Below are positions 1-64,000 of a stretch of DNA of 64,000 nucleotides, piece by piece. Every line of letters starts with the position of its first letter. Positions within the stretch are counted from its first letter, which is position 1. The notes beneath the pieces were generated by a model. It had not been told where the DNA came from and did not search any database. It saw only the letters and a list, made by a program, of their open reading frames with translations. Made by a program: the position numbers and the translations under genes. This DNA comes from Nitrospirota bacterium (GTDB lineage Bacteria; Nitrospirota; Nitrospiria; Nitrospirales; Nitrospiraceae), in NCBI GenBank assembly GCA_030645475.1, contig JAUSMA010000020.1, positions 1 to 64,000 of the forward strand, in the 5' to 3' direction.

Positions 1-79
1 GCCGGGATTGAACCGGCATGGTCCTTTTGGAACCGAGGGATTTTAAGTCCCTTGCGTCTGCCAATTTCGCCACTCCGGC
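1..79 (-). tRNA. tRNA-Leu(UAA), 3' end cut by window edge
   Basis: Read on the minus strand, the gene begins GCCGGAG at position 79 and runs through a D arm, an anticodon stem AGGGA/TCCCT with loop CTTAAAA (anticodon TAA), a long variable arm typical of leucine tRNAs, and a T arm with GGTTCAATCC. The closing acceptor strand lies before base 1, so the gene is incomplete here. The long variable arm and the UAA anticodon fix the identity as leucine. Confidence 0.93.
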
Positions 80-206
80 AGCAAAAGCCGCAGTGGCCGG
101 ACTCTAGCATCGGGGTCCAGGTCGGTCAAGGCCAGTGTTGCGGCGCAAACAGCCAGACTACAAGCTGTTTGCGCCATCAGTTTCTTCGCTGCGCGAACCG
201 CTTCAA

Positions 207-467
207 TTAGACCGCTTCAATCCGCGGTCTCTGCTCGTCCTTTTGGATAAGAGCCTTGCTGCGATCCATCACTTCTTTCACCCCGGATTGGACCGATCGG
301 CCCCAGCGAGTCGCCTGTAATTGGGCCTTCTTCGCATAACGACCGACATCACGCCTGGTTTCAACTCCCGTTTGCGGCGCAAAGAGTAATCCAATCCCCG
401 CTCCGATCACCGCCCCACCTGCCACCAACGCTGCAACCTTTGCGACCTGACGTCCCTGGTCTGACAT
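207..467 (-). CDS. YtxH-like small membrane protein
   Basis: An 86-residue protein. The start at 467 was chosen because AGGAGG sits at the right distance upstream; longer in-frame starts lack one. After a short polar N-terminus there is one hydrophobic, glycine-rich segment (VAALVAGGAVIGAGIGLLFAP, about residues 9-30), followed by a basic amphipathic tail with TRRDVGRYAKKA. The Gly-rich helix ending in LFAP-x-G is the pattern of the YtxH family, whose members are small single-pass proteins, often general-stress related, of unknown molecular role. It is transcribed divergently from lgt. Family assignment is by motif only. Confidence 0.75.
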   Translation of the reverse strand: MSDQGRQVAKVAALVAGGAVIGAGIGLLFAPQTGVETRRDVGRYAKKAQLQATRWGRSVQSGVKEVMDRSKALIQKDEQRPRIEAV

Positions 468-809
468 GGTGAACCTCCTTGAAACGGTTAAATGAGAAAC
501 ATGATTGTCGGCCCGCTGCACAGTCATGTATATGCTCTTCAGCAGTAACCATGCCAGACGAATAACCACGAAAATATCCCACAATTCGATGCTGTCTTCG
601 CCCGATGATTAAGAGTCATTAATTCTCAGTTGTGTTTTCCTCACAGATCGCAACACAGGCGTGACAGAAAACCAACATACGAAAGTATCAGTGGCCGCAA
701 ACTGGCCTCTAGCAACGATCAGAAGGCATATTCCCCGTCGTTCATCCACGTGCTTGCAATGATCAAGATCCTCACCTATTATCCTGCCAACAGGCCACAT
801 GAGGCATAC
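468..809. other. Intergenic region between ytxH-like gene and lgt
   Basis: About 340 bases lie between two divergent genes, so promoters for both must be here. I see no conserved RNA, repeat or convincing sigma-70 pair. Open frames that extend upstream of the chosen lgt start look non-conserved. Confidence 0.4.
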
Positions 810-1616
810 ATGAATATCTTGCACGCAATCCCCTACCCCTCCATCAGTCCCGTCTTTCTTGAGCTGGGGCCGCTCCAATTTCGCTGGTACGGTCTGATGT
901 ATCTGATCGGACTGACGGGCGCCTATTTTTTGATTATGCGTCGAGTGAGTTCGAAGGGACTGCCCCTCACAAAAGATCAAATCTACGATATGGTCGTGTG
1001 GGCTGCGTTAGGGGTCTTCATCGGAGGGCGGATCGGCTATACGCTTTTCTATAACTTTTCATACTACTCACAGCATCCGATCAAAATCCTCGCAGTCTGG
1101 GAGGGGGGGATGTCCTTCCACGGAGGCCTACTCGGCGTCATCGTCGCATTATTTTGGTTTAGTAAACGCCAGGGCATTCCTGCTTACACCGTCGCAGATT
1201 TAGCAGCAGCCGCCACCCCGATCGGGCTCGGGTTTGGGCGGCTCGGCAATTTCATCAATGGTGAATTGTACGGGCGAGCTACCGATGTCGACTGGTGCAT
1301 GGTGTTTCCAAATGGAGGGCCTGCCTGCCGCCACCCCTCTCAACTCTACGAGGCAGGTCTTGAGGGAATCTTGTTATTTACCGTCTTATGGATCATCGCG
1401 AAGACGATGCCGCCTCCTGGCACCCTCTTCTGGGGATTCATCGGCGGTTATGGCGTCTGCCGGATGATCGTGGAGTTCTTTCGCGAGCCGGACGCACACC
1501 TCGGATTCGTCCTAGGATCTTTCTCAATGGGCCAGCTTCTCTCTTTCCCCATGATCCTGGTTGGAGTCTTCATGCTTGTCCTCGGTTATCAGCGCCGAGC
1601 GCCACGACTGACTTAG
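810..1616 (+). CDS. lgt: Prolipoprotein diacylglyceryl transferase
   Basis: Lgt is the inner-membrane enzyme that transfers diacylglycerol from phosphatidylglycerol to the lipobox cysteine of prolipoproteins, the first step of lipoprotein maturation. The 268-residue product has the usual length and several hydrophobic helices. It carries the family signature GRLGNFINGELYGR (ORF positions 1237-1278), with the essential Arg/Asn/Glu cluster, and HPSQLYEA further on. The ATG at 810 is preceded by GAGG and starts a normal Lgt N-terminus; about 60 residues of possible upstream extension do not look like Lgt. Many lipoproteins and the later-acting lnt and lol genes occur in the same window. Confidence 0.96.
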   Translation: MNILHAIPYPSISPVFLELGPLQFRWYGLMYLIGLTGAYFLIMRRVSSKGLPLTKDQIYDMVVWAALGVFIGGRIGYTLFYNFSYYSQHPIKILAVWEGGMSFHGGLLGVIVALFWFSKRQGIPAYTVADLAAAATPIGLGFGRLGNFINGELYGRATDVDWCMVFPNGGPACRHPSQLYEAGLEGILLFTVLWIIAKTMPPPGTLFWGFIGGYGVCRMIVEFFREPDAHLGFVLGSFSMGQLLSFPMILVGVFMLVLGYQRRAPRLT

Positions 1617-1671
1617 TAGACGACCAAGACTCTCGGCTCACTATTCCGCAGAGTGTGAGGCTATCTAGCCT

Positions 1672-1796
1672 CAGGATGCTCAAAAAGACCGTCCAGCAAG
1701 GCCGCAGACGAGTCGAAACCGGAGGCGTACCCTCAGGGGTACGTTGAGGATTTCGATGAGGCGAGAACGACGCTGGCGGACTTTTTCAGCATCCTG
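1672..1796. repeat. Palindromic intergenic element, copy A
   Basis: This is a 125-bp imperfect palindrome starting CAGGATGCTCAAAAAG and ending CTTTTTCAGCATCCTG. Its centre is a GTACCCTCAGGGGTAC-type inner palindrome. It lies between the convergent genes lgt and the zincin, and its last base abuts the zincin stop codon at 1797. Four relatives occur at 26155-26278, 50513-50622, 51518-51640 and 62734-62955. Confidence 0.9.
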
Positions 1797-2183
1797 TCAG
1801 TACGGCATCTCCTCGTCATCGAGCCCGACATGGTGTCCCAGTTCATGGACCACCGTGTCGCGAACCTCAAGAATCACTTCGGCCTTAGTCCGGCAGAGGC
1901 GCAAAATTGGCCCTCGATAGATGGCAATACGGGCCGGAAGCTCACCGCCGGGCTGGAAGAATGAGGTCTCGTCGATCGGGATCCCTTGATACAGCCCCAG
2001 TAGATCGTCTTCTGATTCCAATTCAAGATCCTTCAGGACTTCGACAGAAGGCTCTTCCTCGACCACGATGGAGACTTCTTCGGCGAGCGATGCAAATGGC
2101 GGCGGCAATTCAGCGAGCGCCTCCTGGATCCAGGCCTCGAATTCTTCCGGCGAAACAGACAATGGCCGTGGGGAACGTGACAT
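1797..2183 (-). CDS. Zincin-like metallopeptidase family protein (PF06262-type)
   Basis: A 128-residue protein. Its C-terminal part holds VVHELGHHVGLDDEEM, an HExxH zinc-binding motif (HELGH) with a third histidine/aspartate ligand region close behind. This layout, together with an N-terminal helical part (FEAWIQEALAELP) and an IYRGPI strand, fits the small 'possibl zinc metallo-peptidase' family PF06262 (DUF1025). Members are usually 110-140 residues, and their substrate is unknown. It is downstream of the TPR lipoprotein and addBA on the same strand, and its stop codon directly touches palindromic element A, which may end transcription here. Confidence 0.82.
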   Translation of the reverse strand: MSRSPRPLSVSPEEFEAWIQEALAELPPPFASLAEEVSIVVEEEPSVEVLKDLELESEDDLLGLYQGIPIDETSFFQPGGELPARIAIYRGPILRLCRTKAEVILEVRDTVVHELGHHVGLDDEEMPY

Positions 2184-2204
2184 CGCAGGAATTCCTCGCG
2201 ATGG

Positions 2205-2609
2205 CTAATAGGGCTTAGGATCTAGATACGATTTCTTGCTGAGGTCATCGTTGAAGGTACGCGCACGAAGGGGCGGTGCATCCCAGATAACCTTGTTCCC
2301 TGGGGCCAGACTCGCTGCTTCCATGTAATGCTTCTTGGCTTCGGCGGTCTTGCCTGCACGATGAAGAGTCGCCGCTAAATTATAATGTGCTTCAGCCAAT
2401 GTCGGCTCGGTGGCGATGGCTTGACGATAGATCTGCTCAGCCTCGGCCCACTTCTGCTCTGCGAACAACGCATTGCCCTTATCGAGTTGCGTTGCCACGA
2501 CAGGAGAGACTCCTGCAGGAGCCTGCAATACTGTGAGCGGCTTCGATAGCGGACTTGTGCAAGCTGTGAGGAACCATACTGCAATGACACTGACAAATCT
2601 GGCGTTCAT
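2205..2609 (-). CDS. TPR-repeat lipoprotein
   Basis: A 134-residue lipoprotein. The start at 2609 was chosen because GGAGGAGG lies just upstream. The signal peptide ends in the lipobox FLTAC, so the mature protein would begin at that cysteine and be lipid-anchored. The mature part holds two tetratricopeptide-like helical repeats (GNALFAEQKWAEAEQIYRQA and LAEAHYNLAATLHRAGKTAEAKKHY), which normally mediate protein-protein contacts. It starts within 15 bases of the addA stop and may be the last-but-one gene of the addBA transcript. Function is not predictable beyond a scaffold role. Confidence 0.8.
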   Translation of the reverse strand: MNARFVSVIAVWFLTACTSPLSKPLTVLQAPAGVSPVVATQLDKGNALFAEQKWAEAEQIYRQAIATEPTLAEAHYNLAATLHRAGKTAEAKKHYMEAASLAPGNKVIWDAPPLRARTFNDDLSKKSYLDPKPY

Positions 2610-2622
2610 GAGCAGCCTCCTC

Positions 2623-5600
2623 CTAGACATTCACGGCGATACCTGGCCGTAAGAAAATAAACTGAAACGAAAGAGACGACAAACCTAACGCACTCGCGAC
2701 GGCACGCGAATATCTGTCCGCTTGGGACCGATAGCGATCGGCCCTGGTCTGGGCATCAGCCGCTGCCACATCGTCCGTCTTATAGTCGGCAATCCAGATC
2801 CGGTCGTCAAGCCGGTAAATCACGTCTATCACCCCTTCCATCATCTGATCCTCTCCCACAGGCATGACGAAAGGGACTTCTCGTCCCAGCACCGTCGCAC
2901 GTTGCAGCCTTGCGTAGGGCTCTGCTGAACGAAAGTTTTCAAAAAGATCGGTGAGATCCTCCATCACGGCAGCCATCAATTGAGGATGATCCTGTGCGAC
3001 ATAACGACGACAGGCCTGTTCAATCACCACACCGATGTCGAAACGAGGCCTCGTAAAATCCCACTGTTCGAGCACCGCATGAGCACAGACTCCGATCAAG
3101 CGGGCCAGATCAGCATCACGCGTAGAGACCGTCCGAGGCAACTGGGTCTCGGGCTTGCTACCTACCAGACCAGACGGAGTCAGTCGTCGCGGCGTCATTC
3201 GGCGCTGCTCCCACTCGACCTGCCGCGCCTGGCGACGAATCAGAATCGGGCCAAGGGCAGGAGCAGGAGCGACCGCCAATCGCGGCTCCGGCTTATGACG
3301 TCTCGCGGCCACCGTGGCCTGCGTGATGACACGCGTGAGGCGGCTTGTTCCGATGCAAATCTGCCCATCCATCGATGACGTCGGCTCACCCGATAGTGCC
3401 TCACCGAGCAGAGAAAGGACCGTGTCATGTCCCGGCTTGCTGGTCTGTCCACCTGATAACACCAGCAGATCCCGCGCCCTGGTCATCCCGACATAGAGCA
3501 GTCGTCTCTGCTCTGCCTCTTCCCGCGCCGCCATCTTCATGTCCACCAGCAGGGCTCCGAGGTTCGACTGGCCTCCCATCTGCAGGCTATAACAGCGACT
3601 CGACCAATCATGATGGATGGACGGTCCCTTGCGGAGATTCTTGGAACCCTGGTGCAGGCCGGGAAGAATGACCACAGGAAATTCCAATCCTTTGGCCTTA
3701 TGGATGGTCAACACTCGAACGGCGTCGAGTGATTCCTCGGCCAACGCGCTCTCTGCCTCATCGGGCTGTTCATCCACCCTGGTCATCATTAAGTCGACGA
3801 ACCCGGTCAACGTCAGATGGGGACGGTCGGCCAATGCTTCGGCCATATCTCTGGTCTTTCGTAAATTGGCTACGGCTTGCTCACCGTGGAGCGATGCCGC
3901 GGCCAACTCGAGAACCGGCAATCGTTCGAAGATCAAATCAATGGCGTCAGGCACAGGCCTCACAGGCGCGAGCTGATGCAGCTCGGCCAATCGCTCGTAG
4001 AGCTGCGTCACCATCTTCGCCTGGGGATGGTTCCAGCCCGACAGCCGTTCTCGTTGCTGATAGTCCAACCCCTCTACCTGTTGGAGAGCCAGTAGGTCCC
4101 CGTCCGCCATACCGCCCAGGGGTGAGCGTAAGACCCCGACTAACGCTATCGTATCGTGCGGGTTGTCGATGACCCGGAGGAGGTTGACCACATCGATAAT
4201 TTCCTGCCGCCGATAGAAATGTTTTTCCCCGTCGGTGATATAGGCAATGTCATAACGACGAAGGGCATCGAGATAGACCTGTGCCTGGGTCAACTTTCTG
4301 AAGATCAGGGCAATGTGGCCCGGTTGGAGCGGGCCTTCGCGGCGGTCGCGATCTGTGACGGTCGTACCGACGAGAAGCTCCACCTTCAGCCAACGCGCCA
4401 GCGCTTCCGCCTCCGCCCTGGTTGCGGTCTGCACATCGAATTCCTCTTCGTCCTCTCCCGGCGTGACCAGTCGAAGTTGCGCCCCCGAGACTGAGACTTC
4501 CGGCTTTCGTAGAGGCCTTGCGGCCAGCCGTTCATTGGCCGGTTGAACATGTTCCGTCGCGTGAAAGAGCCGGTCGAAGACATTGTTCACCACATCGAGC
4601 ACAGCCCCGTCACTGCGAAAGTTCGTGACCAGGGAATAGACGCCTCCCCCGCCCGCTCGAATTTTCTCCACGACCCGTTCGAAGGCTTCGATATCGGCCC
4701 GGCGAAAGGCATAGATCGATTGTTTGGGATCCCCCACGATAAATAATTTCCCCGGTTCCAAGTCGACGTCTTGCCACGCAGTCTGATGGCTGCCAGCCCG
4801 TTCACCGAGGTAGAGGATGATCTCGTACTGGACCGGATCCGTGTCCTGAAACTCATCGACCAGAATCGCACGATAGGTCTGCTTGATCCTGGCGCGGACA
4901 GCCGGATGGTCGCGCAGGAGGGTTTTGGCTCGAGCCAGCAACCCGTCAAATGCGATCCACCCGGAGGTGTGAAACCCCTGGCGGACCTGATCCAGAAATG
5001 GCCGGACGAGCGTGACCACCTCTTGAAAGTAGGCCTGGTTCACCGTCAGAAGTTGTTGAGCGAGTCCGATAATCGATGCCGTCTCCTGGAACGTACCTTC
5101 ATCCCATCCGGCAGGCGGCTTCCCCAGATCTTTCTCCAGAACAGCCCGTTCATCCTGAGCCAAGTCATCGAGCCTTAACGGCCCTCTCTCAAGCAAGAGT
5201 GCCAGCAACTGCACCGCTGCCGCGAGCATCTGTTCCGCCTTACGCCGTTTAGGTCGATCCTGTGCAGCAAGAATCGTGGTCGCACGACCATGGGTTGCCA
5301 CAACCCAATCACGAAAGGCGCCATCCAGAGAGTCGGATCGACATTGACGTTCCAGCTCATCCAGATCGACAAAGTCCCCGGCGAGAGCGGCCGTAAACTG
5401 CTGGAGATCGTCGAGGGAGGCCCCGGCAAGGACCAGCCGCCAGCGGGCATGCTGTGGTCCGTCTGATCCGAGCTCATCGTCCAGCCAACGATCCCAACTT
5501 GAGTAAAACAGTTCCTTGAAGCGAGACCCGTCATCCTCTTGAAATGATGGGTCTACTCCAGACTCTAGCGGATGGAGCCGCAGGAGGTGCGCGGCGAAAC

Positions 5601-5973
5601 TATGCAAGGTGCCGATCTGCGCCTTCTCCATCTGCTCAAGCGCCGTCTTGGCCCGCTCGGCCACTTGTTCAGCCGAGAGATGATAACGGGTCCGGAAGGT
5701 GGCGCTCAGATCATCGGCCTGCTCAGTCAGGCGAAGGAGCTGCGCACGGAGCCGCTGCTTCATTTCAGTGGCGGCTTTATTAGTAAAGGTGAGGGCGACA
5801 ACCTCCGTGATGGCCAAGGGGTTCGGCTCTCTCAGCAGCAAGTTGAGGATGCGATTAACGAGGATCGTGGTCTTGCCGGTTCCGGCTCCTGCCACCACCA
5901 CGACATTACGATCCCACGTGGTCTCTGCCAGGAGCCGATCCTGGGAGTCCGTCAATGTCAACGACTCACTCAT
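2623..5973 (-). CDS. addA: AddA-like UvrD-family helicase/nuclease
   Basis: A 1116-residue protein with superfamily 1A helicase motifs in order: Walker A GAGTGKTT (residues 29-36), motif II LVDEFQDTDP, motif IV NFRSD, motif V TIHKAKGLEFP, and motif VI YVGMTRARDLL. The C-terminal 150 residues carry a RecB-type PD-(D/E)xK nuclease core, seen as EGVIDVIYR followed by WIADYKTDD. In AddAB complexes this subunit unwinds and cuts one strand of broken DNA ends, preparing them for RecA. The start overlaps the end of the addB-like gene by 8 bases, indicating translational coupling. RecB is an alternative label, but the AddB-like partner and the absence of recC/recD favour AddA. Confidence 0.9.
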   Translation of the reverse strand: MSESLTLTDSQDRLLAETTWDRNVVVVAGAGTGKTTILVNRILNLLLREPNPLAITEVVALTFTNKAATEMKQRLRAQLLRLTEQADDLSATFRTRYHLSAEQVAERAKTALEQMEKAQIGTLHSFAAHLLRLHPLESGVDPSFQEDDGSRFKELFYSSWDRWLDDELGSDGPQHARWRLVLAGASLDDLQQFTAALAGDFVDLDELERQCRSDSLDGAFRDWVVATHGRATTILAAQDRPKRRKAEQMLAAAVQLLALLLERGPLRLDDLAQDERAVLEKDLGKPPAGWDEGTFQETASIIGLAQQLLTVNQAYFQEVVTLVRPFLDQVRQGFHTSGWIAFDGLLARAKTLLRDHPAVRARIKQTYRAILVDEFQDTDPVQYEIILYLGERAGSHQTAWQDVDLEPGKLFIVGDPKQSIYAFRRADIEAFERVVEKIRAGGGGVYSLVTNFRSDGAVLDVVNNVFDRLFHATEHVQPANERLAARPLRKPEVSVSGAQLRLVTPGEDEEEFDVQTATRAEAEALARWLKVELLVGTTVTDRDRREGPLQPGHIALIFRKLTQAQVYLDALRRYDIAYITDGEKHFYRRQEIIDVVNLLRVIDNPHDTIALVGVLRSPLGGMADGDLLALQQVEGLDYQQRERLSGWNHPQAKMVTQLYERLAELHQLAPVRPVPDAIDLIFERLPVLELAAASLHGEQAVANLRKTRDMAEALADRPHLTLTGFVDLMMTRVDEQPDEAESALAEESLDAVRVLTIHKAKGLEFPVVILPGLHQGSKNLRKGPSIHHDWSSRCYSLQMGGQSNLGALLVDMKMAAREEAEQRRLLYVGMTRARDLLVLSGGQTSKPGHDTVLSLLGEALSGEPTSSMDGQICIGTSRLTRVITQATVAARRHKPEPRLAVAPAPALGPILIRRQARQVEWEQRRMTPRRLTPSGLVGSKPETQLPRTVSTRDADLARLIGVCAHAVLEQWDFTRPRFDIGVVIEQACRRYVAQDHPQLMAAVMEDLTDLFENFRSAEPYARLQRATVLGREVPFVMPVGEDQMMEGVIDVIYRLDDRIWIADYKTDDVAAADAQTRADRYRSQADRYSRAVASALGLSSLSFQFIFLRPGIAVNV

Positions 5974-8900
5974 CCTGTACTTTCTGCTTTCTCAACTTGC
6001 GTAAGACTCGGGCCTGTGGTGAACGATAGGAACGCCACCAGGCCATGGCATCATGGCGTCGACAGGCACCGGAGAACTCGCAGTAGTCGCAATAGCCATC
6101 GGGGAGAATAAAAAATTCTCTGTTCGCGATACCCTGGATCAATGTGGAGAGGGTCTGCCCGATCAGAGCACCGGTGTGGCCGGTCCAGAGTCCGGCCTCA
6201 AACGTCGAGCGGGAAATCTGCTGCTTCCATTGCGGAGCCAGAAAGAGCAATTGCACCTCGGCTGCGGCTGGTAGCGACGGCAGCGTCATGCGAGCATACA
6301 GCGGTGGTTGCAGCCGGAATCCGCGCACCGCCGACAGGGCGAGGTTTCGATCCACAGGGCTGATCTCATTTCCCTGCTTAAATTTATAGTCCACGATACG
6401 AAGCGCCAGCGGCTCAGACCGATAATCGACACGGTCCAAGGTCCCGTGAATCTTCAGGGAAACCGCTGGCCCATCGGATTCCAACTGGACGATTCCTTGA
6501 GCTGCCGCCTCAAACGCAACGGGACGGAATCCGGTTGCCAGATATTCTGCCTGATCGGAGGCGACTGCGGCCGACACCAACTCTGTCACCTGCTCACAGG
6601 CCAAGGTCCAGAGTAACGCGTGCCCCGTCCCCTGGCTTGCAGCATGGGCGGCAAAGCGATCGAGGACGGCTTCATGCACCGTGGATCGCACCATGGCCTC
6701 GGTCAGCGGTCCATCAGGCCACTTGAGCAACACCAGTCTCTCATAACTCAGCCGAAGGGATTCATGAACCAGGCTCCCGATCGTTAAGGGAGGCAGATGG
6801 TCCTGCTGAAGCCGTCGCACAGGCTCCAACCTGAGAACTTTATCCGCGAAATATTGGAAGGGGCAGGTCGCATAGCGTTCTAACGCTGTCGGCGAGAAAC
6901 TCCGTCTCGCAGCAACCGGTGACGTTGCGGCCTGCGCTCCGATGATCCCGTCGAACGGACCGAGCTCCGGGGATTCCCGCTCAATGATCTTCAGGGTTGC
7001 GAGGCCCTGCTCAAAGAGACGCTGGTCCCGCCCCATGGCCTCAAGTACCGGTCCTGCATCGTGGCCCTGCAAGAGGCAACCCAGGGTCAACTCCTCGGCC
7101 GGTAAGAGGTCTTGAATCGAGGGCTGCTCACTGATCCGCTGAGTCAGCCGTCGAGGGACCGCTTCTTCCGGCTTTCCGACAAATCGTGGATCGCGCATCG
7201 CCATGGCAATGAAGCCGGACGGCGCCATGACTCGCCCTGCTTCATCGGCTCGCTGGTACGACAGATACAGTCGATTGGTGGCCGAACGGCTGAGGAGTTC
7301 AAATAACAGGACTTCTTCCTCATGCCCGGCTAACTTCTCATCGATCTTATAGCCCAATGTCGATTCCAACACGACGCGTTGGCGGTCACGCAGAAAGGGG
7401 TCTTCACGGACATATCGCGGAAAGAGTTTTTCATTCATGCCAAGCACAAAGAGCGCTCGGACGGTCCTGCCACGAGCCGTCATGGCATCCAGCACCTGAA
7501 CTCCCTGGTGCCGCTCCTCATCGATCGGTATGCGGGTTTCGTCTAATACCCGTTGGAATAATTCAACCCACTCCCTCCACGAGAGGTCCCCTCCTAGCGG
7601 ATCCAATTCACGCAGCCGGTCCAGCACGGATCGTATTAGCGAACCAATCTTGGTGAGATCGGACGGTTCGGGTGACTCACGCGACGACACGTCTGACAGG
7701 CCAGGCACAGGCACATGAGATTGCACCAGCATGAAGAAGGCTTCGGTCAATGTGCCGATTGATCCTTCCGCCGGGAGCGCCTGGCAATCCTGAATCAATC
7801 GCGACACAAGCTCCCACAAATACGTGAGCTGAGGAGCCTGGCCTGTCTCGCCTCTTGTCTGGTCGTACTCGTCACGCGCTGCCGCTGCATCGTGGAGAAT
7901 CGACGAACTGGCCGACTCCGCCAACCGTCTCCACTCTGCCGCCCCTTTCGTAATACCCAAGGTGTAAACGAGGGAACGCCAGATATCTGGCCGAAAATCG
8001 CCTGTCGAGGAATCGGATCCCGGTATACGGTAGAAGGGCGACGTGACCACATCCAGCATGGCGGAACGGTCGAAATCATTCAGCGGGAGCGAGGCTAGGC
8101 GCAAGAGGGTTTTGATCAATGGTTCACGCGACAGCGGCTTCCCTGCCGTTGTCGTGAATGGCACCAGATGATGATCGAACACCGATTGCAGCCTGGCCTG
8201 GTAAGGCTCCAGCGTGCGGGCCACCACACCGATCTCGTCGAAACGATAGCCGTTCACCTCGACCAAGGTCAGGATCTCACGACAGACTGTCGCTAACTCC
8301 TCCTCGACCCCGATCACATGTGTGACGGAGAGTTCGACCCGTTCCAATGTGGCGGTGGGGTCCCCTTTCCCGCTCCGATCCTCATGGCTATTCGCTAGTG
8401 GAAGAAGATGACGCTCGAAAAATTGGCGCGCAAAGAAATAGGCCGGGGAGTTCTGTAGCGGAAAGTACAGCGTCGTCGGGGCGGCACGGATTACCGATTC
8501 AAAAAACGAGAGCTGGACCTGCGAGAGGTCGTAGAAGCCGTAGTAGAACAGGCGTTGCATTCCACGAAGGAACGGAGAACCGGAGAGATCCCGTCCGAGT
8601 GTGGCCGCCAGGTCATCGGGGGAACCAATCCCGAGCGATCGGCTGGCCTCCATGGTTGCGGCATGCAGGGTGAACAGTGCACGGAGCCAGGTTCGATCGT
8701 CTTCCTCGAATACCCCTTCCGAGAGCGCGTTCAAGGCAGTCGCCGGCTCGACCACCGCATCTTTCAAGTCGCGGACTGTCGCCCACAGACCTTTCCACGT
8801 TCCTGGTGAAGCCGGCAATCGCGTGAGCGGCTCGAGCCCGGGAAGCTGACGCCGAATCACCTGCCGCACCAATTGTTCGAAGAAGAAATCATCGACCAGT

Positions 8901-9169
8901 TGCAAGGGAGAAGCGGAACCGGCCTCGGCCGCCCCCGCACAATCATCACGCAATCGGAGGGCAAGCTGGTGGAACGTCAGGAAATGGATATTGAGGAAGG
9001 CTCTCGGCTCGTGATGCGTGAGGGACTGTTTCAGCTGTTCGACGAGAGCGGCCGAGGGGACAATGACGGCGAGCGGAGCAAATGGATGATCGGCCTTACA
9101 GGAGCGGATATCCTCGACGAAGGCACGATCAAGTGCTGGATGAAAAGGTCCGGTGACGATGCGAAGCAT
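5966..9169 (-). CDS. addB: AddB-like nuclease/inactivated helicase subunit
   Basis: A 1067-residue partner of AddA. The C-terminus holds a PD-(D/E)xK nuclease core (LRIVDYKFKQG) bracketed by cysteines: one in YATCPFQYF and three in the terminal YCDYCEFSGACR. This is the arrangement that forms the 4Fe-4S 'iron staple' in AddB. The N-terminal helicase-like half begins IVTGPFHPALDRAFVEDI, with no recognisable Walker A loop, so it is probably not an ATPase. The central part contains REMNEK-like GMNEKLFPR and SYQRADEAGR segments common in AddB. It is the first gene of the operon, followed by addA with an 8-base overlap. No Shine-Dalgarno is obvious before the ATG at 9169. Confidence 0.87.
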   Translation of the reverse strand: MLRIVTGPFHPALDRAFVEDIRSCKADHPFAPLAVIVPSAALVEQLKQSLTHHEPRAFLNIHFLTFHQLALRLRDDCAGAAEAGSASPLQLVDDFFFEQLVRQVIRRQLPGLEPLTRLPASPGTWKGLWATVRDLKDAVVEPATALNALSEGVFEEDDRTWLRALFTLHAATMEASRSLGIGSPDDLAATLGRDLSGSPFLRGMQRLFYYGFYDLSQVQLSFFESVIRAAPTTLYFPLQNSPAYFFARQFFERHLLPLANSHEDRSGKGDPTATLERVELSVTHVIGVEEELATVCREILTLVEVNGYRFDEIGVVARTLEPYQARLQSVFDHHLVPFTTTAGKPLSREPLIKTLLRLASLPLNDFDRSAMLDVVTSPFYRIPGSDSSTGDFRPDIWRSLVYTLGITKGAAEWRRLAESASSSILHDAAAARDEYDQTRGETGQAPQLTYLWELVSRLIQDCQALPAEGSIGTLTEAFFMLVQSHVPVPGLSDVSSRESPEPSDLTKIGSLIRSVLDRLRELDPLGGDLSWREWVELFQRVLDETRIPIDEERHQGVQVLDAMTARGRTVRALFVLGMNEKLFPRYVREDPFLRDRQRVVLESTLGYKIDEKLAGHEEEVLLFELLSRSATNRLYLSYQRADEAGRVMAPSGFIAMAMRDPRFVGKPEEAVPRRLTQRISEQPSIQDLLPAEELTLGCLLQGHDAGPVLEAMGRDQRLFEQGLATLKIIERESPELGPFDGIIGAQAATSPVAARRSFSPTALERYATCPFQYFADKVLRLEPVRRLQQDHLPPLTIGSLVHESLRLSYERLVLLKWPDGPLTEAMVRSTVHEAVLDRFAAHAASQGTGHALLWTLACEQVTELVSAAVASDQAEYLATGFRPVAFEAAAQGIVQLESDGPAVSLKIHGTLDRVDYRSEPLALRIVDYKFKQGNEISPVDRNLALSAVRGFRLQPPLYARMTLPSLPAAAEVQLLFLAPQWKQQISRSTFEAGLWTGHTGALIGQTLSTLIQGIANREFFILPDGYCDYCEFSGACRRHDAMAWWRSYRSPQARVLRKLRKQKVQDE

Positions 9170-9288
9170 GTTTGAGGATATGGCAAAAGGTGCGTGGCAA
9201 GGGGCAAAAGGGGAACTACTAGAGAAGAGTTCGGACGGACAGTGCGTGCGTCATCTCTCGCCCCTAGCCCCTAGCCGCAAACCTCGTC

Positions 9289-9453
9289 TTAGCCCGTTTC
9301 AGGCCCCAACAACTCGCCGTTACAATCCACGCAGCACCAGCCGCCATCGATGAATCCCATCGATTCACCGCACATCGGGCACTCAGGCGGAGGCCCCTTA
9401 TCGAGGACCGGGAGCACGGGTAATTCAAAATCGTCGTCGTCGTCATCAACCAT
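9289..9453 (-). CDS. 54-residue acidic zinc-ribbon protein
   Basis: A short reading frame of 54 codons lying directly after the thioredoxin-like gene, in the same frame. It starts with MV followed by six consecutive aspartates. It then has CPMCG and, after 14 residues, CCVDCNGE, giving a plausible four-cysteine zinc ribbon. The coding pattern (two CxxC knuckles, invariant glycine after the first) is unlikely by chance. The ATG lies 12 codon-lengths or fewer from the upstream stop and is preceded only by a purine stretch (GAGAAAGA) as a possible ribosome site. The function is unknown. It may be co-transcribed with the thioredoxin-like gene. Confidence 0.6.
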   Translation of the reverse strand: MVDDDDDDFELPVLPVLDKGPPPECPMCGESMGFIDGGWCCVDCNGELLGPETG

Positions 9454-9468
9454 GGGAGGATCTTTCTC

Positions 9469-9732
9469 TTAGTCGCGCGGTTTCATTTTAAGCAGCAAGG
9501 CCTTCTCGGCACTCTCGCGACTGGGCACCCCGACAAACGTCAATCGCCCATCGATAATCGTAGCTGGCACAGCCCTCACCGAATGCCGATCGGCCAGGCT
9601 CCGTCCATCCTCGGTGGTGATATCCACCTCTCGATAGCCGAAACTATATTTGACTCGAAGTTGCTTCCAGAGACTCTTCGCCGACGGGCAAGCCCCACAG
9701 CTCGGCGAGACTAACAGCACAATGTTCGGCAT
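9469..9732 (-). CDS. Small thioredoxin-fold protein (CGAC active site)
   Basis: An 87-residue protein. The start at 9732 was chosen for the GGAGGG ribosome site six bases upstream. It opens MPNIVLLVSPSCGACP, a beta strand followed by a C-x-x-C redox motif (CGAC). Later RAVPATIIDG gives the cis-proline expected for thioredoxin and glutaredoxin folds. At this size it is a stand-alone thioredoxin-like domain with no signal peptide, so it probably acts in the cytoplasm as a disulfide or thiol transfer protein. It is followed by the acidic zinc-ribbon gene. Confidence 0.82.
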   Translation of the reverse strand: MPNIVLLVSPSCGACPSAKSLWKQLRVKYSFGYREVDITTEDGRSLADRHSVRAVPATIIDGRLTFVGVPSRESAEKALLLKMKPRD

Positions 9733-9925
9733 CGATTCCCTCCAACAGCTGCGGGATCTTAACACCGGGTCGAACGGGGGAGCAAGCAAGGGAGAGGCGG
9801 TCGTTTGACTTCCCTCAGTGGAAGGCGCAGCATGGTGGCGCTGTCCATGTATCGTAGAGGTATATCGTGACCCCTTGTTAGCCCAATTTTGCCTGACCAT
9901 GCCAAGTCTGTTCGAAAAGAACGTT

Positions 9926-9958
9926 ACGCCCTCGTGGTGCCCATCGCCATGAGGGCGT
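9926..9958. terminator. Hairpin in the spacer upstream of the small membrane protein
   Basis: The arms ACGCCCTC and GAGGGCGT pair perfectly, and the stem extends inward to about 11 pairs with one mismatch. The element sits between two divergently oriented transcription units and has no T-run on either side. It may therefore be a regulatory or leader hairpin for the gene at 10031 and not a true terminator. Confidence 0.4.
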
Positions 9959-10030
9959 TGTTGTCTGTGCAGCAGTCGCCGCTACCGACATGACCCCATG
10001 GGCCTTAACCTCATCGAGAAGGAGATTCAC

Positions 10031-10255
10031 ATGAACCGACTGATAACCTTTTTAGCCGTACTGATCCTGGGATCGCCCACACTCGCGCTGGCGGTGGAAC
10101 ACAGTGCGGGGTATCGAGGAATCGGACAGCTCTACTTCACGTTCATGGCCGCAATCTTGATCTATGGCGTCTACGATAGTTTCGGCAAGAAAGCGATGTA
10201 TGTCACAGCGCCGATCATTATGGTCGGTCTCTACATGATGCTGCCACCGAGCTAA
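10031..10255 (+). CDS. Small membrane protein, unknown function
   Basis: A 74-residue protein with AAGGAG eight bases before the ATG. The N-terminus (MNRLITFLAVLILGSPTLALA) looks like a cleavable signal peptide ending in A-x-A. The rest contains two more hydrophobic stretches (FTFMAAILIYGVYDSF and VTAPIIMVGLYMMLP), so the mature protein would be a two-helix membrane protein. I do not recognise a family. It converges on top6A and shares the strong hairpin at 10275-10320. Confidence 0.7.
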   Translation: MNRLITFLAVLILGSPTLALAVEHSAGYRGIGQLYFTFMAAILIYGVYDSFGKKAMYVTAPIIMVGLYMMLPPS

Positions 10256-10274
10256 CTCCTGCGTCCGAGACACG

Positions 10275-10320
10275 CTGAAAGAGAAGGATTGGGCTAGTCC
10301 AGCCAATCCTTCTCTTTCAG
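10275..10320. terminator. 18-bp perfect hairpin across the 3' end of top6A
   Basis: CTGAAAGAGAAGGATTGG (10275-10292) is the exact reverse complement of 10303-10320, with a 10-base loop. The right arm encodes the last residues of top6A (KEKDWLD), and its TAG stop is in the loop. The left arm lies outside the gene. It probably acts as a bidirectional terminator between two convergent genes. Confidence 0.75.
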
Positions 10321-11400
10321 TTTCCGCGGAAGATATTTCTTCGTGAGATACTGGAAGTCTTTGTTGGCGAGGGCGTCCAGTTCATACTTCAGTCCGCTGG
10401 CAAGCATCCGCTTAATTTCCTCCTGCCAGGCCGGTTTCTGGAACCACTGATAGTTGAGCAGTTCTTTCGCGCGGGCAATATCCTTGTCATTCAGCTTGAT
10501 CCCGACGTTCCGCGGAAGTTCGTACCGTTCAGGGTCGGCACTGGAAAGACCGATGAATTTGGCTTTGGGTATCGCCATGCGTTCACTCTCGAAGGCCAGA
10601 TTGATCGAGCCCTGCTTGACGACGGAATAGATATAGTACCCCCAGGGATCGTTGTCGACCAAGACGTACACCGGGAGCCGATATTCTTCGTGCAGCCGCC
10701 GCGCCAAGCGGCGCACCCCGCGTGGGGGTTGCCCATTTCCTGTCAGCAGCACACAGTTATACCGCCGCCAGAACTTGTCTTCAGAAAGACGGTTCCACTG
10801 CGTGCCCTTTTCAACCAACAGCACAAAATCCGCCGTGCAACGACGGATCTCCACATACTCCGGCTCGACAATCGACGGGACCGAGTAGCCGCCTTTCCCC
10901 AGCTTGGCGCAATCGACGCGATCGCCGTCGTCCCCAAGCACAAGCGGGCCGACGACACTTCCACCGTTCTCCGCACGGACATGCAACTCTTCACGAAGCG
11001 CCGCGAGCGACACTTCCAAATCCTCGATGATCGGGTCCGATTCGTCCTGGGTATCGAACGTATTCTCGTTCGAGTCCTGAATGGTATGTTTGGTCCGGTA
11101 ATAGATCTCTCTGAGCGAGGTCGTCAGTTCCGCGCGCTGGAGTTCGGAGAGGGCGTCCGCCACAAGTATGGTCTGCATGAATTTTTTGGCCATACCCACG
11201 TTGAAGAACGAACGCGCCTGTTTCTTCTTTCCCATCTCGAGCAGGCCTTTGCGCTCGTTAAACGTCACGTTCGAGAGAGCGCGAATCGGGATCGTCATCG
11301 TCGGATCTTTGGCCTGCTGCGCGGCGGCGATCACCAGATCGGCCAGGCCGATCAATTTCTTTTCAACCGCCCCATTCCTTGTCAATTTCGTTTTCGCCAT
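10294..11400 (-). CDS. top6A: DNA topoisomerase VI subunit A
   Basis: A 368-residue Spo11/Top6A-family protein, the DNA-cleaving subunit of a type IIB topoisomerase. The winged-helix CAP-like domain holds the catalytic tyrosine region SLREIYYRTKH (Tyr100/Tyr101). The Toprim domain follows, with Glu197 in LLVEKGT and the acidic pair Asp249/Asp251 in LVDNDPWGYY, which bind magnesium. Length matches archaeal Top6A. It lies eight bases downstream of the B subunit and is clearly co-expressed. Topoisomerase VI is characteristic of archaea and plants and only sporadic in bacteria. The Toprim motif reads VDNDPWG, where VDADPYG is common, but the metal ligands are kept. Confidence 0.95.
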   Translation of the reverse strand: MAKTKLTRNGAVEKKLIGLADLVIAAAQQAKDPTMTIPIRALSNVTFNERKGLLEMGKKKQARSFFNVGMAKKFMQTILVADALSELQRAELTTSLREIYYRTKHTIQDSNENTFDTQDESDPIIEDLEVSLAALREELHVRAENGGSVVGPLVLGDDGDRVDCAKLGKGGYSVPSIVEPEYVEIRRCTADFVLLVEKGTQWNRLSEDKFWRRYNCVLLTGNGQPPRGVRRLARRLHEEYRLPVYVLVDNDPWGYYIYSVVKQGSINLAFESERMAIPKAKFIGLSSADPERYELPRNVGIKLNDKDIARAKELLNYQWFQKPAWQEEIKRMLASGLKYELDALANKDFQYLTKKYLPRKLKEKDWLD

Positions 11401-11408
11401 GCGTGATC

Positions 11409-13469
11409 CTATGTGCGCGTTCGTGATCTGTGAACCGTGCGACCTGCGCGGCTTGTGCCAGCTGGCTTCTTTACGGATACGCTCTTCTTCGGAGCCGATG
11501 GAGCCTGTGCGACCGACGTAGCTCTTTTCTTGTCAGGCTTCGGCTTCGGCTTCGTCGCGCCGGTCCGGCTTGAATTCGTAGAGGTCAACGGCTCTTTGAC
11601 AGCAACACCCTCGACACTGGTTGCCACAGGTGGCACCTCTCCTTCGAGGCCTTCCGCTGTGACAATAATCGAGTGCGGCAGACCTTCCGGTCCAGCGCCT
11701 GTCTTGCCGAGCGTTTCATCCGTCTTGATACCGCCGGTCCGCGAGGAGGCAATTTTCTGCAATTGCGCCTTCAACTTCTCAGTGGGAAGTTTCCCACCCT
11801 TCAACCGGTTACAGGCTTCGACGACTTCCTCGATATAGAGTTCGAAAATATTGCGCCGCCGGAACTCACTGGCTGCGCGCTCCCGCCGGCGCAGGAACAG
11901 TCCGAGTCGCCGCCCGCATTCGCGGAGCGCCAAGGTGATCTCCTTGTGAATCTCGTCGTACTCGGCAATCGCTTCCTTGGACTCGCTCGTAAAAGGAACC
12001 CACACGGAAGCCATATGCACGAAGATCACCATCGGCCCTGCCGGCATGGCCCCGCGCGACTGGGAGATCCCATAGTTGCGCCAGGTCGTGGCAAGCACCG
12101 CTTTAACGGTCGCACAGGACGATTGTTGATAGAGCAGCGGGACCCGGTTTGCGTAGCGAATCACTCGCGCCAGCTCCGAATCTCCCTCCTCCTCCTCCCC
12201 TTCGGCCAACGGCATCGCCTGTTTCTCCGGTTTCGTCGCGCTGTCAGGCGCTTTACCAAAGGCCAAGCCTGCTTCGATGATGAAGGGATTGCCACGATAG
12301 ACGGCGGGAGGACGGCTCACGGCAGTGTAAAACTCCCCTTTGATCTGCTTGTAGAGGCCCGAGAGAATCGCTTTCTCACCGATAGGCGACAGACAATTGG
12401 TCGGGGGAGCCATGATCTTCGTCGCTTGAATGGTGTGATAGAGCGTTTCAGCGATCGCGCCGCGAACGTCCCTGGGCTTCGCCTTGGGCGAGACCTTCGC
12501 CGCTTTGCACATCTCATCTGCGAGCGCAGGCGGCACCCGGCAAAACTCGCTCTCCAGAAAGCTCGAAAGGGTCGCGCTCTTACTCTCCTGAAGCATCTTG
12601 AGGAGCATCCCGAATTCGATGCCATAGGGGTGCGGCTTGATCTCCTTCGGCGAGGGCGGCAGCTCGTGATAGGCGCGAGGATAGTCCTTCGTCTCGCCTT
12701 CCGGCGTTCGATAGATCAGTCTCACGTGCGGATTGGCAATCGACGTCTGTTCGAGATATTCGTCCACCGACGCGCGGCCCTTCTGATAACGGCCTTCGAC
12801 TTCGATCGCTACCTGCGTGCCTTGCGGCCGATCCCACTCGATCTGCTTGTTCTCATGAACCAGCGGTTCGTTCTTCTTCGTATCGATCTGCACTTCGAAG
12901 TAATGCGCCGACGCTTTTGAACCGGTCCGCGAGATGATCTTCACCGGCTTACCCGTCGTCAGCTGTCCGTACATGCCCGCCGCTGAAATACCGATCCCCT
13001 GCTGGCCTCGACTCATCCGGAGGCGATGAAACTTTGAGCCGTACAATAACTTAGCGAAGACTCGTGGGATCTGTTGGCGAACGATACCAGGGCCGTTGTC
13101 CGTCACAGTGATCCTAAACCGGGTGGCCTGACTCGCGGACGGTACAGCCGACGTTCCGATGGCCACGACTTCCAATTGCACCGTGACCTCAGGAAGGATT
13201 CCAGCCTCCTCGCAGGCATCCAACGCGTTGTCGACCGCCTCCTTGACGCAGGTCAGCAGGGCTTTGCGCGGATTGTCGAACCCGAGCAGGTGCCGGTTTT
13301 TCGTGAAGAACTCGGAAACGGAAATCTCTCGCTGCCTGGCGCCCATTTCAACCGCCGTGACGGCCGGGGCCACACGAGAATCGGGTTTCTTGGATGCGGA
13401 TGGTTGAGGCGGTTTCTTCGATGGAGATATCGGCTTCGTGGCAGATACCGTTCCCTTGTGCTTGGCCAT
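11409..13469 (-). CDS. top6B: DNA topoisomerase VI subunit B
   Basis: A 686-residue ATPase subunit of topoisomerase VI. The GHKL (Bergerat) fold is seen as the N-box CVKEAVDNALDA (Glu77, Asn81), G1 box TDNGPGI (Asp124-Gly128) and G2 box GQQGIGISAAG (155-165). The H2TH and transducer regions follow. It differs from GyrB by lacking a Toprim domain. The protein has extra low-complexity ends: an N-terminal KPISPSKKPPQPS stretch of about 35 residues and a C-terminal tail of roughly 60 residues rich in Lys, Pro, Ser and Arg (for example KPKPKPDKKRATS). That tail looks disordered and suited to binding DNA. The gene heads the top6BA operon. Confidence 0.95.
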   Translation of the reverse strand: MAKHKGTVSATKPISPSKKPPQPSASKKPDSRVAPAVTAVEMGARQREISVSEFFTKNRHLLGFDNPRKALLTCVKEAVDNALDACEEAGILPEVTVQLEVVAIGTSAVPSASQATRFRITVTDNGPGIVRQQIPRVFAKLLYGSKFHRLRMSRGQQGIGISAAGMYGQLTTGKPVKIISRTGSKASAHYFEVQIDTKKNEPLVHENKQIEWDRPQGTQVAIEVEGRYQKGRASVDEYLEQTSIANPHVRLIYRTPEGETKDYPRAYHELPPSPKEIKPHPYGIEFGMLLKMLQESKSATLSSFLESEFCRVPPALADEMCKAAKVSPKAKPRDVRGAIAETLYHTIQATKIMAPPTNCLSPIGEKAILSGLYKQIKGEFYTAVSRPPAVYRGNPFIIEAGLAFGKAPDSATKPEKQAMPLAEGEEEEGDSELARVIRYANRVPLLYQQSSCATVKAVLATTWRNYGISQSRGAMPAGPMVIFVHMASVWVPFTSESKEAIAEYDEIHKEITLALRECGRRLGLFLRRRERAASEFRRRNIFELYIEEVVEACNRLKGGKLPTEKLKAQLQKIASSRTGGIKTDETLGKTGAGPEGLPHSIIVTAEGLEGEVPPVATSVEGVAVKEPLTSTNSSRTGATKPKPKPDKKRATSVAQAPSAPKKSVSVKKPAGTSRAGRTVHRSRTRT

Positions 13470-13807
13470 TCATCCTCTCGAAACGTTAGGTGACAAACCG
13501 AGCGGCATTCGACAGAGGCCGTGGGGAGCAGCAGAGGCTCAAGAGCATTGGCCAGAATGCAGCAATGAGATGGGGGAAACCATCAACAGATCTATGCGAG
13601 TGGTTAGGGTGGGAGGAGCGCGCACCTACCGAGGACAGCATAGGTACGGCGGAAATCTCGGCGGGACTTTAGGCTTCCCAGTCAAGCTGGGCTTGCACAC
13701 CATCCCAACGCTCGATCCCCTGATGAACCATATTCCCTCGGGGCGTTAAGCTCCCCCCACAGCGATACGATATTCCCCCGATGGGAGTGAGTCAAGCATT
13801 GGCACAA
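13470..13807. other. Spacer upstream of top6BA
   Basis: About 340 bases contain no gene that I believe. There is a small perfect hairpin CCCAG-TCAAG-CTGGG near 13677-13691. The promoter for top6BA should lie here, but I cannot identify it. Open frames on the plus strand show no family features. Confidence 0.4.
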
Positions 13808-14137
13808 TTATGCGTGACCTCCGCCTTCGGCCTCTTCATATTCATCGATGAGCTGCTCCAACTCATCCAGTTCGCCAGGATGAACATTCTGAAACGAAAC
13901 TCCGAACGTATCCTCTCCAACCCACTGGACCCGTGCATCCGCAATCGAAACCGGTTCTTCAGACCCCGGAATGATGAGTCGCACACGGATCACCTTGCCG
14001 GGATAAACTTCAAGGTCGCAGTCGAACTTGGCGCCACCGACCGACAAGTCGAGGGTCACCGCTTCGGTTTCATGCGAGTTCCCCAACAAGAACCCCTGCA
14101 CCTGTACCGGCACCCGCCTGTGTTGGCGACGTTCCAT
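13808..14137 (-). CDS. PilZ-domain protein
   Basis: A 109-residue single PilZ domain. The c-di-GMP-binding signatures are visible: the N-terminal basic motif RRQHRRVPV (RxxxR type) and, about 20 residues later, LDLSVGGAKF, matching [D/N]xSxxG. The following strands (IRVRLIIPG, VQWVGEDTFGVSFQ) fit the beta barrel. Such stand-alone domains act as c-di-GMP receptors that modulate a partner protein. The C-terminus is acidic (DEYEEAEGG). A second PilZ gene lies at 50114. There is no adjacent diguanylate cyclase to suggest the partner. Confidence 0.88.
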   Translation of the reverse strand: MERRQHRRVPVQVQGFLLGNSHETEAVTLDLSVGGAKFDCDLEVYPGKVIRVRLIIPGSEEPVSIADARVQWVGEDTFGVSFQNVHPGELDELEQLIDEYEEAEGGGHA

Positions 14138-14231
14138 GCTGATTCAAGACTCCTGTCTCGAAACGACTCTGCTGCGATCGCGAGGACCGATCCCCGCATC
14201 GCAAGCTTCCCACTCAGCAGCGACCATTCGG

Positions 14232-14852
14232 TTACTTAAGCTTGAGGATCTTGCCATCGAGTTTGGTATCGGCGACGAACTTTTCGAAATTCTTGCTGTA
14301 GAGTTCGTTGAGCAATTCCTGCGCATCCTCCGGATCGAACCAGAACACCTGGTTGATTCCTGTGCTGGTTAACGTCTCGAGAACTTGACTCCCATCAGCG
14401 TGGTTCTTGACTTGGACTACCATCCGATTCTTGGCGTTGAGAGTCGTCTGCCCCATACCGCTCTTCGCTTCTACGCCGACATCGACCAGTTTGCCGGTCA
14501 TCGTCATGTCGGCCCCTGTGGCTCCGGTGCCTTTGGCAACGGTCGCATTCCAGCCTTTCGAATTGAGATAGTCGGCAAAGGCCTGTGCCGTGGCATCGCC
14601 GAGCGTGCCGCTCGGAAGACTGAAGTGACTCTCCCCTCCCCAGAGATGGTGTCTGGTGCCGAGCAGTGACCGGTCTGTGCGATTGTCCTCAAAGGGCTGA
14701 ATTGAAACGGTTGCGGCATTCCTCGCAACCGCCTTCTCATCGGCCCCGCATGCCATAGGGACTTTGAGGGCGATGCGTTCGCCCTTGCCTGCACAACCAG
14801 CCGTCAAGACGATTCCGAGGAGCCCGATTCCGACGATGTGCGAGTGCTTCAC
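14232..14852 (-). CDS. YajG-like lipoprotein
   Basis: A 206-residue lipoprotein. I chose a GTG start at 14852 because AAGGAGG lies six bases upstream and the frame then opens straight into a signal peptide (KHSHIVGIGLLGIVLTAGC) with lipobox LTAGC. The mature part has VSIQPFEDNRTD, then FADYLNSKGWNATV and an alternating strand pattern, resembling the YajG / Lipoprotein_16 group of uncharacterised lipoproteins. That assignment is tentative. It follows pal on the same strand, 68 bases downstream, so the two may form an envelope operon. Confidence 0.7.
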   Translation of the reverse strand: MKHSHIVGIGLLGIVLTAGCAGKGERIALKVPMACGADEKAVARNAATVSIQPFEDNRTDRSLLGTRHHLWGGESHFSLPSGTLGDATAQAFADYLNSKGWNATVAKGTGATGADMTMTGKLVDVGVEAKSGMGQTTLNAKNRMVVQVKNHADGSQVLETLTSTGINQVFWFDPEDAQELLNELYSKNFEKFVADTKLDGKILKLK

Positions 14853-14920
14853 AGATGCCTCCTTCGTGGTGATAATGGTCTGGCGCAGAGCGTGGGGCCT
14901 GCGACTGTACCGACCCATGT

Positions 14921-15511
14921 TTATTTCGTGACGAAATGCGCCCGGCGGTTCTGTTGATAACATTCTTCGTTCTGCTGCTCACAGAAGGGTCTCGTTTCCC
15001 CGTAACTCGTGATCTGGAGCTGAGCGGCCGGGACGCCAAGATCTTGAAGATATTTCTTGGCCGCGCGCGCCCGCTTCTCACCCAACACGAGGTTGTAGGC
15101 GAGAGTCCCCCGCTCATCGCAATGGCCCTCGATGAGCGCCGTCTTACTGCCATTGGCACGAAGCCAGCGGGCATTGCTATCGAGGATAGGCATGGCATCC
15201 TTGTCGATTTGGAAACGATCGTATTCAAAAAACACGTCACCCAGCGCATTGCTGCCCGACGCAACTCCGGACAGGAGCGAGGGATTGGATGAAGCGCTAC
15301 CGGCAGGAATCGTCCCGCTACCGGATGACCGGTCGAGCGATCGCTCCATCGGTATCGTCTTGATCGCATCCGGTTGGATCGACTCGCTCTTACCCTGGCC
15401 GGACTTGGAGGACTGATCTCCAGATGACGAAGCCACTTGTTTGCCGGAGCAGCCCGCGAACAGGAGCATGAGGCTCACAGTGACAGACAGGCTGATGACG
15501 CTACGATCCAT
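14921..15511 (-). CDS. pal: Peptidoglycan-associated lipoprotein Pal
   Basis: A 196-residue lipoprotein. GAGGAGG precedes the ATG at 15511, and the signal peptide ends with the lipobox LFAGC. After a Ser/Gly-rich linker of about 70 residues comes an OmpA-like domain. It contains VFFEYDRFQID, then EGHCDERGTLAYNLVLGEKRARAAKKYL, the region that binds diaminopimelate in peptidoglycan, and SYGETRPFC. Pal links the outer membrane to the cell wall and works with TolAB. The usual tolB-tolA neighbours are absent here; the downstream gene is a YajG-like lipoprotein instead. The linker is longer than in E. coli Pal. Confidence 0.92.
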   Translation of the reverse strand: MDRSVISLSVTVSLMLLFAGCSGKQVASSSGDQSSKSGQGKSESIQPDAIKTIPMERSLDRSSGSGTIPAGSASSNPSLLSGVASGSNALGDVFFEYDRFQIDKDAMPILDSNARWLRANGSKTALIEGHCDERGTLAYNLVLGEKRARAAKKYLQDLGVPAAQLQITSYGETRPFCEQQNEECYQQNRRAHFVTK

Positions 15512-15723
15512 GACGGGCCTCCTCAAATTGACATGATCATTGGTTGAACGGTTTCATCATATTCGGCGTGATCGCGAACAGATTGTCATGCCTCTCTATT
15601 TATAGGTACTCAGCCGGAGCCCGTCAACCCATAATCTTTCCCCTTCCCATCCGGCGCTGGATCGAGTCCAATCAGGAGACCAGGAAGTTGCATCCCTCTA
15701 CGGCTTTCGCTAAGGTGCGGTTC

Positions 15724-17358
15724 ATGACCCATTCCCTCGCGCGTTCACTCGTCCTTGCCGGCGCGAGTGGACTCTTCCTCCCGCTGAGCTTCCCGAATTA
15801 CGACCTCGGTCTGATGGCCTGGATCGCCCTCGTGCCGTTACATTGGGCCTTGGACGGCAAGAGCAAACAACAAGCGTTCTGGATCGGCTGGCTCAGCGGC
15901 ACCATTGCCTTTACCGGGATGATGGCCTGGGTGGTGACCGCCATGACCACCTACGGGAAGGTTCCCCTGGTGATCAGCTACGGCATCATGTTGCTGCTGA
16001 CGGCCTACCTCGGCCTCTATGTCGGGCTCTATTCAGCCGGGGCCGTCTGGTGCCGAACCCTGATTCCCCGCTATGGTCTCTTTGCCGTTCCCTGCTTGTG
16101 GGTGAGCCTGGAACTGATCCGGACCTATGCGCTGAGTGGCATGCCCTGGGGCCTCCTCGGCTATTCGCAATATCGTACGATTGAAGTGATTCAGATTGCG
16201 GATCACATGGGAGTCTATGGGGTCTCCTTTCTGATTGTACTTGTCAATGTCGCACTGGCCGAACTCCTGTCCTGGCTGATGCCGCTGCTGCGGGGATTCC
16301 GTCCGGCGAAACTTCCCTGGGAACTCGTCGCGATGACGGCATTGCTGGTCACGCTCTCATGGGAATATGGGCTTCGGACATTATCTGGAGCGCCATTTTC
16401 CGATATCCCTCGCTCATCCATCAGCGTGGGAGTCGTGCAGCCGAACGTCGATCAAGCCGTGAAGTGGGATACCGCCTATCGGGAGGAGACCCTCGCACGG
16501 TTTGACCGGCTCACGGGACAGCTGGGTCGTGCCACCGACTTGGTGATCTGGCCGGAGGCCGCCACTCCCTTCGTCTTTGAGCATGAGCCGGTCTATCAAC
16601 TTCAACTCATCGCACTGGCCAATCGGGCTCAGGCTCCGATCTTATTTGGAAGCCCTGCCGTACGGTATTATCCCGATCGGCATCCCTATCTGCTGAACAG
16701 TGCGTATCTTCTCGCACCAGACGGCCAGCTCCTGGGTCGATATGACAAACATCATCTGGTGCCCTTCGGAGAATATATTCCACTGAAATCCTCGCTCCTG
16801 TTTTTTCTCAACAAACTGGTCGAAGGCATCGGCGATTTCGAAGCGGGGCCTGGTCCCACGATTCTGACCGTGACACCGAAGCCGCAAGCGGCGGCGGCAG
16901 GCACGTCTGGGTCATCGCCGCGACCGGTCAAATTCGGCGTGGCAATCTGTTACGAAGTGATCTTCCCGGATCTCGTGCGGCAATTCGCTGCGAATGGGGC
17001 GGAGTTCCTTGTGACGATCACGAACGATGCCTGGTTCGGCCGCTCGGCTGCGCCCTCACAGCATTTTGCGATGGTGGTATTCCGTTCGGTCGAGAATCAT
17101 CTGGCCTTTGCCCGCGCCGCGAACACAGGCATTTCCGGCTTCATCGATCCGTTCGGGCGCATCGTCGAAGCGACGCCGATTTTCACAGAACAAACCGCTC
17201 GAAGCACGATGCAGGTCTGGCGCCCGCATACATTTTACAGCCGCCACGGGGATGTGTTTGCGTATGGCTGTGTGATAATCTGCCTGCTGTTGTGCCTGTT
17301 CAGCTATTTCAGGACCAAGGGACCTGAGCCAGACACCGTGGCTGCCACACCGGTGTAA
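15724..17358 (+). CDS. lnt: Apolipoprotein N-acyltransferase
   Basis: A 544-residue inner-membrane enzyme that adds the third acyl chain to lipoproteins before Lol sorting. The N-terminal part has several membrane helices (from SLVLAGASGLFLPLSFPNY). The C-terminal periplasmic nitrilase-like domain carries the catalytic triad in the expected order: Glu in WPEAATPF, Lys in YDKHHLVPFGEY and Cys in GVAICYEVIFPD. A last membrane helix follows. The ATG at 15724 is preceded by AAGGTG and opens a typical Lnt N-terminus; an in-frame upstream extension lacks family character. It is followed 17 bases later by prfB. Confidence 0.95.
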   Translation: MTHSLARSLVLAGASGLFLPLSFPNYDLGLMAWIALVPLHWALDGKSKQQAFWIGWLSGTIAFTGMMAWVVTAMTTYGKVPLVISYGIMLLLTAYLGLYVGLYSAGAVWCRTLIPRYGLFAVPCLWVSLELIRTYALSGMPWGLLGYSQYRTIEVIQIADHMGVYGVSFLIVLVNVALAELLSWLMPLLRGFRPAKLPWELVAMTALLVTLSWEYGLRTLSGAPFSDIPRSSISVGVVQPNVDQAVKWDTAYREETLARFDRLTGQLGRATDLVIWPEAATPFVFEHEPVYQLQLIALANRAQAPILFGSPAVRYYPDRHPYLLNSAYLLAPDGQLLGRYDKHHLVPFGEYIPLKSSLLFFLNKLVEGIGDFEAGPGPTILTVTPKPQAAAAGTSGSSPRPVKFGVAICYEVIFPDLVRQFAANGAEFLVTITNDAWFGRSAAPSQHFAMVVFRSVENHLAFARAANTGISGFIDPFGRIVEATPIFTEQTARSTMQVWRPHTFYSRHGDVFAYGCVIICLLLCLFSYFRTKGPEPDTVAATPV

Positions 17359-17375
17359 TGTGAAAGGATCGCTCC

Positions 17376-18525
17376 ATGTTGGATGAGATACGGATTCGCG
17401 TTCGGGCCGTTGGACAATCGGTATCGGAACTACGGGGGCATCTTTGACTTCGCTCGCATGACGACCGAGTTGGCACATCTGGAAGAACAGACCTCACAGC
17501 CTGGCTTTTGGAACCACGCGCAGAAAGCCGCCAAGATCAGCCGGAAAAAATCCACGATCGAGCGCGAGCTGCAAGAGTGGCGCGAGATCGATGGGAAGAT
17601 GAACGATATCGGCGCTTTGCTGGAGCTCGCGGAAGAAACCAACGACACCGGACTTCTGAAGGAACTGGCAGCCGAACTCGACCAATTCGAGCCGAAGCTT
17701 GCCGCCCTGCGGCTTGAACTTCTCTTGTCCGGCGAACTGGATGCCAACAATGCCATTGTGGCGATTCATCCCGGTGCCGGCGGGACGGAATCGCAAGACT
17801 GGGCACAGATGCTGCTCCGCATGTACGTCCGTTGGGCGGAAAGTAAGAAGTTCAAAATCGAGACGTTGGACTTGATTCCTGGAGAAGAAGCCGGAGTGAA
17901 AAGCGTAACCTTGTCCGTGACGGGGCCCTATGCCTATGGCTATCTCAAGGCTGAGGCAGGCGTCCATCGGTTGGTTCGCATCTCGCCCTTCGATGCCAAC
18001 AAGCGCCGGCATACCTCTTTTGCCTCGGTATTCGTCTATCCTGAGGTGGACGAGGAGATCGACCTCGTCATCGAAGACAAAGACCTCAGAATCGATACCT
18101 TTCGGGCAGGCGGCGCCGGTGGCCAGAATGTGAATAAGGTCGAGACCGCCATTCGTATGACCCACCTGCCGACCGGGATCGTCGTTCAATGTCAGAACGA
18201 ACGATCGCAACTACAAAATCGCAATGGCGCCATGAAGGTCCTGAAAGCCCGTCTCTACGAACTGGAACTGAAGAAGAAAGAGGCGGAATTCAACGCCATC
18301 GTGGGCGAGAAGAAAGACATTGCCTGGGGCAGCCAAATTCGCTCGTACGTGTTCCAGCCCTATCAAATGGTGAAAGACCACCGGACCGGGCATGAAGTGG
18401 GCCAGGTCGCCGCCGTCATGGATGGCGATCTGGACGGCTTCATCGAGGCCTATTTAAAGATGAAGCAGCTTGGGAAAACCGCACTCAGCTATCAGCAGGC
18501 TGACATGGACGAGTTCGAGAACTGA
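17376..18525 (+). CDS. prfB: Peptide chain release factor 2 (programmed +1 frameshift)
   Basis: RF2 ends translation at UGA and UAA codons. The gene is split across two frames. Twenty-three codons from the ATG at 17376 end in CTT TGA C (TGA at 17445-17447). Reading resumes at GAC (17446), giving about 382 residues. The body holds the peptidyl-hydrolase motif GGQ (in [15 protein letters not shown]) and the stop-codon recognition motif SPF ([14 protein letters not shown]), which marks it as RF2 and not RF1. The first frame encodes a sensible RF2 N-terminus ([19 protein letters not shown]). Low RF2 is known to favour the frameshift, giving autoregulation. It is followed by lysS, the same order as in E. 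coli. Confidence 0.95.
17434..17448 (+). promoter_or_regulatory. prfB recoding site
   Basis: GGGGG at 17434-17438 acts as an internal Shine-Dalgarno-like stimulator. It is followed after three bases (CAT) by CTT TGA C. The spacing and the slippery CUU-UGA-C are the same as in E. coli prfB. This is a regulatory +1 frameshift and not a sequencing error. Confidence 0.93.
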
Positions 18526-18553
18526 CGGCGAGTACGAACTGGTAAAGGTGCAC

Positions 18554-20044
18554 ATGATGGACGAACTGAACGAACAGCAGCAGCAACGGATCAAGAAGCT
18601 CGATGTCCTGCGTGAGGCAGGCGTGGCCCCCTGGGGCACACGATTCGAGGTGAAGGATCGTGCAGGCCAACTGATCAAGCTCCATTCAGAAAAGACCAAA
18701 GAGGTCCTGGAAGAAGAAAAGATTTCCTGCACATTTGCGGGGCGTATTGTCGCGCTGCGCCGCTTCGGCAAGGCCGGCTTCGCGGTCCTGCAGGATGGAT
18801 CGGACCGGCTGCAAGTCTATCTCAAGAAGGACCATCTCACTGAACAAGCCTATCGTGTCGCCGAGCAGCTCGACCTAGGCGATTGGATCGGTGTGACAGG
18901 TCTCCTCTTTCGCACCAAGACCAATGAGTTTACGGTCGAGGTCACCCAACTGACCTTCTTGAGCAAGGCCCTCAGACCGCTTCCGGAAAAGTGGCATGGC
19001 TTGACGGATGTGGAGACCCGCTATCGGCAGCGTTATGTCGACTTGATCTCCAATCCCGAGGTCCATGGCATCTTCGCCACGCGCAGCCGAATCATCGCCG
19101 GCATCCGCGCCTTCTTGATCGAACGAGGATTCCTGGAAGTCGAAACACCGATGATGCATCCGATTCCAGGAGGCGCGGCGGCCAAACCCTTCGTCACACA
19201 CCATAATGCCCTCGGGGTCGATCTCTATCTCCGCATCGCACCGGAACTCTATTTAAAGCGGCTGATCGTCGGCGGCTTCCCCCGTGTGTTCGAAATCAAT
19301 CGGAACTTCCGGAACGAAGGCATCTCGACGATTCATAACCCTGAATTCACGATGCTCGAGTTCTATATGGCCTATGCCGACTATCAGGATTTGATCGTCC
19401 TCACTGAAGAACTCATCTCCTCCCTGGCACAACAGGTCCTTGGTACCACGGTGATCGACTATCAGGGCAAACAAATCACCCTCACGGCTCCGTGGCGCCG
19501 CTGGTCCTATCATCAGTCGATCCTGGAAGTGAACAACCTGAATCCCTCCGTCCTGCAGGATAAGGATCAAGCGATTGCCGCGGCCAAACAACTGGGCATC
19601 GCGGTCGATCCCAAATGGCCGCTCTTCAACATCGTGAACGAACTGTTCGAGGAAACGGTCGAACCGAGTCTGATTCAGCCGACGTTCATCACCGACTACC
19701 CGATCGAAATTTCTCCGCTCGCCAGACGCAAGGACTCGAACCCGGCTCTGACCGACCGGTTCGAGCTCTATATCGCAGGCCGGGAAATCGCCAACGCGTT
19801 TTCAGAGTTGAACGATCCCCTGGATCAACGGTCACGATTTGAAGGGCAAGCGGCGCAACGGGCAGCCGGCGACGAAGAAGCCCATCTGGTCGACGAAGAT
19901 TTTCTGCGCGCCTTGGAGTACGGCATGCCACCGACCGCCGGCGAAGGCATCGGCATCGACCGCTTAATCATGCTCTTGACCAACCAAGCGTCCATCCGCG
20001 ATGTCGTCCTCTTTCCACAATTGAGACCTGAGAAATCACAATGA
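18554..20044 (+). CDS. lysS: Lysyl-tRNA synthetase, class II
   Basis: A 496-residue class II aminoacyl-tRNA synthetase that charges tRNA-Lys. The N-terminal OB-fold anticodon-binding domain ([23 protein letters not shown]) is followed by the catalytic core. That core has motif 1 ([25 protein letters not shown]), motif 2 ([11 protein letters not shown]...[11 protein letters not shown]) and motif 3 ([10 protein letters not shown]). The start is either of two adjacent ATGs, 18554 or 18557, behind AAAGGTG. Its stop overlaps the ATG of the downstream permease gene (ATGA), so prfB, lysS, lolC/E and lolD appear to be one transcript. Confidence 0.96.
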
Positions 20045-21321
20045 CCGTTCCCTACGAAATTTTTGTCGGGCTCCGCTACTTGCGGGCCAAACGGCGCAAC
20101 CGGACGATTTCCCTCAACACCTTCGTGTCGATCGCGGGCATTACGCTGGGCGTGGCGGCCTTGATCGGCACCGTTGGCATCATGACCGGCTTCAAAGAGG
20201 ACATCCAGGCCAAGATTCTCGGCACGACGGCCCATATCATCGTGCAGGATCGCATGAAAGACGGGATGATCGATTACGACAAGGTTGCCATACAGGTACA
20301 GGACGTGCCGGATGTGGTCGCCTCAACCCCCTTCATCCTGAAGCAAGTCATGTTGACCACGCCATCCGGCGTCCAGGGTGTCGTGATCAGAGGGATCGAC
20401 CCTCAGCGGGAAGGGAAAGTCACGGAGCTGGCCAAGAATCTTTCGACAGGTGAGTTGAGCGATCTCCAGAAGCCAATCAAAATCAAGCAACCACCGGCTG
20501 ACGATCCAACTGGAACGCCGGTTGAAACGGAAAAGCCCGGTATTATCCTGGGAAAAGAACTCGCGTTACGACTCGGCGCCTTTATGGGGGATACGGTGAA
20601 TGTCGTCTCTCCTCCTGCCGGTCCCATTAGCGCCATCGGCATGGTCCCGAAGATCCGGACCTTCGCCGTCGCCGGCATTTTTCAATCCGGCATGTATGAA
20701 TACGACTCCTCTCTGGCCTATATCGACCTCGCCGAGGCGCAGAAGTTTTTCAACATGAACGGCTCGGTCACGGGCGTCGAAATCAAGGTGACCGACGTCT
20801 TTCGGGCCGATGAAATCGCCAGATCAGTGGAACATGCTTTGGGATTTACCTACGGGGCGCGAGACTGGATGGCGATGAACCGCAACCTCTTTTCTGCCTT
20901 GAAGCTTGAGAAGACGATGATGTTTCTCCTGTTGGTCCTGATTACCATCGTGGCATCGTTCAACATCGTCAGCACACTCACGATGATCGTGACCGAAAAA
21001 CAAAAAGAGATCGCCATTTTGAAAGCGATGGGAGCGACGAAGAAAAGTATTCGCCGGATCTTCATGCTGAACGGACTGATCATCGGACTAACCGGCACCG
21101 CCATCGGCATTCCGCTTGGCTATGCCTTTCTCTGGTTGATCCAAACGTTTTGGACCTTCGATCCGACGGTCTATTACATCTCACGCATCCCCGTGCACGT
21201 GTTGGCCTCCGATGTGCTCCTGGTTGCCGGTTCGGCAATCCTCATCAGCTTTGCCGCGACACTTCTCCCCTCTCGTCAGGCAGCCAAACTCGAGCCGGTG
21301 GCCGCCCTTCGTTATGAGTAA
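20041..21321 (+). CDS. lolC: Lipoprotein-releasing permease LolC/LolE
   Basis: A 426-residue FtsX/MacB-type ABC permease. It has one N-terminal membrane helix ([22 protein letters not shown]), a large periplasmic domain, and three C-terminal helices beginning [21 protein letters not shown]. The loop [16 protein letters not shown] is the coupling segment that touches the ATPase. With LolD it extracts mature lipoproteins from the inner membrane and hands them to LolA. Only one permease gene is present, so it probably works as a homodimer (a LolF-like arrangement), although a second copy elsewhere cannot be excluded. It overlaps lysS by four bases. Confidence 0.9.
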
Positions 21322-21353
21322 ACTCGTCTCACCACTTAGCCTTCTTGGTGTCT

Positions 21354-22016
21354 ATGATTCGTGTCACTGATCTCTCGAAGACGTTTGTCATGGGCGGGAA
21401 TGAGCTGACGGTGCTGAAAGGCATCAACCTGGACATTCAACGAGGCGAACTCGTCTCGATCGTCGGGGCGTCGGGAGCCGGAAAAAGCACGCTCCTCCAT
21501 ATTATCGGGATGCTCGATCGGCCCACGACAGGCACGGTCCACTTCGACGGTCAGGATATGTTTCAGATGTCGGAAAATGAGCAGGCAGAATTTCGGAATC
21601 GGCGGATCGGGTTTGTCTTTCAATTTCACCACCTCCTGCCGGAATTCACCGCACTTGAGAATGCCTGTATGCCGGCCCTGATCCAGCGACGGCAACAAGC
21701 AGATATCGAACCTGAAGCCATCGCCTTGTTACAGGAAGTCGGGCTGGGATCCCGCCTGCATCACAAGCCTGGTGAATTGTCCGGTGGAGAACAGCAACGC
21801 GTGGCAGTGGCACGGGCCCTCTTGCAGAAGCCTGATCTTGTGTTGGCCGATGAACCGACTGGAAATCTGGATACGCATACGGGCGATGCCCTCTTTGCGA
21901 TGATGCGTGAGCTGAACAAGGCCCGCGGAACGACCTTCGTCATCGTGACCCATAACGATAAGCTGTCAGGTCAGGCCGACCGGATCATACAGATGCAGGA
22001 CGGCCAGATCGTCTAA
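21354..22016 (+). CDS. lolD: Lipoprotein-releasing ATPase LolD
   Basis: A 220-residue ABC ATPase. Walker A is GASGAGKST, the Q-loop lies in GFVFQFHHLLPEFTALEN, the signature motif is LSGGEQQR, Walker B is LVLADEPTGNLD, and the switch histidine is in VTHND. The sequence belongs to the LolD/MacB/FtsE group, and its position 32 bases after the LolC/E permease fixes the role. I chose ATG at 21354; TTG 21345 and GTG 21348 are in-frame alternatives, and none has a strong Shine-Dalgarno. Confidence 0.93.
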   Translation: MIRVTDLSKTFVMGGNELTVLKGINLDIQRGELVSIVGASGAGKSTLLHIIGMLDRPTTGTVHFDGQDMFQMSENEQAEFRNRRIGFVFQFHHLLPEFTALENACMPALIQRRQQADIEPEAIALLQEVGLGSRLHHKPGELSGGEQQRVAVARALLQKPDLVLADEPTGNLDTHTGDALFAMMRELNKARGTTFVIVTHNDKLSGQADRIIQMQDGQIV

Positions 22017-22170
22017 GACCGCCCAGAGCATTTGATCTTTTCGCTCCTACTCCCGAGACAGCACCATCCCCCCGTTTACCTGCGCGAGGGTCCCCTCGTC
22101 TAACCTTGACGAGAGCTGTTTCATCCAATAGACTCAGCAAAATACCTCAACTCCTTGAAAGTGGCTTTCA

Positions 22171-23316
22171 ATGATCTACTCGCGGTGGCTGTACAGGGTT
22201 GCGTCTCTAATGATCTTGGCAATTCCCACACAAGTATGTGCAGTGGAATTCGTCACGGTGGGTCCTCGCGCCATGGGTATGGGTGGTGCGGGTGTAGCCG
22301 TGACAACGGATGCCTTGGCTACCTATTGGAACCCGGCCGGCTTGGCCATGACGCAGACGGTGGATATCAGAATTCTAGGCGGAGCTCAGGTAATCGATCG
22401 TCTCGGCATCGCTGATGCGGTGCACGATCTTGAGAAATTCAACACGTCCGACACCTCACAAGCCAATCTAGCTAAGGCCCAAGACATTACAGCTCGAATC
22501 AATAAGCCTGGTGCCACAGTTTCGTTAAATGGATCAGCAGGTCTATATTTCAAAGGCCATTTGGGCGAACATGCTTTTGGATTTAACGTCTCGGATGTCG
22601 CAACTGGAGGGGCCTTTGTGTCTACTCCTCTGCAAGCCACTCAGCCTGGTGGGGTTAATACTCTTATTAGTATTGCCGGGCAAATGGCGCTCCGTGGTCT
22701 CGAAGCCAGACAGCTGGCATTTTCATATGCCTACGCGTTTTCCGATAAAACATTTGCTATCGGCGTGACAGGGAAAATCATACAAGGCGCCTCCTACAAT
22801 GGGAGTACGACACTCACCGGAGGAACCGACGTATCGGTAACGGACAACTTTGGAAAGTCCACACTTTCGACGGCCTTTGGAATCGACGTGGGTGCCATCT
22901 ATCGCCCCTCCTCATGGCTTCGATTTGCCGTGGTGGCAAAAGACATCAATCAACCGACCTTTAATGCCGCTGGCGGTGGAGAATTGAAGCTGGAACCGCA
23001 AATTCGCGGCGGTATGGCCATCAACCCCTACTCTTCTCTTACCTTAACTGCGGATGTCGATGCCACGGCAAATAAGACCTTTGTGCCAGGAGTGAAGAGT
23101 CAGGTCTTGAGCCTTGGTGCGGAACAGACCATTTTGTCCGAGTTTCTTTCCTTTCGGGTTGGCGGTTTCAAAAACATGAAAGATGCCAATACTCCCTTTA
23201 CCCCCACTGCAGGGCTTGGCCTACGGGTCTATGCGCTGCGTGTCGACGTCGGGGGTGGATACGATTTTCGCGAAAAGGGAGCCCTCGTCTCCGGCTCTCT
23301 CTCTTTGACGTTCTAA
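22171..23316 (+). CDS. Outer-membrane beta-barrel protein, TraF_2/PorV-like
   Basis: A 381-residue exported protein. A signal peptide (LYRVASLMILAIPTQVCA) is followed by EFVTVGPRAMGMGGAGVAVTTDALATYWNPAGLA, divided here by residues 25-58. The GPRAMGMGGA and YWNPAGLA motifs are typical of the FadL/PorV superfamily and of proteins matched by the TraF_2 family. Alternating amphipathic strands continue to a C-terminal SGSLSLTF with terminal phenylalanine, as in outer-membrane barrels. Databases often label such genes 'conjugal transfer TraF', but no conjugation gene is nearby, so I infer a porin or translocon role. It is followed after 16 bases by a lipoprotein that is probably its partner. Confidence 0.78.
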   Translation: MIYSRWLYRVASLMILAIPTQVCAVEFVTVGPRAMGMGGAGVAVTTDALATYWNPAGLAMTQTVDIRILGGAQVIDRLGIADAVHDLEKFNTSDTSQANLAKAQDITARINKPGATVSLNGSAGLYFKGHLGEHAFGFNVSDVATGGAFVSTPLQATQPGGVNTLISIAGQMALRGLEARQLAFSYAYAFSDKTFAIGVTGKIIQGASYNGSTTLTGGTDVSVTDNFGKSTLSTAFGIDVGAIYRPSSWLRFAVVAKDINQPTFNAAGGGELKLEPQIRGGMAINPYSSLTLTADVDATANKTFVPGVKSQVLSLGAEQTILSEFLSFRVGGFKNMKDANTPFTPTAGLGLRVYALRVDVGGGYDFREKGALVSGSLSLTF

Positions 23317-23332
23317 ATGGTATACTGAACCC

Positions 23333-23941
23333 ATGTTCATGCTGCATCACCTACGACGTGCCATCCTCCTCTGTGTACTTCCGCTCCTGATTGCCGGCTG
23401 TGGCGGCCTGCAGGAAGTCTGGGAAGGACCAGGGGCGAGAATGTTCCGGCCTCAAGCCATTGCGGTACTCCCTCCCATGGCCAGCCAATACGACAGCGCA
23501 CGCGAGGATATTCAAGAAGTCTTATCCGGTGCGCTGAATAAGGTTGCCAATATCGAGCGCGTTGTGTCTCCAGAAAATGTAACGGATATCTTCCAGGCTT
23601 CCAAGGAAGCGTTCGATGCCCTGGTCTTCTACTTTTCACGTCTGGAAATGACCGGCCAGTCCGACAAGGACTCGGCGCTGAAGTTGGGCAAGGCGATGAA
23701 CGTGGACTCCTTCTTAGTCGTCCGGGTGAATTCCTGGGAATACATGCGCAAGGAAGGCGATAATGTCGGACGAGTAGGCCTGAGCATTCGTCTTGTCGAT
23801 GCCACAACCGGCACCACTGTCTGGAAGGCACGCCATGAACGGTCGAGCAGCTACATGTTCTATCGTCCGAATTTAAAAGATATTGCGAAAGAGCTGGCGG
23901 CAGAGATGATTAAGGCCATGCCTCCCCAAGCCAAACGATAG
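23333..23941 (+). CDS. Lipoprotein, CsgG/DUF799-like fold suspected
   Basis: A 202-residue lipoprotein with signal peptide and lipobox LIAGC. The mature domain has AIAVLPPMASQ, EVLSGALNKV, a helix, then VDSFLVVRVNSWEY and LSIRLVDATTGTTVWKA. The 'VLPP...' opening, central helix and 'R.vda.tg.vvW.a' strand resemble the CsgG/TolB-N-like or GNA1162 (DUF799) type of outer-membrane-associated lipoproteins. This is pattern recognition only. The 16-base spacing from the beta-barrel gene suggests joint expression. The start could also be the ATG at 23339. Confidence 0.68.
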   Translation: MFMLHHLRRAILLCVLPLLIAGCGGLQEVWEGPGARMFRPQAIAVLPPMASQYDSAREDIQEVLSGALNKVANIERVVSPENVTDIFQASKEAFDALVFYFSRLEMTGQSDKDSALKLGKAMNVDSFLVVRVNSWEYMRKEGDNVGRVGLSIRLVDATTGTTVWKARHERSSSYMFYRPNLKDIAKELAAEMIKAMPPQAKR

Positions 23942-24050
23942 TTCCAGCCCCGCCTGAATTCTTCTCGTCCCAGTTGAAGCGTCTAACAGGCCTCTGAGAT
24001 CGAGAAGCGCCGATACGGGCCTTCCATACGGAGATGCGTGGAGTCGACGA

Positions 24051-24869
24051 CTAGCGGGCCTTAGCCAGCGATGCGTTCATCGCTGTTTTCAATGAGCGGA
24101 CAAATTCTGCGACCTGATTGACCATATCCGGCTTCTGCTGGTGCGCGGCAATCTGCTTCACGATGGCGCTGCCGACAATGACACCATCGGCAATGGCTGC
24201 CACGTTGGCCGCATCCTCCGGTGTCGCCACCCCGAAGCCGACCGCTACCGGCACCTGCGTCACCTTCCTGATCTTCTCGACATTCTTCCCCACATCGGCC
24301 ACGTTCAACAGTTTTGCGCCGGTGATCCCGGTGAGCGACACGTAATACACGAAGCCTTGTGATTGGCGCGCCACGAATTTCCTCCTGTCAGCCGTACTCG
24401 TGGGAGCAAGGAGAAAAATCAGTTGAAGCCCTGCTGCTGCTGCAGGGCCTTTGAGGGGGCCCGCTTCATCCGGCGGCATATCCGGTACGATCAGCCCATC
24501 GATACCGGCTTGGACCGCCTCATGGCAAAACCGCTCAGGACCGAATGCATGGATATTGTTGTAGTAGGCCATCAAGACCAATGGGATCTGAGTCTTGGTC
24601 CTCAGTCTGGTCACCATGGGAAGGATCTTGCGGAGCGACGTCCCGCTGCGCAACGCTCGCTCCGCTGCCTGCTGTATCACGGGACCATCGGCGATAGGGT
24701 CTGAAAATGGAACACCCAGTTCAATGATGTCGGCTCCGGCACGTTCTAACTCCACGACCAGTTGTTCTGTCTCTTCCAGTGAAGGGTCGCCTGCCATGAC
24801 ATACGCAATGAGGGCCTGCTCCCCCTTCAGCCGAAGTTGCGCAAAGGTTCGGTCCAGTCTCGATGTCAT
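24051..24869 (-). CDS. trpA: Tryptophan synthase alpha chain
   Basis: A 272-residue TIM barrel that cleaves indole-3-glycerol phosphate to indole and glyceraldehyde 3-phosphate. The signature [19 protein letters not shown] contains the catalytic Glu, and the catalytic Asp is also present. Later strands carry [11 protein letters not shown] and the phosphate loop [13 protein letters not shown]. Indole passes through the tunnel to TrpB. It is the last gene of the trp operon, overlapping trpB by four bases. The 109 bases beyond it hold no clear terminator. Confidence 0.97.
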
Positions 24870-26059
24870 AACGTGATTCCTCGCATCTTCGCGACCTGTT
24901 GCACATCCTTATCGCCACGACCGGAGAGATTCACGACCAGGATCTGGTTCTTCTTCATCGAGGGCGCCGCCTTCACTGTGTATGCAATGGCATGGGCGCT
25001 TTCGAGAGCCGGCATGATCCCCTCTTCTCTCGCCAGTAAGTCGAACGCCGCCATCGCTTCATCATCGGTCACCGAGGTGTAGGACGCGCGGCCTTGATCC
25101 CGCAAATAACTATGTTCGGGGCCGACTGCGGCATAATCCAACCCGGCCGACACGGAATGCGTCAGATTAATTTGTCCATCTTCATCCTGGAGTAGATAGG
25201 TCATGGTGCCTTGTAAGACGCCCGGCTTGCCTCCCTCAAAACGCGCGGCATGTTTTCCGCTCGCCACCCCCAGGCCACCCGCCTCGACGCCCACCATCTT
25301 CACCTTCTTGTCTTTGATAAATGCATGGAAGAGTCCCATGGCATTACTGCCGCCACCGACGCAGGCGATGAGGCAATCCGGCAACCGGCCTTCTGCTGCC
25401 AAGATCTGTCGTCTGGTTTCTCGCCCGATAATGGATTGGAAGTCCCGGATCATCATGGGATAGGGATGGGCACCAAGCACTGAACCGAGAATATAGTGCG
25501 TCGTGCGGATGTTCGTCGTCCAATCCCGCATGGCTTCACTGATCGCATCCTTCAATGTGCGGCTTCCAGCATCGACACCGGTCACGGTCGAGCCGAGCAA
25601 TCTCATCCTGAAGACGTTCAGCGCCTGGCGCTGCATGTCCTCGGTTCCCATATAAATTTCACATTGCAGCCCGAACATCGCCGCAACGGTTGCCGTCGCC
25701 ACGCCATGTTGCCCGGCGCCTGTTTCAGCGATGATGCGCGGCTTCTTCATCCGCTGAGCCAACAGTCCCTGCCCGATTGCGTTATTAATCTTATGGGCTC
25801 CGGTATGACAGAGGTCTTCACGCTTCAAATAGATCTTCGCGCCACCCAGGCGCTTGGTGAGTCGTTGCGCGAAGTAGAGCGAGGTGGGTCGACCGACATA
25901 GTGTTTTAAATAATAGGCCAGCTCGGACTGGAAGCGCCGGTCTTTTTTTGCACGGGCATATTCCTCCTCCAACTCAAGCAACGCGGGCATGAGTGTTTCA
26001 GGAACATACCGTCCACCGTAGGCACCGAAGCGGCCTTGTTTGTTGGGAACTGCGCCCAT
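24866..26059 (-). CDS. trpB: Tryptophan synthase beta chain
   Basis: A 397-residue PLP enzyme that condenses indole with serine. The PLP lysine is in [13 protein letters not shown]. The glycine-rich phosphate loop is GGGSNAMG, and the serine-site region [15 protein letters not shown] is intact. It is TrpB1 type, with the usual partner trpA overlapping by four bases. I prefer the ATG at 26059, which gives the usual length and has GAGGG just upstream; an ATG at 26071 is possible. A palindromic element lies between it and trpF, the only large gap within the core trp genes. Confidence 0.96.
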
Positions 26060-26154
26060 CGTCACCCTCACATTCGTTTAGCAGGATCCAGAGAAAGAGC
26101 TACAGTGCACTATGACCTCAATGACCCAGGTCTGGAAGTCATACACTAATCCAT

Positions 26155-26278
26155 CAGGATGATTAAAAAGCTCGTCCAGCAAGGCCGCAGCGAGTGAAGG
26201 CCCGAGGCGTACCCTCGGGGGTACGTTGAGGGGCTGAACGACGCGAGAACGAAGCTGGAAGACTTTTTCAGCATCCTG
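26155..26278. repeat. Palindromic intergenic element, copy B, inside the trp operon
   Basis: This 124-bp imperfect palindrome begins CAGGATGATTAAAAAGC and ends CTTTTTCAGCATCCTG. It has the inner GTACCCTCGGGGGTAC palindrome and lies 24 bases after the trpF stop and about 95 bases before trpB. It could attenuate or process the message between trpF and trpBA. Confidence 0.9.
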
Positions 26279-26302
26279 CCAAGTCCCGCAGTATAAACGG
26301 GG

Positions 26303-26953
26303 CTAGGCTTGAGAGACAACCTTGGCAGCGCGAATGAATGCGCGCACTTTCTCGTGATCCTTCTTCCCGGGCTCACGTTCCACACCGCTGCTGACATCCA
26401 CGCCATAGGGTTGCACGGCCTGGATAGCCTTCCCGACATTGTCAGGAGTGAGCCCTCCGGCCAGGAGGATGTTCGCGGCCTTGGCGGCTTCTGCGGCGAG
26501 TTGCCAATCGATCACCTGTCCGGTGCCCCCATAGGCCTGATCGGAAAAGGCGTCCAGCACGAACCCTCGAACGCCGGCCCGTCCACGATACTCCGCCAGC
26601 GCAAGAAATGCGCTCCGGTCTTTCACACGGAGTGCTTTGAGGATCGGACGGCCTAACTCCTGGCAATAGGTCGCGGTTTCGTTCCCATGCAACTGGGCGA
26701 ATGCGAGGCCACAATCGTCCATGACATTCCGAACGGCTTGAGGCTCTTCGTTGACGAAAACCCCCACAGGGGTCACCAAGGGAGGCAGGCTCATAATGAT
26801 GAGCCGGGCCACCGCAGGCTCGATGTATCGAGGGCTCTTCCGATAAAAAATGAAGCCGAGGGCATCGGCACCGGCCTCGACAGCAACCCTCGCGTCCTCA
26901 GCGCTCGTGATGCCACAGATTTTCACTTTGGCAATATAGGACATATTAGACAT
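26303..26953 (-). CDS. trpF: Phosphoribosylanthranilate isomerase
   Basis: A 216-residue TIM barrel catalysing the Amadori rearrangement of phosphoribosylanthranilate. Family motifs are present: VKICGITSAEDA with the catalytic cysteine, ADALGFIFYRKSPRYI, and near the end GVDVSSGVEREPGKKDHEKV, with the catalytic aspartate and phosphate-binding residues. The chosen ATG at 26953 overlaps the end of trpC by eight bases; ATG 26944 directly after the trpC stop is also possible. It is a separate gene here and not fused to trpC as in enterobacteria. Confidence 0.95.
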   Translation of the reverse strand: MSNMSYIAKVKICGITSAEDARVAVEAGADALGFIFYRKSPRYIEPAVARLIIMSLPPLVTPVGVFVNEEPQAVRNVMDDCGLAFAQLHGNETATYCQELGRPILKALRVKDRSAFLALAEYRGRAGVRGFVLDAFSDQAYGGTGQVIDWQLAAEAAKAANILLAGGLTPDNVGKAIQAVQPYGVDVSSGVEREPGKKDHEKVRAFIRAAKVVSQA

Positions 26954-27767
26954 GTGATGAATCCGGTGTTCCCATCAGCTCTCGGATCTTGGCCGCCGTA
27001 TCTTCTGCGCGAATGAGCGATTCTCCGACGAGCATGGCATGGATACCGGCTTCAACGAGCCGTCCGACATCAGCACGTGTGTGGATCCCGCTTTCACTGA
27101 TGATCAGCTTGTCAGCCGGGATCCGTTTGGCCAACCGCAGTGTCACTCCAAGATCGGTCGTGAAGGTCTTCAGGTCGCGATTGTTGATACCGATCAGCCG
27201 CGCGTCCGGGACACGCTCCAATACCGTGTCGAGTTCTCGCTCATGATGAGTTTCGATCAAGACATCCAGCCCTAACCCGCGAGCGAGCGCATAGAAGTCT
27301 ATTAATTGCTGCCGTTCCAATGCTGCGACGATTAACAGGACTGCATCGGCTCCGTAGGCACGCGCCTCGTAAAATTGGACCTCTTCGACCATGAACTCTT
27401 TATTCAGGGCAGGCATCGGCACCGATTGTTTGATCTCGCGAAGATAATCGAGACTGCCTTGAAAAAAATCCTTGTCGGTTAAAATGGATAGAGCCGACGC
27501 GCCATGGGCATGGTAGGTCTTGGCAATCTCGAGGTAATTAAACCGTTCGGAGAACTCGGGCCGGAGGAGACCAAGACTAGGCGAGGCTTTTTTGACTTCG
27601 GCGATCAGCGACGGGCTGCCAGCCGTTTTTGTCGCTTCGAGGGCGACGGCGAAGCCTAATACACCTGGCGCGTCCTGAATTCTTTTCTTCAGCTCAGAGA
27701 GGTACCCACGGCTTTGTTTATGCCTGAGTTCAGCTTTCTTATGCTCCAGAATACGAGAAAGAATCAC
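26946..27767 (-). CDS. trpC: Indole-3-glycerol phosphate synthase
   Basis: A 273-residue TIM-barrel enzyme converting carboxyphenylaminodeoxyribulose phosphate to indole-3-glycerol phosphate. Motifs include LIAEVKKASPS with the catalytic lysine, SALSILTDKDFFQGS, GINNRDLKTF and ISESGIHTRAD. A GTG start at 27767 fits best: it lies seven bases after the trpD stop, and GGGGATGA within the trpD end serves as ribosome site. Upstream in-frame ATG codons fall inside trpD and would add about 48 unrelated residues. Confidence 0.95.
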   Translation of the reverse strand: MILSRILEHKKAELRHKQSRGYLSELKKRIQDAPGVLGFAVALEATKTAGSPSLIAEVKKASPSLGLLRPEFSERFNYLEIAKTYHAHGASALSILTDKDFFQGSLDYLREIKQSVPMPALNKEFMVEEVQFYEARAYGADAVLLIVAALERQQLIDFYALARGLGLDVLIETHHERELDTVLERVPDARLIGINNRDLKTFTTDLGVTLRLAKRIPADKLIISESGIHTRADVGRLVEAGIHAMLVGESLIRAEDTAAKIRELMGTPDSSHV

Positions 27768-27774
27768 GAGACCG

Positions 27775-28788
27775 TCATCCCCTATTCGTAAATGCGATGA
27801 GGCGCGCCAGCTTCTCGGCTGCGGCGCCTGAATCGATGGCCTCACCAGCCAAGCGGAATCCATCTTGAAGATTTTCCGCCTTGCGCCCAGCGACAAGAGC
27901 CGGAGCGGCATTCAAACAGACGATGTCCCGTTTTGAGCCTTTACGCCCCTGAAGGATGTCACGCGTGATCATCGCGTTCTCTTGTGACGTCCCTCCTGCA
28001 AGCTCTTTAGCCTGGACCAGTGCCAATCCAAGATCCGCCGGGTTCAGAAGATAGTTCGACAACACGCCCCCTTTGGCCTCTGACACCTGTGTCTTTGCGG
28101 TCAGGGTGATCTCATCGAGTCCGTCCATCCCATGGACGACAAAGCAATGTTGCGATCCCAAATGCATGAGGACGTTTCCCAACAGAGAGGTCAATCGTCC
28201 TTCATAGACGCCGAGCACTTGGATGGTCGCTCCTGCCGGATTGGTCAACGGGCCTAAAAGATTCAGCATGGTTCGAATGCCCATCTCCTGTCGAGGACCG
28301 GCGCAATGTTTCATGGCTCCATGGTAGAGCGGGGCAAAGAGAAAGCCGATGCCGACATCATTGATACAATCGGCCACCCGCTCGGTCGGCAGATCGATCT
28401 TCACGCCCAACGCCGAGAGGACGTCCGCGCTTCCAGACTTGGATGACACCGAACGGTTCCCGTGCTTCGCCACGGTTAAGCCTGCCCCTGCGATGACAAA
28501 TGCGGCCGTCGTGGAAATATTGAACGTATGCGCGCCATCCCCGCCCGTACCACAGGTATCCACAGTGAGGGGATCTCCGATGGCGATGCGGACAGCCTTG
28601 GCTCGCATCGCCCGCACAGAGCCGGATATTTCTTCGACGGTTTCTCCTTTGAGACGAAGCCCCATCAAGTAGGCGGCAATTTGGGCCGGAGTCGCTGCGC
28701 CTTCCATGATCTCCAGCATCACCGATTCGGCTTCTAGCTCGGTGAGAGAAGAGCGGTCGGCAAGTTTGGCGATTGCGTCTTTGATCAT
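27775..28788 (-). CDS. trpD: Anthranilate phosphoribosyltransferase
   Basis: A 337-residue enzyme transferring phosphoribose from PRPP to anthranilate. The PRPP-binding motif DTCGTGGDGAHTFNIST is intact, as are KHGNRSVSSKSGSADVL and the anthranilate-site segment FAPLYHGAMKH. Length is standard. It lies between trpG (24 bases upstream) and trpC (seven bases downstream), so the genes are translated from a common message. It is not fused to trpG. Confidence 0.96.
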   Translation of the reverse strand: MIKDAIAKLADRSSLTELEAESVMLEIMEGAATPAQIAAYLMGLRLKGETVEEISGSVRAMRAKAVRIAIGDPLTVDTCGTGGDGAHTFNISTTAAFVIAGAGLTVAKHGNRSVSSKSGSADVLSALGVKIDLPTERVADCINDVGIGFLFAPLYHGAMKHCAGPRQEMGIRTMLNLLGPLTNPAGATIQVLGVYEGRLTSLLGNVLMHLGSQHCFVVHGMDGLDEITLTAKTQVSEAKGGVLSNYLLNPADLGLALVQAKELAGGTSQENAMITRDILQGRKGSKRDIVCLNAAPALVAGRKAENLQDGFRLAGEAIDSGAAAEKLARLIAFTNRG

Positions 28789-28812
28789 GGCTGGGAAACC
28801 AGGCGGACCTTC

Positions 28813-29376
28813 CTACAACTTCAGGAAGTTACGGAGGAGGTCCTTCCCCGCCGTGGTGAGGATCGACTCTGGGTGAAACTGCACCCCTTCAATGCCCAAT
28901 GACCGATGGCGCAATCCCATGATTTCCCCCTCCGCCGTCTCGGCGGAGATCTCAAAACAGGACGGGAGGGTGTCGCGTTTCACGATCAGGGAATGGTAGC
29001 GAGTGGCATCAAAGGGATTGGGGAGCTGATAGAAAATCGTTTTCCCGTCATGCCGGATCTTCGACGTCTTCCCATGCATCAACCGTTCAGCTCGGACCAC
29101 GTCACCGCCAAACGCCACGGCCAGAGATTGATGGCCCAGGCAGACGCCCAAGAGGGGAAGGCGTCCGCCGAAATGCCGTATGGTCTCAACCGATACGCCC
29201 GCTTCCATCGGCGTGCAGGGCCCTGGAGAAATGACGATGCGGCTGGGTTTCAGCGACTCGATCTGCTCAATCGTAATCTTATTGTTACGAAACACCCGAA
29301 CATCTTCACCAAGCTCCCCGAAGTATTGCACCAGGTTATAGGTGAAGGAATCGTAGTTGTCGATCATCAGTAGCAT
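28813..29376 (-). CDS. trpG: Anthranilate synthase glutamine amidotransferase subunit
   Basis: A 187-residue class I glutamine amidotransferase. The catalytic cysteine is in [10 protein letters not shown], and the catalytic His/Glu pair is in [10 protein letters not shown]. The N-terminus [20 protein letters not shown] is typical of TrpG/PabA. It supplies ammonia to TrpE and may also serve folate synthesis as PabA. I start at ATG 29376; a TTG six bases earlier is also in frame. No strong ribosome site is visible, and a 113-base spacer with an inverted repeat separates it from trpE. Confidence 0.94.
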
Positions 29377-29387
29377 AATCAAAAGAG

Positions 29388-29482
29388 CCTATGGCGTATG
29401 GCTGATAGCTGATGGTTAAGATCGCCAGGAATCGACCTCGTTCCCACCTCTTCGTGCTATGCGCTATATGCCATCAGCTATT
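29388..29482. repeat. Inverted repeat between trpE and trpG
   Basis: ATAGCTGATGG (29405-29415) pairs perfectly with CCATCAGCTAT (29471-29481). The flanks (ATGGCGTATGGC and GCGCTATATGCC) continue the pairing imperfectly. The sequence is built from repeated GCTGAT/GCTATA words. It may fold in the trp message or be a separate short-repeat family. Confidence 0.55.
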
Positions 29483-29489
29483 CGCTCCC

Positions 29490-30986
29490 TTATTCTAGTC
29501 CCTGCTCGGCCAATTGGACGGCCTTCATCATGGCCTGGGCCTTGTTGCAGGTCTCTTCATATTCATGTTCAGGATTCGAATCGGCAACGATGCCGGCCCC
29601 GGCTTGGATGAAGGCCTGGTGCTTTTTGACGACGACGGTGCGGATGTTGATACACATGTCCATGTTGCCGGAGAAACTGAGATACCCCACCGCGCCGGCA
29701 TAGGGCCCGCGCCTGGTAGGCTCGAGTTCATCGATGATCTGCATCGCGCGAATCTTCGGCGCGCCGGAGACCGTACCGGCAGGAAAACAAGCCCGCAACA
29801 CGTCGTACGAGGTCTTCGACTCATCCAGTTGCCCTGTCACATTCGAGACGATGTGCATGACGTGCGAATACCGCTCGACGTGCATGAGTGAATCCACCAC
29901 GACCGACCCTGCTTTCGCCACGCGTCCGACATCGTTCCGCCCGAGATCCACGAGCATGACATGCTCGGCCCGTTCCTTCTCATCGGCCAGCAGCCGCTTC
30001 TCCATCTGCTGATCTTCTTCCGGCGTCGCTCCGCGGCGGCGCGTGCCGGCAATGGGACGAAGAGAGATGACACCGTTTTCGCAACGGACGAGGGTCTCCG
30101 GAGAGGAACCGACCAGCTCAACCCCTGCAATACGCAGGTAATACATATAGGGAGAAGGATTCACCACACGTAATGCGCGATAGAGTTGCAACGGCGGCGC
30201 TTGGAGGTTGGTCTCCCATCTCTGAGAGACCACAGTTTGGACGATATCGCCGGCCCGAATATATTCTTTCGTCCGCACGACCATCTTTTCAAAATCTGCC
30301 TTGCTCATATTCGACGTAAACGTCACCGGCTTCCGGCGGCGATGCGGACGAGTACGGCGAAGCGGACGTTTCAGCCGCGCGATCATGCGCTCGATCCGTT
30401 CCGTGGCTAATCGGTAGGCGGCCTTGAGGCCACGCTCCCCCTTCGCCGTGATATGCGCAGTGGATACGACTTTGATCTTCTGGGCGACATTGTCGAAGAT
30501 CAGCATGGTATCGGTGAGCAGGAAGGCACAGTCCGGCAGATTCAGAGGATCCTTCTGCCTGGCGGCCATGTCCTCGAACGTACGCACCATGTCGTAGCTC
30601 AGATATCCAACGGCACCTCCGACGAACGGGGGTAGATCCGGCACCGTCACCGGGCGATAACCCTCCATCATCTCACGCAGTCGTTCAAGCGGATTTCCAC
30701 GACTGGGAATACGCTTCTTGCGTGTGCCCTGCACGACAACCAGGTCGCCCCGATCTTCGTAGACGACAACGGGCGAACCACTGCCGAGGAAGGAATAACG
30801 AGCCCATTTCTCCCCCCCCTCAATAGACTCTAGGAGGTAGGCTGAAGGGCCATGATCGATTTTTGAAAAGGCGGAGACGGGGGTTTCATAGTCCGCGAGA
30901 ATCTCTCGATAGAGCGGAATGAGGTTACCCTCTCCGGCATATTGCCGAAATTGGTCGAGGCTGAGCGAGTATTGCGGCGGCGCCAC
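29490..30986 (-). CDS. trpE: Anthranilate synthase component I
   Basis: A 498-residue chorismate-utilising enzyme that makes anthranilate with TrpG. The N-terminal allosteric segment LLESIEGGEKWARYSFLG matches the tryptophan-binding LLES motif, so feedback inhibition by Trp is likely. The catalytic half includes SPETLVRCENGV, IAGTRRRGATPEED and AGTVSGAPKIRAM. A GTG at 30986 is the start, with AGGA upstream. It follows the LysM lipoprotein gene by only 12 bases, so the operon promoter is probably upstream of that gene. Confidence 0.96.
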   Translation of the reverse strand: MAPPQYSLSLDQFRQYAGEGNLIPLYREILADYETPVSAFSKIDHGPSAYLLESIEGGEKWARYSFLGSGSPVVVYEDRGDLVVVQGTRKKRIPSRGNPLERLREMMEGYRPVTVPDLPPFVGGAVGYLSYDMVRTFEDMAARQKDPLNLPDCAFLLTDTMLIFDNVAQKIKVVSTAHITAKGERGLKAAYRLATERIERMIARLKRPLRRTRPHRRRKPVTFTSNMSKADFEKMVVRTKEYIRAGDIVQTVVSQRWETNLQAPPLQLYRALRVVNPSPYMYYLRIAGVELVGSSPETLVRCENGVISLRPIAGTRRRGATPEEDQQMEKRLLADEKERAEHVMLVDLGRNDVGRVAKAGSVVVDSLMHVERYSHVMHIVSNVTGQLDESKTSYDVLRACFPAGTVSGAPKIRAMQIIDELEPTRRGPYAGAVGYLSFSGNMDMCINIRTVVVKKHQAFIQAGAGIVADSNPEHEYEETCNKAQAMMKAVQLAEQGLE

Positions 30987-30998
30987 GGTATCGTCCTA

Positions 30999-31652
30999 TT
31001 ATTCTTGGCCTACAATGAGCTTCTGTCCTACTTCGATAATGTCGTCCGGCAGCTTGTTCCACTTCCTGACCTTGTCGACAGTGGCGCCATACTTCCGACT
31101 GATCCGGTAGAGCGTTTCGCCAGGCTTCACGACATGAACCGTGGGCGATCGCAAGCTTCCCATCGACGACGCGACTGCCTCTGGCACAGCCGGAACCTCG
31201 GAAGCACCCCCGAGAGCTGTCGCGCTCAGGTCCACGGTATCGGTCGTATCCAGAGCCGGTTCAACCGGCAGCGCCTTGCGCCCAGGCGCGGCTGCACGTT
31301 TCATATCGGCCTTGGCTTTACGTTCCAGCAGCGCAGACTCCTTCATCGCTTCGGCTTCTTCCTGCACACGGGCCATTTGCTCCCGAACAGCTTGCACCTG
31401 CGCCGTGAGCTCCCGATTTCTGGCCTCAAACTCCATCAGTTCTTTCTTGCCCCGCTTCGCTTCATTATCCAGTTCGCCGGTTCGTTTCTCTTCCTGGGCC
31501 AACAGACGTTGAAAGTTCAGGCTGCGCGCCTTTTCCGCCTCATACTTTTCGGCCATCACACATCCGCTCAATACGAGCATTCCACAGACGATCGTCACAC
31601 CGTGATAGATGGATCTGGACATTGACTTGATCACGTAATTCTCCTCTTTCAT
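30999..31652 (-). CDS. LysM-domain lipoprotein with coiled coil
   Basis: A 217-residue lipoprotein. AGAGGAGG precedes the ATG at 31652. The signal peptide ends in lipobox LSGC. Next comes a long charged helical region (about residues 35-110, with heptad-like EARNRELTAQVQAVREQ) predicted to form a coiled coil, and an Ala/Pro-rich linker. The C-terminal LysM domain (VHVVKPGETLYRISRKYG...VGQKLIVG) binds peptidoglycan. Its position 12 bases before trpE makes it the first gene of the trp operon, which is unexpected for a cell-wall protein. It is divergent from ligA. Confidence 0.85.
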   Translation of the reverse strand: MKEENYVIKSMSRSIYHGVTIVCGMLVLSGCVMAEKYEAEKARSLNFQRLLAQEEKRTGELDNEAKRGKKELMEFEARNRELTAQVQAVREQMARVQEEAEAMKESALLERKAKADMKRAAAPGRKALPVEPALDTTDTVDLSATALGGASEVPAVPEAVASSMGSLRSPTVHVVKPGETLYRISRKYGATVDKVRKWNKLPDDIIEVGQKLIVGQE

Positions 31653-31873
31653 GGATACCTCCTCTGACAGTCGTGAGGGACTCGCCCTCTCGCAGCAGAA
31701 AGTAGACACCGGCTGCCATGCAATGAAAAAACGACTCAAATAGAAGCAGTAGAATAATGTCTAACGCAGCGAAAGTCAAAGCGAATATGGCACCTTCGTC
31801 GTTTGACCCACTCCCTACCCCTATGGTACGGTTCGAAACCGTCACGTCCTCTGTTCGTTACCATCCAAGCCCT

Positions 31874-33901
31874 ATGGCCCACGCCGACATCCTTGCCAGA
31901 CTGATCGCGCTCAAAGACGAAATCAGACGCCACGACTATCTCTACTACGTCAAGGATCGTCCGGAGGTTTCTGATTCTCACTACGATCGTCTATTCCGCG
32001 AGCTGATCGATCTGGAACAAGCGTATCCGGAACTCGTCACGCCCGATTCCCCGACCCAACGGGTCGGCGCGCCACCGCTTGAGTCGCTGATCAAGATTCC
32101 CCATGAGCAGCCGATGCTCAGCCTGGACTCGATTGTCGATCAGGAGGAGATTCAAGCATTCGATCAACGGATGAAACGCGAACTGGAAACCCCGTCCGTT
32201 GAGTACAGCGCGGAACCAAAGTTCGATGGGTTATCGGTTGAACTGGTCTACGACCATGGAATGTTCACCCGTGGAGCGACCAGGGGCGACGGAACGACCG
32301 GAGAGGATGTGACCGTCAACCTGAGAACGATCCGTTCGCTCCCGCTGCAATTGCAAGCGCAGTCCGGATTCCCCGACCATCTTGTCGTACGGGGCGAAGT
32401 ATACATGCGCCTCGATGATTTCCAAGCCTTGAATCGACGGATCACCGAACGGGGCGACGACGCCTTTGCGAATCCACGCAATGCGGCCTCTGGTTCCCTC
32501 CGGCAATTGGATTCCACGATTACCGCGACCCGCCCATTGGTTGTGACCTGTTATGAAATCATGGCCCTCTCCACACCCGCACCTTTCACACATTGGGAGG
32601 AGCTTGAGCAATTGGCCAGATGGGGGATCCCGGTGCCGACGCATCGACGACTCTGTGCCTCGATCGACGACGTGATAGCCTTTCACAGGGAAACAGAATC
32701 GATCCGGGATCGGCTGCTCTATGAAATCGATGGCGTAGTGGTGAAAGTGAATCGCCGAGACTGGCAACATCGCCTGGGAATGAAATCTCGCAGCCCCCGC
32801 TGGGCCCTCGCCTATAAATTTACCCCGCGCAAGGAAATCACCGTCGTACAGGATATCGTCGTGTCTGTCGGGAGAACCGGAACCCTCACACCCGTCGCAC
32901 TCTTGAAACCGGTGGAAGTCGGTGGCGTCACCATCAGCCGAGCCACCTTACACAACGCCGATGAGGTCGCCAGAAAAGATATTCGGATCGGGGATACCGT
33001 CAAAGTTGAACGGGCCGGCGATGTGATTCCCGCCATTGCTGAGCGTGTCCCCATCCCCAATGAGCAACGGAGCGCTCCCTTTCTAATACCGGATCACTGC
33101 CCGGTCTGCGGATCGAATGTCGGCCGCGAGGGTGCCTATTTCTACTGTACCGGTCAATTGGTCTGTGGCGCCCAATTGAAGGGGGCAATCGAACACTTTG
33201 CGTCCAAGCACGCGCTCAACATCGAAGGCTTAGGAAAGAAGACTGTGGCGCAGCTGGTTGACGAGGGACTGCTACGATCCCTCGCCGATCTCTATCGCCT
33301 AACCAAGGAAGATCTCGTACGACTTGAGGGGTTCGCCGATCGGTCTGCCACCGCCCTCGTGGAGTCGATTGCGGGCAATACAGCCGTTTCCCTCGATCGA
33401 TTTCTGATGGGACTTGGGATTCGACAAGTCGGACAACATATCGCCAAAGTCCTGGCCCGTGAGTTCACGTCTCTTGAAGAGATCATGGCAGCGGATCGGG
33501 AACGGCTTCTGCAGATTCGTGAAATTGGCCCTGAGATATCAGACAGCTTGGTGGCCTATTGGTCTGAGCCACGCAATCGAGAAGCCATCGCACAACTCCA
33601 AACATTGGGGCTGCAGATCGCACCGGGCATGGCCCGAGGTGATCGAATGGAATCCCCGCTCGCGGGAAAGACATTCGTGTTTACCGGCGGGCTGGATCAT
33701 TTCACACGAGATGAGGCACAACGAGCCGTTGAAACGGCCGGAGCGCGCGTCGCCTCAAGTGTGAGTAAAAAGACATCGTATGTGGTCGCGGGACGGGACC
33801 CAGGCTCCAAACTGGATCAAGCGCGTACACTGGGGGTATCGATTCTGACGGAGCAGGAGTTCGGCGCCTTGATTGGAGAGGAGAAGGGCCAATCTAACTG
33901 A
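31874..33901 (+). CDS. ligA: NAD-dependent DNA ligase
   Basis: A 675-residue replicative DNA ligase. In order: domain Ia for NMN binding (RRHDYLYYV...YDRLFREL), the adenylation lysine in AEPKFDGLSVEL, an OB fold, a four-cysteine zinc finger (CPVCG...YFYCTGQLVCGAQ), helix-hairpin-helix repeats and a C-terminal BRCT domain (LAGKTFVFTGGLDHFTRDEA). The ATG at 31874 gives the usual E. coli-like length. In-frame ATGs at 31757, 31787 and 31823 would add a proline-rich extension, and no start has a good Shine-Dalgarno. Its stop overlaps the convergent CorC-type gene by eight bases. Confidence 0.96.
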   Translation: MAHADILARLIALKDEIRRHDYLYYVKDRPEVSDSHYDRLFRELIDLEQAYPELVTPDSPTQRVGAPPLESLIKIPHEQPMLSLDSIVDQEEIQAFDQRMKRELETPSVEYSAEPKFDGLSVELVYDHGMFTRGATRGDGTTGEDVTVNLRTIRSLPLQLQAQSGFPDHLVVRGEVYMRLDDFQALNRRITERGDDAFANPRNAASGSLRQLDSTITATRPLVVTCYEIMALSTPAPFTHWEELEQLARWGIPVPTHRRLCASIDDVIAFHRETESIRDRLLYEIDGVVVKVNRRDWQHRLGMKSRSPRWALAYKFTPRKEITVVQDIVVSVGRTGTLTPVALLKPVEVGGVTISRATLHNADEVARKDIRIGDTVKVERAGDVIPAIAERVPIPNEQRSAPFLIPDHCPVCGSNVGREGAYFYCTGQLVCGAQLKGAIEHFASKHALNIEGLGKKTVAQLVDEGLLRSLADLYRLTKEDLVRLEGFADRSATALVESIAGNTAVSLDRFLMGLGIRQVGQHIAKVLAREFTSLEEIMAADRERLLQIREIGPEISDSLVAYWSEPRNREAIAQLQTLGLQIAPGMARGDRMESPLAGKTFVFTGGLDHFTRDEAQRAVETAGARVASSVSKKTSYVVAGRDPGSKLDQARTLGVSILTEQEFGALIGEEKGQSN

Positions 33902-35186
33902 CGAGGTCGAGGTTCTGGGATTCGACGTGGGCCGGGGATTTCTCTTCACGAAAGATTTGGACACTTCGAATGGATCGAGGCTCGGCTTCATGGATGAGGA
34001 TTCGACAGTTGGCGATCCGCACTTCTTCTCCCACCTTGGGAATTCTCCCAAGTTCCTGCTGAATGAGCCCTCCGATCGTCACCGCTTCGTCGCCGAGATC
34101 GACCTTCAGGAAGTCGTTGACCTTGCGCACTTCGGTCCTGCTGTGAACCAAAATATGGTTCTTCCCTAGCCGCTTGATCAGCTCTTCGGTGATGTCTGTT
34201 TCGTCCATGATCTCTCCGACCACTTCTTCGAGAAGATCCTCAAGTGTGACAATCCCCATGACGCCACCGAACTCGTTCACCACGACGGCCATATGGCGTT
34301 TCTCCTGCTGAAACTGCTTCATCAGGTCGTCTGCGGTTTTGCCGGACGGCACGAACAGCGGCGGATAGGCAATATCCTTGAGCTTGGCCTCATTCCTCCC
34401 CTTGGCGAGCTCAGTGAGTGCTCTCGTCTTGTACAGAATGCCCGTGATGTTATCCAACGTCCCGTCATATACGGGAATCCGTGAATATTTCGAGTTATAG
34501 AGAAGCTCTTGGGCCTCCTTCAGGCGCAGGTTCCCATCCAAGGAGAAGACATAGAGGCGAGGGGTCATCGCGTCTTCAGCGGTGATGTCTTTGAGCTGGA
34601 AGACGTTCTTGATCATCTGCACCTTCTCGACCTCAATCGCCCCGGCCTTCCCCCCCTCTTCCAGCATGATCTTCAGTTCCTCTTCCGTGACTAGAGGAAG
34701 CGTCAGGCCCTTCCCTCCGGTAAGTTTATGGATGAACGGAACCATCACGAAGAGAAGCGGCTTAAGAAGGAGCTCGACCCCATAGATAGGATAGGACATG
34801 TTCAACGTCACAGGTATGGCGAACTTCGCCGCCAAGGTCTTTGGAATGACGTCGACGGAGACAAGCAATACAAATGTGAGCAACCCAACGACTACTGCGA
34901 CGGAATCGTTAAAAAATGTCCGTTCCCCCTCGAAGATGTTCAAGGTCAGGAAGGCTGCATACATAGGAATAGCCGTGCTGACCAGACGGTCACCGATGAG
35001 TATCGTGGCGAGCAGCCTCTGCGGGTCACTTCGCAGCTGAAGGGCCATCTTTGCCCGTTTATTGTGATTCTGGACAAGCGCCCGCAGCTTCGTATCATTA
35101 ACAGCAAAGAAACCGATTTCAGCCGTAGATATCACGGCTGAAATAGTAATAAGGGCTAAGAGAATAAGCACGTCCATAGGTTGCAA
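33894..35186 (-). CDS. CNNM/CorC-family membrane protein with CBS pair
   Basis: A 430-residue protein. The N-terminal CNNM (DUF21) domain has about four membrane helices (LLALITISAVISTAEIGFFAV, then further hydrophobic segments). Two CBS domains follow (DAMTPRLYVFSLDGN and KTADDLMKQFQQEKRHMAVVVNEFGG) with the typical MGIVTLEDLLEE. A C-terminal CorC_HlyC domain completes it. Relatives are implicated in magnesium or cobalt export and are often wrongly called haemolysins. The CBS pair would bind nucleotides such as ATP-Mg. It converges on ligA. No partner gene is evident. Confidence 0.9.
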   Translation of the reverse strand: MQPMDVLILLALITISAVISTAEIGFFAVNDTKLRALVQNHNKRAKMALQLRSDPQRLLATILIGDRLVSTAIPMYAAFLTLNIFEGERTFFNDSVAVVVGLLTFVLLVSVDVIPKTLAAKFAIPVTLNMSYPIYGVELLLKPLLFVMVPFIHKLTGGKGLTLPLVTEEELKIMLEEGGKAGAIEVEKVQMIKNVFQLKDITAEDAMTPRLYVFSLDGNLRLKEAQELLYNSKYSRIPVYDGTLDNITGILYKTRALTELAKGRNEAKLKDIAYPPLFVPSGKTADDLMKQFQQEKRHMAVVVNEFGGVMGIVTLEDLLEEVVGEIMDETDITEELIKRLGKNHILVHSRTEVRKVNDFLKVDLGDEAVTIGGLIQQELGRIPKVGEEVRIANCRILIHEAEPRSIRSVQIFREEKSPAHVESQNLDLVS

Positions 35187-35460
35187 TCTATTTTAGAAGG
35201 GTCCGACCCGGTTGATCGGCCAGGAATGCAAGAAGGCCCAGGGGCTATCCCCTATCGCCGTAGACCAGCAATGTGAGATGTGGGAGAACGGAGTAACGTG
35301 ATAGGGACCTATAGGACCTGTATCCATTGGACTCTACATGTATCATAGGACGGAGTGGCGAGCAAGCATATGATGCAAACACGTCACAATATCAAATAGT
35401 TGCGTTGCATGTTCGCAGAATAGCTGAAGAATTGGAATGGCGAGTTTGCTGAAACTGGTA

Positions 35461-36138
35461 CTACGGGTCGTCGCGAAAGATAAAGGATTGGAGCCCTAGG
35501 ACGGAATCGAGATGAGATGCGGCAGCTTCTGCCTGGGCCTCCGTAGAAAACTGACCGATCTGGACCCGATATCGTGTTCCTTCAGGCAGATCAACCGTCT
35601 GGACTCTGCCTCCCGGGTAGAGATGTTTGCCCCGTTCTAACAGATTAAACGCATTCTGCTGATCGGAAAACGCCCCGACTTGTACCCGCAAGACCCCCAT
35701 ATCGGCTGCTCGTCCTTGATACCCCACGACCCGCAATTCAATCTGATCGGTTCCTGCTCCGGTCATCCCGAGCGCTTGCGCCCCTGCGAGTGAAAGATCG
35801 AGCACACGACCTCTCGCGAACGGACCCCGATCGTTAATGCGGATGGTCACCTGTCGATCGGTACTCAGCGATCGAACCACCGCAATGGAGCCAAGCGGCA
35901 ATGTCCGATGAGCCGCCGTCAGCTGATGCATATCATATCGTTCACCGTTTGCGGTCTTGTTCCCATGAAATCCTGGTCCATACCACGAGGCGACGCCTCG
36001 TTCGACAAATCCAATCGGATAGCCGGGGAAATAGACCGGTTTGGGAGTGCCTCCACAAGCGGCCATGGTACCGGCCAGGAGGGTGACGAGAAGAAGAACC
36101 AGCCAACGAGCGCAGCAGGCCTGAGGTCGGCAAGACAT
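35461..36138 (-). CDS. rlpA: RlpA-like septal-ring lytic transglycosylase
   Basis: A 225-residue lipoprotein with a Cys-rich signal peptide and lipobox MAAC. The mature protein has a double-psi beta-barrel (ERGVASWYGPGFHGNKTANGERYD, then DRGPFARGRVLDLS). In RlpA this cleaves denuded glycan strands, and the catalytic Asp of NDRGPF is present. The C-terminal 75 residues form a SPOR domain (LRVQVGAFSDQQNAFNLLE) that targets septal denuded peptidoglycan. The ATG at 36138 lies two bases after the stop of the ACT-domain gene, a tight coupling. A 274-base spacer downstream holds no gene. Confidence 0.92.
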   Translation of the reverse strand: MSCRPQACCARWLVLLLVTLLAGTMAACGGTPKPVYFPGYPIGFVERGVASWYGPGFHGNKTANGERYDMHQLTAAHRTLPLGSIAVVRSLSTDRQVTIRINDRGPFARGRVLDLSLAGAQALGMTGAGTDQIELRVVGYQGRAADMGVLRVQVGAFSDQQNAFNLLERGKHLYPGGRVQTVDLPEGTRYRVQIGQFSTEAQAEAAASHLDSVLGLQSFIFRDDP

Positions 36139-36140
36139 GA

Positions 36141-36551
36141 CTAGAATTCGTCGAGCGATTGATCCTGCAAGACGGTAAGCGCTTTCGCTGTATGTGAGAC
36201 AGTCAGGACTACGATGGCACGTTTCCCTTCGCGGGAGGGCGTGCAATAACCGCATTTAATATTGATGCGCGCCTTCGTCAGCAAATCCGCCACTTCCCTG
36301 AGAGCCCCTGGCTTGTTCGTCAGACTCAAGATCAGCGCCGTTTCTTCAGTAAATCTGATCTTCGCCGCTTTTAATGCCGCACGGGCTCCTTCCAGATCGG
36401 CAACCAAGAGCCTCAGTTTTCCCGCTCCGATGACCTCCGGAGCAGAAAATGCCTTGATATTGACCTTGGCATCTCCGAGAACCTGGGCCACTTGGGCAAT
36501 GACGCCTGGCTTGCTCTTTCCGCTAATGACCAATTGTGTTGTTGTGGGCAT
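36141..36551 (-). CDS. Tandem ACT-domain protein
   Basis: A 136-residue protein made of two ACT domains: TQLVISGKSKPGVIAQVAQVL and ILSLTNKPGALREVADLL. Both keep the glycine at the strand-helix turn that binds amino-acid ligands. Stand-alone ACT-ACT proteins act as amino-acid sensors or regulatory subunits. The ligand cannot be read from sequence. The second repeat contains CGYCTPSREGKRAIVVL, with two cysteines. It is followed by rlpA with two bases between them. Confidence 0.85.
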   Translation of the reverse strand: MPTTTQLVISGKSKPGVIAQVAQVLGDAKVNIKAFSAPEVIGAGKLRLLVADLEGARAALKAAKIRFTEETALILSLTNKPGALREVADLLTKARINIKCGYCTPSREGKRAIVVLTVSHTAKALTVLQDQSLDEF

Positions 36552-36593
36552 GGGGGTTACTCCGTGACATCGTGGTAGGTGAAGATGATCGTT

Positions 36594-36956
36594 TCAGCGA
36601 GTTTCAAAATTCACCATTTTCCGCTGAGCGCCGAAGGGAATCATTTCTATCGACACCAATACCTGCAGCGATGATTGATGTGCAAGCAATGTACAGGATT
36701 TGCCGCTCCCCTGCTCCTGGCCTTGCAGGGTGACGAGTGCCGGATTGTCGTAGCCCATGACTTCCACGGAAATCGCTTGACCAGAAGGGAGAAAGGCAAC
36801 CACATCCAGCTGTTCATGCGTGGCAAGGTCCCGCTGCATTTCTGCAAGGCGGGCTTTCAGCCGATTCACAAATTGTTCTGCCTGACAGGAGTCGTCGGAG
36901 CCTCTGGGCTCGATCGCGGGAACATTGATTTGAGGAAGAAGGCTCAAGAAACTCAT
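36594..36956 (-). CDS. Hypothetical protein
   Basis: About 120 residues starting MSFLSLLPQINVPAI. An in-frame GTG at 37001 would add 15 residues, and neither start has a clean ribosome site. The middle is a helix (FVNRLKARLAEMQRDLATHEQ), then strand-like segments (LDVVAFLPSGQAISVEVMGY, SLQVLVSIEMIPFG). No transmembrane segment and no motif that I recognise. It is 19 bases downstream of another unknown gene on the same strand. A small cytoplasmic beta-strand-rich protein is all that can be said. Confidence 0.55.
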   Translation of the reverse strand: MSFLSLLPQINVPAIEPRGSDDSCQAEQFVNRLKARLAEMQRDLATHEQLDVVAFLPSGQAISVEVMGYDNPALVTLQGQEQGSGKSCTLLAHQSSLQVLVSIEMIPFGAQRKMVNFETR

Positions 36957-37019
36957 CTCATCTCCATCGATACGACGACCACGCGAAACAACATTCCGCA
37001 CCGTTGAGCAGGCTATCGG

Positions 37020-37427
37020 TCAGAGCACCTGACAGAGATCGTTCACAAACGTGTACTCGTAGATACCACTGCAATGGACAGAAACCCCTTCAGCCAGCTT
37101 CTGTGCCGAATCTTTGAAGCCGCGTGGCACCAACAGATAAAATGGAATACCGTGACCCATCGCCTGCTTCCACTTCAACAGAGTCTCAGGATCCCCAACT
37201 GAGTCGGCGGTTTCCACCTCAGCCATCCATTCCATCGTATTCCCGGTAGAACTCACCTGCCAGCCGACGATATCGCACTGCTGCTGAGGATCCGCCCAGG
37301 GATCCTGCTCAAGACTGGTGTGAATGGTGACCTTACAATGAAAGGCCTTGGCCCATCGCTGGGCAACCAGACTGACCACCTGGTCATGAATGGTTTCGAT
37401 GCCTTGTTCACGTAGTGTCGTGCTCAT
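37020..37427 (-). CDS. Hypothetical protein, possible restriction-endonuclease-like fold
   Basis: A 135-residue protein. It begins with an amphipathic helix (TIHDQVVSLVAQRWAKAF). It then has CDIVGWQ followed about 16 residues later by MEWMAEVETADSV, and later a strand FYLLVPRGF. A buried Asp strand followed by E-x-E on the next strand is the layout of PD-(D/E)xK-type proteins, many of which are inactive or DNA-end-binding. This is only a pattern. It sits between a small zinc-ribbon gene and the preceding unknown gene, all on the minus strand downstream of nrdJ. Confidence 0.6.
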   Translation of the reverse strand: MSTTLREQGIETIHDQVVSLVAQRWAKAFHCKVTIHTSLEQDPWADPQQQCDIVGWQVSSTGNTMEWMAEVETADSVGDPETLLKWKQAMGHGIPFYLLVPRGFKDSAQKLAEGVSVHCSGIYEYTFVNDLCQVL

Positions 37428-37442
37428 AGGCTCATCTCTCGT

Positions 37443-37628
37443 TTACGTCAAACTCAAGGGATTAAGCACGCCGAGGACTTTAGTCTTTCCACACACTGGA
37501 CATTGAACTAACCAGTGCCCACCCTCATGCCTTACACTAGGACCAGGATTCACAGGTTGTTGTCGCTGATTATCCCACTTAAGGATTACACGATTGCAAC
37601 AAGTCCAATTACTTTCGCGGGTTCCCAT
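37443..37628 (-). CDS. Small cysteine-rich (zinc-ribbon-like) protein
   Basis: A 61-residue protein with AAAGGAG seven bases before its ATG, a good ribosome site. It has a CC pair (NWTCCNRVILKW) and a later CPVCGKTKVLG knuckle, so a zinc-bound ribbon is plausible. It has many polar residues and no membrane segment. It lies just downstream of nrdJ and upstream of two other unknown genes, and may be part of the same transcript. No family recognised. Confidence 0.6.
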   Translation of the reverse strand: MGTRESNWTCCNRVILKWDNQRQQPVNPGPSVRHEGGHWLVQCPVCGKTKVLGVLNPLSLT

Positions 37629-37657
37629 TTAAAGGCTCCTTTATTTGGATAGCAAAA

Positions 37658-40600
37658 TTATGAACAGCCGCTCGTGGTCCCGCAGGTTTCACACTTCAGA
37701 CAGGTTCCGTTCCGTACCATGGTGAACTGCTTACATTCGGAACAGGGATCGCCTTCATAACCTTTTTGACGGGCCATTTGGATGGCGGTCAAGGTCAAGG
37801 TTTCCCGCTTCAGTTCGACGGTGTGGGAGACGCTCGCATGGCCATTTCCATGGCCGTTGCTCTTATGGCGAGGCGCGGCGCCTCTTCGTGCGGGAAATAT
37901 TTCCGTACTGATTGAGGTCGATGCCAGCGTTTCAGGAGTGGCTTCCTCCTCGACGCATTCAGGATCCTGCTCGTCTTTCTTGACCGAATCCATTCGAAGA
38001 TCCTCTTCCTTGACCTGTGCCAAGTCATAGCGGTCAAGATAGGTCACCGCCAGCTCCCGGAAGATATAATCGATGATCGACGTGGACATCTTGATACGGT
38101 CGTTCAACTTAACCGGCCCATTCGGCTCGAAGCGGGTAAACACGAAGGCTTCGACGAATTCCTCCAGCGGCACGCCATGCTGGAGACCGAGTGAAATGGC
38201 AATCGCAAAACAGTTCATGAGGCTGCGGAAGGCGGCCCCTTCCTTGTGCATATCCAGAAAGATCTCGCCGCACGTCCCGTCCTCATACTCACCCGTACGC
38301 AGATAGAGCTTATGCCCTCCCACCACGGCTTTCTGCGTGTACCCATTCCGCCTGGTCGGAAGCGGTCGCCGTTTTGCGAGATACCGGACCATCACGCGTT
38401 CGGTAATTTTTTCCGCAATCGATAGCACTTCTGACGAGGTTTCAATCGTCTTGCCACTGTCGGTTGAGGCCGACAACGGCTGGCTCAACTTTGAGCCGTC
38501 GCGATACAGCGCCACCGCCTTGACCATGCTCTTCCAGGCAAACAAATAGGAGGACTTCACTTCTTCCAATGTCGCATCGGCCGGCATGTTGATCGTTTTG
38601 CTGATGGCGCCGCTGATGAAGGGTTGTGCCGCCGACATCATGCGGATATGCGCATCGACAGCGATATACCGCTGACCGATCCGGCCGCAACGGTTGGCAC
38701 AATCAAAGATCGGAAGGTGCTCGGCTTTGAGATGTGGTGCCCCTTCCACCGTCATGGTGCCGCAGCAATAGTCATTGGCCGCAGCGATTTCCTCTTGTGT
38801 GAATCCCAGCGCCCGCAGCATATTGAAGTTGGATTCCGCCAATTGTGCATCGGTGAATCCCAACTTCTCCCGGCAGAAATCCTCACCCAACGCATACTTA
38901 TTAAAGGTAAATTGGATCTCAAAGGCCTGCGCCAATCCGCCTTCCATTCGTGCGAGTGCGGCGTCGTCGAACCCCTTCTGCCTCAAAGCCTCATGGTTAA
39001 TAAATGGTGCAGTCTGCAAGGTTTGCCGTCCGACGCAATAATTCACGATATCCAAAATCTGAGACTCGGTATACCCCAATGTTCTGAGGGCTTCGGGTAT
39101 GCTTTGATTGATGATCTTGAAGTAGCCTCCGCCGGCTAATTTCTTAAATTTCACCAGCGCAAAATCCGGCTCGATGCCGGTCGTGTCGCAATCCATCACG
39201 AGTCCGATCGTGCCTGTGGGGGCAATGACCGTCACCTGCGCATTGCGATATCCATAGGCCGTCCCCAATTCAAGGGCACGGTCCCATGCGCGGCGGGCCG
39301 CGACGAGCAGCTCGGGAGGACAATGCTCCGGCTGGATCCCAATCGGGGTAATCGTCAAATCCTCATATTCTTCCGGAGCGGCATTGTACGAGGCGCGCCG
39401 ATGATTGCGGATCACACGCAACATCGCGTCGCGGTTTTTGGCATAACCAGGGAACGGCCACAGCTCTGCAGCCATTTCAGCGGACGTGCTGTACGCCTCG
39501 CCGGTCATGATGGCGGTCAAGGCGCCGCAGATCGCCAAGGCTTTTGGTGAGTCGTAGGGAATGCCTTGCCGCATCAGCACCGTGCCCAAATTGGCATAAC
39601 CAAGCCCCAACGTCCGGAACTCAAAACTCTTCTCGGCGATAGCACGGCTGGGAAACGATGCCATGAGTACGCTGATCTCCAGCACGACCGTCCAGAGGCG
39701 GACGGCATGGCGGAAATTCTCCAGCTCGAATTGGGCGTCGGTTGAAAAGAATTGACCGAGATTGAGCGAGGCCAGATTGCATGCCGTATCGTCGAGGAAC
39801 ATGTATTCCGAGCAAGGATTGGAGGCATTGATACGGCCATCCTCGGGACAGGTATGCCATTCGTTGATGGTGGTGTCGTATTGCGTACCGGGATCTGCGC
39901 AAATCCAGGCGGCCCAAGCGATCTGGTCCCAGAGGTCCCGTGCCTTGAGGGTCTTGGAGACCTTGCCATCGATCCGGCGCTTCAGCTGCCAATCGCTATC
40001 CGCCTCTAACGCCGCAAAAAATTCGTTGGGAATGCGCACACTGTTGTTGGAGTTCTGGCCGGAGACCGTCTGGTAGGCCTTGCCGTCCCAATTCGTGTCG
40101 TACTCATGAAACGAAAAATGCGTAAATCCCTGCTGCGCATAGGAAAACATCCGCTGGACATAGGCTTCCGGAACGGCATCGCGCCGAGCAGCGGCCAATG
40201 CCTCCTTGAGGATAGGATTCTGCTTGGCATCGATCTCGATTTTCATCTGACCGGCGCTATCGACGACATGGCAGGCCTTGAGGACGGCATTGAGACGTTG
40301 GGCGCAGATTTTAGAGCCGGTTACCATTGCGGCAACTTTTTGCTCTTCCACGACCTTCCAATTGATAAACTCTTCGATGTCGGGGTGATCTAAATCGAGG
40401 CAGACCATTTTGGCAGCCCGCCTGGTCGTTCCGCCTGACTTGATCGCGCCGGCGGCACGATCGCCGATGCGCAGAAAGGACATCAATCCGGACGAACGGC
40501 CGCCGCCGGACAATGGTTCGGCATCGCCACGAAGCTTGGAGAAGTTGGTGCCGGTCCCTGATCCGTACTTGAACAGGCGCGCTTCTCGCACCCAGAGGTC

Positions 40601-41197
40601 CATGATGCCGCCCTCGCTGACCAGGTCGTCGTCAACGGACTGAATGAAGCAGGCATGCGGTTGCGGATGCTCGAATGCATTGGTGGCTTTGACGACTTCA
40701 CGGGTCTTGGGATCGACGTAGTAATGCCCTTGTGCAGGCCCTGAAAGCCCATAGGCATAATGCAGCCCCGTGTTAAACCACTGGGGAGAGTTCGGCGCAA
40801 CCATCTGATGCGCGAGCATGTAACAGAGCTCATCATGAAAAGCTTCTGTATCTTCCGGCGTCTTGAAATAACCGAAATTTTTGCCCCAGGAAGTCCAACA
40901 ACCGGCAAGCCGTTCAAAAACCTGCCGGGAGTCGCTTTCCCCTCCCAATTTCGGATTGCCGTCCGGACCGACGATCGGATTGCCCTGCTCATCATGCTGG
41001 GGTACTCCGGCTTTCCGGAAATATTTTTGCGCGAGAATGTCGATCGCGAGCTGGGACCAGGGCTCCGGAATGTCGATGTTCTCCAACTTGAACACGGTCG
41101 ATCCGTCGGGGTTGCGAATTTCCGACGAACGTTTCGAAAACGGCAGGCCTTCATAGGGACTTTGTCCGCGATGTGTAAATCGGCGTTCTATTCTCAC
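37658..41197 (-). CDS. nrdJ: Vitamin B12-dependent ribonucleotide reductase (class II)
   Basis: A 1179-residue enzyme reducing ribonucleotides to deoxyribonucleotides with adenosylcobalamin, usable with or without oxygen. The catalytic barrel contains [22 protein letters not shown] (active-site cysteine region) and the glycine-rich [23 protein letters not shown] segment. The long C-terminus ends in a TSCPD-type part and a four-cysteine tail (PCSECK...CLKCETCG), as in the large bacterial NrdJ. I chose GTG at 41197, which has GGGAGGG six bases upstream, over a TTG 21 codons earlier. No class I or III reductase genes are seen in this window. Upstream are two perfect DnaA boxes. Confidence 0.95.
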
Positions 41198-41371
41198 GAT
41201 TTTCCCTCCCCCAGTCTGCGTAGTTGGTGTGGGACTGCTCTCGATCCCCAACAGGAACAATTAAGCTTCAATCTTGATCAGGCTGATATGCGGTGAACGC
41301 CTAAATTTTGGTGTCTTGATGCTTGATCTATCTAAGGAGCATCTACATATAGCGATCAGGATGAATTGTCA

Positions 41372-41387
41372 ACACCAAGTGTAGTGG
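41372..41387. promoter_or_regulatory. Possible NrdR-like box upstream of nrdJ
   Basis: ACACCAAGTGTAGTGG matches about 11 of 16 positions of the palindromic NrdR-box consensus as I remember it (ACACwATATmTwGTGT). A weaker related sequence lies at 41299-41314. The match is modest. Confidence 0.25.
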
Positions 41388-41412
41388 GTGGCTGGGGAAA
41401 CAGAGGAAAGCC

Positions 41413-41475
41413 TGTGGATAACTGCAAACGATTGAGAATCGCCATCTATCGGGGATTTAGGCCGACTTATCCACA
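41413..41475. promoter_or_regulatory. Pair of perfect DnaA boxes upstream of nrdJ
   Basis: TGTGGATAA (41413-41421) and TTATCCACA (41467-41475) are two perfect copies of the E. coli-type DnaA box in opposite orientation, 54 bases centre to centre. They lie 216-278 bases upstream of the nrdJ start. The region 41198-41534 carries no gene. DnaA is known to control nrdAB transcription in E. coli, so a similar link is plausible here. Confidence 0.65.
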
Positions 41476-41534
41476 GTATTTTGACCCAAAATACCGGTCA
41501 TTTTAAGGGCTGAGGAATTCCTATGGAGGAAAAA

Positions 41535-41906
41535 TTAAAATACGCGGCGTCCGAGGGCCAAAATAGCTTCATCGACCCCTTCAACTGGGATGAAGTGATT
41601 ACCGATGCCGATGACCACAACCCGAGTACCCAACACCGTGGTTTCAAACCGGCTGAAGAGCCCCCAATTGTGACGGATCGTATGAGGTCGCACCATGCTA
41701 TTGAGCAACTCCTGGCTATGCCGACGAAAGATATTTCTGACCACCGCCCCTTCCCGTTCGGGAGTGGATTGATCCATGCGATCCATGGCCTTCGCAAGTT
41801 CGGCTTGGACAAAGATCAGATAGTGATCCGTGGTGGGGTTCGTCTGTGCCAGCACGACACTGGCAGCCAGCACCACAACCAGCAGGATTAAACGCAGGAG
41901 ACTCAT
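41535..41906 (-). CDS. Secreted protein of unknown function
   Basis: A 123-residue protein. GAGGA lies six bases before the ATG at 41906. A signal peptide (SLLRLILLVVVLAASVVLAQ) ends in a clear A-x-A-type site before QTNPTTDH. The mature part starts with a helix (YLIFVQAELAKAMDRMDQ) and ends with strands (TTVLGTRVVVIGIGNHFIPV). I recognise no family. It is transcribed divergently from the membrane-protein gene at 42073. Confidence 0.65.
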   Translation of the reverse strand: MSLLRLILLVVVLAASVVLAQTNPTTDHYLIFVQAELAKAMDRMDQSTPEREGAVVRNIFRRHSQELLNSMVRPHTIRHNWGLFSRFETTVLGTRVVVIGIGNHFIPVEGVDEAILALGRRVF

Positions 41907-42072
41907 TGAAATCCTCAGATTGATGACGACCAAGCCCTGTTCGTGACGGGCTCAATTGAAGCGGCAGTGCGCTATTCCCCTTTGACAAACGATAGTCGCA
42001 TGATTAGCCTACGCTCCGCATATCTGCTGCGGCAATAACGCTGCGCACATGGCCTGTATCAGGAGGATCATC

Positions 42073-42369
42073 ATGTTTGTTTGGAGCAAGCAACTTGTCG
42101 CAACGTTATTGGGGCTGTTTGTGCTGATGCTGGGAGTCTTTCTCTTCAATGCAGCTCCGGACAGCACGAGCGGCCTCAAGATTCATACGACGCGCTGGAT
42201 GGCCCTTAACTATGTCGGCTTGATTGCATGGGTGTTTGTCTGGATGATCGACCAAGCCCGCATGCGCGGGAAGAATGTCTGGGTCTGGCTCGTGCCCTTC
42301 GTCCTGGCGCCCCTTCCGACACTCATGCTGTTCGTCTTGTTCCTCCAGCGCCGCATCCAATCGTCATAG
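42073..42369 (+). CDS. Small integral membrane protein, unknown
   Basis: A 98-residue protein with AGGAGG five bases before ATG 42073. Three hydrophobic segments can be read: QLVATLLGLFVLMLGVFLF, WMALNYVGLIAWVFVWMI and VWLVPFVLAPLPTLMLFVLFL, with a basic loop RMRGKN between the last two. No signature residues. Its end overlaps the convergent ampG-like gene by six bases. Confidence 0.68.
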   Translation: MFVWSKQLVATLLGLFVLMLGVFLFNAAPDSTSGLKIHTTRWMALNYVGLIAWVFVWMIDQARMRGKNVWVWLVPFVLAPLPTLMLFVLFLQRRIQSS

Positions 42370-43632
42370 ATCGGCTGAGCCGGCTCTGGCTCGCGCATCG
42401 CGACCGGCTTCTTGATGTAACTGCACACGGAGCGCCCACACCAGCCAGATACCGGGCAGGGCGATGAGAAACGACCAGAAAAAAAACTGTGTCCAGCCGA
42501 CCAGTTCGACCAAGGCGGCCGACGGGCGACCGGAAAACACCCGTCCGAGCGCTTCGAGGGAAGAGAGCAACGCGAACTGAGTTGCCGTATACCGATGGTC
42601 GCAGAGCGACATGATCAGTGCGACAAACGCAGCGGTGCCCATGCCTCCGGTGACATTCTCGACGAGAATGGATGTCGTGAGTGCCGCGTAACTCTTCCCC
42701 ATCCAGGCAAGCCACATAAATCCAAGATTTGAGACCGCTTGCAAGACACCGAAGAGGAGCAACGACCGGACCATCCCGAGCTTGGCCATGGCGACGCCCC
42801 CAGCCAATGCGCCGATAAGTGTGGCCACGAGGCCAAGACCCTTCACATACCCGACCTCGCTGACAGAAAAACCCATCCCTCCTATCAGAAATGCCGTTTG
42901 AAGTGAGGCCGCAACGGCGTCTCCAACCTTGTAGAGGACGATGATGGCCAGCAGCCCGAGCACCCCCGGGCGGTCAAAAAGTTCTTTCAGTGGTCCACCG
43001 ACTGCTTCAGCCAGGCTTGCCGGTGCAGCAGCTGGTTCATGCGGTTCAGGACTCACGAGGATCGTGACCACTCCGGTTGCCATGAGTACAGCCAGCAACA
43101 AATAGGTATTTTGCCATCCAATATGATCGGCCAATAGGAGGGCGCCCGCACTCGCCAGCAACAACGCACATCGATAACCATTCACCCACACGGCTGCACC
43201 GAATCCCCGCTCAGGCCGTAAGAGCAGATCGGTCCGATAGGCGTCGAACACGATATCGAGTGAGGCGGAGAAGAACGCCACCACGAGAGCCAGCATTCCC
43301 AGTATCTCAGGACGGTCACCGGGACCCGTCACCGCCATAGCCGCCAAGCCGAGCGCGACACCAAGCTGCATCATGAGCATCCATCCACGGCGGCGTCCCA
43401 GCCAGGGAGGAACCACACGATCCATCAGCGGAGCCCACAAGAATTTCAGTGCGTATGGGAGCCCGACGAGCGTAAAGATGCCGATGGTCTTCAAGTCGAA
43501 GCCGACAACGGTCAGCCAGGCCTGCAGAGTCCCGGATGTGAGCACCAATGGCAACCCCGAGGCGAACCCCAAAGGCAACATGATGCCGATGCGCCGGTTC
43601 GCAAGCGTCTGTATGATTGATGCGGTTTTCAT
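42364..43632 (-). CDS. ampG: AmpG-like MFS transporter (muropeptide permease family)
   Basis: A 422-residue major-facilitator protein with about 12 membrane helices. The N-terminus GFASGLPLVLTSGTLQAWLTVVGFDLKTIGIFTLVG and the loop KFLWAPLMDRVVPPWLGRRRGW closely match AmpG, which imports GlcNAc-anhydroMurNAc peptides for cell-wall recycling. The segment SASLDIVFDAYRTDLL is also characteristic. No ampD or ampR is adjacent; RlpA elsewhere in the window would generate related fragments. The ATG at 43632 is used. Confidence 0.9.
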   Translation of the reverse strand: MKTASIIQTLANRRIGIMLPLGFASGLPLVLTSGTLQAWLTVVGFDLKTIGIFTLVGLPYALKFLWAPLMDRVVPPWLGRRRGWMLMMQLGVALGLAAMAVTGPGDRPEILGMLALVVAFFSASLDIVFDAYRTDLLLRPERGFGAAVWVNGYRCALLLASAGALLLADHIGWQNTYLLLAVLMATGVVTILVSPEPHEPAAAPASLAEAVGGPLKELFDRPGVLGLLAIIVLYKVGDAVAASLQTAFLIGGMGFSVSEVGYVKGLGLVATLIGALAGGVAMAKLGMVRSLLLFGVLQAVSNLGFMWLAWMGKSYAALTTSILVENVTGGMGTAAFVALIMSLCDHRYTATQFALLSSLEALGRVFSGRPSAALVELVGWTQFFFWSFLIALPGIWLVWALRVQLHQEAGRDARARAGSADL

Positions 43633-43769
43633 CGAGTCGTTTCAATAGGCATGGGGGCGTAGCATATCATCGGAAGAGAAGAGAGACTCGGAGATTCTCA
43701 AAAAATGTCTGGCGGGAAAACGTTAGCCATGGGCCGAGGCGCAATTGTCACGCAGTCGCACATCGAAAC

Positions 43770-44177
43770 TCAGCAGGGTTGCCCGTTGAAGCTGCAGGGC
43801 TTATAGCGGGAGATATCGAATTCCATATTTTCCTGATAGACCCGTTCATTGCCATTCACCCCATCCTGCTCCGGATCGTTATACATGGTGTGGTTCCACC
43901 AATAGAACAAGGGATAGGCCTCAGTCTGATAGACAGGATTGCCGTAACTACTCCTGGAATATTCCTGCACGAGACGCCCGGTGACATAATCGACTGTGCC
44001 GTTCCCATGCAGAGAATAAAGCATCAGAAAGAGCCGGGCTTCGTGATCGTAATGTTCTTCGATTCTGGTACTGAGATCCGGCTCGATGGGCAGGGTTTCC
44101 TTCGTCCACCCTCCAGCCCCAGGGAGGAGGAATAGAAAGAAGGTAAGAATGGAAGCGACCAACGGTGAAGGTGTCAC
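43770..44177 (-). CDS. Hypothetical exported protein
   Basis: About 135 residues from a GTG at 44177, giving a signal peptide (TPSPLVASILTFFLFLLPGAGG) at the N-terminus. The open frame extends to 44261, but that part looks less natural. The mature region is aromatic and polar (EHYDHEARLFLMLYSLHGNG, AYPLFYWWNHTMYNDPEQDG) and ends in CSFNGQPC, two cysteines that could form a disulfide. I do not recognise a family. The start is uncertain, and no strong ribosome site is seen. Confidence 0.55.
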   Translation of the reverse strand: MTPSPLVASILTFFLFLLPGAGGWTKETLPIEPDLSTRIEEHYDHEARLFLMLYSLHGNGTVDYVTGRLVQEYSRSSYGNPVYQTEAYPLFYWWNHTMYNDPEQDGVNGNERVYQENMEFDISRYKPCSFNGQPC

Positions 44178-44286
44178 AAAAGACTCACGGTATAGTGAGC
44201 TGGCAACGAGGGACAAGATCCTACCATGGGATACGAAGCCCTTCAACCGAAGCCAAGTCACAATGCCGCCTATTCGCTAACGCGCC

Positions 44287-44316
44287 TTGCTCCTATCACG
44301 AAGATCTTCCTATAAT
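44287..44316 (+). promoter_or_regulatory. Candidate promoter of miaB with near-leaderless start
   Basis: A perfect -10 hexamer TATAAT lies at 44311-44316, 18 bases after TTGCTC (only TTG fits the -35 consensus). The expected transcription start would be near 44323, three bases before the ATG chosen for miaB, which lacks a Shine-Dalgarno. The message may be almost leaderless. Confidence 0.35.
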
Positions 44317-44325
44317 GGCGCATCT

Positions 44326-45696
44326 ATGATCAAACCTCTCGAAATGATGAAGCCCACGATCGCACCAACCCAGGTTCACCTTGAAACCTTCGGTTGTCAG
44401 ATGAACGAGTACGACTCGGAACTCGTTCGCTCGCTGATGAAACAGGATGGATTTGTGTTTACCGACGAGCGGGAACGCGCGGACGTCATTCTCATGAATA
44501 CCTGCGCCATTCGCGAGAATGCCCACAACAAAGTCTACAAACACTTATCTGAGCTCAAAAAACTCAAGCGACAACGCCCATTGGTCATAGGGGTGTTGGG
44601 TTGTATGGCTCAAAACCTCAAAGAGGAGCTGACGGACATCCAGCCACTCGTGGATGTGCTCGCCGGCCCTGATGCCTATCGCCAGCTGCCCATGCTGATC
44701 CGAAACGCCATGCTCTCCCAAGCAGAAGGAGAGGATCAAAAGGGAATCGCGGTCGACCTTTCAGAATATGAGACCTACCACGATGTCATACCCGATCGAA
44801 ACGACAAGGTGAATGCCTGGATTGCCGTCATGCGAGGCTGCGACAACTTCTGCAGTTTCTGTGTGGTTCCCTATACGAGAGGGCGGGAACGCTCCCGTGA
44901 CCCGGAGGGCATCGTGCAGGAAGCTCGACGGATCGCCGAGCAAGGGTTTAAACAGATCACGCTTCTCGGACAAAACGTCAATTCATATCGATTCGACAAC
45001 TGGGATTTTGCGCGATTGATCACGGCCGTCGCGGATGTACCGGGCATCGAACGGGTGAGATTCACGTCCCCGCACCCCAAAGATTTTCCGCTATCATTGT
45101 TAGAGGCCGTCGTGTCGCATCCCCGTATCTGCAAGCAAATTCATTTGCCGCTTCAATCCGGCAGTGACCGCATCCTCGGCTTGATGAATCGCACCTATAC
45201 CAATAACGAGTGTCGCACTTTGGTCGACCGTATCCGCACCCTGCAAGCCGACATCGTCCTCAGCACCGATATCATTGGAGGCTTCTGTGGGGAGAGCGAG
45301 GAAGACTTTGCCGAGACGTACCGGCTTCTTGAAGACATACGGTTTCACTCGGCATTCATCTTCAAATATTCCGAACGAAAGAACACCATCGCGGCGCGCA
45401 AGTTCCCTGACGATGTTCCCGATTCGGTCAAGACTGAACGTGTGACGCGACTCTTCGACCTCCAACGGAACATTTCCTACGAACGGAACCGGGAATATCT
45501 CAAGCGCACTCTCCCCATCTTGGTCGAGGGAGATGCCAAACGCTCAGCCGCACAAGGCATGGGCAAATCAGATGGCAACATCACAGTTATCTGGGATAAG
45601 GGCGCAGTACCTTCCAAGCCGGGAGACATGCTCTCCCTTGCCATTTACGATGCGTCGTCCACAACCTTGTACGCAGAACGTCCGCCAGTGAATTAA
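44326..45696 (+). CDS. miaB: tRNA methylthiotransferase MiaB
   Basis: A 456-residue radical-SAM enzyme that adds the 2-methylthio group to i6A37 in tRNAs reading UNN codons. The N-terminal UPF0004 domain supplies the auxiliary cluster cysteines (FGCQMNEYDSE, NTCAIREN, GCMAQ). The radical-SAM CxxxCxxC is in RGCDNFCSFCVVPYTRGRERSR. A TRAM domain closes the protein. MiaB is favoured over MtaB or RimO because of the GCQMNEYDSE opening and the RGRERSR pattern. ATGs at 44344 and 44347 are possible alternative starts. Confidence 0.95.
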   Translation: MIKPLEMMKPTIAPTQVHLETFGCQMNEYDSELVRSLMKQDGFVFTDERERADVILMNTCAIRENAHNKVYKHLSELKKLKRQRPLVIGVLGCMAQNLKEELTDIQPLVDVLAGPDAYRQLPMLIRNAMLSQAEGEDQKGIAVDLSEYETYHDVIPDRNDKVNAWIAVMRGCDNFCSFCVVPYTRGRERSRDPEGIVQEARRIAEQGFKQITLLGQNVNSYRFDNWDFARLITAVADVPGIERVRFTSPHPKDFPLSLLEAVVSHPRICKQIHLPLQSGSDRILGLMNRTYTNNECRTLVDRIRTLQADIVLSTDIIGGFCGESEEDFAETYRLLEDIRFHSAFIFKYSERKNTIAARKFPDDVPDSVKTERVTRLFDLQRNISYERNREYLKRTLPILVEGDAKRSAAQGMGKSDGNITVIWDKGAVPSKPGDMLSLAIYDASSTTLYAERPPVN

Positions 45697-46127
45697 ATCA
45701 TTCCGGTCGTCCCCTTCCCCAAAGACTATTCGGCAAGGTACGGCTCCAAAAACGAACACCGCTGTACGAGATCTGCCTCCACCACAGGCCATCTAACTCC
45801 TCTACGAAGCAAGTATATTTTGCCCACTCGCTTCCCATTCTCAATAAATTTCCATAAAGAAGCAGACCATTCCACCTTCTCATCCTGCAAGAAACATCAT
45901 CCCATGTGAACAAATAAACATTAACTGTATCAATATATTACGAATATTATCTCGCCTAATACGTTGTCTAATTACTTGATGGGTAGAGGGGACATCCTCG
46001 CCCTATTCCTCTTTTAAGACCCTCACTCACCTCTTGCACCAGCTTCCCTGCCTTATGAAGGCATAGCCTTTGCTTTACAAATAATCACGTATACGCATTT
46101 TCCACACTCACTCCCTGGAGAAGAGCC
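45697..46127. other. Gene-poor spacer with an AT-rich patch
   Basis: This 430-base stretch holds no gene that I trust. Bases 45905-45980 are much more AT-rich than the surroundings (for example ATATATTACGAATATTATC near 45933-45951). They could hold a promoter for the small membrane protein and lipoprotein downstream. A small hairpin GCCTTATGAAGGC lies near 46053. Confidence 0.45.
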
Positions 46128-46259
46128 ATGATCGAGAATCGACATCACAGCGCCAACGAAAAAGCAGATGCCTCCACGAGCCTTGAGACCATCATTGCGA
46201 TGGGACTCTTCGGATGGATTGCGCTGAGCGTGACATTAATGGGCCTGGGAATCTGGTAG
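46128..46259 (+). CDS. 43-residue single-pass membrane peptide
   Basis: A short reading frame with GGAGAAGAG just before the ATG. The first 20 residues are polar and His/Asn-rich (MIENRHHSANEKADASTSLE). The rest is one hydrophobic helix, TIIAMGLFGWIALSVTLMGL, ending GIW. The strong ribosome site and clean membrane segment support a real gene. It is 73 bases upstream of a lipoprotein gene on the same strand. Function unknown. Confidence 0.55.
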   Translation: MIENRHHSANEKADASTSLETIIAMGLFGWIALSVTLMGLGIW

Positions 46260-46332
46260 TTCCGACGCCGTCGAAGCATCGCGGTTCGCTGCAATCGACC
46301 CACACACCAGTCCTGAAAGAAGGAGCGCCTCG

Positions 46333-47250
46333 ATGACAAACGACCTCAGACCAAGGAATGTGCAGAACTCTGTCCTGAATGGCCTCGTCGGAATTGCCGC
46401 TCTTACCCTAGCCATCAGCGGCTGTGCCGGCGGGACAAAACTGGCGCACAATACAAAGGGCAGCGTGACCCTGGAGGAAGTGACCGATTGGTCGTTTGAA
46501 GCCAGCCATCCGGCAGTGATCGATCAACAGACCATTACAAAAATCGTGAAAGGGATCTACGGCAATGACGGCATGAGCGGAACTTCGAAAATGTCCGCTG
46601 GTGGCAGCAAGCCGATGAGAGTGTTCAGCGATGAGGATACAGAGTTTCTTTCTCCCCTGCTCGCACAAGGCTTATCAAAAGCGAAACCTGAACAACTTGT
46701 CAGGTTCCGCGTATCCTCATCGGCAGGGTCAGGCTCTGAACCCACCACGGGCAGTCTGTATGTCTCGAAAGGATCAATCTACCTCACCATAGGAACGGGC
46801 GCCAAGTTGACAGCGTTCCTTCCTGAGTCCATGGCTCGCATCGAACCAGCTCCGGCCTATGCCGCTGGTGGCGCCGCCGGGGCCCTCTCAATGGTCATCG
46901 ACTATCATGCATTGGCCAAGACGCCGATGCCTGCCGCCATGCCAATCGCGAAAGCTACGCCGAGCGCTCCCCTGGCGCCCATGACGGCAGCCGCTCCGGC
47001 GAAAGCTCAGACAGTGTCGGCCAATATGAGCGAGAGCGAGCTGACCGCTCAGCAGCTCGGTGAATTGGGGAAAGTGAAAGAAGCGCTTGCCAAGAAGGAT
47101 ACCGAGATCAATATGCTGCGCAAGGAATCAGAATGGATGAAGCGTGAACTACGGGAACGAGCTGAGGAAATGAAAGCGATGACGTCGACCAAAGTATCGG
47201 CAAAACCGGCGCCGAAAAAGAAAACAGCTGAGGCGACCCAGACGCGCTAA
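46333..47250 (+). CDS. Lipoprotein with C-terminal coiled coil, unknown function
   Basis: A 305-residue lipoprotein with AAGGAG before the ATG. The signal peptide is unusually long, ending in lipobox AISGC at about residue 31. The globular part has EDTEFLSPLLAQGLSKAKPEQLVRFRV and GSLYVSKGSIYLTIG, hinting at a mixed alpha-beta domain. An Ala/Pro-rich linker follows, and then a charged coiled coil (about residues 235-285) ending in a lysine-rich tail. No family recognised. It converges on the exonuclease gene with six bases between the stops. Confidence 0.65.
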   Translation: MTNDLRPRNVQNSVLNGLVGIAALTLAISGCAGGTKLAHNTKGSVTLEEVTDWSFEASHPAVIDQQTITKIVKGIYGNDGMSGTSKMSAGGSKPMRVFSDEDTEFLSPLLAQGLSKAKPEQLVRFRVSSSAGSGSEPTTGSLYVSKGSIYLTIGTGAKLTAFLPESMARIEPAPAYAAGGAAGALSMVIDYHALAKTPMPAAMPIAKATPSAPLAPMTAAAPAKAQTVSANMSESELTAQQLGELGKVKEALAKKDTEINMLRKESEWMKRELRERAEEMKAMTSTKVSAKPAPKKKTAEATQTR

Positions 47251-47256
47251 CCTTCC

Positions 47257-47973
47257 TCAACCGACGTTCAGCAATTCCGGTTGGAGTAAGACCACTTCGC
47301 TGGACAGGGGCTGCCGGAAATTCATCCGGCAATAACAGGCATACGTCACATACGTATCTTGAAGACAGTACCGAGCCAGCTCGAGCCCCTGTCCCTTCTC
47401 CCACATCTCGGCTACCTGCGACCCGCTCCCAGACTTCGTTTCGACGTTCAGCGCTCTCGCCAGCACATCGAGTTTCACCCACCCGCGCGTATCCCAGTTG
47501 CTCCAGACTGCCATCGTGTCATAGACGGGCTCCGTCCTGAACTTGGCGAGATTCACCTCGACGCTCGGCTTGACTTGATGGATCATCGATCGCTTTCGAA
47601 TAAACGGCAGGTCGAACCCCAGGCCGTTATGGGTGATGAAGAGCGACGGGCGGCTCTGCGCCAATCGGCTCCAGAACTGCCGCAGCAATTCCCGCTCATC
47701 CCCTCCAAACCAGGCCACCGCCCCGCGAGGTTCGAGCTGGTCTGAAAACTCCAATAGCCCGATACAGACAATCTGGCTGAACGTACCATCGAAGGCGGAC
47801 TTCGCATATTGCTCATCGTCGATGCGACGTCGTTCATCGGCAGCTCCGGCTGTAAATAAATCGTAGCTCCCCTCTGCCGGTTCGAATGCATTGTCCTCCG
47901 GAATTTTTCCGGCCAGCCTGGCCCATTCTTCCCGAGGCGCTTGAATCGTCTCAATGTCCAGAACGACTTTCAT
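47257..47973 (-). CDS. 3'-5' exonuclease, PolB-associated type (DEDDy)
   Basis: A 238-residue RNase H-fold exonuclease. Acidic motif I is VVLDIETI, motif II is ITHNGLGFDLPFI and motif III is ARYCLQDTYVTYACY (tyrosine-type). The spacing fits the predicted 3'-5' exonuclease family related to the proofreading domain of polymerase B (PF10108 type). It is a single domain with no polymerase. It is the last of three minus-strand genes, after mutY and mutT, so a DNA-repair or nucleotide-quality role is likely. Confidence 0.83.
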   Translation of the reverse strand: MKVVLDIETIQAPREEWARLAGKIPEDNAFEPAEGSYDLFTAGAADERRRIDDEQYAKSAFDGTFSQIVCIGLLEFSDQLEPRGAVAWFGGDERELLRQFWSRLAQSRPSLFITHNGLGFDLPFIRKRSMIHQVKPSVEVNLAKFRTEPVYDTMAVWSNWDTRGWVKLDVLARALNVETKSGSGSQVAEMWEKGQGLELARYCLQDTYVTYACYCRMNFRQPLSSEVVLLQPELLNVG

Positions 47974-47990
47974 AATTCCTGCCCCATAAT

Positions 47991-48374
47991 CTAACGCTGT
48001 AACGCCTCAACAACCGGACGGTCTGCCGGAGGAAACTCGAAGGCATCCAATTCGTGCGGCCAGACCCATCGAATTTCCGCGCAGTCTATCGCTATGGCAT
48101 CCCCGCTCTCAATTCGACAGCGAAAAAAATGCAGCTCCACGGTTTTCTCAGGGTACTGGTGCCGAATGACCTGGAAGGGCAGCGGCACATCGATACGAAT
48201 ATTCAGTTCTTCGAACAACTCTCGCTGCAGACATTCTTCCAACGTTTCACCGGCCTCGCGCTTCCCGCCTGGGAACTCCCAGAACCCTGCCAAATGCACA
48301 CCCGGTTTCCGCCGGGCAATCAAATAGCGGCCGTCTCGACAGATCAGACCTGCGGCGACCTCAATCACCATCAT
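47991..48374 (-). CDS. mutT: MutT-like NUDIX hydrolase (8-oxo-dGTPase)
   Basis: A 127-residue NUDIX protein. The NUDIX box is complete: GGKREAGETLEECLQRELFEEL. The N-terminus VAAGLICRDGRYLIARR and the segment GFWEFPGGK match MutT, which removes 8-oxo-dGTP from the nucleotide pool. It also resembles the C-terminal domain of MutY. It lies 19 bases downstream of a short mutY that lacks this domain, which makes a functional pairing plausible. Confidence 0.9.
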   Translation of the reverse strand: MMVIEVAAGLICRDGRYLIARRKPGVHLAGFWEFPGGKREAGETLEECLQRELFEELNIRIDVPLPFQVIRHQYPEKTVELHFFRCRIESGDAIAIDCAEIRWVWPHELDAFEFPPADRPVVEALQR

Positions 48375-48393
48375 AGCCAGCCGACATCCCCGG

Positions 48394-49113
48394 TTACGTC
48401 CGATCGAACGGATACGTCTTACAGAACGGTTTCATCGGGCATTTCTCACAGAAGGGATTCCTCGCCGTACAACAGGTCGCCCCGAAATCCATGATCGCCT
48501 GGTTAAAGTCGTACCCTTTCCCTTTCGGAATCAGCGCTTCAGATAATTCCCAGAGCTTCGGCTTCTGCGTTTTGGGGTCGCCCTTCGCAATAAATACCCG
48601 ATGCAGCACCCGAATGACATTCGTATCCAGGATCGGCGCATCTTCGTTGAACGCGAAGGACCGAATGGCGCCTGCCGTGTACCGTCCAATGCCTTTGAAC
48701 GACAGCAACTCCTCCGCATCGCTCGGAAGTTGCCCCCCATAGCGCTCAACCGTCTCGCAAGCGATACTATGCAGCCGTTCAGGCCGAATATTATACCCCA
48801 GCGGATACCACGTCTTCTTCACATCCGAGACCGGTGCGTCAGCCAACTCTTCAAAGCTTGGGTAACGATCCAGAAACTCGTGGTATTTCGGAATCACCCG
48901 ATCGACCTGGGTCTGTTGCAACATCACTTCAGAGACCAGAATGTGATAGGGATCAGAGGTCTTTCGCCAAGGCAGATCGCGGCCATATTTCGCGTACCAC
49001 TTCAGCAGCCTGGCCTGGAACCGGCGCTTGTGCGACGCGTCGAGGCCGAGAGACTTCTTGCGAGCCTTCTTTTTAGGCGGAGCGGTTGTCCGAGAGCGAG
49101 AGCTGGTGGGCAT
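48394..49113 (-). CDS. mutY: A/G-specific adenine glycosylase, short form
   Basis: A 239-residue base-excision enzyme that removes adenine opposite 8-oxoguanine. It has the catalytic glutamate region SDPYHILVSEVMLQQTQV, the helix-hairpin-helix LLSFKGIGRYTAGAIRSFAF, the catalytic aspartate in ILDTNVIRVLHR and a C-x6-C-x2-C-x5-C iron-sulfur site (CTARNPFCEKCPMKPFC). It ends directly after that cluster, so the roughly 120-residue MutT-like C-terminal domain of E. coli MutY is missing. The N-terminus adds a basic stretch (PKKKARKK). An endonuclease III-like relative is a possible alternative. Confidence 0.87.
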   Translation of the reverse strand: MPTSSRSRTTAPPKKKARKKSLGLDASHKRRFQARLLKWYAKYGRDLPWRKTSDPYHILVSEVMLQQTQVDRVIPKYHEFLDRYPSFEELADAPVSDVKKTWYPLGYNIRPERLHSIACETVERYGGQLPSDAEELLSFKGIGRYTAGAIRSFAFNEDAPILDTNVIRVLHRVFIAKGDPKTQKPKLWELSEALIPKGKGYDFNQAIMDFGATCCTARNPFCEKCPMKPFCKTYPFDRT

Positions 49114-49223
49114 TACAACGTCAATCCAAAGGCGGCATTTTAGAAGCGCCCCTACCGAAAATCAAATGCCGTTGGATCGCACAGTGGGATCGATCCATGC
49201 ACAAGGCACCCTCATTCCGGCGA

Positions 49224-49781
49224 TTACTTCTCAGGCTGCGCTGGGACCGGCCCCCCAGTAATGGCCAGAACAGTCACGTCAAAGTGCAACGTCTTCCCTG
49301 CCAGCGGATGGTTGAAATCGAGCACGACCGTATCGTCTTTCACTTCCTTCACAATAGGGAATGCCGTCGCCCCGTCACCAGACTGCCCTTGAAGCTGGGT
49401 TCCCACTTTCTGTGCTGCAACCGGGATGAGGTCCTTCTTCACCTCTCGAAGGGCTTGTGGGTCAATCGGTCCGTAGCCATCAGCGGGAGCTACGATGACA
49501 TGTTTGTGTTCCCCTTTTTTCATACCTTCCATGGCAGTTTCTAATCCGGGAACAATCTCATGCGCACCCTGCGTATAGGTCATCGGCTCCTTGCCGATGT
49601 TGGATTCAAGCACGGATTGATCGTCGAGCGTCAACGTGTATTCCAACGAAACGACGGTCCCGGCAGCAACAGTCGTCCCGGCATCAGGCTTGGAAGCCTC
49701 GGCCCAGGCCTGAGAACCCATGATGCCCAAAGAGAACACACACACAGAACAGACGCCTCGTAGGAATGCCAATCGTGCCAT
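49224..49781 (-). CDS. Exported FKBP-type peptidyl-prolyl isomerase, SlyD-like
   Basis: A 185-residue protein with GGAGGA before ATG 49781. The signal peptide (ARLAFLRGVCSVCVFSLGIMG ... AWA) places the mature protein in the periplasm. The FKBP core reads VSLEYTLTLDDQSVLESN, then GAHEIVPGLETAMEGMKKGE. An insert-in-flap domain follows (VAPADGYGPIDPQALREV...), ending with FPIVKEVKDDTVVLDFNHPLAGKTLHFDVTV. That layout is SlyD-type, but the histidine/cysteine-rich metal tail of E. coli SlyD is absent. It probably acts as a periplasmic chaperone-isomerase. Confidence 0.88.
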   Translation of the reverse strand: MARLAFLRGVCSVCVFSLGIMGSQAWAEASKPDAGTTVAAGTVVSLEYTLTLDDQSVLESNIGKEPMTYTQGAHEIVPGLETAMEGMKKGEHKHVIVAPADGYGPIDPQALREVKKDLIPVAAQKVGTQLQGQSGDGATAFPIVKEVKDDTVVLDFNHPLAGKTLHFDVTVLAITGGPVPAQPEK

Positions 49782-49957
49782 CACTCGAATCCTCCATGCG
49801 GTTCGGTTGAGAATAGGAAGAGCCAGAAACTGCCACAGATAGAACGGTCCTGCATGCCGTCCGGCTTCATCAATGATTCGCGACCAGGATTTTTATCATA
49901 GCCCACTCTCGCTTTCCACTCAGCGCCAAGCCTTAACCATCAGAACGCTACATATAT

Positions 49958-49984
49958 TTGACAACCACCCCTTCTCCCTAGTAT
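49958..49984 (+). promoter_or_regulatory. Possible sigma-70 promoter for the second PilZ gene
   Basis: A perfect -35 TTGACA (49958-49963) is followed after 15 bases by TAGTAT (49979-49984), a 4 of 6 match to the -10 box. The spacer is short. The rest of the 330-base gap 49782-50113 holds nothing else I can identify. Confidence 0.35.
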
Positions 49985-50113
49985 TTGCAGGAATGCCTGG
50001 GTGCCTGACAACAACTGTTTGAATGACACAACGGCGCCCCTCGCTATCTGGAGGGATTCCCTGCTACATTTCCAAGCGATCAACGCTTAGAGAAGCCAAC
50101 GCAGAGCACCGTT

Positions 50114-50440
50114 ATGGTCACAAGAAAACATCCCAGGTTTCCCGTGTCGCTCTCCAGCACCTTAGTGCACCAGAATCACTTCCGCCATACAGGGTCAGTC
50201 CGAGACCTTTCGGCCAAGGGATGCCGCGTGGAGAGTCTGATCAGCCCCTTTACCGGCATGCAGATCGCCATCCAATTACATATTCCAGGCGAACCTCAAC
50301 CGATCCTGATCGACAATGCCACCGTGCGCTGGTCAGGATCCGCCGGCATCGGGGTAGAGTTTCTGACCATAGCCGCCCCACAACAAGACCGCTTGAGCCT
50401 CATGATCAAGCAGCTCCAACCCAAAGCCGGCCTTCAGTAG
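50114..50440 (+). CDS. PilZ-domain protein
   Basis: A 108-residue single-domain protein. RKHPRFPVSLSS is the RxxxR-type c-di-GMP contact. VRDLSAKGCRVES is the [D/N]xSxxG motif. The strands ATVRWSGSAGIGVEFLTI complete the barrel. It is a likely c-di-GMP receptor, similar in plan to the gene at 13808 but with little residue identity outside the motifs. Palindromic element C follows the gene. Confidence 0.87.
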   Translation: MVTRKHPRFPVSLSSTLVHQNHFRHTGSVRDLSAKGCRVESLISPFTGMQIAIQLHIPGEPQPILIDNATVRWSGSAGIGVEFLTIAAPQQDRLSLMIKQLQPKAGLQ

Positions 50441-50512
50441 ATCACCCTCTCCCTAGCAAGATTGTCGATAAACGACCAGGCCACTGCGGGAATGCGCATA
50501 CCAGAAGAGTCG

Positions 50513-50622
50513 CAGGCTGTTCAGAAAGGCCGCAGCAAGCGCAGAGGCTCAACGTACTCTCGGCAGTACGTTGAGCCTCTGCGCACCGCGAGCACGCCGC
50601 TGGCGGCCTTTATCAACAGCCA
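50513..50622. repeat. Palindromic intergenic element, copy C
   Basis: This 110-bp palindrome runs from CAGGCTGTTCAGAAAGGCC to GGCCTTTATCAACAGCC. It has a very long perfect inner stem, GCAGAGGCTCAACGTACT with its complement AGTACGTTGAGCCTCTGC (50541-50582). The arms are diverged from the other copies but are mutually complementary. It lies 72 bases after the PilZ stop and 43 bases before the antitoxin gene. Confidence 0.88.
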
Positions 50623-50665
50623 GCTAGTTGCATTTTAGGCATCAGCCTCCGTATCCTCCGTCTCT

Positions 50666-50869
50666 ATGGACCTTGCCCAACTTTCCCCGACACAACTCAA
50701 AGAACTCGTACGCGGGATTGTCGACGATCGCCTGCGTGAATTGCTGGGCGATCCCGACCTCGGACTCCAGCTGAGCGAGGAGCTGCGTGCCCGCTTGAAA
50801 GAATCCCTCTCCAGCACGGAAAGACTCTCCGGCGAAGACCTCGCGGATCAGCTCGGGCTCCGCTGGTAA
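50666..50869 (+). CDS. Probable antitoxin of a RelE-type pair
   Basis: A 67-residue acidic, mostly helical protein (QLSPTQLKELVRGIVDDRLRELLGDPDLGL). It has an N-terminal helix pair and a C-terminal LSGEDLADQLGLRW. Its size and acidity suit an antitoxin, as does its position seven bases before a RelE/ParE-type toxin. No ribbon-helix-helix or HTH motif is obvious, so DNA binding is uncertain. The call rests mainly on the partner gene. Confidence 0.72.
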   Translation: MDLAQLSPTQLKELVRGIVDDRLRELLGDPDLGLQLSEELRARLKESLSSTERLSGEDLADQLGLRW

Positions 50870-50876
50870 GCACATC

Positions 50877-51140
50877 ATGGCCTGGTACCGACTCGCCTAT
50901 CGACCAGCGGTGCTCCACGATCTGACGAACCTTGATCCGGCCATGGCACAACGGCTCCTGGACAAAACCAAATGGATTGCCTCCAACATCGATAACTTGA
51001 GGCACGAACCGATCACACCGGATCTGCCAGGCCTTTCCAAATATGCGGTCGAGGAATGGCGAATTTATTACTCCATCGATCGGAACGATCACCTGGTCGA
51101 CATTCACCGCATCGTTCGCCAGAGGGAGCTTCGTGCATGA
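50877..51140 (+). CDS. RelE/ParE-superfamily toxin
   Basis: An 87-residue basic protein. It opens WYRLAYRPAVLHDLTNLDPAMAQRLLDKTKWI and ends KYAVEEWRIYYSIDRNDHLVDIHRIVRQREL. This matches the RelE fold: a first strand, two helices, then the strand pair containing 'YRvxYxid' and a final basic strand with an R near the end. Members cleave ribosome-bound mRNA or inhibit gyrase; which applies cannot be read here. It follows the antitoxin by seven bases and overlaps the next gene by four. Confidence 0.82.
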   Translation: MAWYRLAYRPAVLHDLTNLDPAMAQRLLDKTKWIASNIDNLRHEPITPDLPGLSKYAVEEWRIYYSIDRNDHLVDIHRIVRQRELRA

Positions 51141-51451
51141 TTGCCATCACGGTTGCCGCCATCGCAAAGCTGAAATCGATCCAAGTCAACCATCCTGAAG
51201 ATCCAATCGTCCGCGTGTCCGTACGAGACCTGGACGAGTCACGCTTAAGCTTCAATATTACGTTGGAAGCAGCGGCCAAGCCAGATGATGACGTTCAGGA
51301 AGTCGACGGTCTCACGATAGCAGTGGATCGGCGCAGTGCGCCACGGATGGAGGGGGTGACAGTCGACTACACCGAAGCCGGCGGATTTCGATTTCTCCAT
51401 GACGGCGAAGGCCGCAGCCGGCCACTTCTCACGATTCCCACACTGAACTGA
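51137..51451 (+). CDS. Cysteine-less IscA/HesB-like protein
   Basis: A 104-residue protein with the A-type iron-sulfur carrier framework: ITVAAIAKLKSIQ, IVRVSVRDLDESRLSFNITLE, DDDVQEVDGLTIAVDRRSAPRMEGVTVDYTEAGGFRF. The three conserved cysteines that bind iron-sulfur clusters in IscA are all missing; the protein contains no cysteine. It therefore cannot work as a normal carrier and must have a different role. Its ATG overlaps the toxin stop (ATGA), so it is translationally coupled to the toxin-antitoxin pair. Confidence 0.75.
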   Translation: MIAITVAAIAKLKSIQVNHPEDPIVRVSVRDLDESRLSFNITLEAAAKPDDDVQEVDGLTIAVDRRSAPRMEGVTVDYTEAGGFRFLHDGEGRSRPLLTIPTLN

Positions 51452-51517
51452 TGAAAAATTCTAGTCGGTTGCGGAATGGCTATTGAAGCATATCAACGGC
51501 CACATGGCACAAGCCTG

Positions 51518-51640
51518 CAGGATGCTCAAACAGGCCTTCCAGCAAGGCCGCAGCGAGTGAAGGACCGAGGCGTACCCTTGTGGTACGTTGAGGGTCTGAA
51601 CGATGCGAGAACGAAGCTGGAGGCCTGTTTCAGCATCCTA
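51518..51640. repeat. Palindromic intergenic element, copy D
   Basis: This 123-bp palindrome begins CAGGATGCTCAAACAGGCC and ends GGCCTGTTTCAGCATCCT. The inner palindrome is GTACCCTTGTGGTAC. Its stem carries AAACAGG paired with CCTGTTT where copy A has AAAAAG paired with CTTTTT, a compensatory change. It lies seven bases after the NUDIX gene's stop, between convergent genes. Confidence 0.92.
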
Positions 51641-51647
51641 AGAGCGG

Positions 51648-52187
51648 CTAGGTGAGTCGATCCGCAAGACTCGCCACATGGACCTGGAACGTGCCCCGCG
51701 TGACGTCATCGACGTAACGGCGGAGAATTTCCTTCACCACAGGAAAGGCGATCTCATCCCAGGGAATGGCGGAGAGCGTGAACAATTGGACTTCAAGACT
51801 TTCTTCACCAACCCCGAATTCAGGTGAAACCATCGGCCCTCGAAAGACCAGATATGCCTGGCCGATGTGCGGGAGACTCAGGACCGCAAAGAGAGCAATC
51901 CGCTCCACCCGAGCCTGTGCTTCTTCGAAGGTCTCCCGAGCGGCTGCCTGTTCGGTGCTTTCGCCGATTTCCATAAAGCCAGCAGGAAAGGTCCAGAGGC
52001 CTGATTTGGGTTCGATCCCGCGCCGGCAGAGAAGGATTTGGTCTTCCCACTCCGGAATACAGCCTGCGACGATTTTCGGATTATGGTAATGAATAGTCTG
52101 GCATGAATCGCACACAAACCGCAGACGATTGTCTCCGGCTGGAATTTTCTTCGTCACAGACGTGCCGCAGGCGCTGCAATAGTTCAT
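51648..52187 (-). CDS. NUDIX hydrolase with N-terminal zinc ribbon
   Basis: A 179-residue protein. It begins MNYCSACGTSV and continues CDSCQTIHYHNPK, a four-cysteine ribbon. The NUDIX domain has FPAGFMEIGESTEQAAARETFEEA (canonical box) and ends in a helical tail. This architecture is close to NudC-like and ADP-ribose/NADH pyrophosphatases, though it is shorter than NudC. The substrate is not certain. It is divergent from the methyltransferase-like gene, with only 29 bases between the two starts. Confidence 0.85.
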   Translation of the reverse strand: MNYCSACGTSVTKKIPAGDNRLRFVCDSCQTIHYHNPKIVAGCIPEWEDQILLCRRGIEPKSGLWTFPAGFMEIGESTEQAAARETFEEAQARVERIALFAVLSLPHIGQAYLVFRGPMVSPEFGVGEESLEVQLFTLSAIPWDEIAFPVVKEILRRYVDDVTRGTFQVHVASLADRLT

Positions 52188-52216
52188 CGCGAAGCTCAGT
52201 GGGATGGTGATCGCAA

Positions 52217-53395
52217 ATGGATAGCACAAAACTACGGTTCTTTGCACCCTGCCCGAGTGGGCTGGAGGGCGTCCTCGAACAGGAACTCCACGACCTTGGC
52301 GTGCCGATGACCACAAAGACGGACGGAGGCATCGCATTCCTGGCTCCCTGGGCCACGATGTACTGGGTCAATCTCAAAAGTCACATTGCCAGCCGCGTGC
52401 TCTGGGAAGTCGGACAGGCCCCCTATCTCTCGGAAGACGATGTCTACCGCGCCGCCTATAGTCTTGCCTGGCCAGACTGGTTCACCTCGTCACAAACCAT
52501 CAAGGTAAAAGTGAGTGCGCGCCGTTGTCCACTCACCAGCCTGGACTTCATCACACTACGTATCAAAGACGCCGTCTGCGATAAGTTCATGGCAGTGCGG
52601 CACAAGAGACCGAATGTCGACACCCATAACCCGAACCTCCGGATTGACGCGTTTCTCGATGAGTCCACGGTGACCTTCTATCTGGACACCTCTGGTGACC
52701 CGCTCTTTAAGCGAGGCCATCGAGTGGTGTCCGTCGAGGCCCCGTTGCGAGAAAACCTGGCGGCAGGCTTGCTGCGACTCGCCGGGTGGACGCCCAAGGA
52801 GGTGTTGCTCGACCCCATGTGCGGCGGCGGCACGATCCCACTCGAAGCGGCGATGATGGCACGCCGGATCGCACCGGGGCAGTCGCGGACATTTGCGTTC
52901 GAGCGCTTGATCGTCCACGACCCCAAACGATGGGGCCATCTGCGCGAAGCCTCACGGGTGAAACAACTGGCAGAGGTACCGGCGGCCATCTATGCGTCCG
53001 ACCAGGACCCCGCTGCGGTGAAGATCGCCCAGCGGACCTTTCAGGGGGCAGGAGTCGCGTTCGATATCCGCCTGCGACAAAGCGACGTCCTCGCCCTTGA
53101 GGCACCAGCTGAACAGGGCGTGATCCTGATCAATCCCCCCTATGGAGTCCGACTCAGCCGACCCGAAGAACTTGATGCGTTCTATCCCAAGCTGGGCGAC
53201 TGGCTGAAACAGCGCTTCAATGGATGGCGCGCCTATATCTTTACCGGCGATTTACGAGTCCCGAAGTTAATCGGCCTCGCACCATCGAAACGCATTCCGC
53301 TCTTCAATGGTCCGCTGGAATGCCGTCTTTATGAGTTTCAGATAGTGTCGGGATCGATGCGCAAAACGAGCCCATTACCTGATCATCAGGCATGA
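52217..53395 (+). CDS. THUMP-domain RNA methyltransferase (RlmL/RlmK-N type)
   Basis: A 392-residue class I SAM-dependent methyltransferase. The N-terminal part (FFAPCPSGLEGVLEQELHDLG) and a THUMP region are followed by a Rossmann core with LLDPMCGGGTIPLEAAMMARR and the catalytic loop LINPPYGVRL (NPPY), typical of N2-guanine methylation. E. coli RlmL methylates 23S rRNA G2445, and this protein corresponds to its N-terminal half, like the shorter YpsC-type proteins of other bacteria. It starts at ATG 52217 and is followed by a repeat lipoprotein after 28 bases. Confidence 0.9.
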   Translation: MDSTKLRFFAPCPSGLEGVLEQELHDLGVPMTTKTDGGIAFLAPWATMYWVNLKSHIASRVLWEVGQAPYLSEDDVYRAAYSLAWPDWFTSSQTIKVKVSARRCPLTSLDFITLRIKDAVCDKFMAVRHKRPNVDTHNPNLRIDAFLDESTVTFYLDTSGDPLFKRGHRVVSVEAPLRENLAAGLLRLAGWTPKEVLLDPMCGGGTIPLEAAMMARRIAPGQSRTFAFERLIVHDPKRWGHLREASRVKQLAEVPAAIYASDQDPAAVKIAQRTFQGAGVAFDIRLRQSDVLALEAPAEQGVILINPPYGVRLSRPEELDAFYPKLGDWLKQRFNGWRAYIFTGDLRVPKLIGLAPSKRIPLFNGPLECRLYEFQIVSGSMRKTSPLPDHQA

Positions 53396-53423
53396 TCCCT
53401 CTCCCCTGCTGGAGACAGAAACG

Positions 53424-55442
53424 ATGACACGATGCCTGCGGCTGCTCATAAGCCTGCCCTTCCTCCTCTGGCTGCCCGGTTGCAGCGCAGTGCAAGGATT
53501 CTTCGGGCTGCCAGGACCTTCCGCAGCCACGCCCACCAGCCACATGCGGGACTCGGCACTCGATCGACTGGCTCCTACCGTGCGCAAGGACTTCGAGCAA
53601 CTGACGGGATCCCATCATCGAGACCTGATCGCCGCACATGAAACAGTCGAAAAAATTCCGGCCCAATTCAAACGCCGTCTGGCGCTCAAGGCGTTGCAAC
53701 AGCCCTGGGACGGTCTCACCGATTTGGAACATCAAGGGCTCTTATTAGCGGAAATGGCTGAAGGCGGGTCCGTCAATCTTCCAGCCCTCCTCGACCTGTT
53801 AGAAGCCGGCATGGATCGCACCTCTACATTCTACAAGCCTGTCCCTCTGCCGACCACCTCCGCGCGCCGAGACCTCCTGGCCTTCATGGCCGAAAGTTTG
53901 GAACAGGCCTCACTCCATCGAGACAAAGCGCTGACGAATCTCACCGAGGCAGAGCGGCACTTCCTGTTTCTGCATGCCGCGTCGATGGCGAAACACTACA
54001 TCCCGCAGATTTCAAGTCTATCGGAGCAGACGGGCGCTCGGATCAAAGCCGATCTCCGGTTTACCCAACTGCTTGAGGAACAGGTGGATTATGCCAGCCT
54101 CATTGCGGCAGCCCAGGTACTCGCTCGCCTGGCCAATGAGCGCTGGCTGCACCAGGTCGCCGCAGCCTGGACAACGCCCCTCCCCGCGTCCTCCGCTCCG
54201 CACGGCGTGACCGGCGACGTGCTGTTCGTTCAAGAAACATCCTACGGACTGATCGTCATTGGTGGCCCGGGACCCAATTCCTATGAGTTGGGAAAGGGCA
54301 TCGGCCTGATTATCGATGTGGGCGGCAACGATCTCTATCGAGGCATGATTGCCTCATCGACAGACGAAGATCAGGGAAATGCCGTCGTCATCGACCTCAA
54401 CGGAGACGACACCTATGACGGAGCGCCGCTCGGACTGGCTACCGGCAGGCTGGGGGTAGGCCTGTTGATCGATCATGCCGGAGACGATGTCTACCAGCTC
54501 GACATGGGATCGGGAGGCGCGGGATTCGGAGGTCTCGGGATCTTGTTCGACGCGAAGGGCAACGATGTCTATATGGGCAATCGCCTGACCCAGGGCGCAG
54601 CCATTGGGGGACTCGGTCTCTTGCTCGATGCCGCAGGGAACGACCGGTATACCAGCCATGGCTTCGCCATCGGGTTCGGCGGTCCCTTGGGTGTCGGCGC
54701 CGTCATCGACGTCACCGGCGACGACCATTATCAGTGCGGCGGCACCTATCCCAGCGCCTACAATGCCCAAGACGCACCCACGGGAAAGCCCGGCGATCCC
54801 CTCTATCAGTACGACTGCTTCGGACTAGGCGCTGGAGCGGGACAACGGATTCTGACAAAGAAAGTGGAGTGGCAACCGTACAACCTCGCCGGTGGATGGG
54901 GACTCCTGCTGGATATCCAAGGCCAGGATCATTACGAGAGCGCCAACTTTTCGCAAGGGCATGGCTACTTTTTCGGCACCGGCATGAAATTGGACTTAGC
55001 GGGTCACGACGAACATCAGGCCGCTCGGTATGGGCATGGCGCGTCGGCGCACTTCGGAGTCGGCCTCTTCATCGACCATCATGGAGACGATCGCTATGGC
55101 TCCTCCGGCCCCTTCTATAACGGCGGAGTCGCGTGGGATAGCAGCGTGAGCCTGATGATCGATGCCGGCACGGGCCACGACACCTATGCCTTCGACCGCT
55201 CGACCGGTCTTGGGCGAGCCGACTATACAAGTTGGGGGCTCTTCATCGACGAGGGAGGCGCCGACCAATACCAGGCCAAATCCGGGGTGGGAGACTCCTC
55301 GGAGAAAAGTGCGGCAGGCTTCTTTGACCTTGAGGGCAACGACAGCTATACGTTATCCGATCCTTCAATATCGGCCGAGACTCGTCCCGGCGATGGAAAA
55401 CTGTTTTTCTATCCCCAAGGTGGAGTCTTCGTCGATCGCTGA
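53424..55442 (+). CDS. Large lipoprotein with about twelve GxDxY repeats
   Basis: A 672-residue lipoprotein with lipobox WLPGC. The first 260 residues are mainly helical. From about residue 290 to the end there are roughly twelve copies of a 20-40-residue unit whose core is [LVI][IFL]D-x-x-G-[DNGH]-D-x-Y. Examples are LIIDVGGNDLYRG, VVIDLNGDDTYDG, LLIDHAGDDVYQL, ILFDAKGNDVYMG and LFIDHHGDDRYGS. The regular hydrophobic-Asp-Gly-Asp pattern suggests a beta-solenoid or other metal-binding repeat structure on the cell surface or in the periplasm. I know of no named family with certainty. It lies between the methyltransferase gene and lon. Confidence 0.75.
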   Translation: MTRCLRLLISLPFLLWLPGCSAVQGFFGLPGPSAATPTSHMRDSALDRLAPTVRKDFEQLTGSHHRDLIAAHETVEKIPAQFKRRLALKALQQPWDGLTDLEHQGLLLAEMAEGGSVNLPALLDLLEAGMDRTSTFYKPVPLPTTSARRDLLAFMAESLEQASLHRDKALTNLTEAERHFLFLHAASMAKHYIPQISSLSEQTGARIKADLRFTQLLEEQVDYASLIAAAQVLARLANERWLHQVAAAWTTPLPASSAPHGVTGDVLFVQETSYGLIVIGGPGPNSYELGKGIGLIIDVGGNDLYRGMIASSTDEDQGNAVVIDLNGDDTYDGAPLGLATGRLGVGLLIDHAGDDVYQLDMGSGGAGFGGLGILFDAKGNDVYMGNRLTQGAAIGGLGLLLDAAGNDRYTSHGFAIGFGGPLGVGAVIDVTGDDHYQCGGTYPSAYNAQDAPTGKPGDPLYQYDCFGLGAGAGQRILTKKVEWQPYNLAGGWGLLLDIQGQDHYESANFSQGHGYFFGTGMKLDLAGHDEHQAARYGHGASAHFGVGLFIDHHGDDRYGSSGPFYNGGVAWDSSVSLMIDAGTGHDTYAFDRSTGLGRADYTSWGLFIDEGGADQYQAKSGVGDSSEKSAAGFFDLEGNDSYTLSDPSISAETRPGDGKLFFYPQGGVFVDR

Positions 55443-55588
55443 AGATGAACGAATCCTAATCTCCCTCCACGATTTCGACGAGTTGCCAAGACTTCCTCAT
55501 CCCTCCTCTTGACTTCATCTCGACGGACGCTATCTACCGCTTATACATCTCATTTCCTTTCACCGGCCGAGCGAAGGGATCATGCCAT

Positions 55589-57979
55589 ATGAATCATGAA
55601 ACATTGACCGTACAACTACCTGTCCTTCCCATTAAACGCACCGTGCTGTTTCCCGGGATCATGATGCCCTTGACCGTCGGGCGCGAACGGTCCATGGCTG
55701 CCGTCGAGGCAGCGATGAAGACAGAGGAGAAGACGATTCTCGTGGTCGCACAGCGCGATCCCCTGACAGAAGAGCCGGGGCGCGAAGACCTCTACACGAT
55801 CGGCACCAAAGCCATCGTGAAACAAATTGGCCGGTCTGAAAACGGCACCATCCATGCGCTCGTGCAGGGTCTTGAGCGTGTCGCATTGATCAAGGTCGAG
55901 CAGACGACACCCTTTCTGCTCGTCCAGGCCCGGCAGATCGATCGCCCAACCGATGAGGGCACCGAAGTCCAGGCCCTGCATCGGGCTATCCAGGAACTGG
56001 TCACGGACCTGCCTCGCTTGATTCAGGCCCCCGGTATTCAGGAAGCCGCGGCGGCGTTCAGCAACGAGGATAATCCCGTGGCCCTGGCCTATCGCATCGC
56101 CTCACTCATCAATCTCACGGTGCAAGAGGAACAAAAGCTGCTCGAAAGTTCATCCATGATCGAGCTGCTGAGATCGCTCTATGGCGCGCTATCGAAAGAA
56201 ATCCAGATCCTGCAATTGCGGGACAAAATCACCAATGAGGCGTCAGCCAAGATTGGGAAGACCCAACGAGAGTATGTCCTCCGCGAACAATTAAAGGCCA
56301 TTCAGCAGGAACTCGGCGAAGGCGAGGGAGAAGAGAACGAAGTCTCTGAACTGAAGAAGAAAATTCAGGAGGCCGACCTTCCCGACCCAATACGCAAAGA
56401 AGTGGAGCGGGAGATTGCCAAGTTAGCCAAGGTGTCTCCTTCCTCGCCGGACCATCAGGTCCTCAGGACCTATCTCGAACTGGTCATGGAGCTTCCCTGG
56501 AAGAAATCCTCGGAAGACCGTTTAGAGTTGAGCAAGGTTCGTCAGGTCCTGGAAGAGGATCACTACGGCATCAAAGAAGTGAAGGAACGAATCGTCGAGC
56601 ATTTGGCCGTGCTGAAATTAAATCCCACAGCCAAAGCCCCCATCCTCTGCCTCGTCGGACCTCCTGGCGTGGGCAAAACCAGCCTGGGCCAGTCCATTGC
56701 CCGGTCCATGGGACGGACGTTCGAACGTCTCAGCCTGGGTGGAGTGCATGATGAAGGGGAATTACGGGGTCATCGCCGAACCTACGTCGGAGCCCTGCCT
56801 GGACGAATCATTCAGGCGATGCGCCGCGCCGGCGTCAATAACCCCGTCTTGATGTTGGACGAAGTCGACAAGATGGGCCGCGACTTCCGCGGCGATCCGG
56901 CTGCGGCCTTACTGGAGGTTCTGGATCCGGCGCAGAATCATACATTCCGCGATCATTACCTGGATCTCCCGTTCGATCTGTCCAAGGTGTTCTTCATTAC
57001 GACCGCCAATACGCTGGATACGATCAGCCAGCCGCTACTCGACCGGATGGAAATCATCCGGCTTCAGGGATATAGCGAGCGGGAGAAGGCAGAGATCGCC
57101 ATTCGCTACCTCTGGCCGCGACGGCTCAAGGAGGCAGGCTTAGATGCAACCCAAGCCCTGCTGTCGGATGAGGTCTTGAATCTCGTCATCAGCCGATACA
57201 CGCGTGAGGCCGGCGTGCGCCAACTCGAACAGATGCTCGGTCGCCTGACCAGAAAGGTTGCGCTGACATTCGCGGAGCTTTCAGAGGGTCAGGAGCGAGT
57301 CCCTGTGTCCATTCAGCCGACCGTCCTTCCCGATTGGCTCGGCTCCGAGCGTTTCATGCCGGAAGAAGCGCGCAAGGTCTTGCCGCCTGGCGTGGCCACA
57401 GGGCTAGCCTGGACTCCGAGTGGTGGAGATGTCCTCTATATCGAGACCACCTTGCTCCCCGGCAGCCATGAACTGACGATCACCGGTCAATTGGGAGACG
57501 TCATGCAGGAATCTGCCCGCGCAGCGCGAAGCTACCTCTGGTCCCATGCGGAAAGCATGGGACTCGATATCTCCCGCTTCAAGCGGAACGGATTGCATAT
57601 CCATGTGCCATCCGGTGCCATCCCGAAAGACGGACCATCGGCCGGTATCACCATGGCCACCGCACTCGCATCGTCCTATAGCGGGAAAGCGGTGCGGAGC
57701 GACACAGCCATGACCGGCGAAATCAGTCTGAGCGGATTAGTGCTGCCGGTCGGCGGGATTAAAGAAAAGGTGCTGGCAGCCCATCGCGCCGGCATCAGAC
57801 GCATCATCCTGCCAAAAGCGAACGAGAAGGACCTGAAAGAGGTACCGCAGGAAGTACGCAATGAGCTGACCTTCATCCTAGCCGAACGCATTGAAGAAGT
57901 GCTCCCGGCGGCATTCAATCAGGATGCACCGGCGAGAGCAGAACGGGACGAGCCGTTAGCGACTTCCACCGCTTCGTAA
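55589..57979 (+). CDS. lon: ATP-dependent protease Lon
   Basis: A 796-residue Lon-A protease degrading misfolded and short-lived regulatory proteins. The N-terminal substrate domain opens LTVQLPVLPIKRTVLFPGIMMPL. The AAA module has Walker A GPPGVGKTS, Walker B PVLMLDEVDKMG and sensor residues. The protease domain has the catalytic serine in KDGPSAGITMATAL and the catalytic lysine in GIKEKVLAAHRAG. Length is typical. A GAAGGGATC stretch lies before the ATG. No heat-shock element such as CIRCE is visible in the 146-base upstream spacer. Lon would also degrade antitoxins of the nearby toxin systems. Confidence 0.97.
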   Translation: MNHETLTVQLPVLPIKRTVLFPGIMMPLTVGRERSMAAVEAAMKTEEKTILVVAQRDPLTEEPGREDLYTIGTKAIVKQIGRSENGTIHALVQGLERVALIKVEQTTPFLLVQARQIDRPTDEGTEVQALHRAIQELVTDLPRLIQAPGIQEAAAAFSNEDNPVALAYRIASLINLTVQEEQKLLESSSMIELLRSLYGALSKEIQILQLRDKITNEASAKIGKTQREYVLREQLKAIQQELGEGEGEENEVSELKKKIQEADLPDPIRKEVEREIAKLAKVSPSSPDHQVLRTYLELVMELPWKKSSEDRLELSKVRQVLEEDHYGIKEVKERIVEHLAVLKLNPTAKAPILCLVGPPGVGKTSLGQSIARSMGRTFERLSLGGVHDEGELRGHRRTYVGALPGRIIQAMRRAGVNNPVLMLDEVDKMGRDFRGDPAAALLEVLDPAQNHTFRDHYLDLPFDLSKVFFITTANTLDTISQPLLDRMEIIRLQGYSEREKAEIAIRYLWPRRLKEAGLDATQALLSDEVLNLVISRYTREAGVRQLEQMLGRLTRKVALTFAELSEGQERVPVSIQPTVLPDWLGSERFMPEEARKVLPPGVATGLAWTPSGGDVLYIETTLLPGSHELTITGQLGDVMQESARAARSYLWSHAESMGLDISRFKRNGLHIHVPSGAIPKDGPSAGITMATALASSYSGKAVRSDTAMTGEISLSGLVLPVGGIKEKVLAAHRAGIRRIILPKANEKDLKEVPQEVRNELTFILAERIEEVLPAAFNQDAPARAERDEPLATSTAS

Positions 57980-57987
57980 ACTCATGA

Positions 57988-58010
57988 GGCCCCGGCGCAA
58001 CGCCGGGGCC
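57988..58010 (+). terminator. Perfect GC hairpin after lon
   Basis: GGCCCCGGCG-CAA-CGCCGGGGCC is a perfect 10-pair stem with a three-base loop, nine bases after the lon stop. No T-run follows, so it may be a factor-dependent terminator or a 3'-end stabiliser. Confidence 0.75.
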
Positions 58011-58080
58011 TACCCTATTGGCTTAGGTACTCCCCCTCAACTTTCCTTCGGTATTCCCCGCTCAATTCAAACAATGGTGG

Positions 58081-58570
58081 GGAGCGGCCTGGTGCCCTCC
58101 TTGCTCGCAGAACAGAGGACGGGATGGAGCCTGATGATCTTCTGTGCTCGCGCAACGCGTGGGAGGAGAAGGGTAGCCTGGTCGTCCTCCTGCTCGCGGA
58201 ACGCGCACGATCAGAATGTGCTCGTTCGACGCGCGCAATCGAGGATCGACCAGCCCACCCTTTGAGAGAGAAACGAGCGAGCTTGGAGGGAGCACGATAT
58301 CGTTGGACGCGCGCAGTGGAAGATCAATCAGCCCCCATCCCTAAAGAGGGACAAGCAAGCTTGGAGGAAACATCTATATCGTCCGATGAGCGCAGTTGAG
58401 GGCAACCTTAGCCACTCCACTATAAGATGTGGGGGGAGGAAGAAAAGAGTCGCGTGACCTGGCGATTCCCTGTTCTCGCGCAACGCGCGGGCGCGGACTC
58501 CCTCGTTGGACGCGCGCACGATGGGAACCAGCCAGGCGACCCTCTGATCATGGAGAGTCAGATGGAAATA
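58081..58570. repeat. Degenerate repeat block downstream of lon
   Basis: Between lon and the Xre-ImmA gene, a 735-base gap holds no believable gene. It is built from degenerate direct repeats. The clearest has a 78-79-base period with units starting at 58223, 58301 and 58380 (CGTT[C/G]GACGCGCGCA and a shared AAGC[A/T]TGGAGG-type end). A further partial copy is at 58504. A second motif, TGCTCGCGCAACGCG and variants, recurs at 58102, 58145, 58191 and 58472. These form the left edge of an accessory island. Confidence 0.65.
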
Positions 58571-58714
58571 GCGTCTGTCAAATTGCCCTCAGGGGCATAG
58601 ACCGGCTGCCAAGGAAAACGTAGAATGGCCATGCTTCTTTGTACCTGTTTCGAAAAAACAGACTCGTGACAGAGGCTTTCCCTCCAAGACAGCCAAGAAG
58701 GATGCCAAAGACCC

Positions 58715-59860
58715 ATGGCCATTGATCTTCAGATCCTGGGCTCGAAACTGCGAAGATACAGAGACCAAGTTGCAGCGTCGCTGGGCGACGTATCGACCGC
58801 AACGGGGATACCGCAGCAATTATTGAAGGACTATGAGGATGCCTGCCGGGAGCCAACGGGAGATGAGATATTAATTCTGGCCGATTACTACAAATGCGAC
58901 TACAAGTTTTTCATTTCAAATGAGCAACTGGCTGCTTTTGAGCAAACCGAAACACTTTTCAGAAAATATTCAGCTGAACTATCAAGAGAAGATAGGTGGG
59001 CCATTCTTGAGTTTCTGTTTCTCTGTGATTCAGAGGAATTCTTAATGAGCAACCTATCCTCAAAAAACCGAGTTCCTTTCACCTTCAGAAAGAGCGGGTC
59101 ATATTTCAAAGCCCATGGAATTGAGGCTGCGGCCTCTTTAAGGCGTCACCTGGAATACAGTGACAAAAAAGTTGGAATGGACGTATATGATGATTTTCGC
59201 TCCATTGGCTTTCACGTATTCCGGCGACATCTAGCAAATTCCTCCATATCTGGCTTGTGCATTCGCCATCCAAAAGCCGGGATGTGCCTACTCGTCAACT
59301 ATACCGAAGATGTCTACCGGCAACGCTTCACCGCCGCCCATGAAGCTGCACATGCAATCCTTGATGACGACCAAGACTTCGTCGTCTCTTTTTCAGGGGA
59401 AAAGAATGATCTATCAGAAATACGCGCTAATACTTTCGCCTCAAGATACCTCATGCCTCCAGAATTCTTGAGGCAGATTCCCCTGTCAGGCCAATGGGAT
59501 ACCCAGAAAGCCAGAGAGTGGGCTAGCAAGCTGAAGGTGAGTACCGAAGCATTGGCTTATGCGCTCAAGGATGCCAATCTCATTTCCGAACATCAGGTGG
59601 GTACGATTAAAGCTACAAAGGTAGCTTCGGATGCGAAGGTAGACCCTGAACTTCCCGCTAATCTCTCCCCGCGAGCTCACCAACGCCGTGCAGAATTGCT
59701 AAGTCGAGGATTGTCCATGCACTATGTCGAGCTATGTTTCGACGGTTACGAGAGGGGATTGGTATCCTCTGGGCGACTGAGCGAAATGCTTCTACTGAGC
59801 GATAATGAACTCCCACTCGTCGCGGAGCTTTATGGAAGGCACCTGCTCCATGGCGATTAA
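58715..59860 (+). CDS. Xre-HTH / ImmA-IrrE zinc peptidase fusion
   Basis: A 381-residue protein. The N-terminal 70 residues form an Xre-type HTH (LGSKLRRYRDQVAASLGDVSTATGIPQQ). The middle-to-C-terminal part is an ImmA/IrrE metallopeptidase with the HExxH motif in TAAHEAAHAILDDD and a following LSEIRANTFASRYLMP glutamate helix. Such proteins often cleave a partner repressor or serve as antitoxin-like components. It overlaps the next, PIN-like gene by 11 bases. Codon use is more A/T-rich than in lon, suggesting transfer. Confidence 0.88.
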   Translation: MAIDLQILGSKLRRYRDQVAASLGDVSTATGIPQQLLKDYEDACREPTGDEILILADYYKCDYKFFISNEQLAAFEQTETLFRKYSAELSREDRWAILEFLFLCDSEEFLMSNLSSKNRVPFTFRKSGSYFKAHGIEAAASLRRHLEYSDKKVGMDVYDDFRSIGFHVFRRHLANSSISGLCIRHPKAGMCLLVNYTEDVYRQRFTAAHEAAHAILDDDQDFVVSFSGEKNDLSEIRANTFASRYLMPPEFLRQIPLSGQWDTQKAREWASKLKVSTEALAYALKDANLISEHQVGTIKATKVASDAKVDPELPANLSPRAHQRRAELLSRGLSMHYVELCFDGYERGLVSSGRLSEMLLLSDNELPLVAELYGRHLLHGD

Positions 59861-60437
59861 TGTTTCAGTATTTCATCCCTACAACGTAATTGATACATGC
59901 GCAATATGGAATGTGCTCTCATCCCCAATGCTGTATGCAACGGCACGGACAGCTGGGTGCAGCTTCTACTTGTCCCAGTTTGTCCTCTACGAGTGTCTCC
60001 ACAAACCGCGGCAGCCATCGACGCATGGGCCTATCCTCCAGAAACGCCTAAGACAGGAGCAATCAAAAGGGGACTTCAAAGCCTATCGTTTAAGCATTGA
60101 AGACCTACAGGATACCGGGGTGCTTGAAAACAGACTCCGATTGGGCAAGGGAGAATTGTCCTCGATTGCATTGGCGAAAAAGATCAATCAGGCTTTTCTT
60201 ACGGACGACCAAAAAGCACGAAAATTTGCAGAAACAATTATGACTGGCAGGGTACAGACAACGCCTCATCTATTCGGATGGCTTTTCTTTACCGGACGGC
60301 TAACGGATGGAGATAAGGGCACGATCATTACGGACCACAGGTCACTCGAAGGCAATCTTTCACCTTATTTTGAGGCCATCTATACGGAAAGTCTCCGATG
60401 TCAATTAATGCATCGCCGCGCAGCTGCAACTTCTTGA
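59850..60437 (+). CDS. PIN-like domain protein (putative toxin)
   Basis: A 195-residue protein from ATG 59850, overlapping the Xre-ImmA stop. It shows a PIN nuclease pattern: YNVIDTCAIWNVL with Asp15, GKGELSSIALAKK with Glu102 and FLTDDQKARKFA with Asp119/Asp120. The order and spacing (D ... E ... D) match PIN-domain RNases. Together with the overlapping Xre/ImmA gene it looks like a toxin-antitoxin-type pair. An upstream ATG at 59832 is also in frame. Confidence 0.75.
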   Translation: MAINVSVFHPYNVIDTCAIWNVLSSPMLYATARTAGCSFYLSQFVLYECLHKPRQPSTHGPILQKRLRQEQSKGDFKAYRLSIEDLQDTGVLENRLRLGKGELSSIALAKKINQAFLTDDQKARKFAETIMTGRVQTTPHLFGWLFFTGRLTDGDKGTIITDHRSLEGNLSPYFEAIYTESLRCQLMHRRAAATS

Positions 60438-60585
60438 TTGGAGACAGCTAAGATTCTCCCTTTGATATTCTAGATCGCGGAAGGAAAAGCCAGGGCATTC
60501 TGAATTTTGAGAAGTGACCGAACCCGTAGAACCATTTCCTGGCACGTGGTAGGCCGCTCCTTAATCAATCTCGTGGGCAGGCATC

Positions 60586-61227
60586 ATGGCAAATATTGAT
60601 CCAAACCTCCTGTTCTTCGGAAACTGGGTCGATGCTTCCTCCCGAATTGAGGACATTGAGAAATTTTTAGAACTTACAGATTCTGCCTTCCAGCGGGAAC
60701 TAAAGTGGTTGGATGAGGAAGGCCACGTTGACCTCGACATCGAGTTCGTCCCACTCTTCGCCGAGACACTACCACCAATCCTATACATGTCCGCCGTCAT
60801 CGCGGCTGCGTCAGTACTAGAGCAAGAACTACGAGGCATCTCCCATGCGCTTCGGGAAACGTTGAAACTGCCACTATCATTCAACGACATATCAGGCTCG
60901 GTAATTGAACGTTTCCGGAAGTACGCCATCGGTCTAGCGGGCTTACCTGTGAACCTGCAAGAACCTGAATGGCAGGATATCCTTGCGGTCTATGAGATTC
61001 GGAACTGCTTGGTACACGCTGGAGGCGAGCTCCGCGCGTTCGCAAAAGCAGACGCAATTCGCTCCTTTGCTCATCGGCGCCAACTAACCATGTGCCAAGA
61101 CCATAGGCTCACACTCGAAGAAAAAACCGCCAAGACTATTGCACGCATCATTTACTCATTTCTCGAAGAAGTATATGAGGCAGCTCTCGTGAAGTTTCCC
61201 GGCCATTACGGTAAGCGAAAGCGATAA
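60586..61227 (+). CDS. HEPN-like protein
   Basis: A 213-residue mostly helical protein. Residues 137-146 read YEIRNCLVHAGG, giving the R-x4-H signature (Arg139, His144) of HEPN RNase-type domains. It is preceded by a helical core (MSAVIAAASVLEQELRGISHALRE). HEPN domains often act as toxins or defence effectors that cut RNA. Other explanations of the RN-x-x-x-H motif, such as non-enzymatic HEPN relatives, are possible. It stands alone, 148 bases after the PIN-like gene, and no minimal nucleotidyltransferase (MNT) partner is seen. Confidence 0.65.
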   Translation: MANIDPNLLFFGNWVDASSRIEDIEKFLELTDSAFQRELKWLDEEGHVDLDIEFVPLFAETLPPILYMSAVIAAASVLEQELRGISHALRETLKLPLSFNDISGSVIERFRKYAIGLAGLPVNLQEPEWQDILAVYEIRNCLVHAGGELRAFAKADAIRSFAHRRQLTMCQDHRLTLEEKTAKTIARIIYSFLEEVYEAALVKFPGHYGKRKR

Positions 61228-61310
61228 CAAGGGAGGGCAAAGGTGTCAGAAACCATTTCGCGGCGCGTGACGGTCCCAGGGAATTGGAAAAGAGGGCGCG
61301 AGCACAGCCC

Positions 61311-61745
61311 ATGACTGATGTGTATAACCTGCAACGCTTTCTTGACGCGCAAGAGCGCGTCTATGACGCAGTCCTTGGTGAGCTACGAGCTGGAAGAAAG
61401 TCCAGTCACTGGATCTGGTTCATCTTTCCGCAGGTCACAGGTCTTGGTCACAGTGGAACGGCCCAGAAGTTCGCCATTACCTCTCTCGACGAAGCCAAGG
61501 CCTATCTGCAGCACCCAATCCTAGGCCCAAGGCTCAGAGAATGTACGCAGCTTTCCATCACAGTAGACGGGCGCAGCGCTGAAGAGATCTTCTCCTCCCC
61601 CGACAATCTGAAATTCCGGTCATGCCTGACCTTGTTCATGACCGCGACCACCGACAACAAGGTCTTCAAAGATGCCCTTCTCAAGTATTTTGACGGCAAG
61701 CCTGACACAGTGACCCTCGATATCCTGGCACATGGAACTTCTTAG
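61311..61745 (+). CDS. DUF1810-family protein
   Basis: A 144-residue cytoplasmic protein. The segments NLQRFLDAQERVYDAVLGELRAGRKSSHWIWFIFPQ, with the HWIWFIFPQ signature, then ITSLDEAKAYLQHPILGPRLREC and SCLTLFMTAT, match the DUF1810 (PF08837) family. The family is found widely in bacteria and fungi, and its biochemical function is not established. I used ATG 61311; no good ribosome site is present. Its stop is 12 bases before a tandem repeat block. Confidence 0.87.
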   Translation: MTDVYNLQRFLDAQERVYDAVLGELRAGRKSSHWIWFIFPQVTGLGHSGTAQKFAITSLDEAKAYLQHPILGPRLRECTQLSITVDGRSAEEIFSSPDNLKFRSCLTLFMTATTDNKVFKDALLKYFDGKPDTVTLDILAHGTS

Positions 61746-61757
61746 CCTCACATCACT

Positions 61758-62217
61758 TGCGGGGCTGAGGCTTAGCGCGAACGTCACTGGAGGAGCAGGG
61801 CCCCGGTTCTTTCTTCTCTCCTTCCCAAGTGCGGCGGAGACGGTTGCTCCATCTGCGACTTGCGCGAGCACGATCGATCCCTGAAACTCTCTCTCCCAAT
61901 GCGGGGCTGGGGCTCAGCGCGAACGTTACCGAAGAAGCGGGACCCCACGATTCTTTCTTTCCTCCTTTCCCAAATGCGGCGGAGACGGTTGCTCCATCTG
62001 CGACTTGCACGAGCCCGAATCCCTGCAACCCTCTCTTCCAGTGCGGGGCTGGGGCGCAGCGCGAACGTCACCGGAGGAGCGGGGCCCCATCGAGGCTCCG
62101 CTGAGAAGGAAAGCGGAAACTGACCGAGTCCCGAGGGAATTTCCGAAGGCTGCCGCTCAGCGGAGCCCGATAGGGTCGCTCCGGGAGGTGCGAGAGCAGT
62201 TGAGCCCCAGCCCCGCA
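61758..62217. repeat. 142-bp tandem repeat with terminal nested inverted repeats
   Basis: Two full units start at 61758 and 61900, and a partial third starts at 62042; the period is exactly 142 bases. Each unit begins TGCGGGGCTGRGGC. The third unit turns into a nested palindrome. TGCGGGGCTGGGGC (62042-62055) pairs with 62204-62217, and GGCTCCGCTGAG (62094-62105) pairs perfectly with 62156-62167. Open frames through this block run on both strands and are repeat artefacts. It marks the right edge of the accessory island. Confidence 0.9.
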
Positions 62218-62313
62218 TCCACTCGTCTTGCCCTTCCGTAAGTCTCTATGTAAGGATTGTCCGTCCGAATCGACTGATTGGCCATACGCCCCTACAAGAA
62301 AGGGAGATCATCC

Positions 62314-62733
62314 ATGCCACCAAAAGTTGAGATCCCCGCCATTGTGAAAGTGACGAAGACCGACGACGAGTGGAAGAAGCAACTGTCGGCTGCAGCCTAT
62401 CAAGTGTTGCGCCACGAGGACACGGAGCGGGCTTTTACGAGTCCGCTGCATGAGAATCACGCCTCCGGCATCTATTACTGTGCGGGCTGCGATCTCCCCG
62501 CCTATTCATCTGAGCATAAGTTCGACAGCGGCACCGGCTGGCCCAGCTTCTGGCAACCGATCGATCCGAAAGTGGTGGAGACGCGCACAGATTCGAAATT
62601 CTTCATGACCCGCACTGAAGTGCACTGTGCCCGCTGCGGCGGTCACCAGGGTCATATCTTCGATGACGGCCCGAAGCCGACCGGACTCCGCTACTGCATC
62701 AACGGCGTCTCGCTGAAATTCATTCCAGCCTAG
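62314..62733 (+). CDS. msrB: Peptide-methionine (R)-S-oxide reductase
   Basis: A 139-residue enzyme repairing methionine-R-sulfoxide in proteins. Two CxxC pairs bind structural zinc (YYCAGCDLPAYSS and VHCARCGGHQGHIF). The catalytic cysteine is in RYCINGVSLKF. The substrate-site motif FDSGTGWPSFWQP is intact. AAGGGAGAT precedes the ATG at 62314. No signal peptide, so it acts in the cytoplasm. The stop codon is followed without any gap by palindromic element E. Confidence 0.96.
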   Translation: MPPKVEIPAIVKVTKTDDEWKKQLSAAAYQVLRHEDTERAFTSPLHENHASGIYYCAGCDLPAYSSEHKFDSGTGWPSFWQPIDPKVVETRTDSKFFMTRTEVHCARCGGHQGHIFDDGPKPTGLRYCINGVSLKFIPA

Positions 62734-62955
62734 CAGGATGCTGAAAAAGTCCGCCAGCGGCGTTCTCGCTTCACGAAGCGCTTCGCGCAGGCAGGTCGCC
62801 TCACGAAGAGGCTCAACGTTCTCGGAAGTACTGGAGGGGATTCTCCGTTCGCCAAGACCTATGAAAGTGGCGAACGGATCGCACAAAGTGAGGTTTGTAC
62901 CTCCTCGCCTCTTCGCTCACTGCGGCCTTGCTAGACGGCCTTTTTGAGCATCCTG
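62734..62955. repeat. Palindromic intergenic element, copy E (enlarged)
   Basis: This 222-bp version has the family ends CAGGATGCTGAAAAAGTCC and TTTTTGAGCATCCTG. Its centre holds extra DNA, including a second perfect hairpin, CCGTTCGCCA (62845-62854) with TGGCGAACGG (62868-62877). It abuts the msrB stop. Confidence 0.88.
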
Positions 62956-63620
62956 TGGTTGTTCAGGCCGCGGCGACACTGGAGCATGTTGGCCGTTCTT
63001 TCGCATACACCGAGTTTTTCCACAGCCTGCAGAGGGTAGCTGGCCGGGCTGAACAATTGCCCCACCTGTTCTTCGAAACCGTGAGTTCTAGAGCGGTCCA
63101 GGCAGTAATCTGCTTTACCATCCCCGTACTGTTCCCGCCGCTCCCCATTGAACTCCTGATCCTTAGACTTTCCCCCTCTCTCCTCTATGGCCATAGAAGC
63201 GGGGAACCGCAATGCCCTCTCAGGACTGCCCAGATACCAATCCCGCAATGGTACATGCACCGCTTGAAGTGAGACTCCGTGATTGCTACGTCGCTCGATA
63301 TCCATCTTCACGACGAACGTTCATGCGCTATTGATCGTCGAGGTACTTCGACGGTGACCATGCTGGATTGTGCGTCACGGTGCGACGTCGATCGCTCAAA
63401 GCCCCCCTCACTTCCATCACATCAGCCTCTCTCTCCCTCGATTCATGACCTATGGTGAGTCACCCAGACCCTCACAAGACGATTTCAGACGACCAGGACA
63501 TCTCCCTCGCTCAATCCGACCGAAAGATTTCTGAAGAGAAAATTTTACTCCGTGATCAAACTCTGATATACCTCTCACACACTGTTCAACATTTTTACAT
63601 CGAAGGGGGGTGGAGATCAC
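62956..63620. other. Gene-poor region
   Basis: About 660 bases without a gene that I can support. A minus-strand open frame of 126 codons (62931-63311) runs into the repeat and has no ribosome site or family feature, so it may be a remnant. A hairpin CGTCGA-N6-TCGACG lies near 63336. The stretch 63540-63605 is AT-rich and probably contains the promoter for the downstream lysine-rich peptide. Confidence 0.4.
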
Positions 63621-63683
63621 ATGGCGACGAAGAAAGCAGCAGCAAAGAAGCCCGTCAAGAAGGCGGCAAAGAAGAAGAAGTAG
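63621..63683 (+). CDS. 20-residue lysine/alanine-rich basic peptide
   Basis: The frame from ATG 63621 encodes MATKKAAAKKPVKKAAKKKK and stops at TAG 63681. GGGGGGTGGAG lies just upstream as a strong ribosome site. Ten of 20 residues are lysine and six are alanine, which is histone-H1-tail-like, so nucleic-acid binding is likely. The length is far below that of known bacterial H1-like proteins. A stem-loop follows seven bases after the stop, giving a complete-looking miniature transcription unit. Chance cannot be ruled out at this size. Confidence 0.6.
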   Translation: MATKKAAAKKPVKKAAKKKK

Positions 63684-63689
63684 TTTTAT

Positions 63690-63717
63690 GAGGGGGCGGC
63701 GGCCACGTCGCCTCCTC
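63690..63717 (+). terminator. Stem-loop after the basic peptide gene
   Basis: GAGGGGGCGGC (63690-63700) pairs with GTCGCCTCCTC (63707-63717) over 11 pairs including two G-U, with a six-base loop. No T-run follows. Confidence 0.5.
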
Positions 63718-64000
63718 ACTTCTTGCTCCCTCGATATTCCTCAGATCCAAACCGCCGCTCACCGGCAACTCTCTCAACGAAACATTCCCCAGCAAAAATT
63801 TCCGCCACCTCTATCACCCGGGTACCGTTACGTCACATCGGCATGACCTACCCGATATCGAATTGGGACGGACGAGCATGTCAGGATTCAACCGGATGGG
63901 TTCACTCCATCCATGACGGAATCGTCACGATGAGGTCACCCCGTCTCCATCCGAATGCTGGATTAGAAACAGCGATGTCGACTCAACCGTCACAAGGGAA
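63718..64000. other. Window end without recognised feature
   Basis: I see no gene, RNA or repeat in the last 283 bases. A gene starting beyond the window could use a promoter here. Confidence 0.4.

Follow-up and report, generated by a model that had tools for sequence, protein, structure and literature searches.

Type II toxin-antitoxin pairs of the RelE/ParE superfamily (PF05016) are the closest described relatives of the first two genes considered here. In E. coli RelE, the substitutions R61A, R81A, and Y87A reduce cleavage, and the R81A/Y87F combination nearly abolishes it (PMC2807027), while the ParE branch is toxic without the RNase residues and ParE relatives inhibit gyrase (PMC11980606). 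In toxin-antitoxin-chaperone (TAC) modules a third, SecB-like gene follows a RelE/HigB-type pair (PMC5105189, PMC11980606). The third gene considered here (gene 3) is compared with the A-type carriers IscA, SufA, ErpA, and HesB (PF01521, TIGR00049) and with DsrR (structure 2k4z), an A-type protein which, in 2010 work as outlined in PMC11406059, does not bind a cluster and was reported to regulate sulfur oxidation.

Here we describe a locus in a 64,000-nucleotide stretch of DNA from a Nitrospirota bacterium (family Nitrospiraceae; the window) in which a RelE/ParE-type pair is followed by an A-type gene encoding no cysteine. By following each gene through the genus, family, order, and phylum, we arrive at the reading, to which we give a probability of roughly two in three, that two modules with independent inheritance occupy a single operon in some Nitrospiraceae.

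Gene layout and conservation within the genus

Features of the locus are summarized in Table 1. The three-gene order and the spacings of seven bases (antitoxin to toxin) and minus four bases (toxin to gene 3, an ATGA overlap) reported in an earlier note on this DNA are borne out by the sequence and its open reading frames. That note further took the genes for one translational unit; toxin and gene 3 may plausibly be co-translated in the genus, but ATGA overlaps are frequent among co-directional bacterial genes and one alone is no proof of a functional unit.

Table 1. Features of the window at and around the three-gene locus (positions in the window).
Feature	Position	Strand	Remarks
HhH-GPD glycosylase (MutY/EndoIII type), locus marker	48394..49113	-	PF00730; at the pair's locus in g5, g13, g15, g16
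FKBP-type peptidyl-prolyl isomerase	49224..49784	-	PF00254
PilZ-domain gene, upstream, in conserved locus	50114..50440	+	PF07238, 45.6 bits; adjoins the pair in g15, g16
Dispersed palindromic repeat on the upstream side of the cassette	50508..50632	+	fold z -8.4; 48 genome matches
Antitoxin-like gene (A)	50666..50869	+	67 aa, C-terminus ...RLSGEDLADQLGLRW; first gene of the pair in 26/26 genus copies
RelE/ParE-superfamily toxin-like gene (T)	50877..51140	+	87 aa; PF05016; R61-equivalent kept, R56- and Y87-equivalents lost
Gene 3, cysteine-less A-type (HesB/IscA-fold by profile)	51137..51451	+	104 aa; PF01521; ATGA overlap with toxin
Second dispersed palindrome, related to the first, on the downstream side of gene 3	51518..51642	+	fold z -6.5; 40 genome matches
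NUDIX hydrolase, convergent with gene 3	51648..52187	-	PF00293, 54.7 bits; syntenic in other genera
THUMP/RlmL-like rRNA methyltransferase	52217..53395	+	PF01170, PF02926, PF22020; sister-family orthologue directly downstream of gene 3

In the genus of the window (g1), 26 copies were recovered. All keep the order, the three frames, and spacings of +6/+7 and -4 (counted for L027 from its ATG), and none of the 26 gene-3 proteins contains a cysteine. Median dN/dS values within the genus (antitoxin, 0.11; toxin, 0.15; gene 3, 0.13) indicate purifying selection on all three genes. Since frames, order, spacing, and absence of cysteine are kept in 26 copies at such low dN/dS, the arrangement is not a product of chance. 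Matches to both gene 3 and the toxin were found in 19 of 19 g1 genomes of at least 90% completeness and at most 5% contamination, and gene 3 is retained wherever the pair is present in this genus.

Two palindromic repeats, related to each other and roughly 120 bases long, bracket the cassette, and each has at least 40 matches in the genome. Both fold far better than shuffled sequences and look like dispersed elements of the REP/MITE type, and relatives of them adjoin the cassette in many genus copies. A mobile cassette was considered and rejected, the neighbouring genes and the pair being syntenic across genera.

A toxin-antitoxin pair with an eroded active site

The product of the second gene matches the Pfam family ParE_toxin (PF05016) with 26.0 bits (cutoff 23), and the RelE-like class proposed in the earlier note is thereby upheld at the level of the superfamily. 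The first gene reached the cutoff of no Pfam or curated antitoxin family, and a PDB sequence search with it returned helical-protein noise only; its putative identity as an antitoxin rests on its position and on its resemblance (E about 1e-17) to the genes that open canonical RelE pairs L206, L207, and L209 of the same order. PADLOC gave no meaningful match, and AlphaFold2 models from selected loci had a mean pLDDT of 56 for the toxin and 41 for gene 3.

The pair resembles RelE/ParE type II pairs in that the antitoxin precedes a toxin of 87 aa with the fold signature and the R61-equivalent; unlike them, it is a vertically inherited core pair for which a plasmid search with the toxin found no match, and its active site is altered. 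When core toxins were compared with eight canonical RelE pairs of the same order (L206-L213), KLRVGDYR-type and HRxxY motifs were present in 8/8 canonical pairs, and the core toxins carried KYAVGDWR or QYAVGDWR in place of the former, with alanine as the R56-equivalent in nearly all copies. Within the genus, the tyrosine equivalent to Y87 is lost from 26 of 26 toxins, the R81-equivalent is mostly replaced, and the R61-equivalent is kept; the final R and Y are retained by core toxins of the sister family. The toxins of the genus do not present the full set of catalytic R61, R81, and Y87 equivalents by which a RelE mRNA interferase is recognized. The order harbours both the eroded core pair and canonical RelE pairs with intact motifs (L206-L213).

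Judging from these residues, the eroded core toxin has probably lost RNase activity, although residue loss is no proof of lost toxicity because relatives in the ParE branch are toxic without RNase residues. The fold signature and purifying selection have been kept and, since the residues that RelE needs for mRNA cutting have been lost, the protein would most plausibly be a weakened or repurposed regulator that binds the ribosome or nucleic acid rather than a killing toxin.

An A-type protein without cluster cysteines

Gene 3 matches Fe-S_biosyn (PF01521) across the whole domain with 32.8 bits (cutoff 26.3) and the IscA structure 1x0g with a profile E-value of 1.5e-9; its match to TIGR00049 is below cutoff, and the equivalog cutoffs of IscA, SufA, and ErpA are not reached. 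An A-type fold is predicted on the basis of these profiles. The earlier description of an A-type framework that has lost all cluster cysteines agrees with the PF01521 match and with a window protein that has none, and extends to the family: cluster cysteines are absent from 75 of 75 intact copies, of which 66 are free of cysteine altogether and nine have a single one, never at a cluster position. Two A-type carriers with three cysteines each are encoded in the same genome. In an alignment with these, the GGGC position of gene 3 is occupied by acidic or other residues, the CGC tail is missing, and the loop is shorter; gene 3 differs from A-type carriers generally in lacking both the GGGCSG cysteine and the C-terminal CGC and in having a shortened loop and a different tail. 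A role as an Fe-S carrier was rejected on the absence of the cysteines.

The loss is common to gene-3 copies linked and unlinked to the pair, so recruitment to a toxin operon does not explain it, and no sequence feature specific to linked copies was found. Residues R26, D31, E44, D51, R70, and H88 are invariant across genera. When plasmids were searched with gene 3, the sole matches were two proteins from Rhizobium (33%) that carry the annotation iron-sulfur assembly accessory protein. A weak Bacillota match (L079) contains stops in the translated frame.

Like DsrR, as that protein is portrayed in PMC11406059, gene 3 would encode an A-type protein without cluster binding, and we infer that the two are comparable in kind. 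Unlike an orthologue, it matches DsrR only weakly (2k4z, E 0.019 versus 1.5e-9 for IscA 1x0g), for which reason orthology was rejected, and no dsr context was seen; the two proteins have likely lost their cysteines independently.

Distribution of the pair and of gene 3

The toxin family occurs in 15 of the 22 genera of the Nitrospiraceae (threshold E 1e-6; in some genera not of the core type) and also in two further families of the order, f2 and f3, where the antitoxin accompanies the toxin at the loci examined. Gene 3 is an order-wide family: a family-wide search gave clear relatives in many genera, and a phylum sample placed it in other families of the order and in two other families of the class. 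All three genes occur together in g1, g5, g6, g7, g9, g13, and g14, with toxin to gene 3 spacings of -7 to +87.

Beyond these genera, the three-gene order that the earlier note had taken for a unit comes apart on both sides, and the finding which that note had itself named as telling against its proposal, a third gene that occurs without the pair, is borne out. In four genera the intact pair occupies this locus and gene 3 is missing from it: the pair lies between the PilZ and NUDIX genes as in the window in g15 and g16 and upstream of the THUMP gene in g20 and g22; it lies elsewhere in g2 and g17. Conversely, gene 3 adjoins the THUMP methyltransferase gene without the pair in g2 and g21 and throughout a set of sister-family (f2) loci (L078, L178, L180, L181, L186, L187, and L188; L078 is assigned to f2 by the THUMP tree). 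It is located away from the THUMP locus in g3, g10, g16, and g20, with varied neighbours among which no partner emerged. In these same sister-family genomes the toxin is located elsewhere, G361 for example having it at 2.43 Mb and gene 3 at 1.88 Mb, far apart; at genus level, the two tend to be jointly present or absent in this family. Gene 3 is broken or truncated in g16 genomes G096, G098, G104, G110, and G139. Decaying copies in several g16 genomes (L115-L119) suggest recent loss in progress. Solo g16 copies (L088, L094, L096, L098, L109, L110, and L112-L114) adjoin a divergent PilZ-domain gene, unlike that of the window.

Co-inheritance was assessed in two ways. Among 79 genomes of g16, gene 3 is present in 17 and the toxin in 37; both occur in 6 genomes, gene 3 only in 11, the toxin only in 31, and neither in 31, against 8.0 expected to have both (Fisher p 0.41), a count that includes incomplete genomes and is uncorrected for relatedness. 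A tree built from the THUMP protein requires no fewer than six changes of state to account for where gene 3 occurs at the locus, and two for the pair, these counts being approximate since the tree is of a single gene, has weak deep branches, and places one g1 row (L070) outside g1; a previous tree that lacked the row of the window had the same outline. As the two separate repeatedly and show no association in g16, gene 3 is not co-inherited with the pair in the manner of the third gene of a three-component system.

Evolution of the locus and alternative readings

Under the reading of two modules, the RelE/ParE pair would be among the chromosomal genes that the order inherits vertically, and gene 3 would belong to a Nitrospirota A-type family that, its cluster-binding cysteines having been replaced, should carry no Fe-S clusters. 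Its scaffold would most likely serve to bind either a protein or some ligand other than a cluster, perhaps with a DsrR-like regulatory role; the protein may act as a ligand sensor or regulator without involvement of the toxin. Because gene 3 stands beside the THUMP gene in the sister family, this is likely the older arrangement, to which the pair would have been joined at the THUMP-side site in the Nitrospiraceae, with gene 3 later leaving or decaying repeatedly.

Given that all three genes are retained together in seven genera, a lineage-specific link between toxin and gene 3 is possible. It could take the form of an older, independent gene 3 that acquired a functional tie to the pair solely where the overlap is tight (g1, g5, and parts of g14). 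The two genes overlap or nearly touch in g1, g5, and most g14 loci, and no loss of gene 3 was seen in these three genera among near-complete genomes. Vertical inheritance of the locus explains the same pattern, however, as the MutY, PilZ, NUDIX, and THUMP genes are kept too, and linked copies of gene 3 bear no distinguishing feature; we regard such a tie as conceivable but improbable.

A true three-component toxin-antitoxin system, with gene 3 as adaptor, chaperone, or sensor as suggested in the earlier note, would resemble TAC modules and would fit the strict order and overlap in 26/26 genus copies, the joint purifying selection, and the precedent of SecB-like third components (PMC5105189, PMC11980606). 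Gene 3 resembles the latter in following a RelE/HigB-type pair, but it is not SecB-like, and each part occurs repeatedly without the other at the same locus. The absence of association in g16 and the widening of the spacing to +23 in g13, +34 in g6, and +87 in g7 argue further against a part for gene 3 in the toxin system, and we consider this account unlikely.

In a related scenario, which we find doubtful, the pair would have been domesticated as a core regulator of the Nitrospirales, the eroded toxin being a non-lethal binder of ribosome or DNA, and gene 3 recruited in some genera as its ligand-sensing third subunit. The lost cysteines and the g16 pseudogenes might suggest that gene 3 is a carrier that has degenerated and no longer functions, but this is highly improbable in view of its dN/dS within the genus, its six invariant residues, and the conservation of the family through the class.

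Conclusions

Tight spacing and genus-wide conservation can give the impression of a three-component toxin system that wider sampling dismantles. That an order comprising nitrifiers and their relatives keeps, in its core genome, a toxin-antitoxin-derived pair with an eroded toxin active site bears on the domestication of such pairs, and a conserved A-type family that should be unable to bind clusters in the known way would be a second case, beside DsrR, of reuse of this scaffold.
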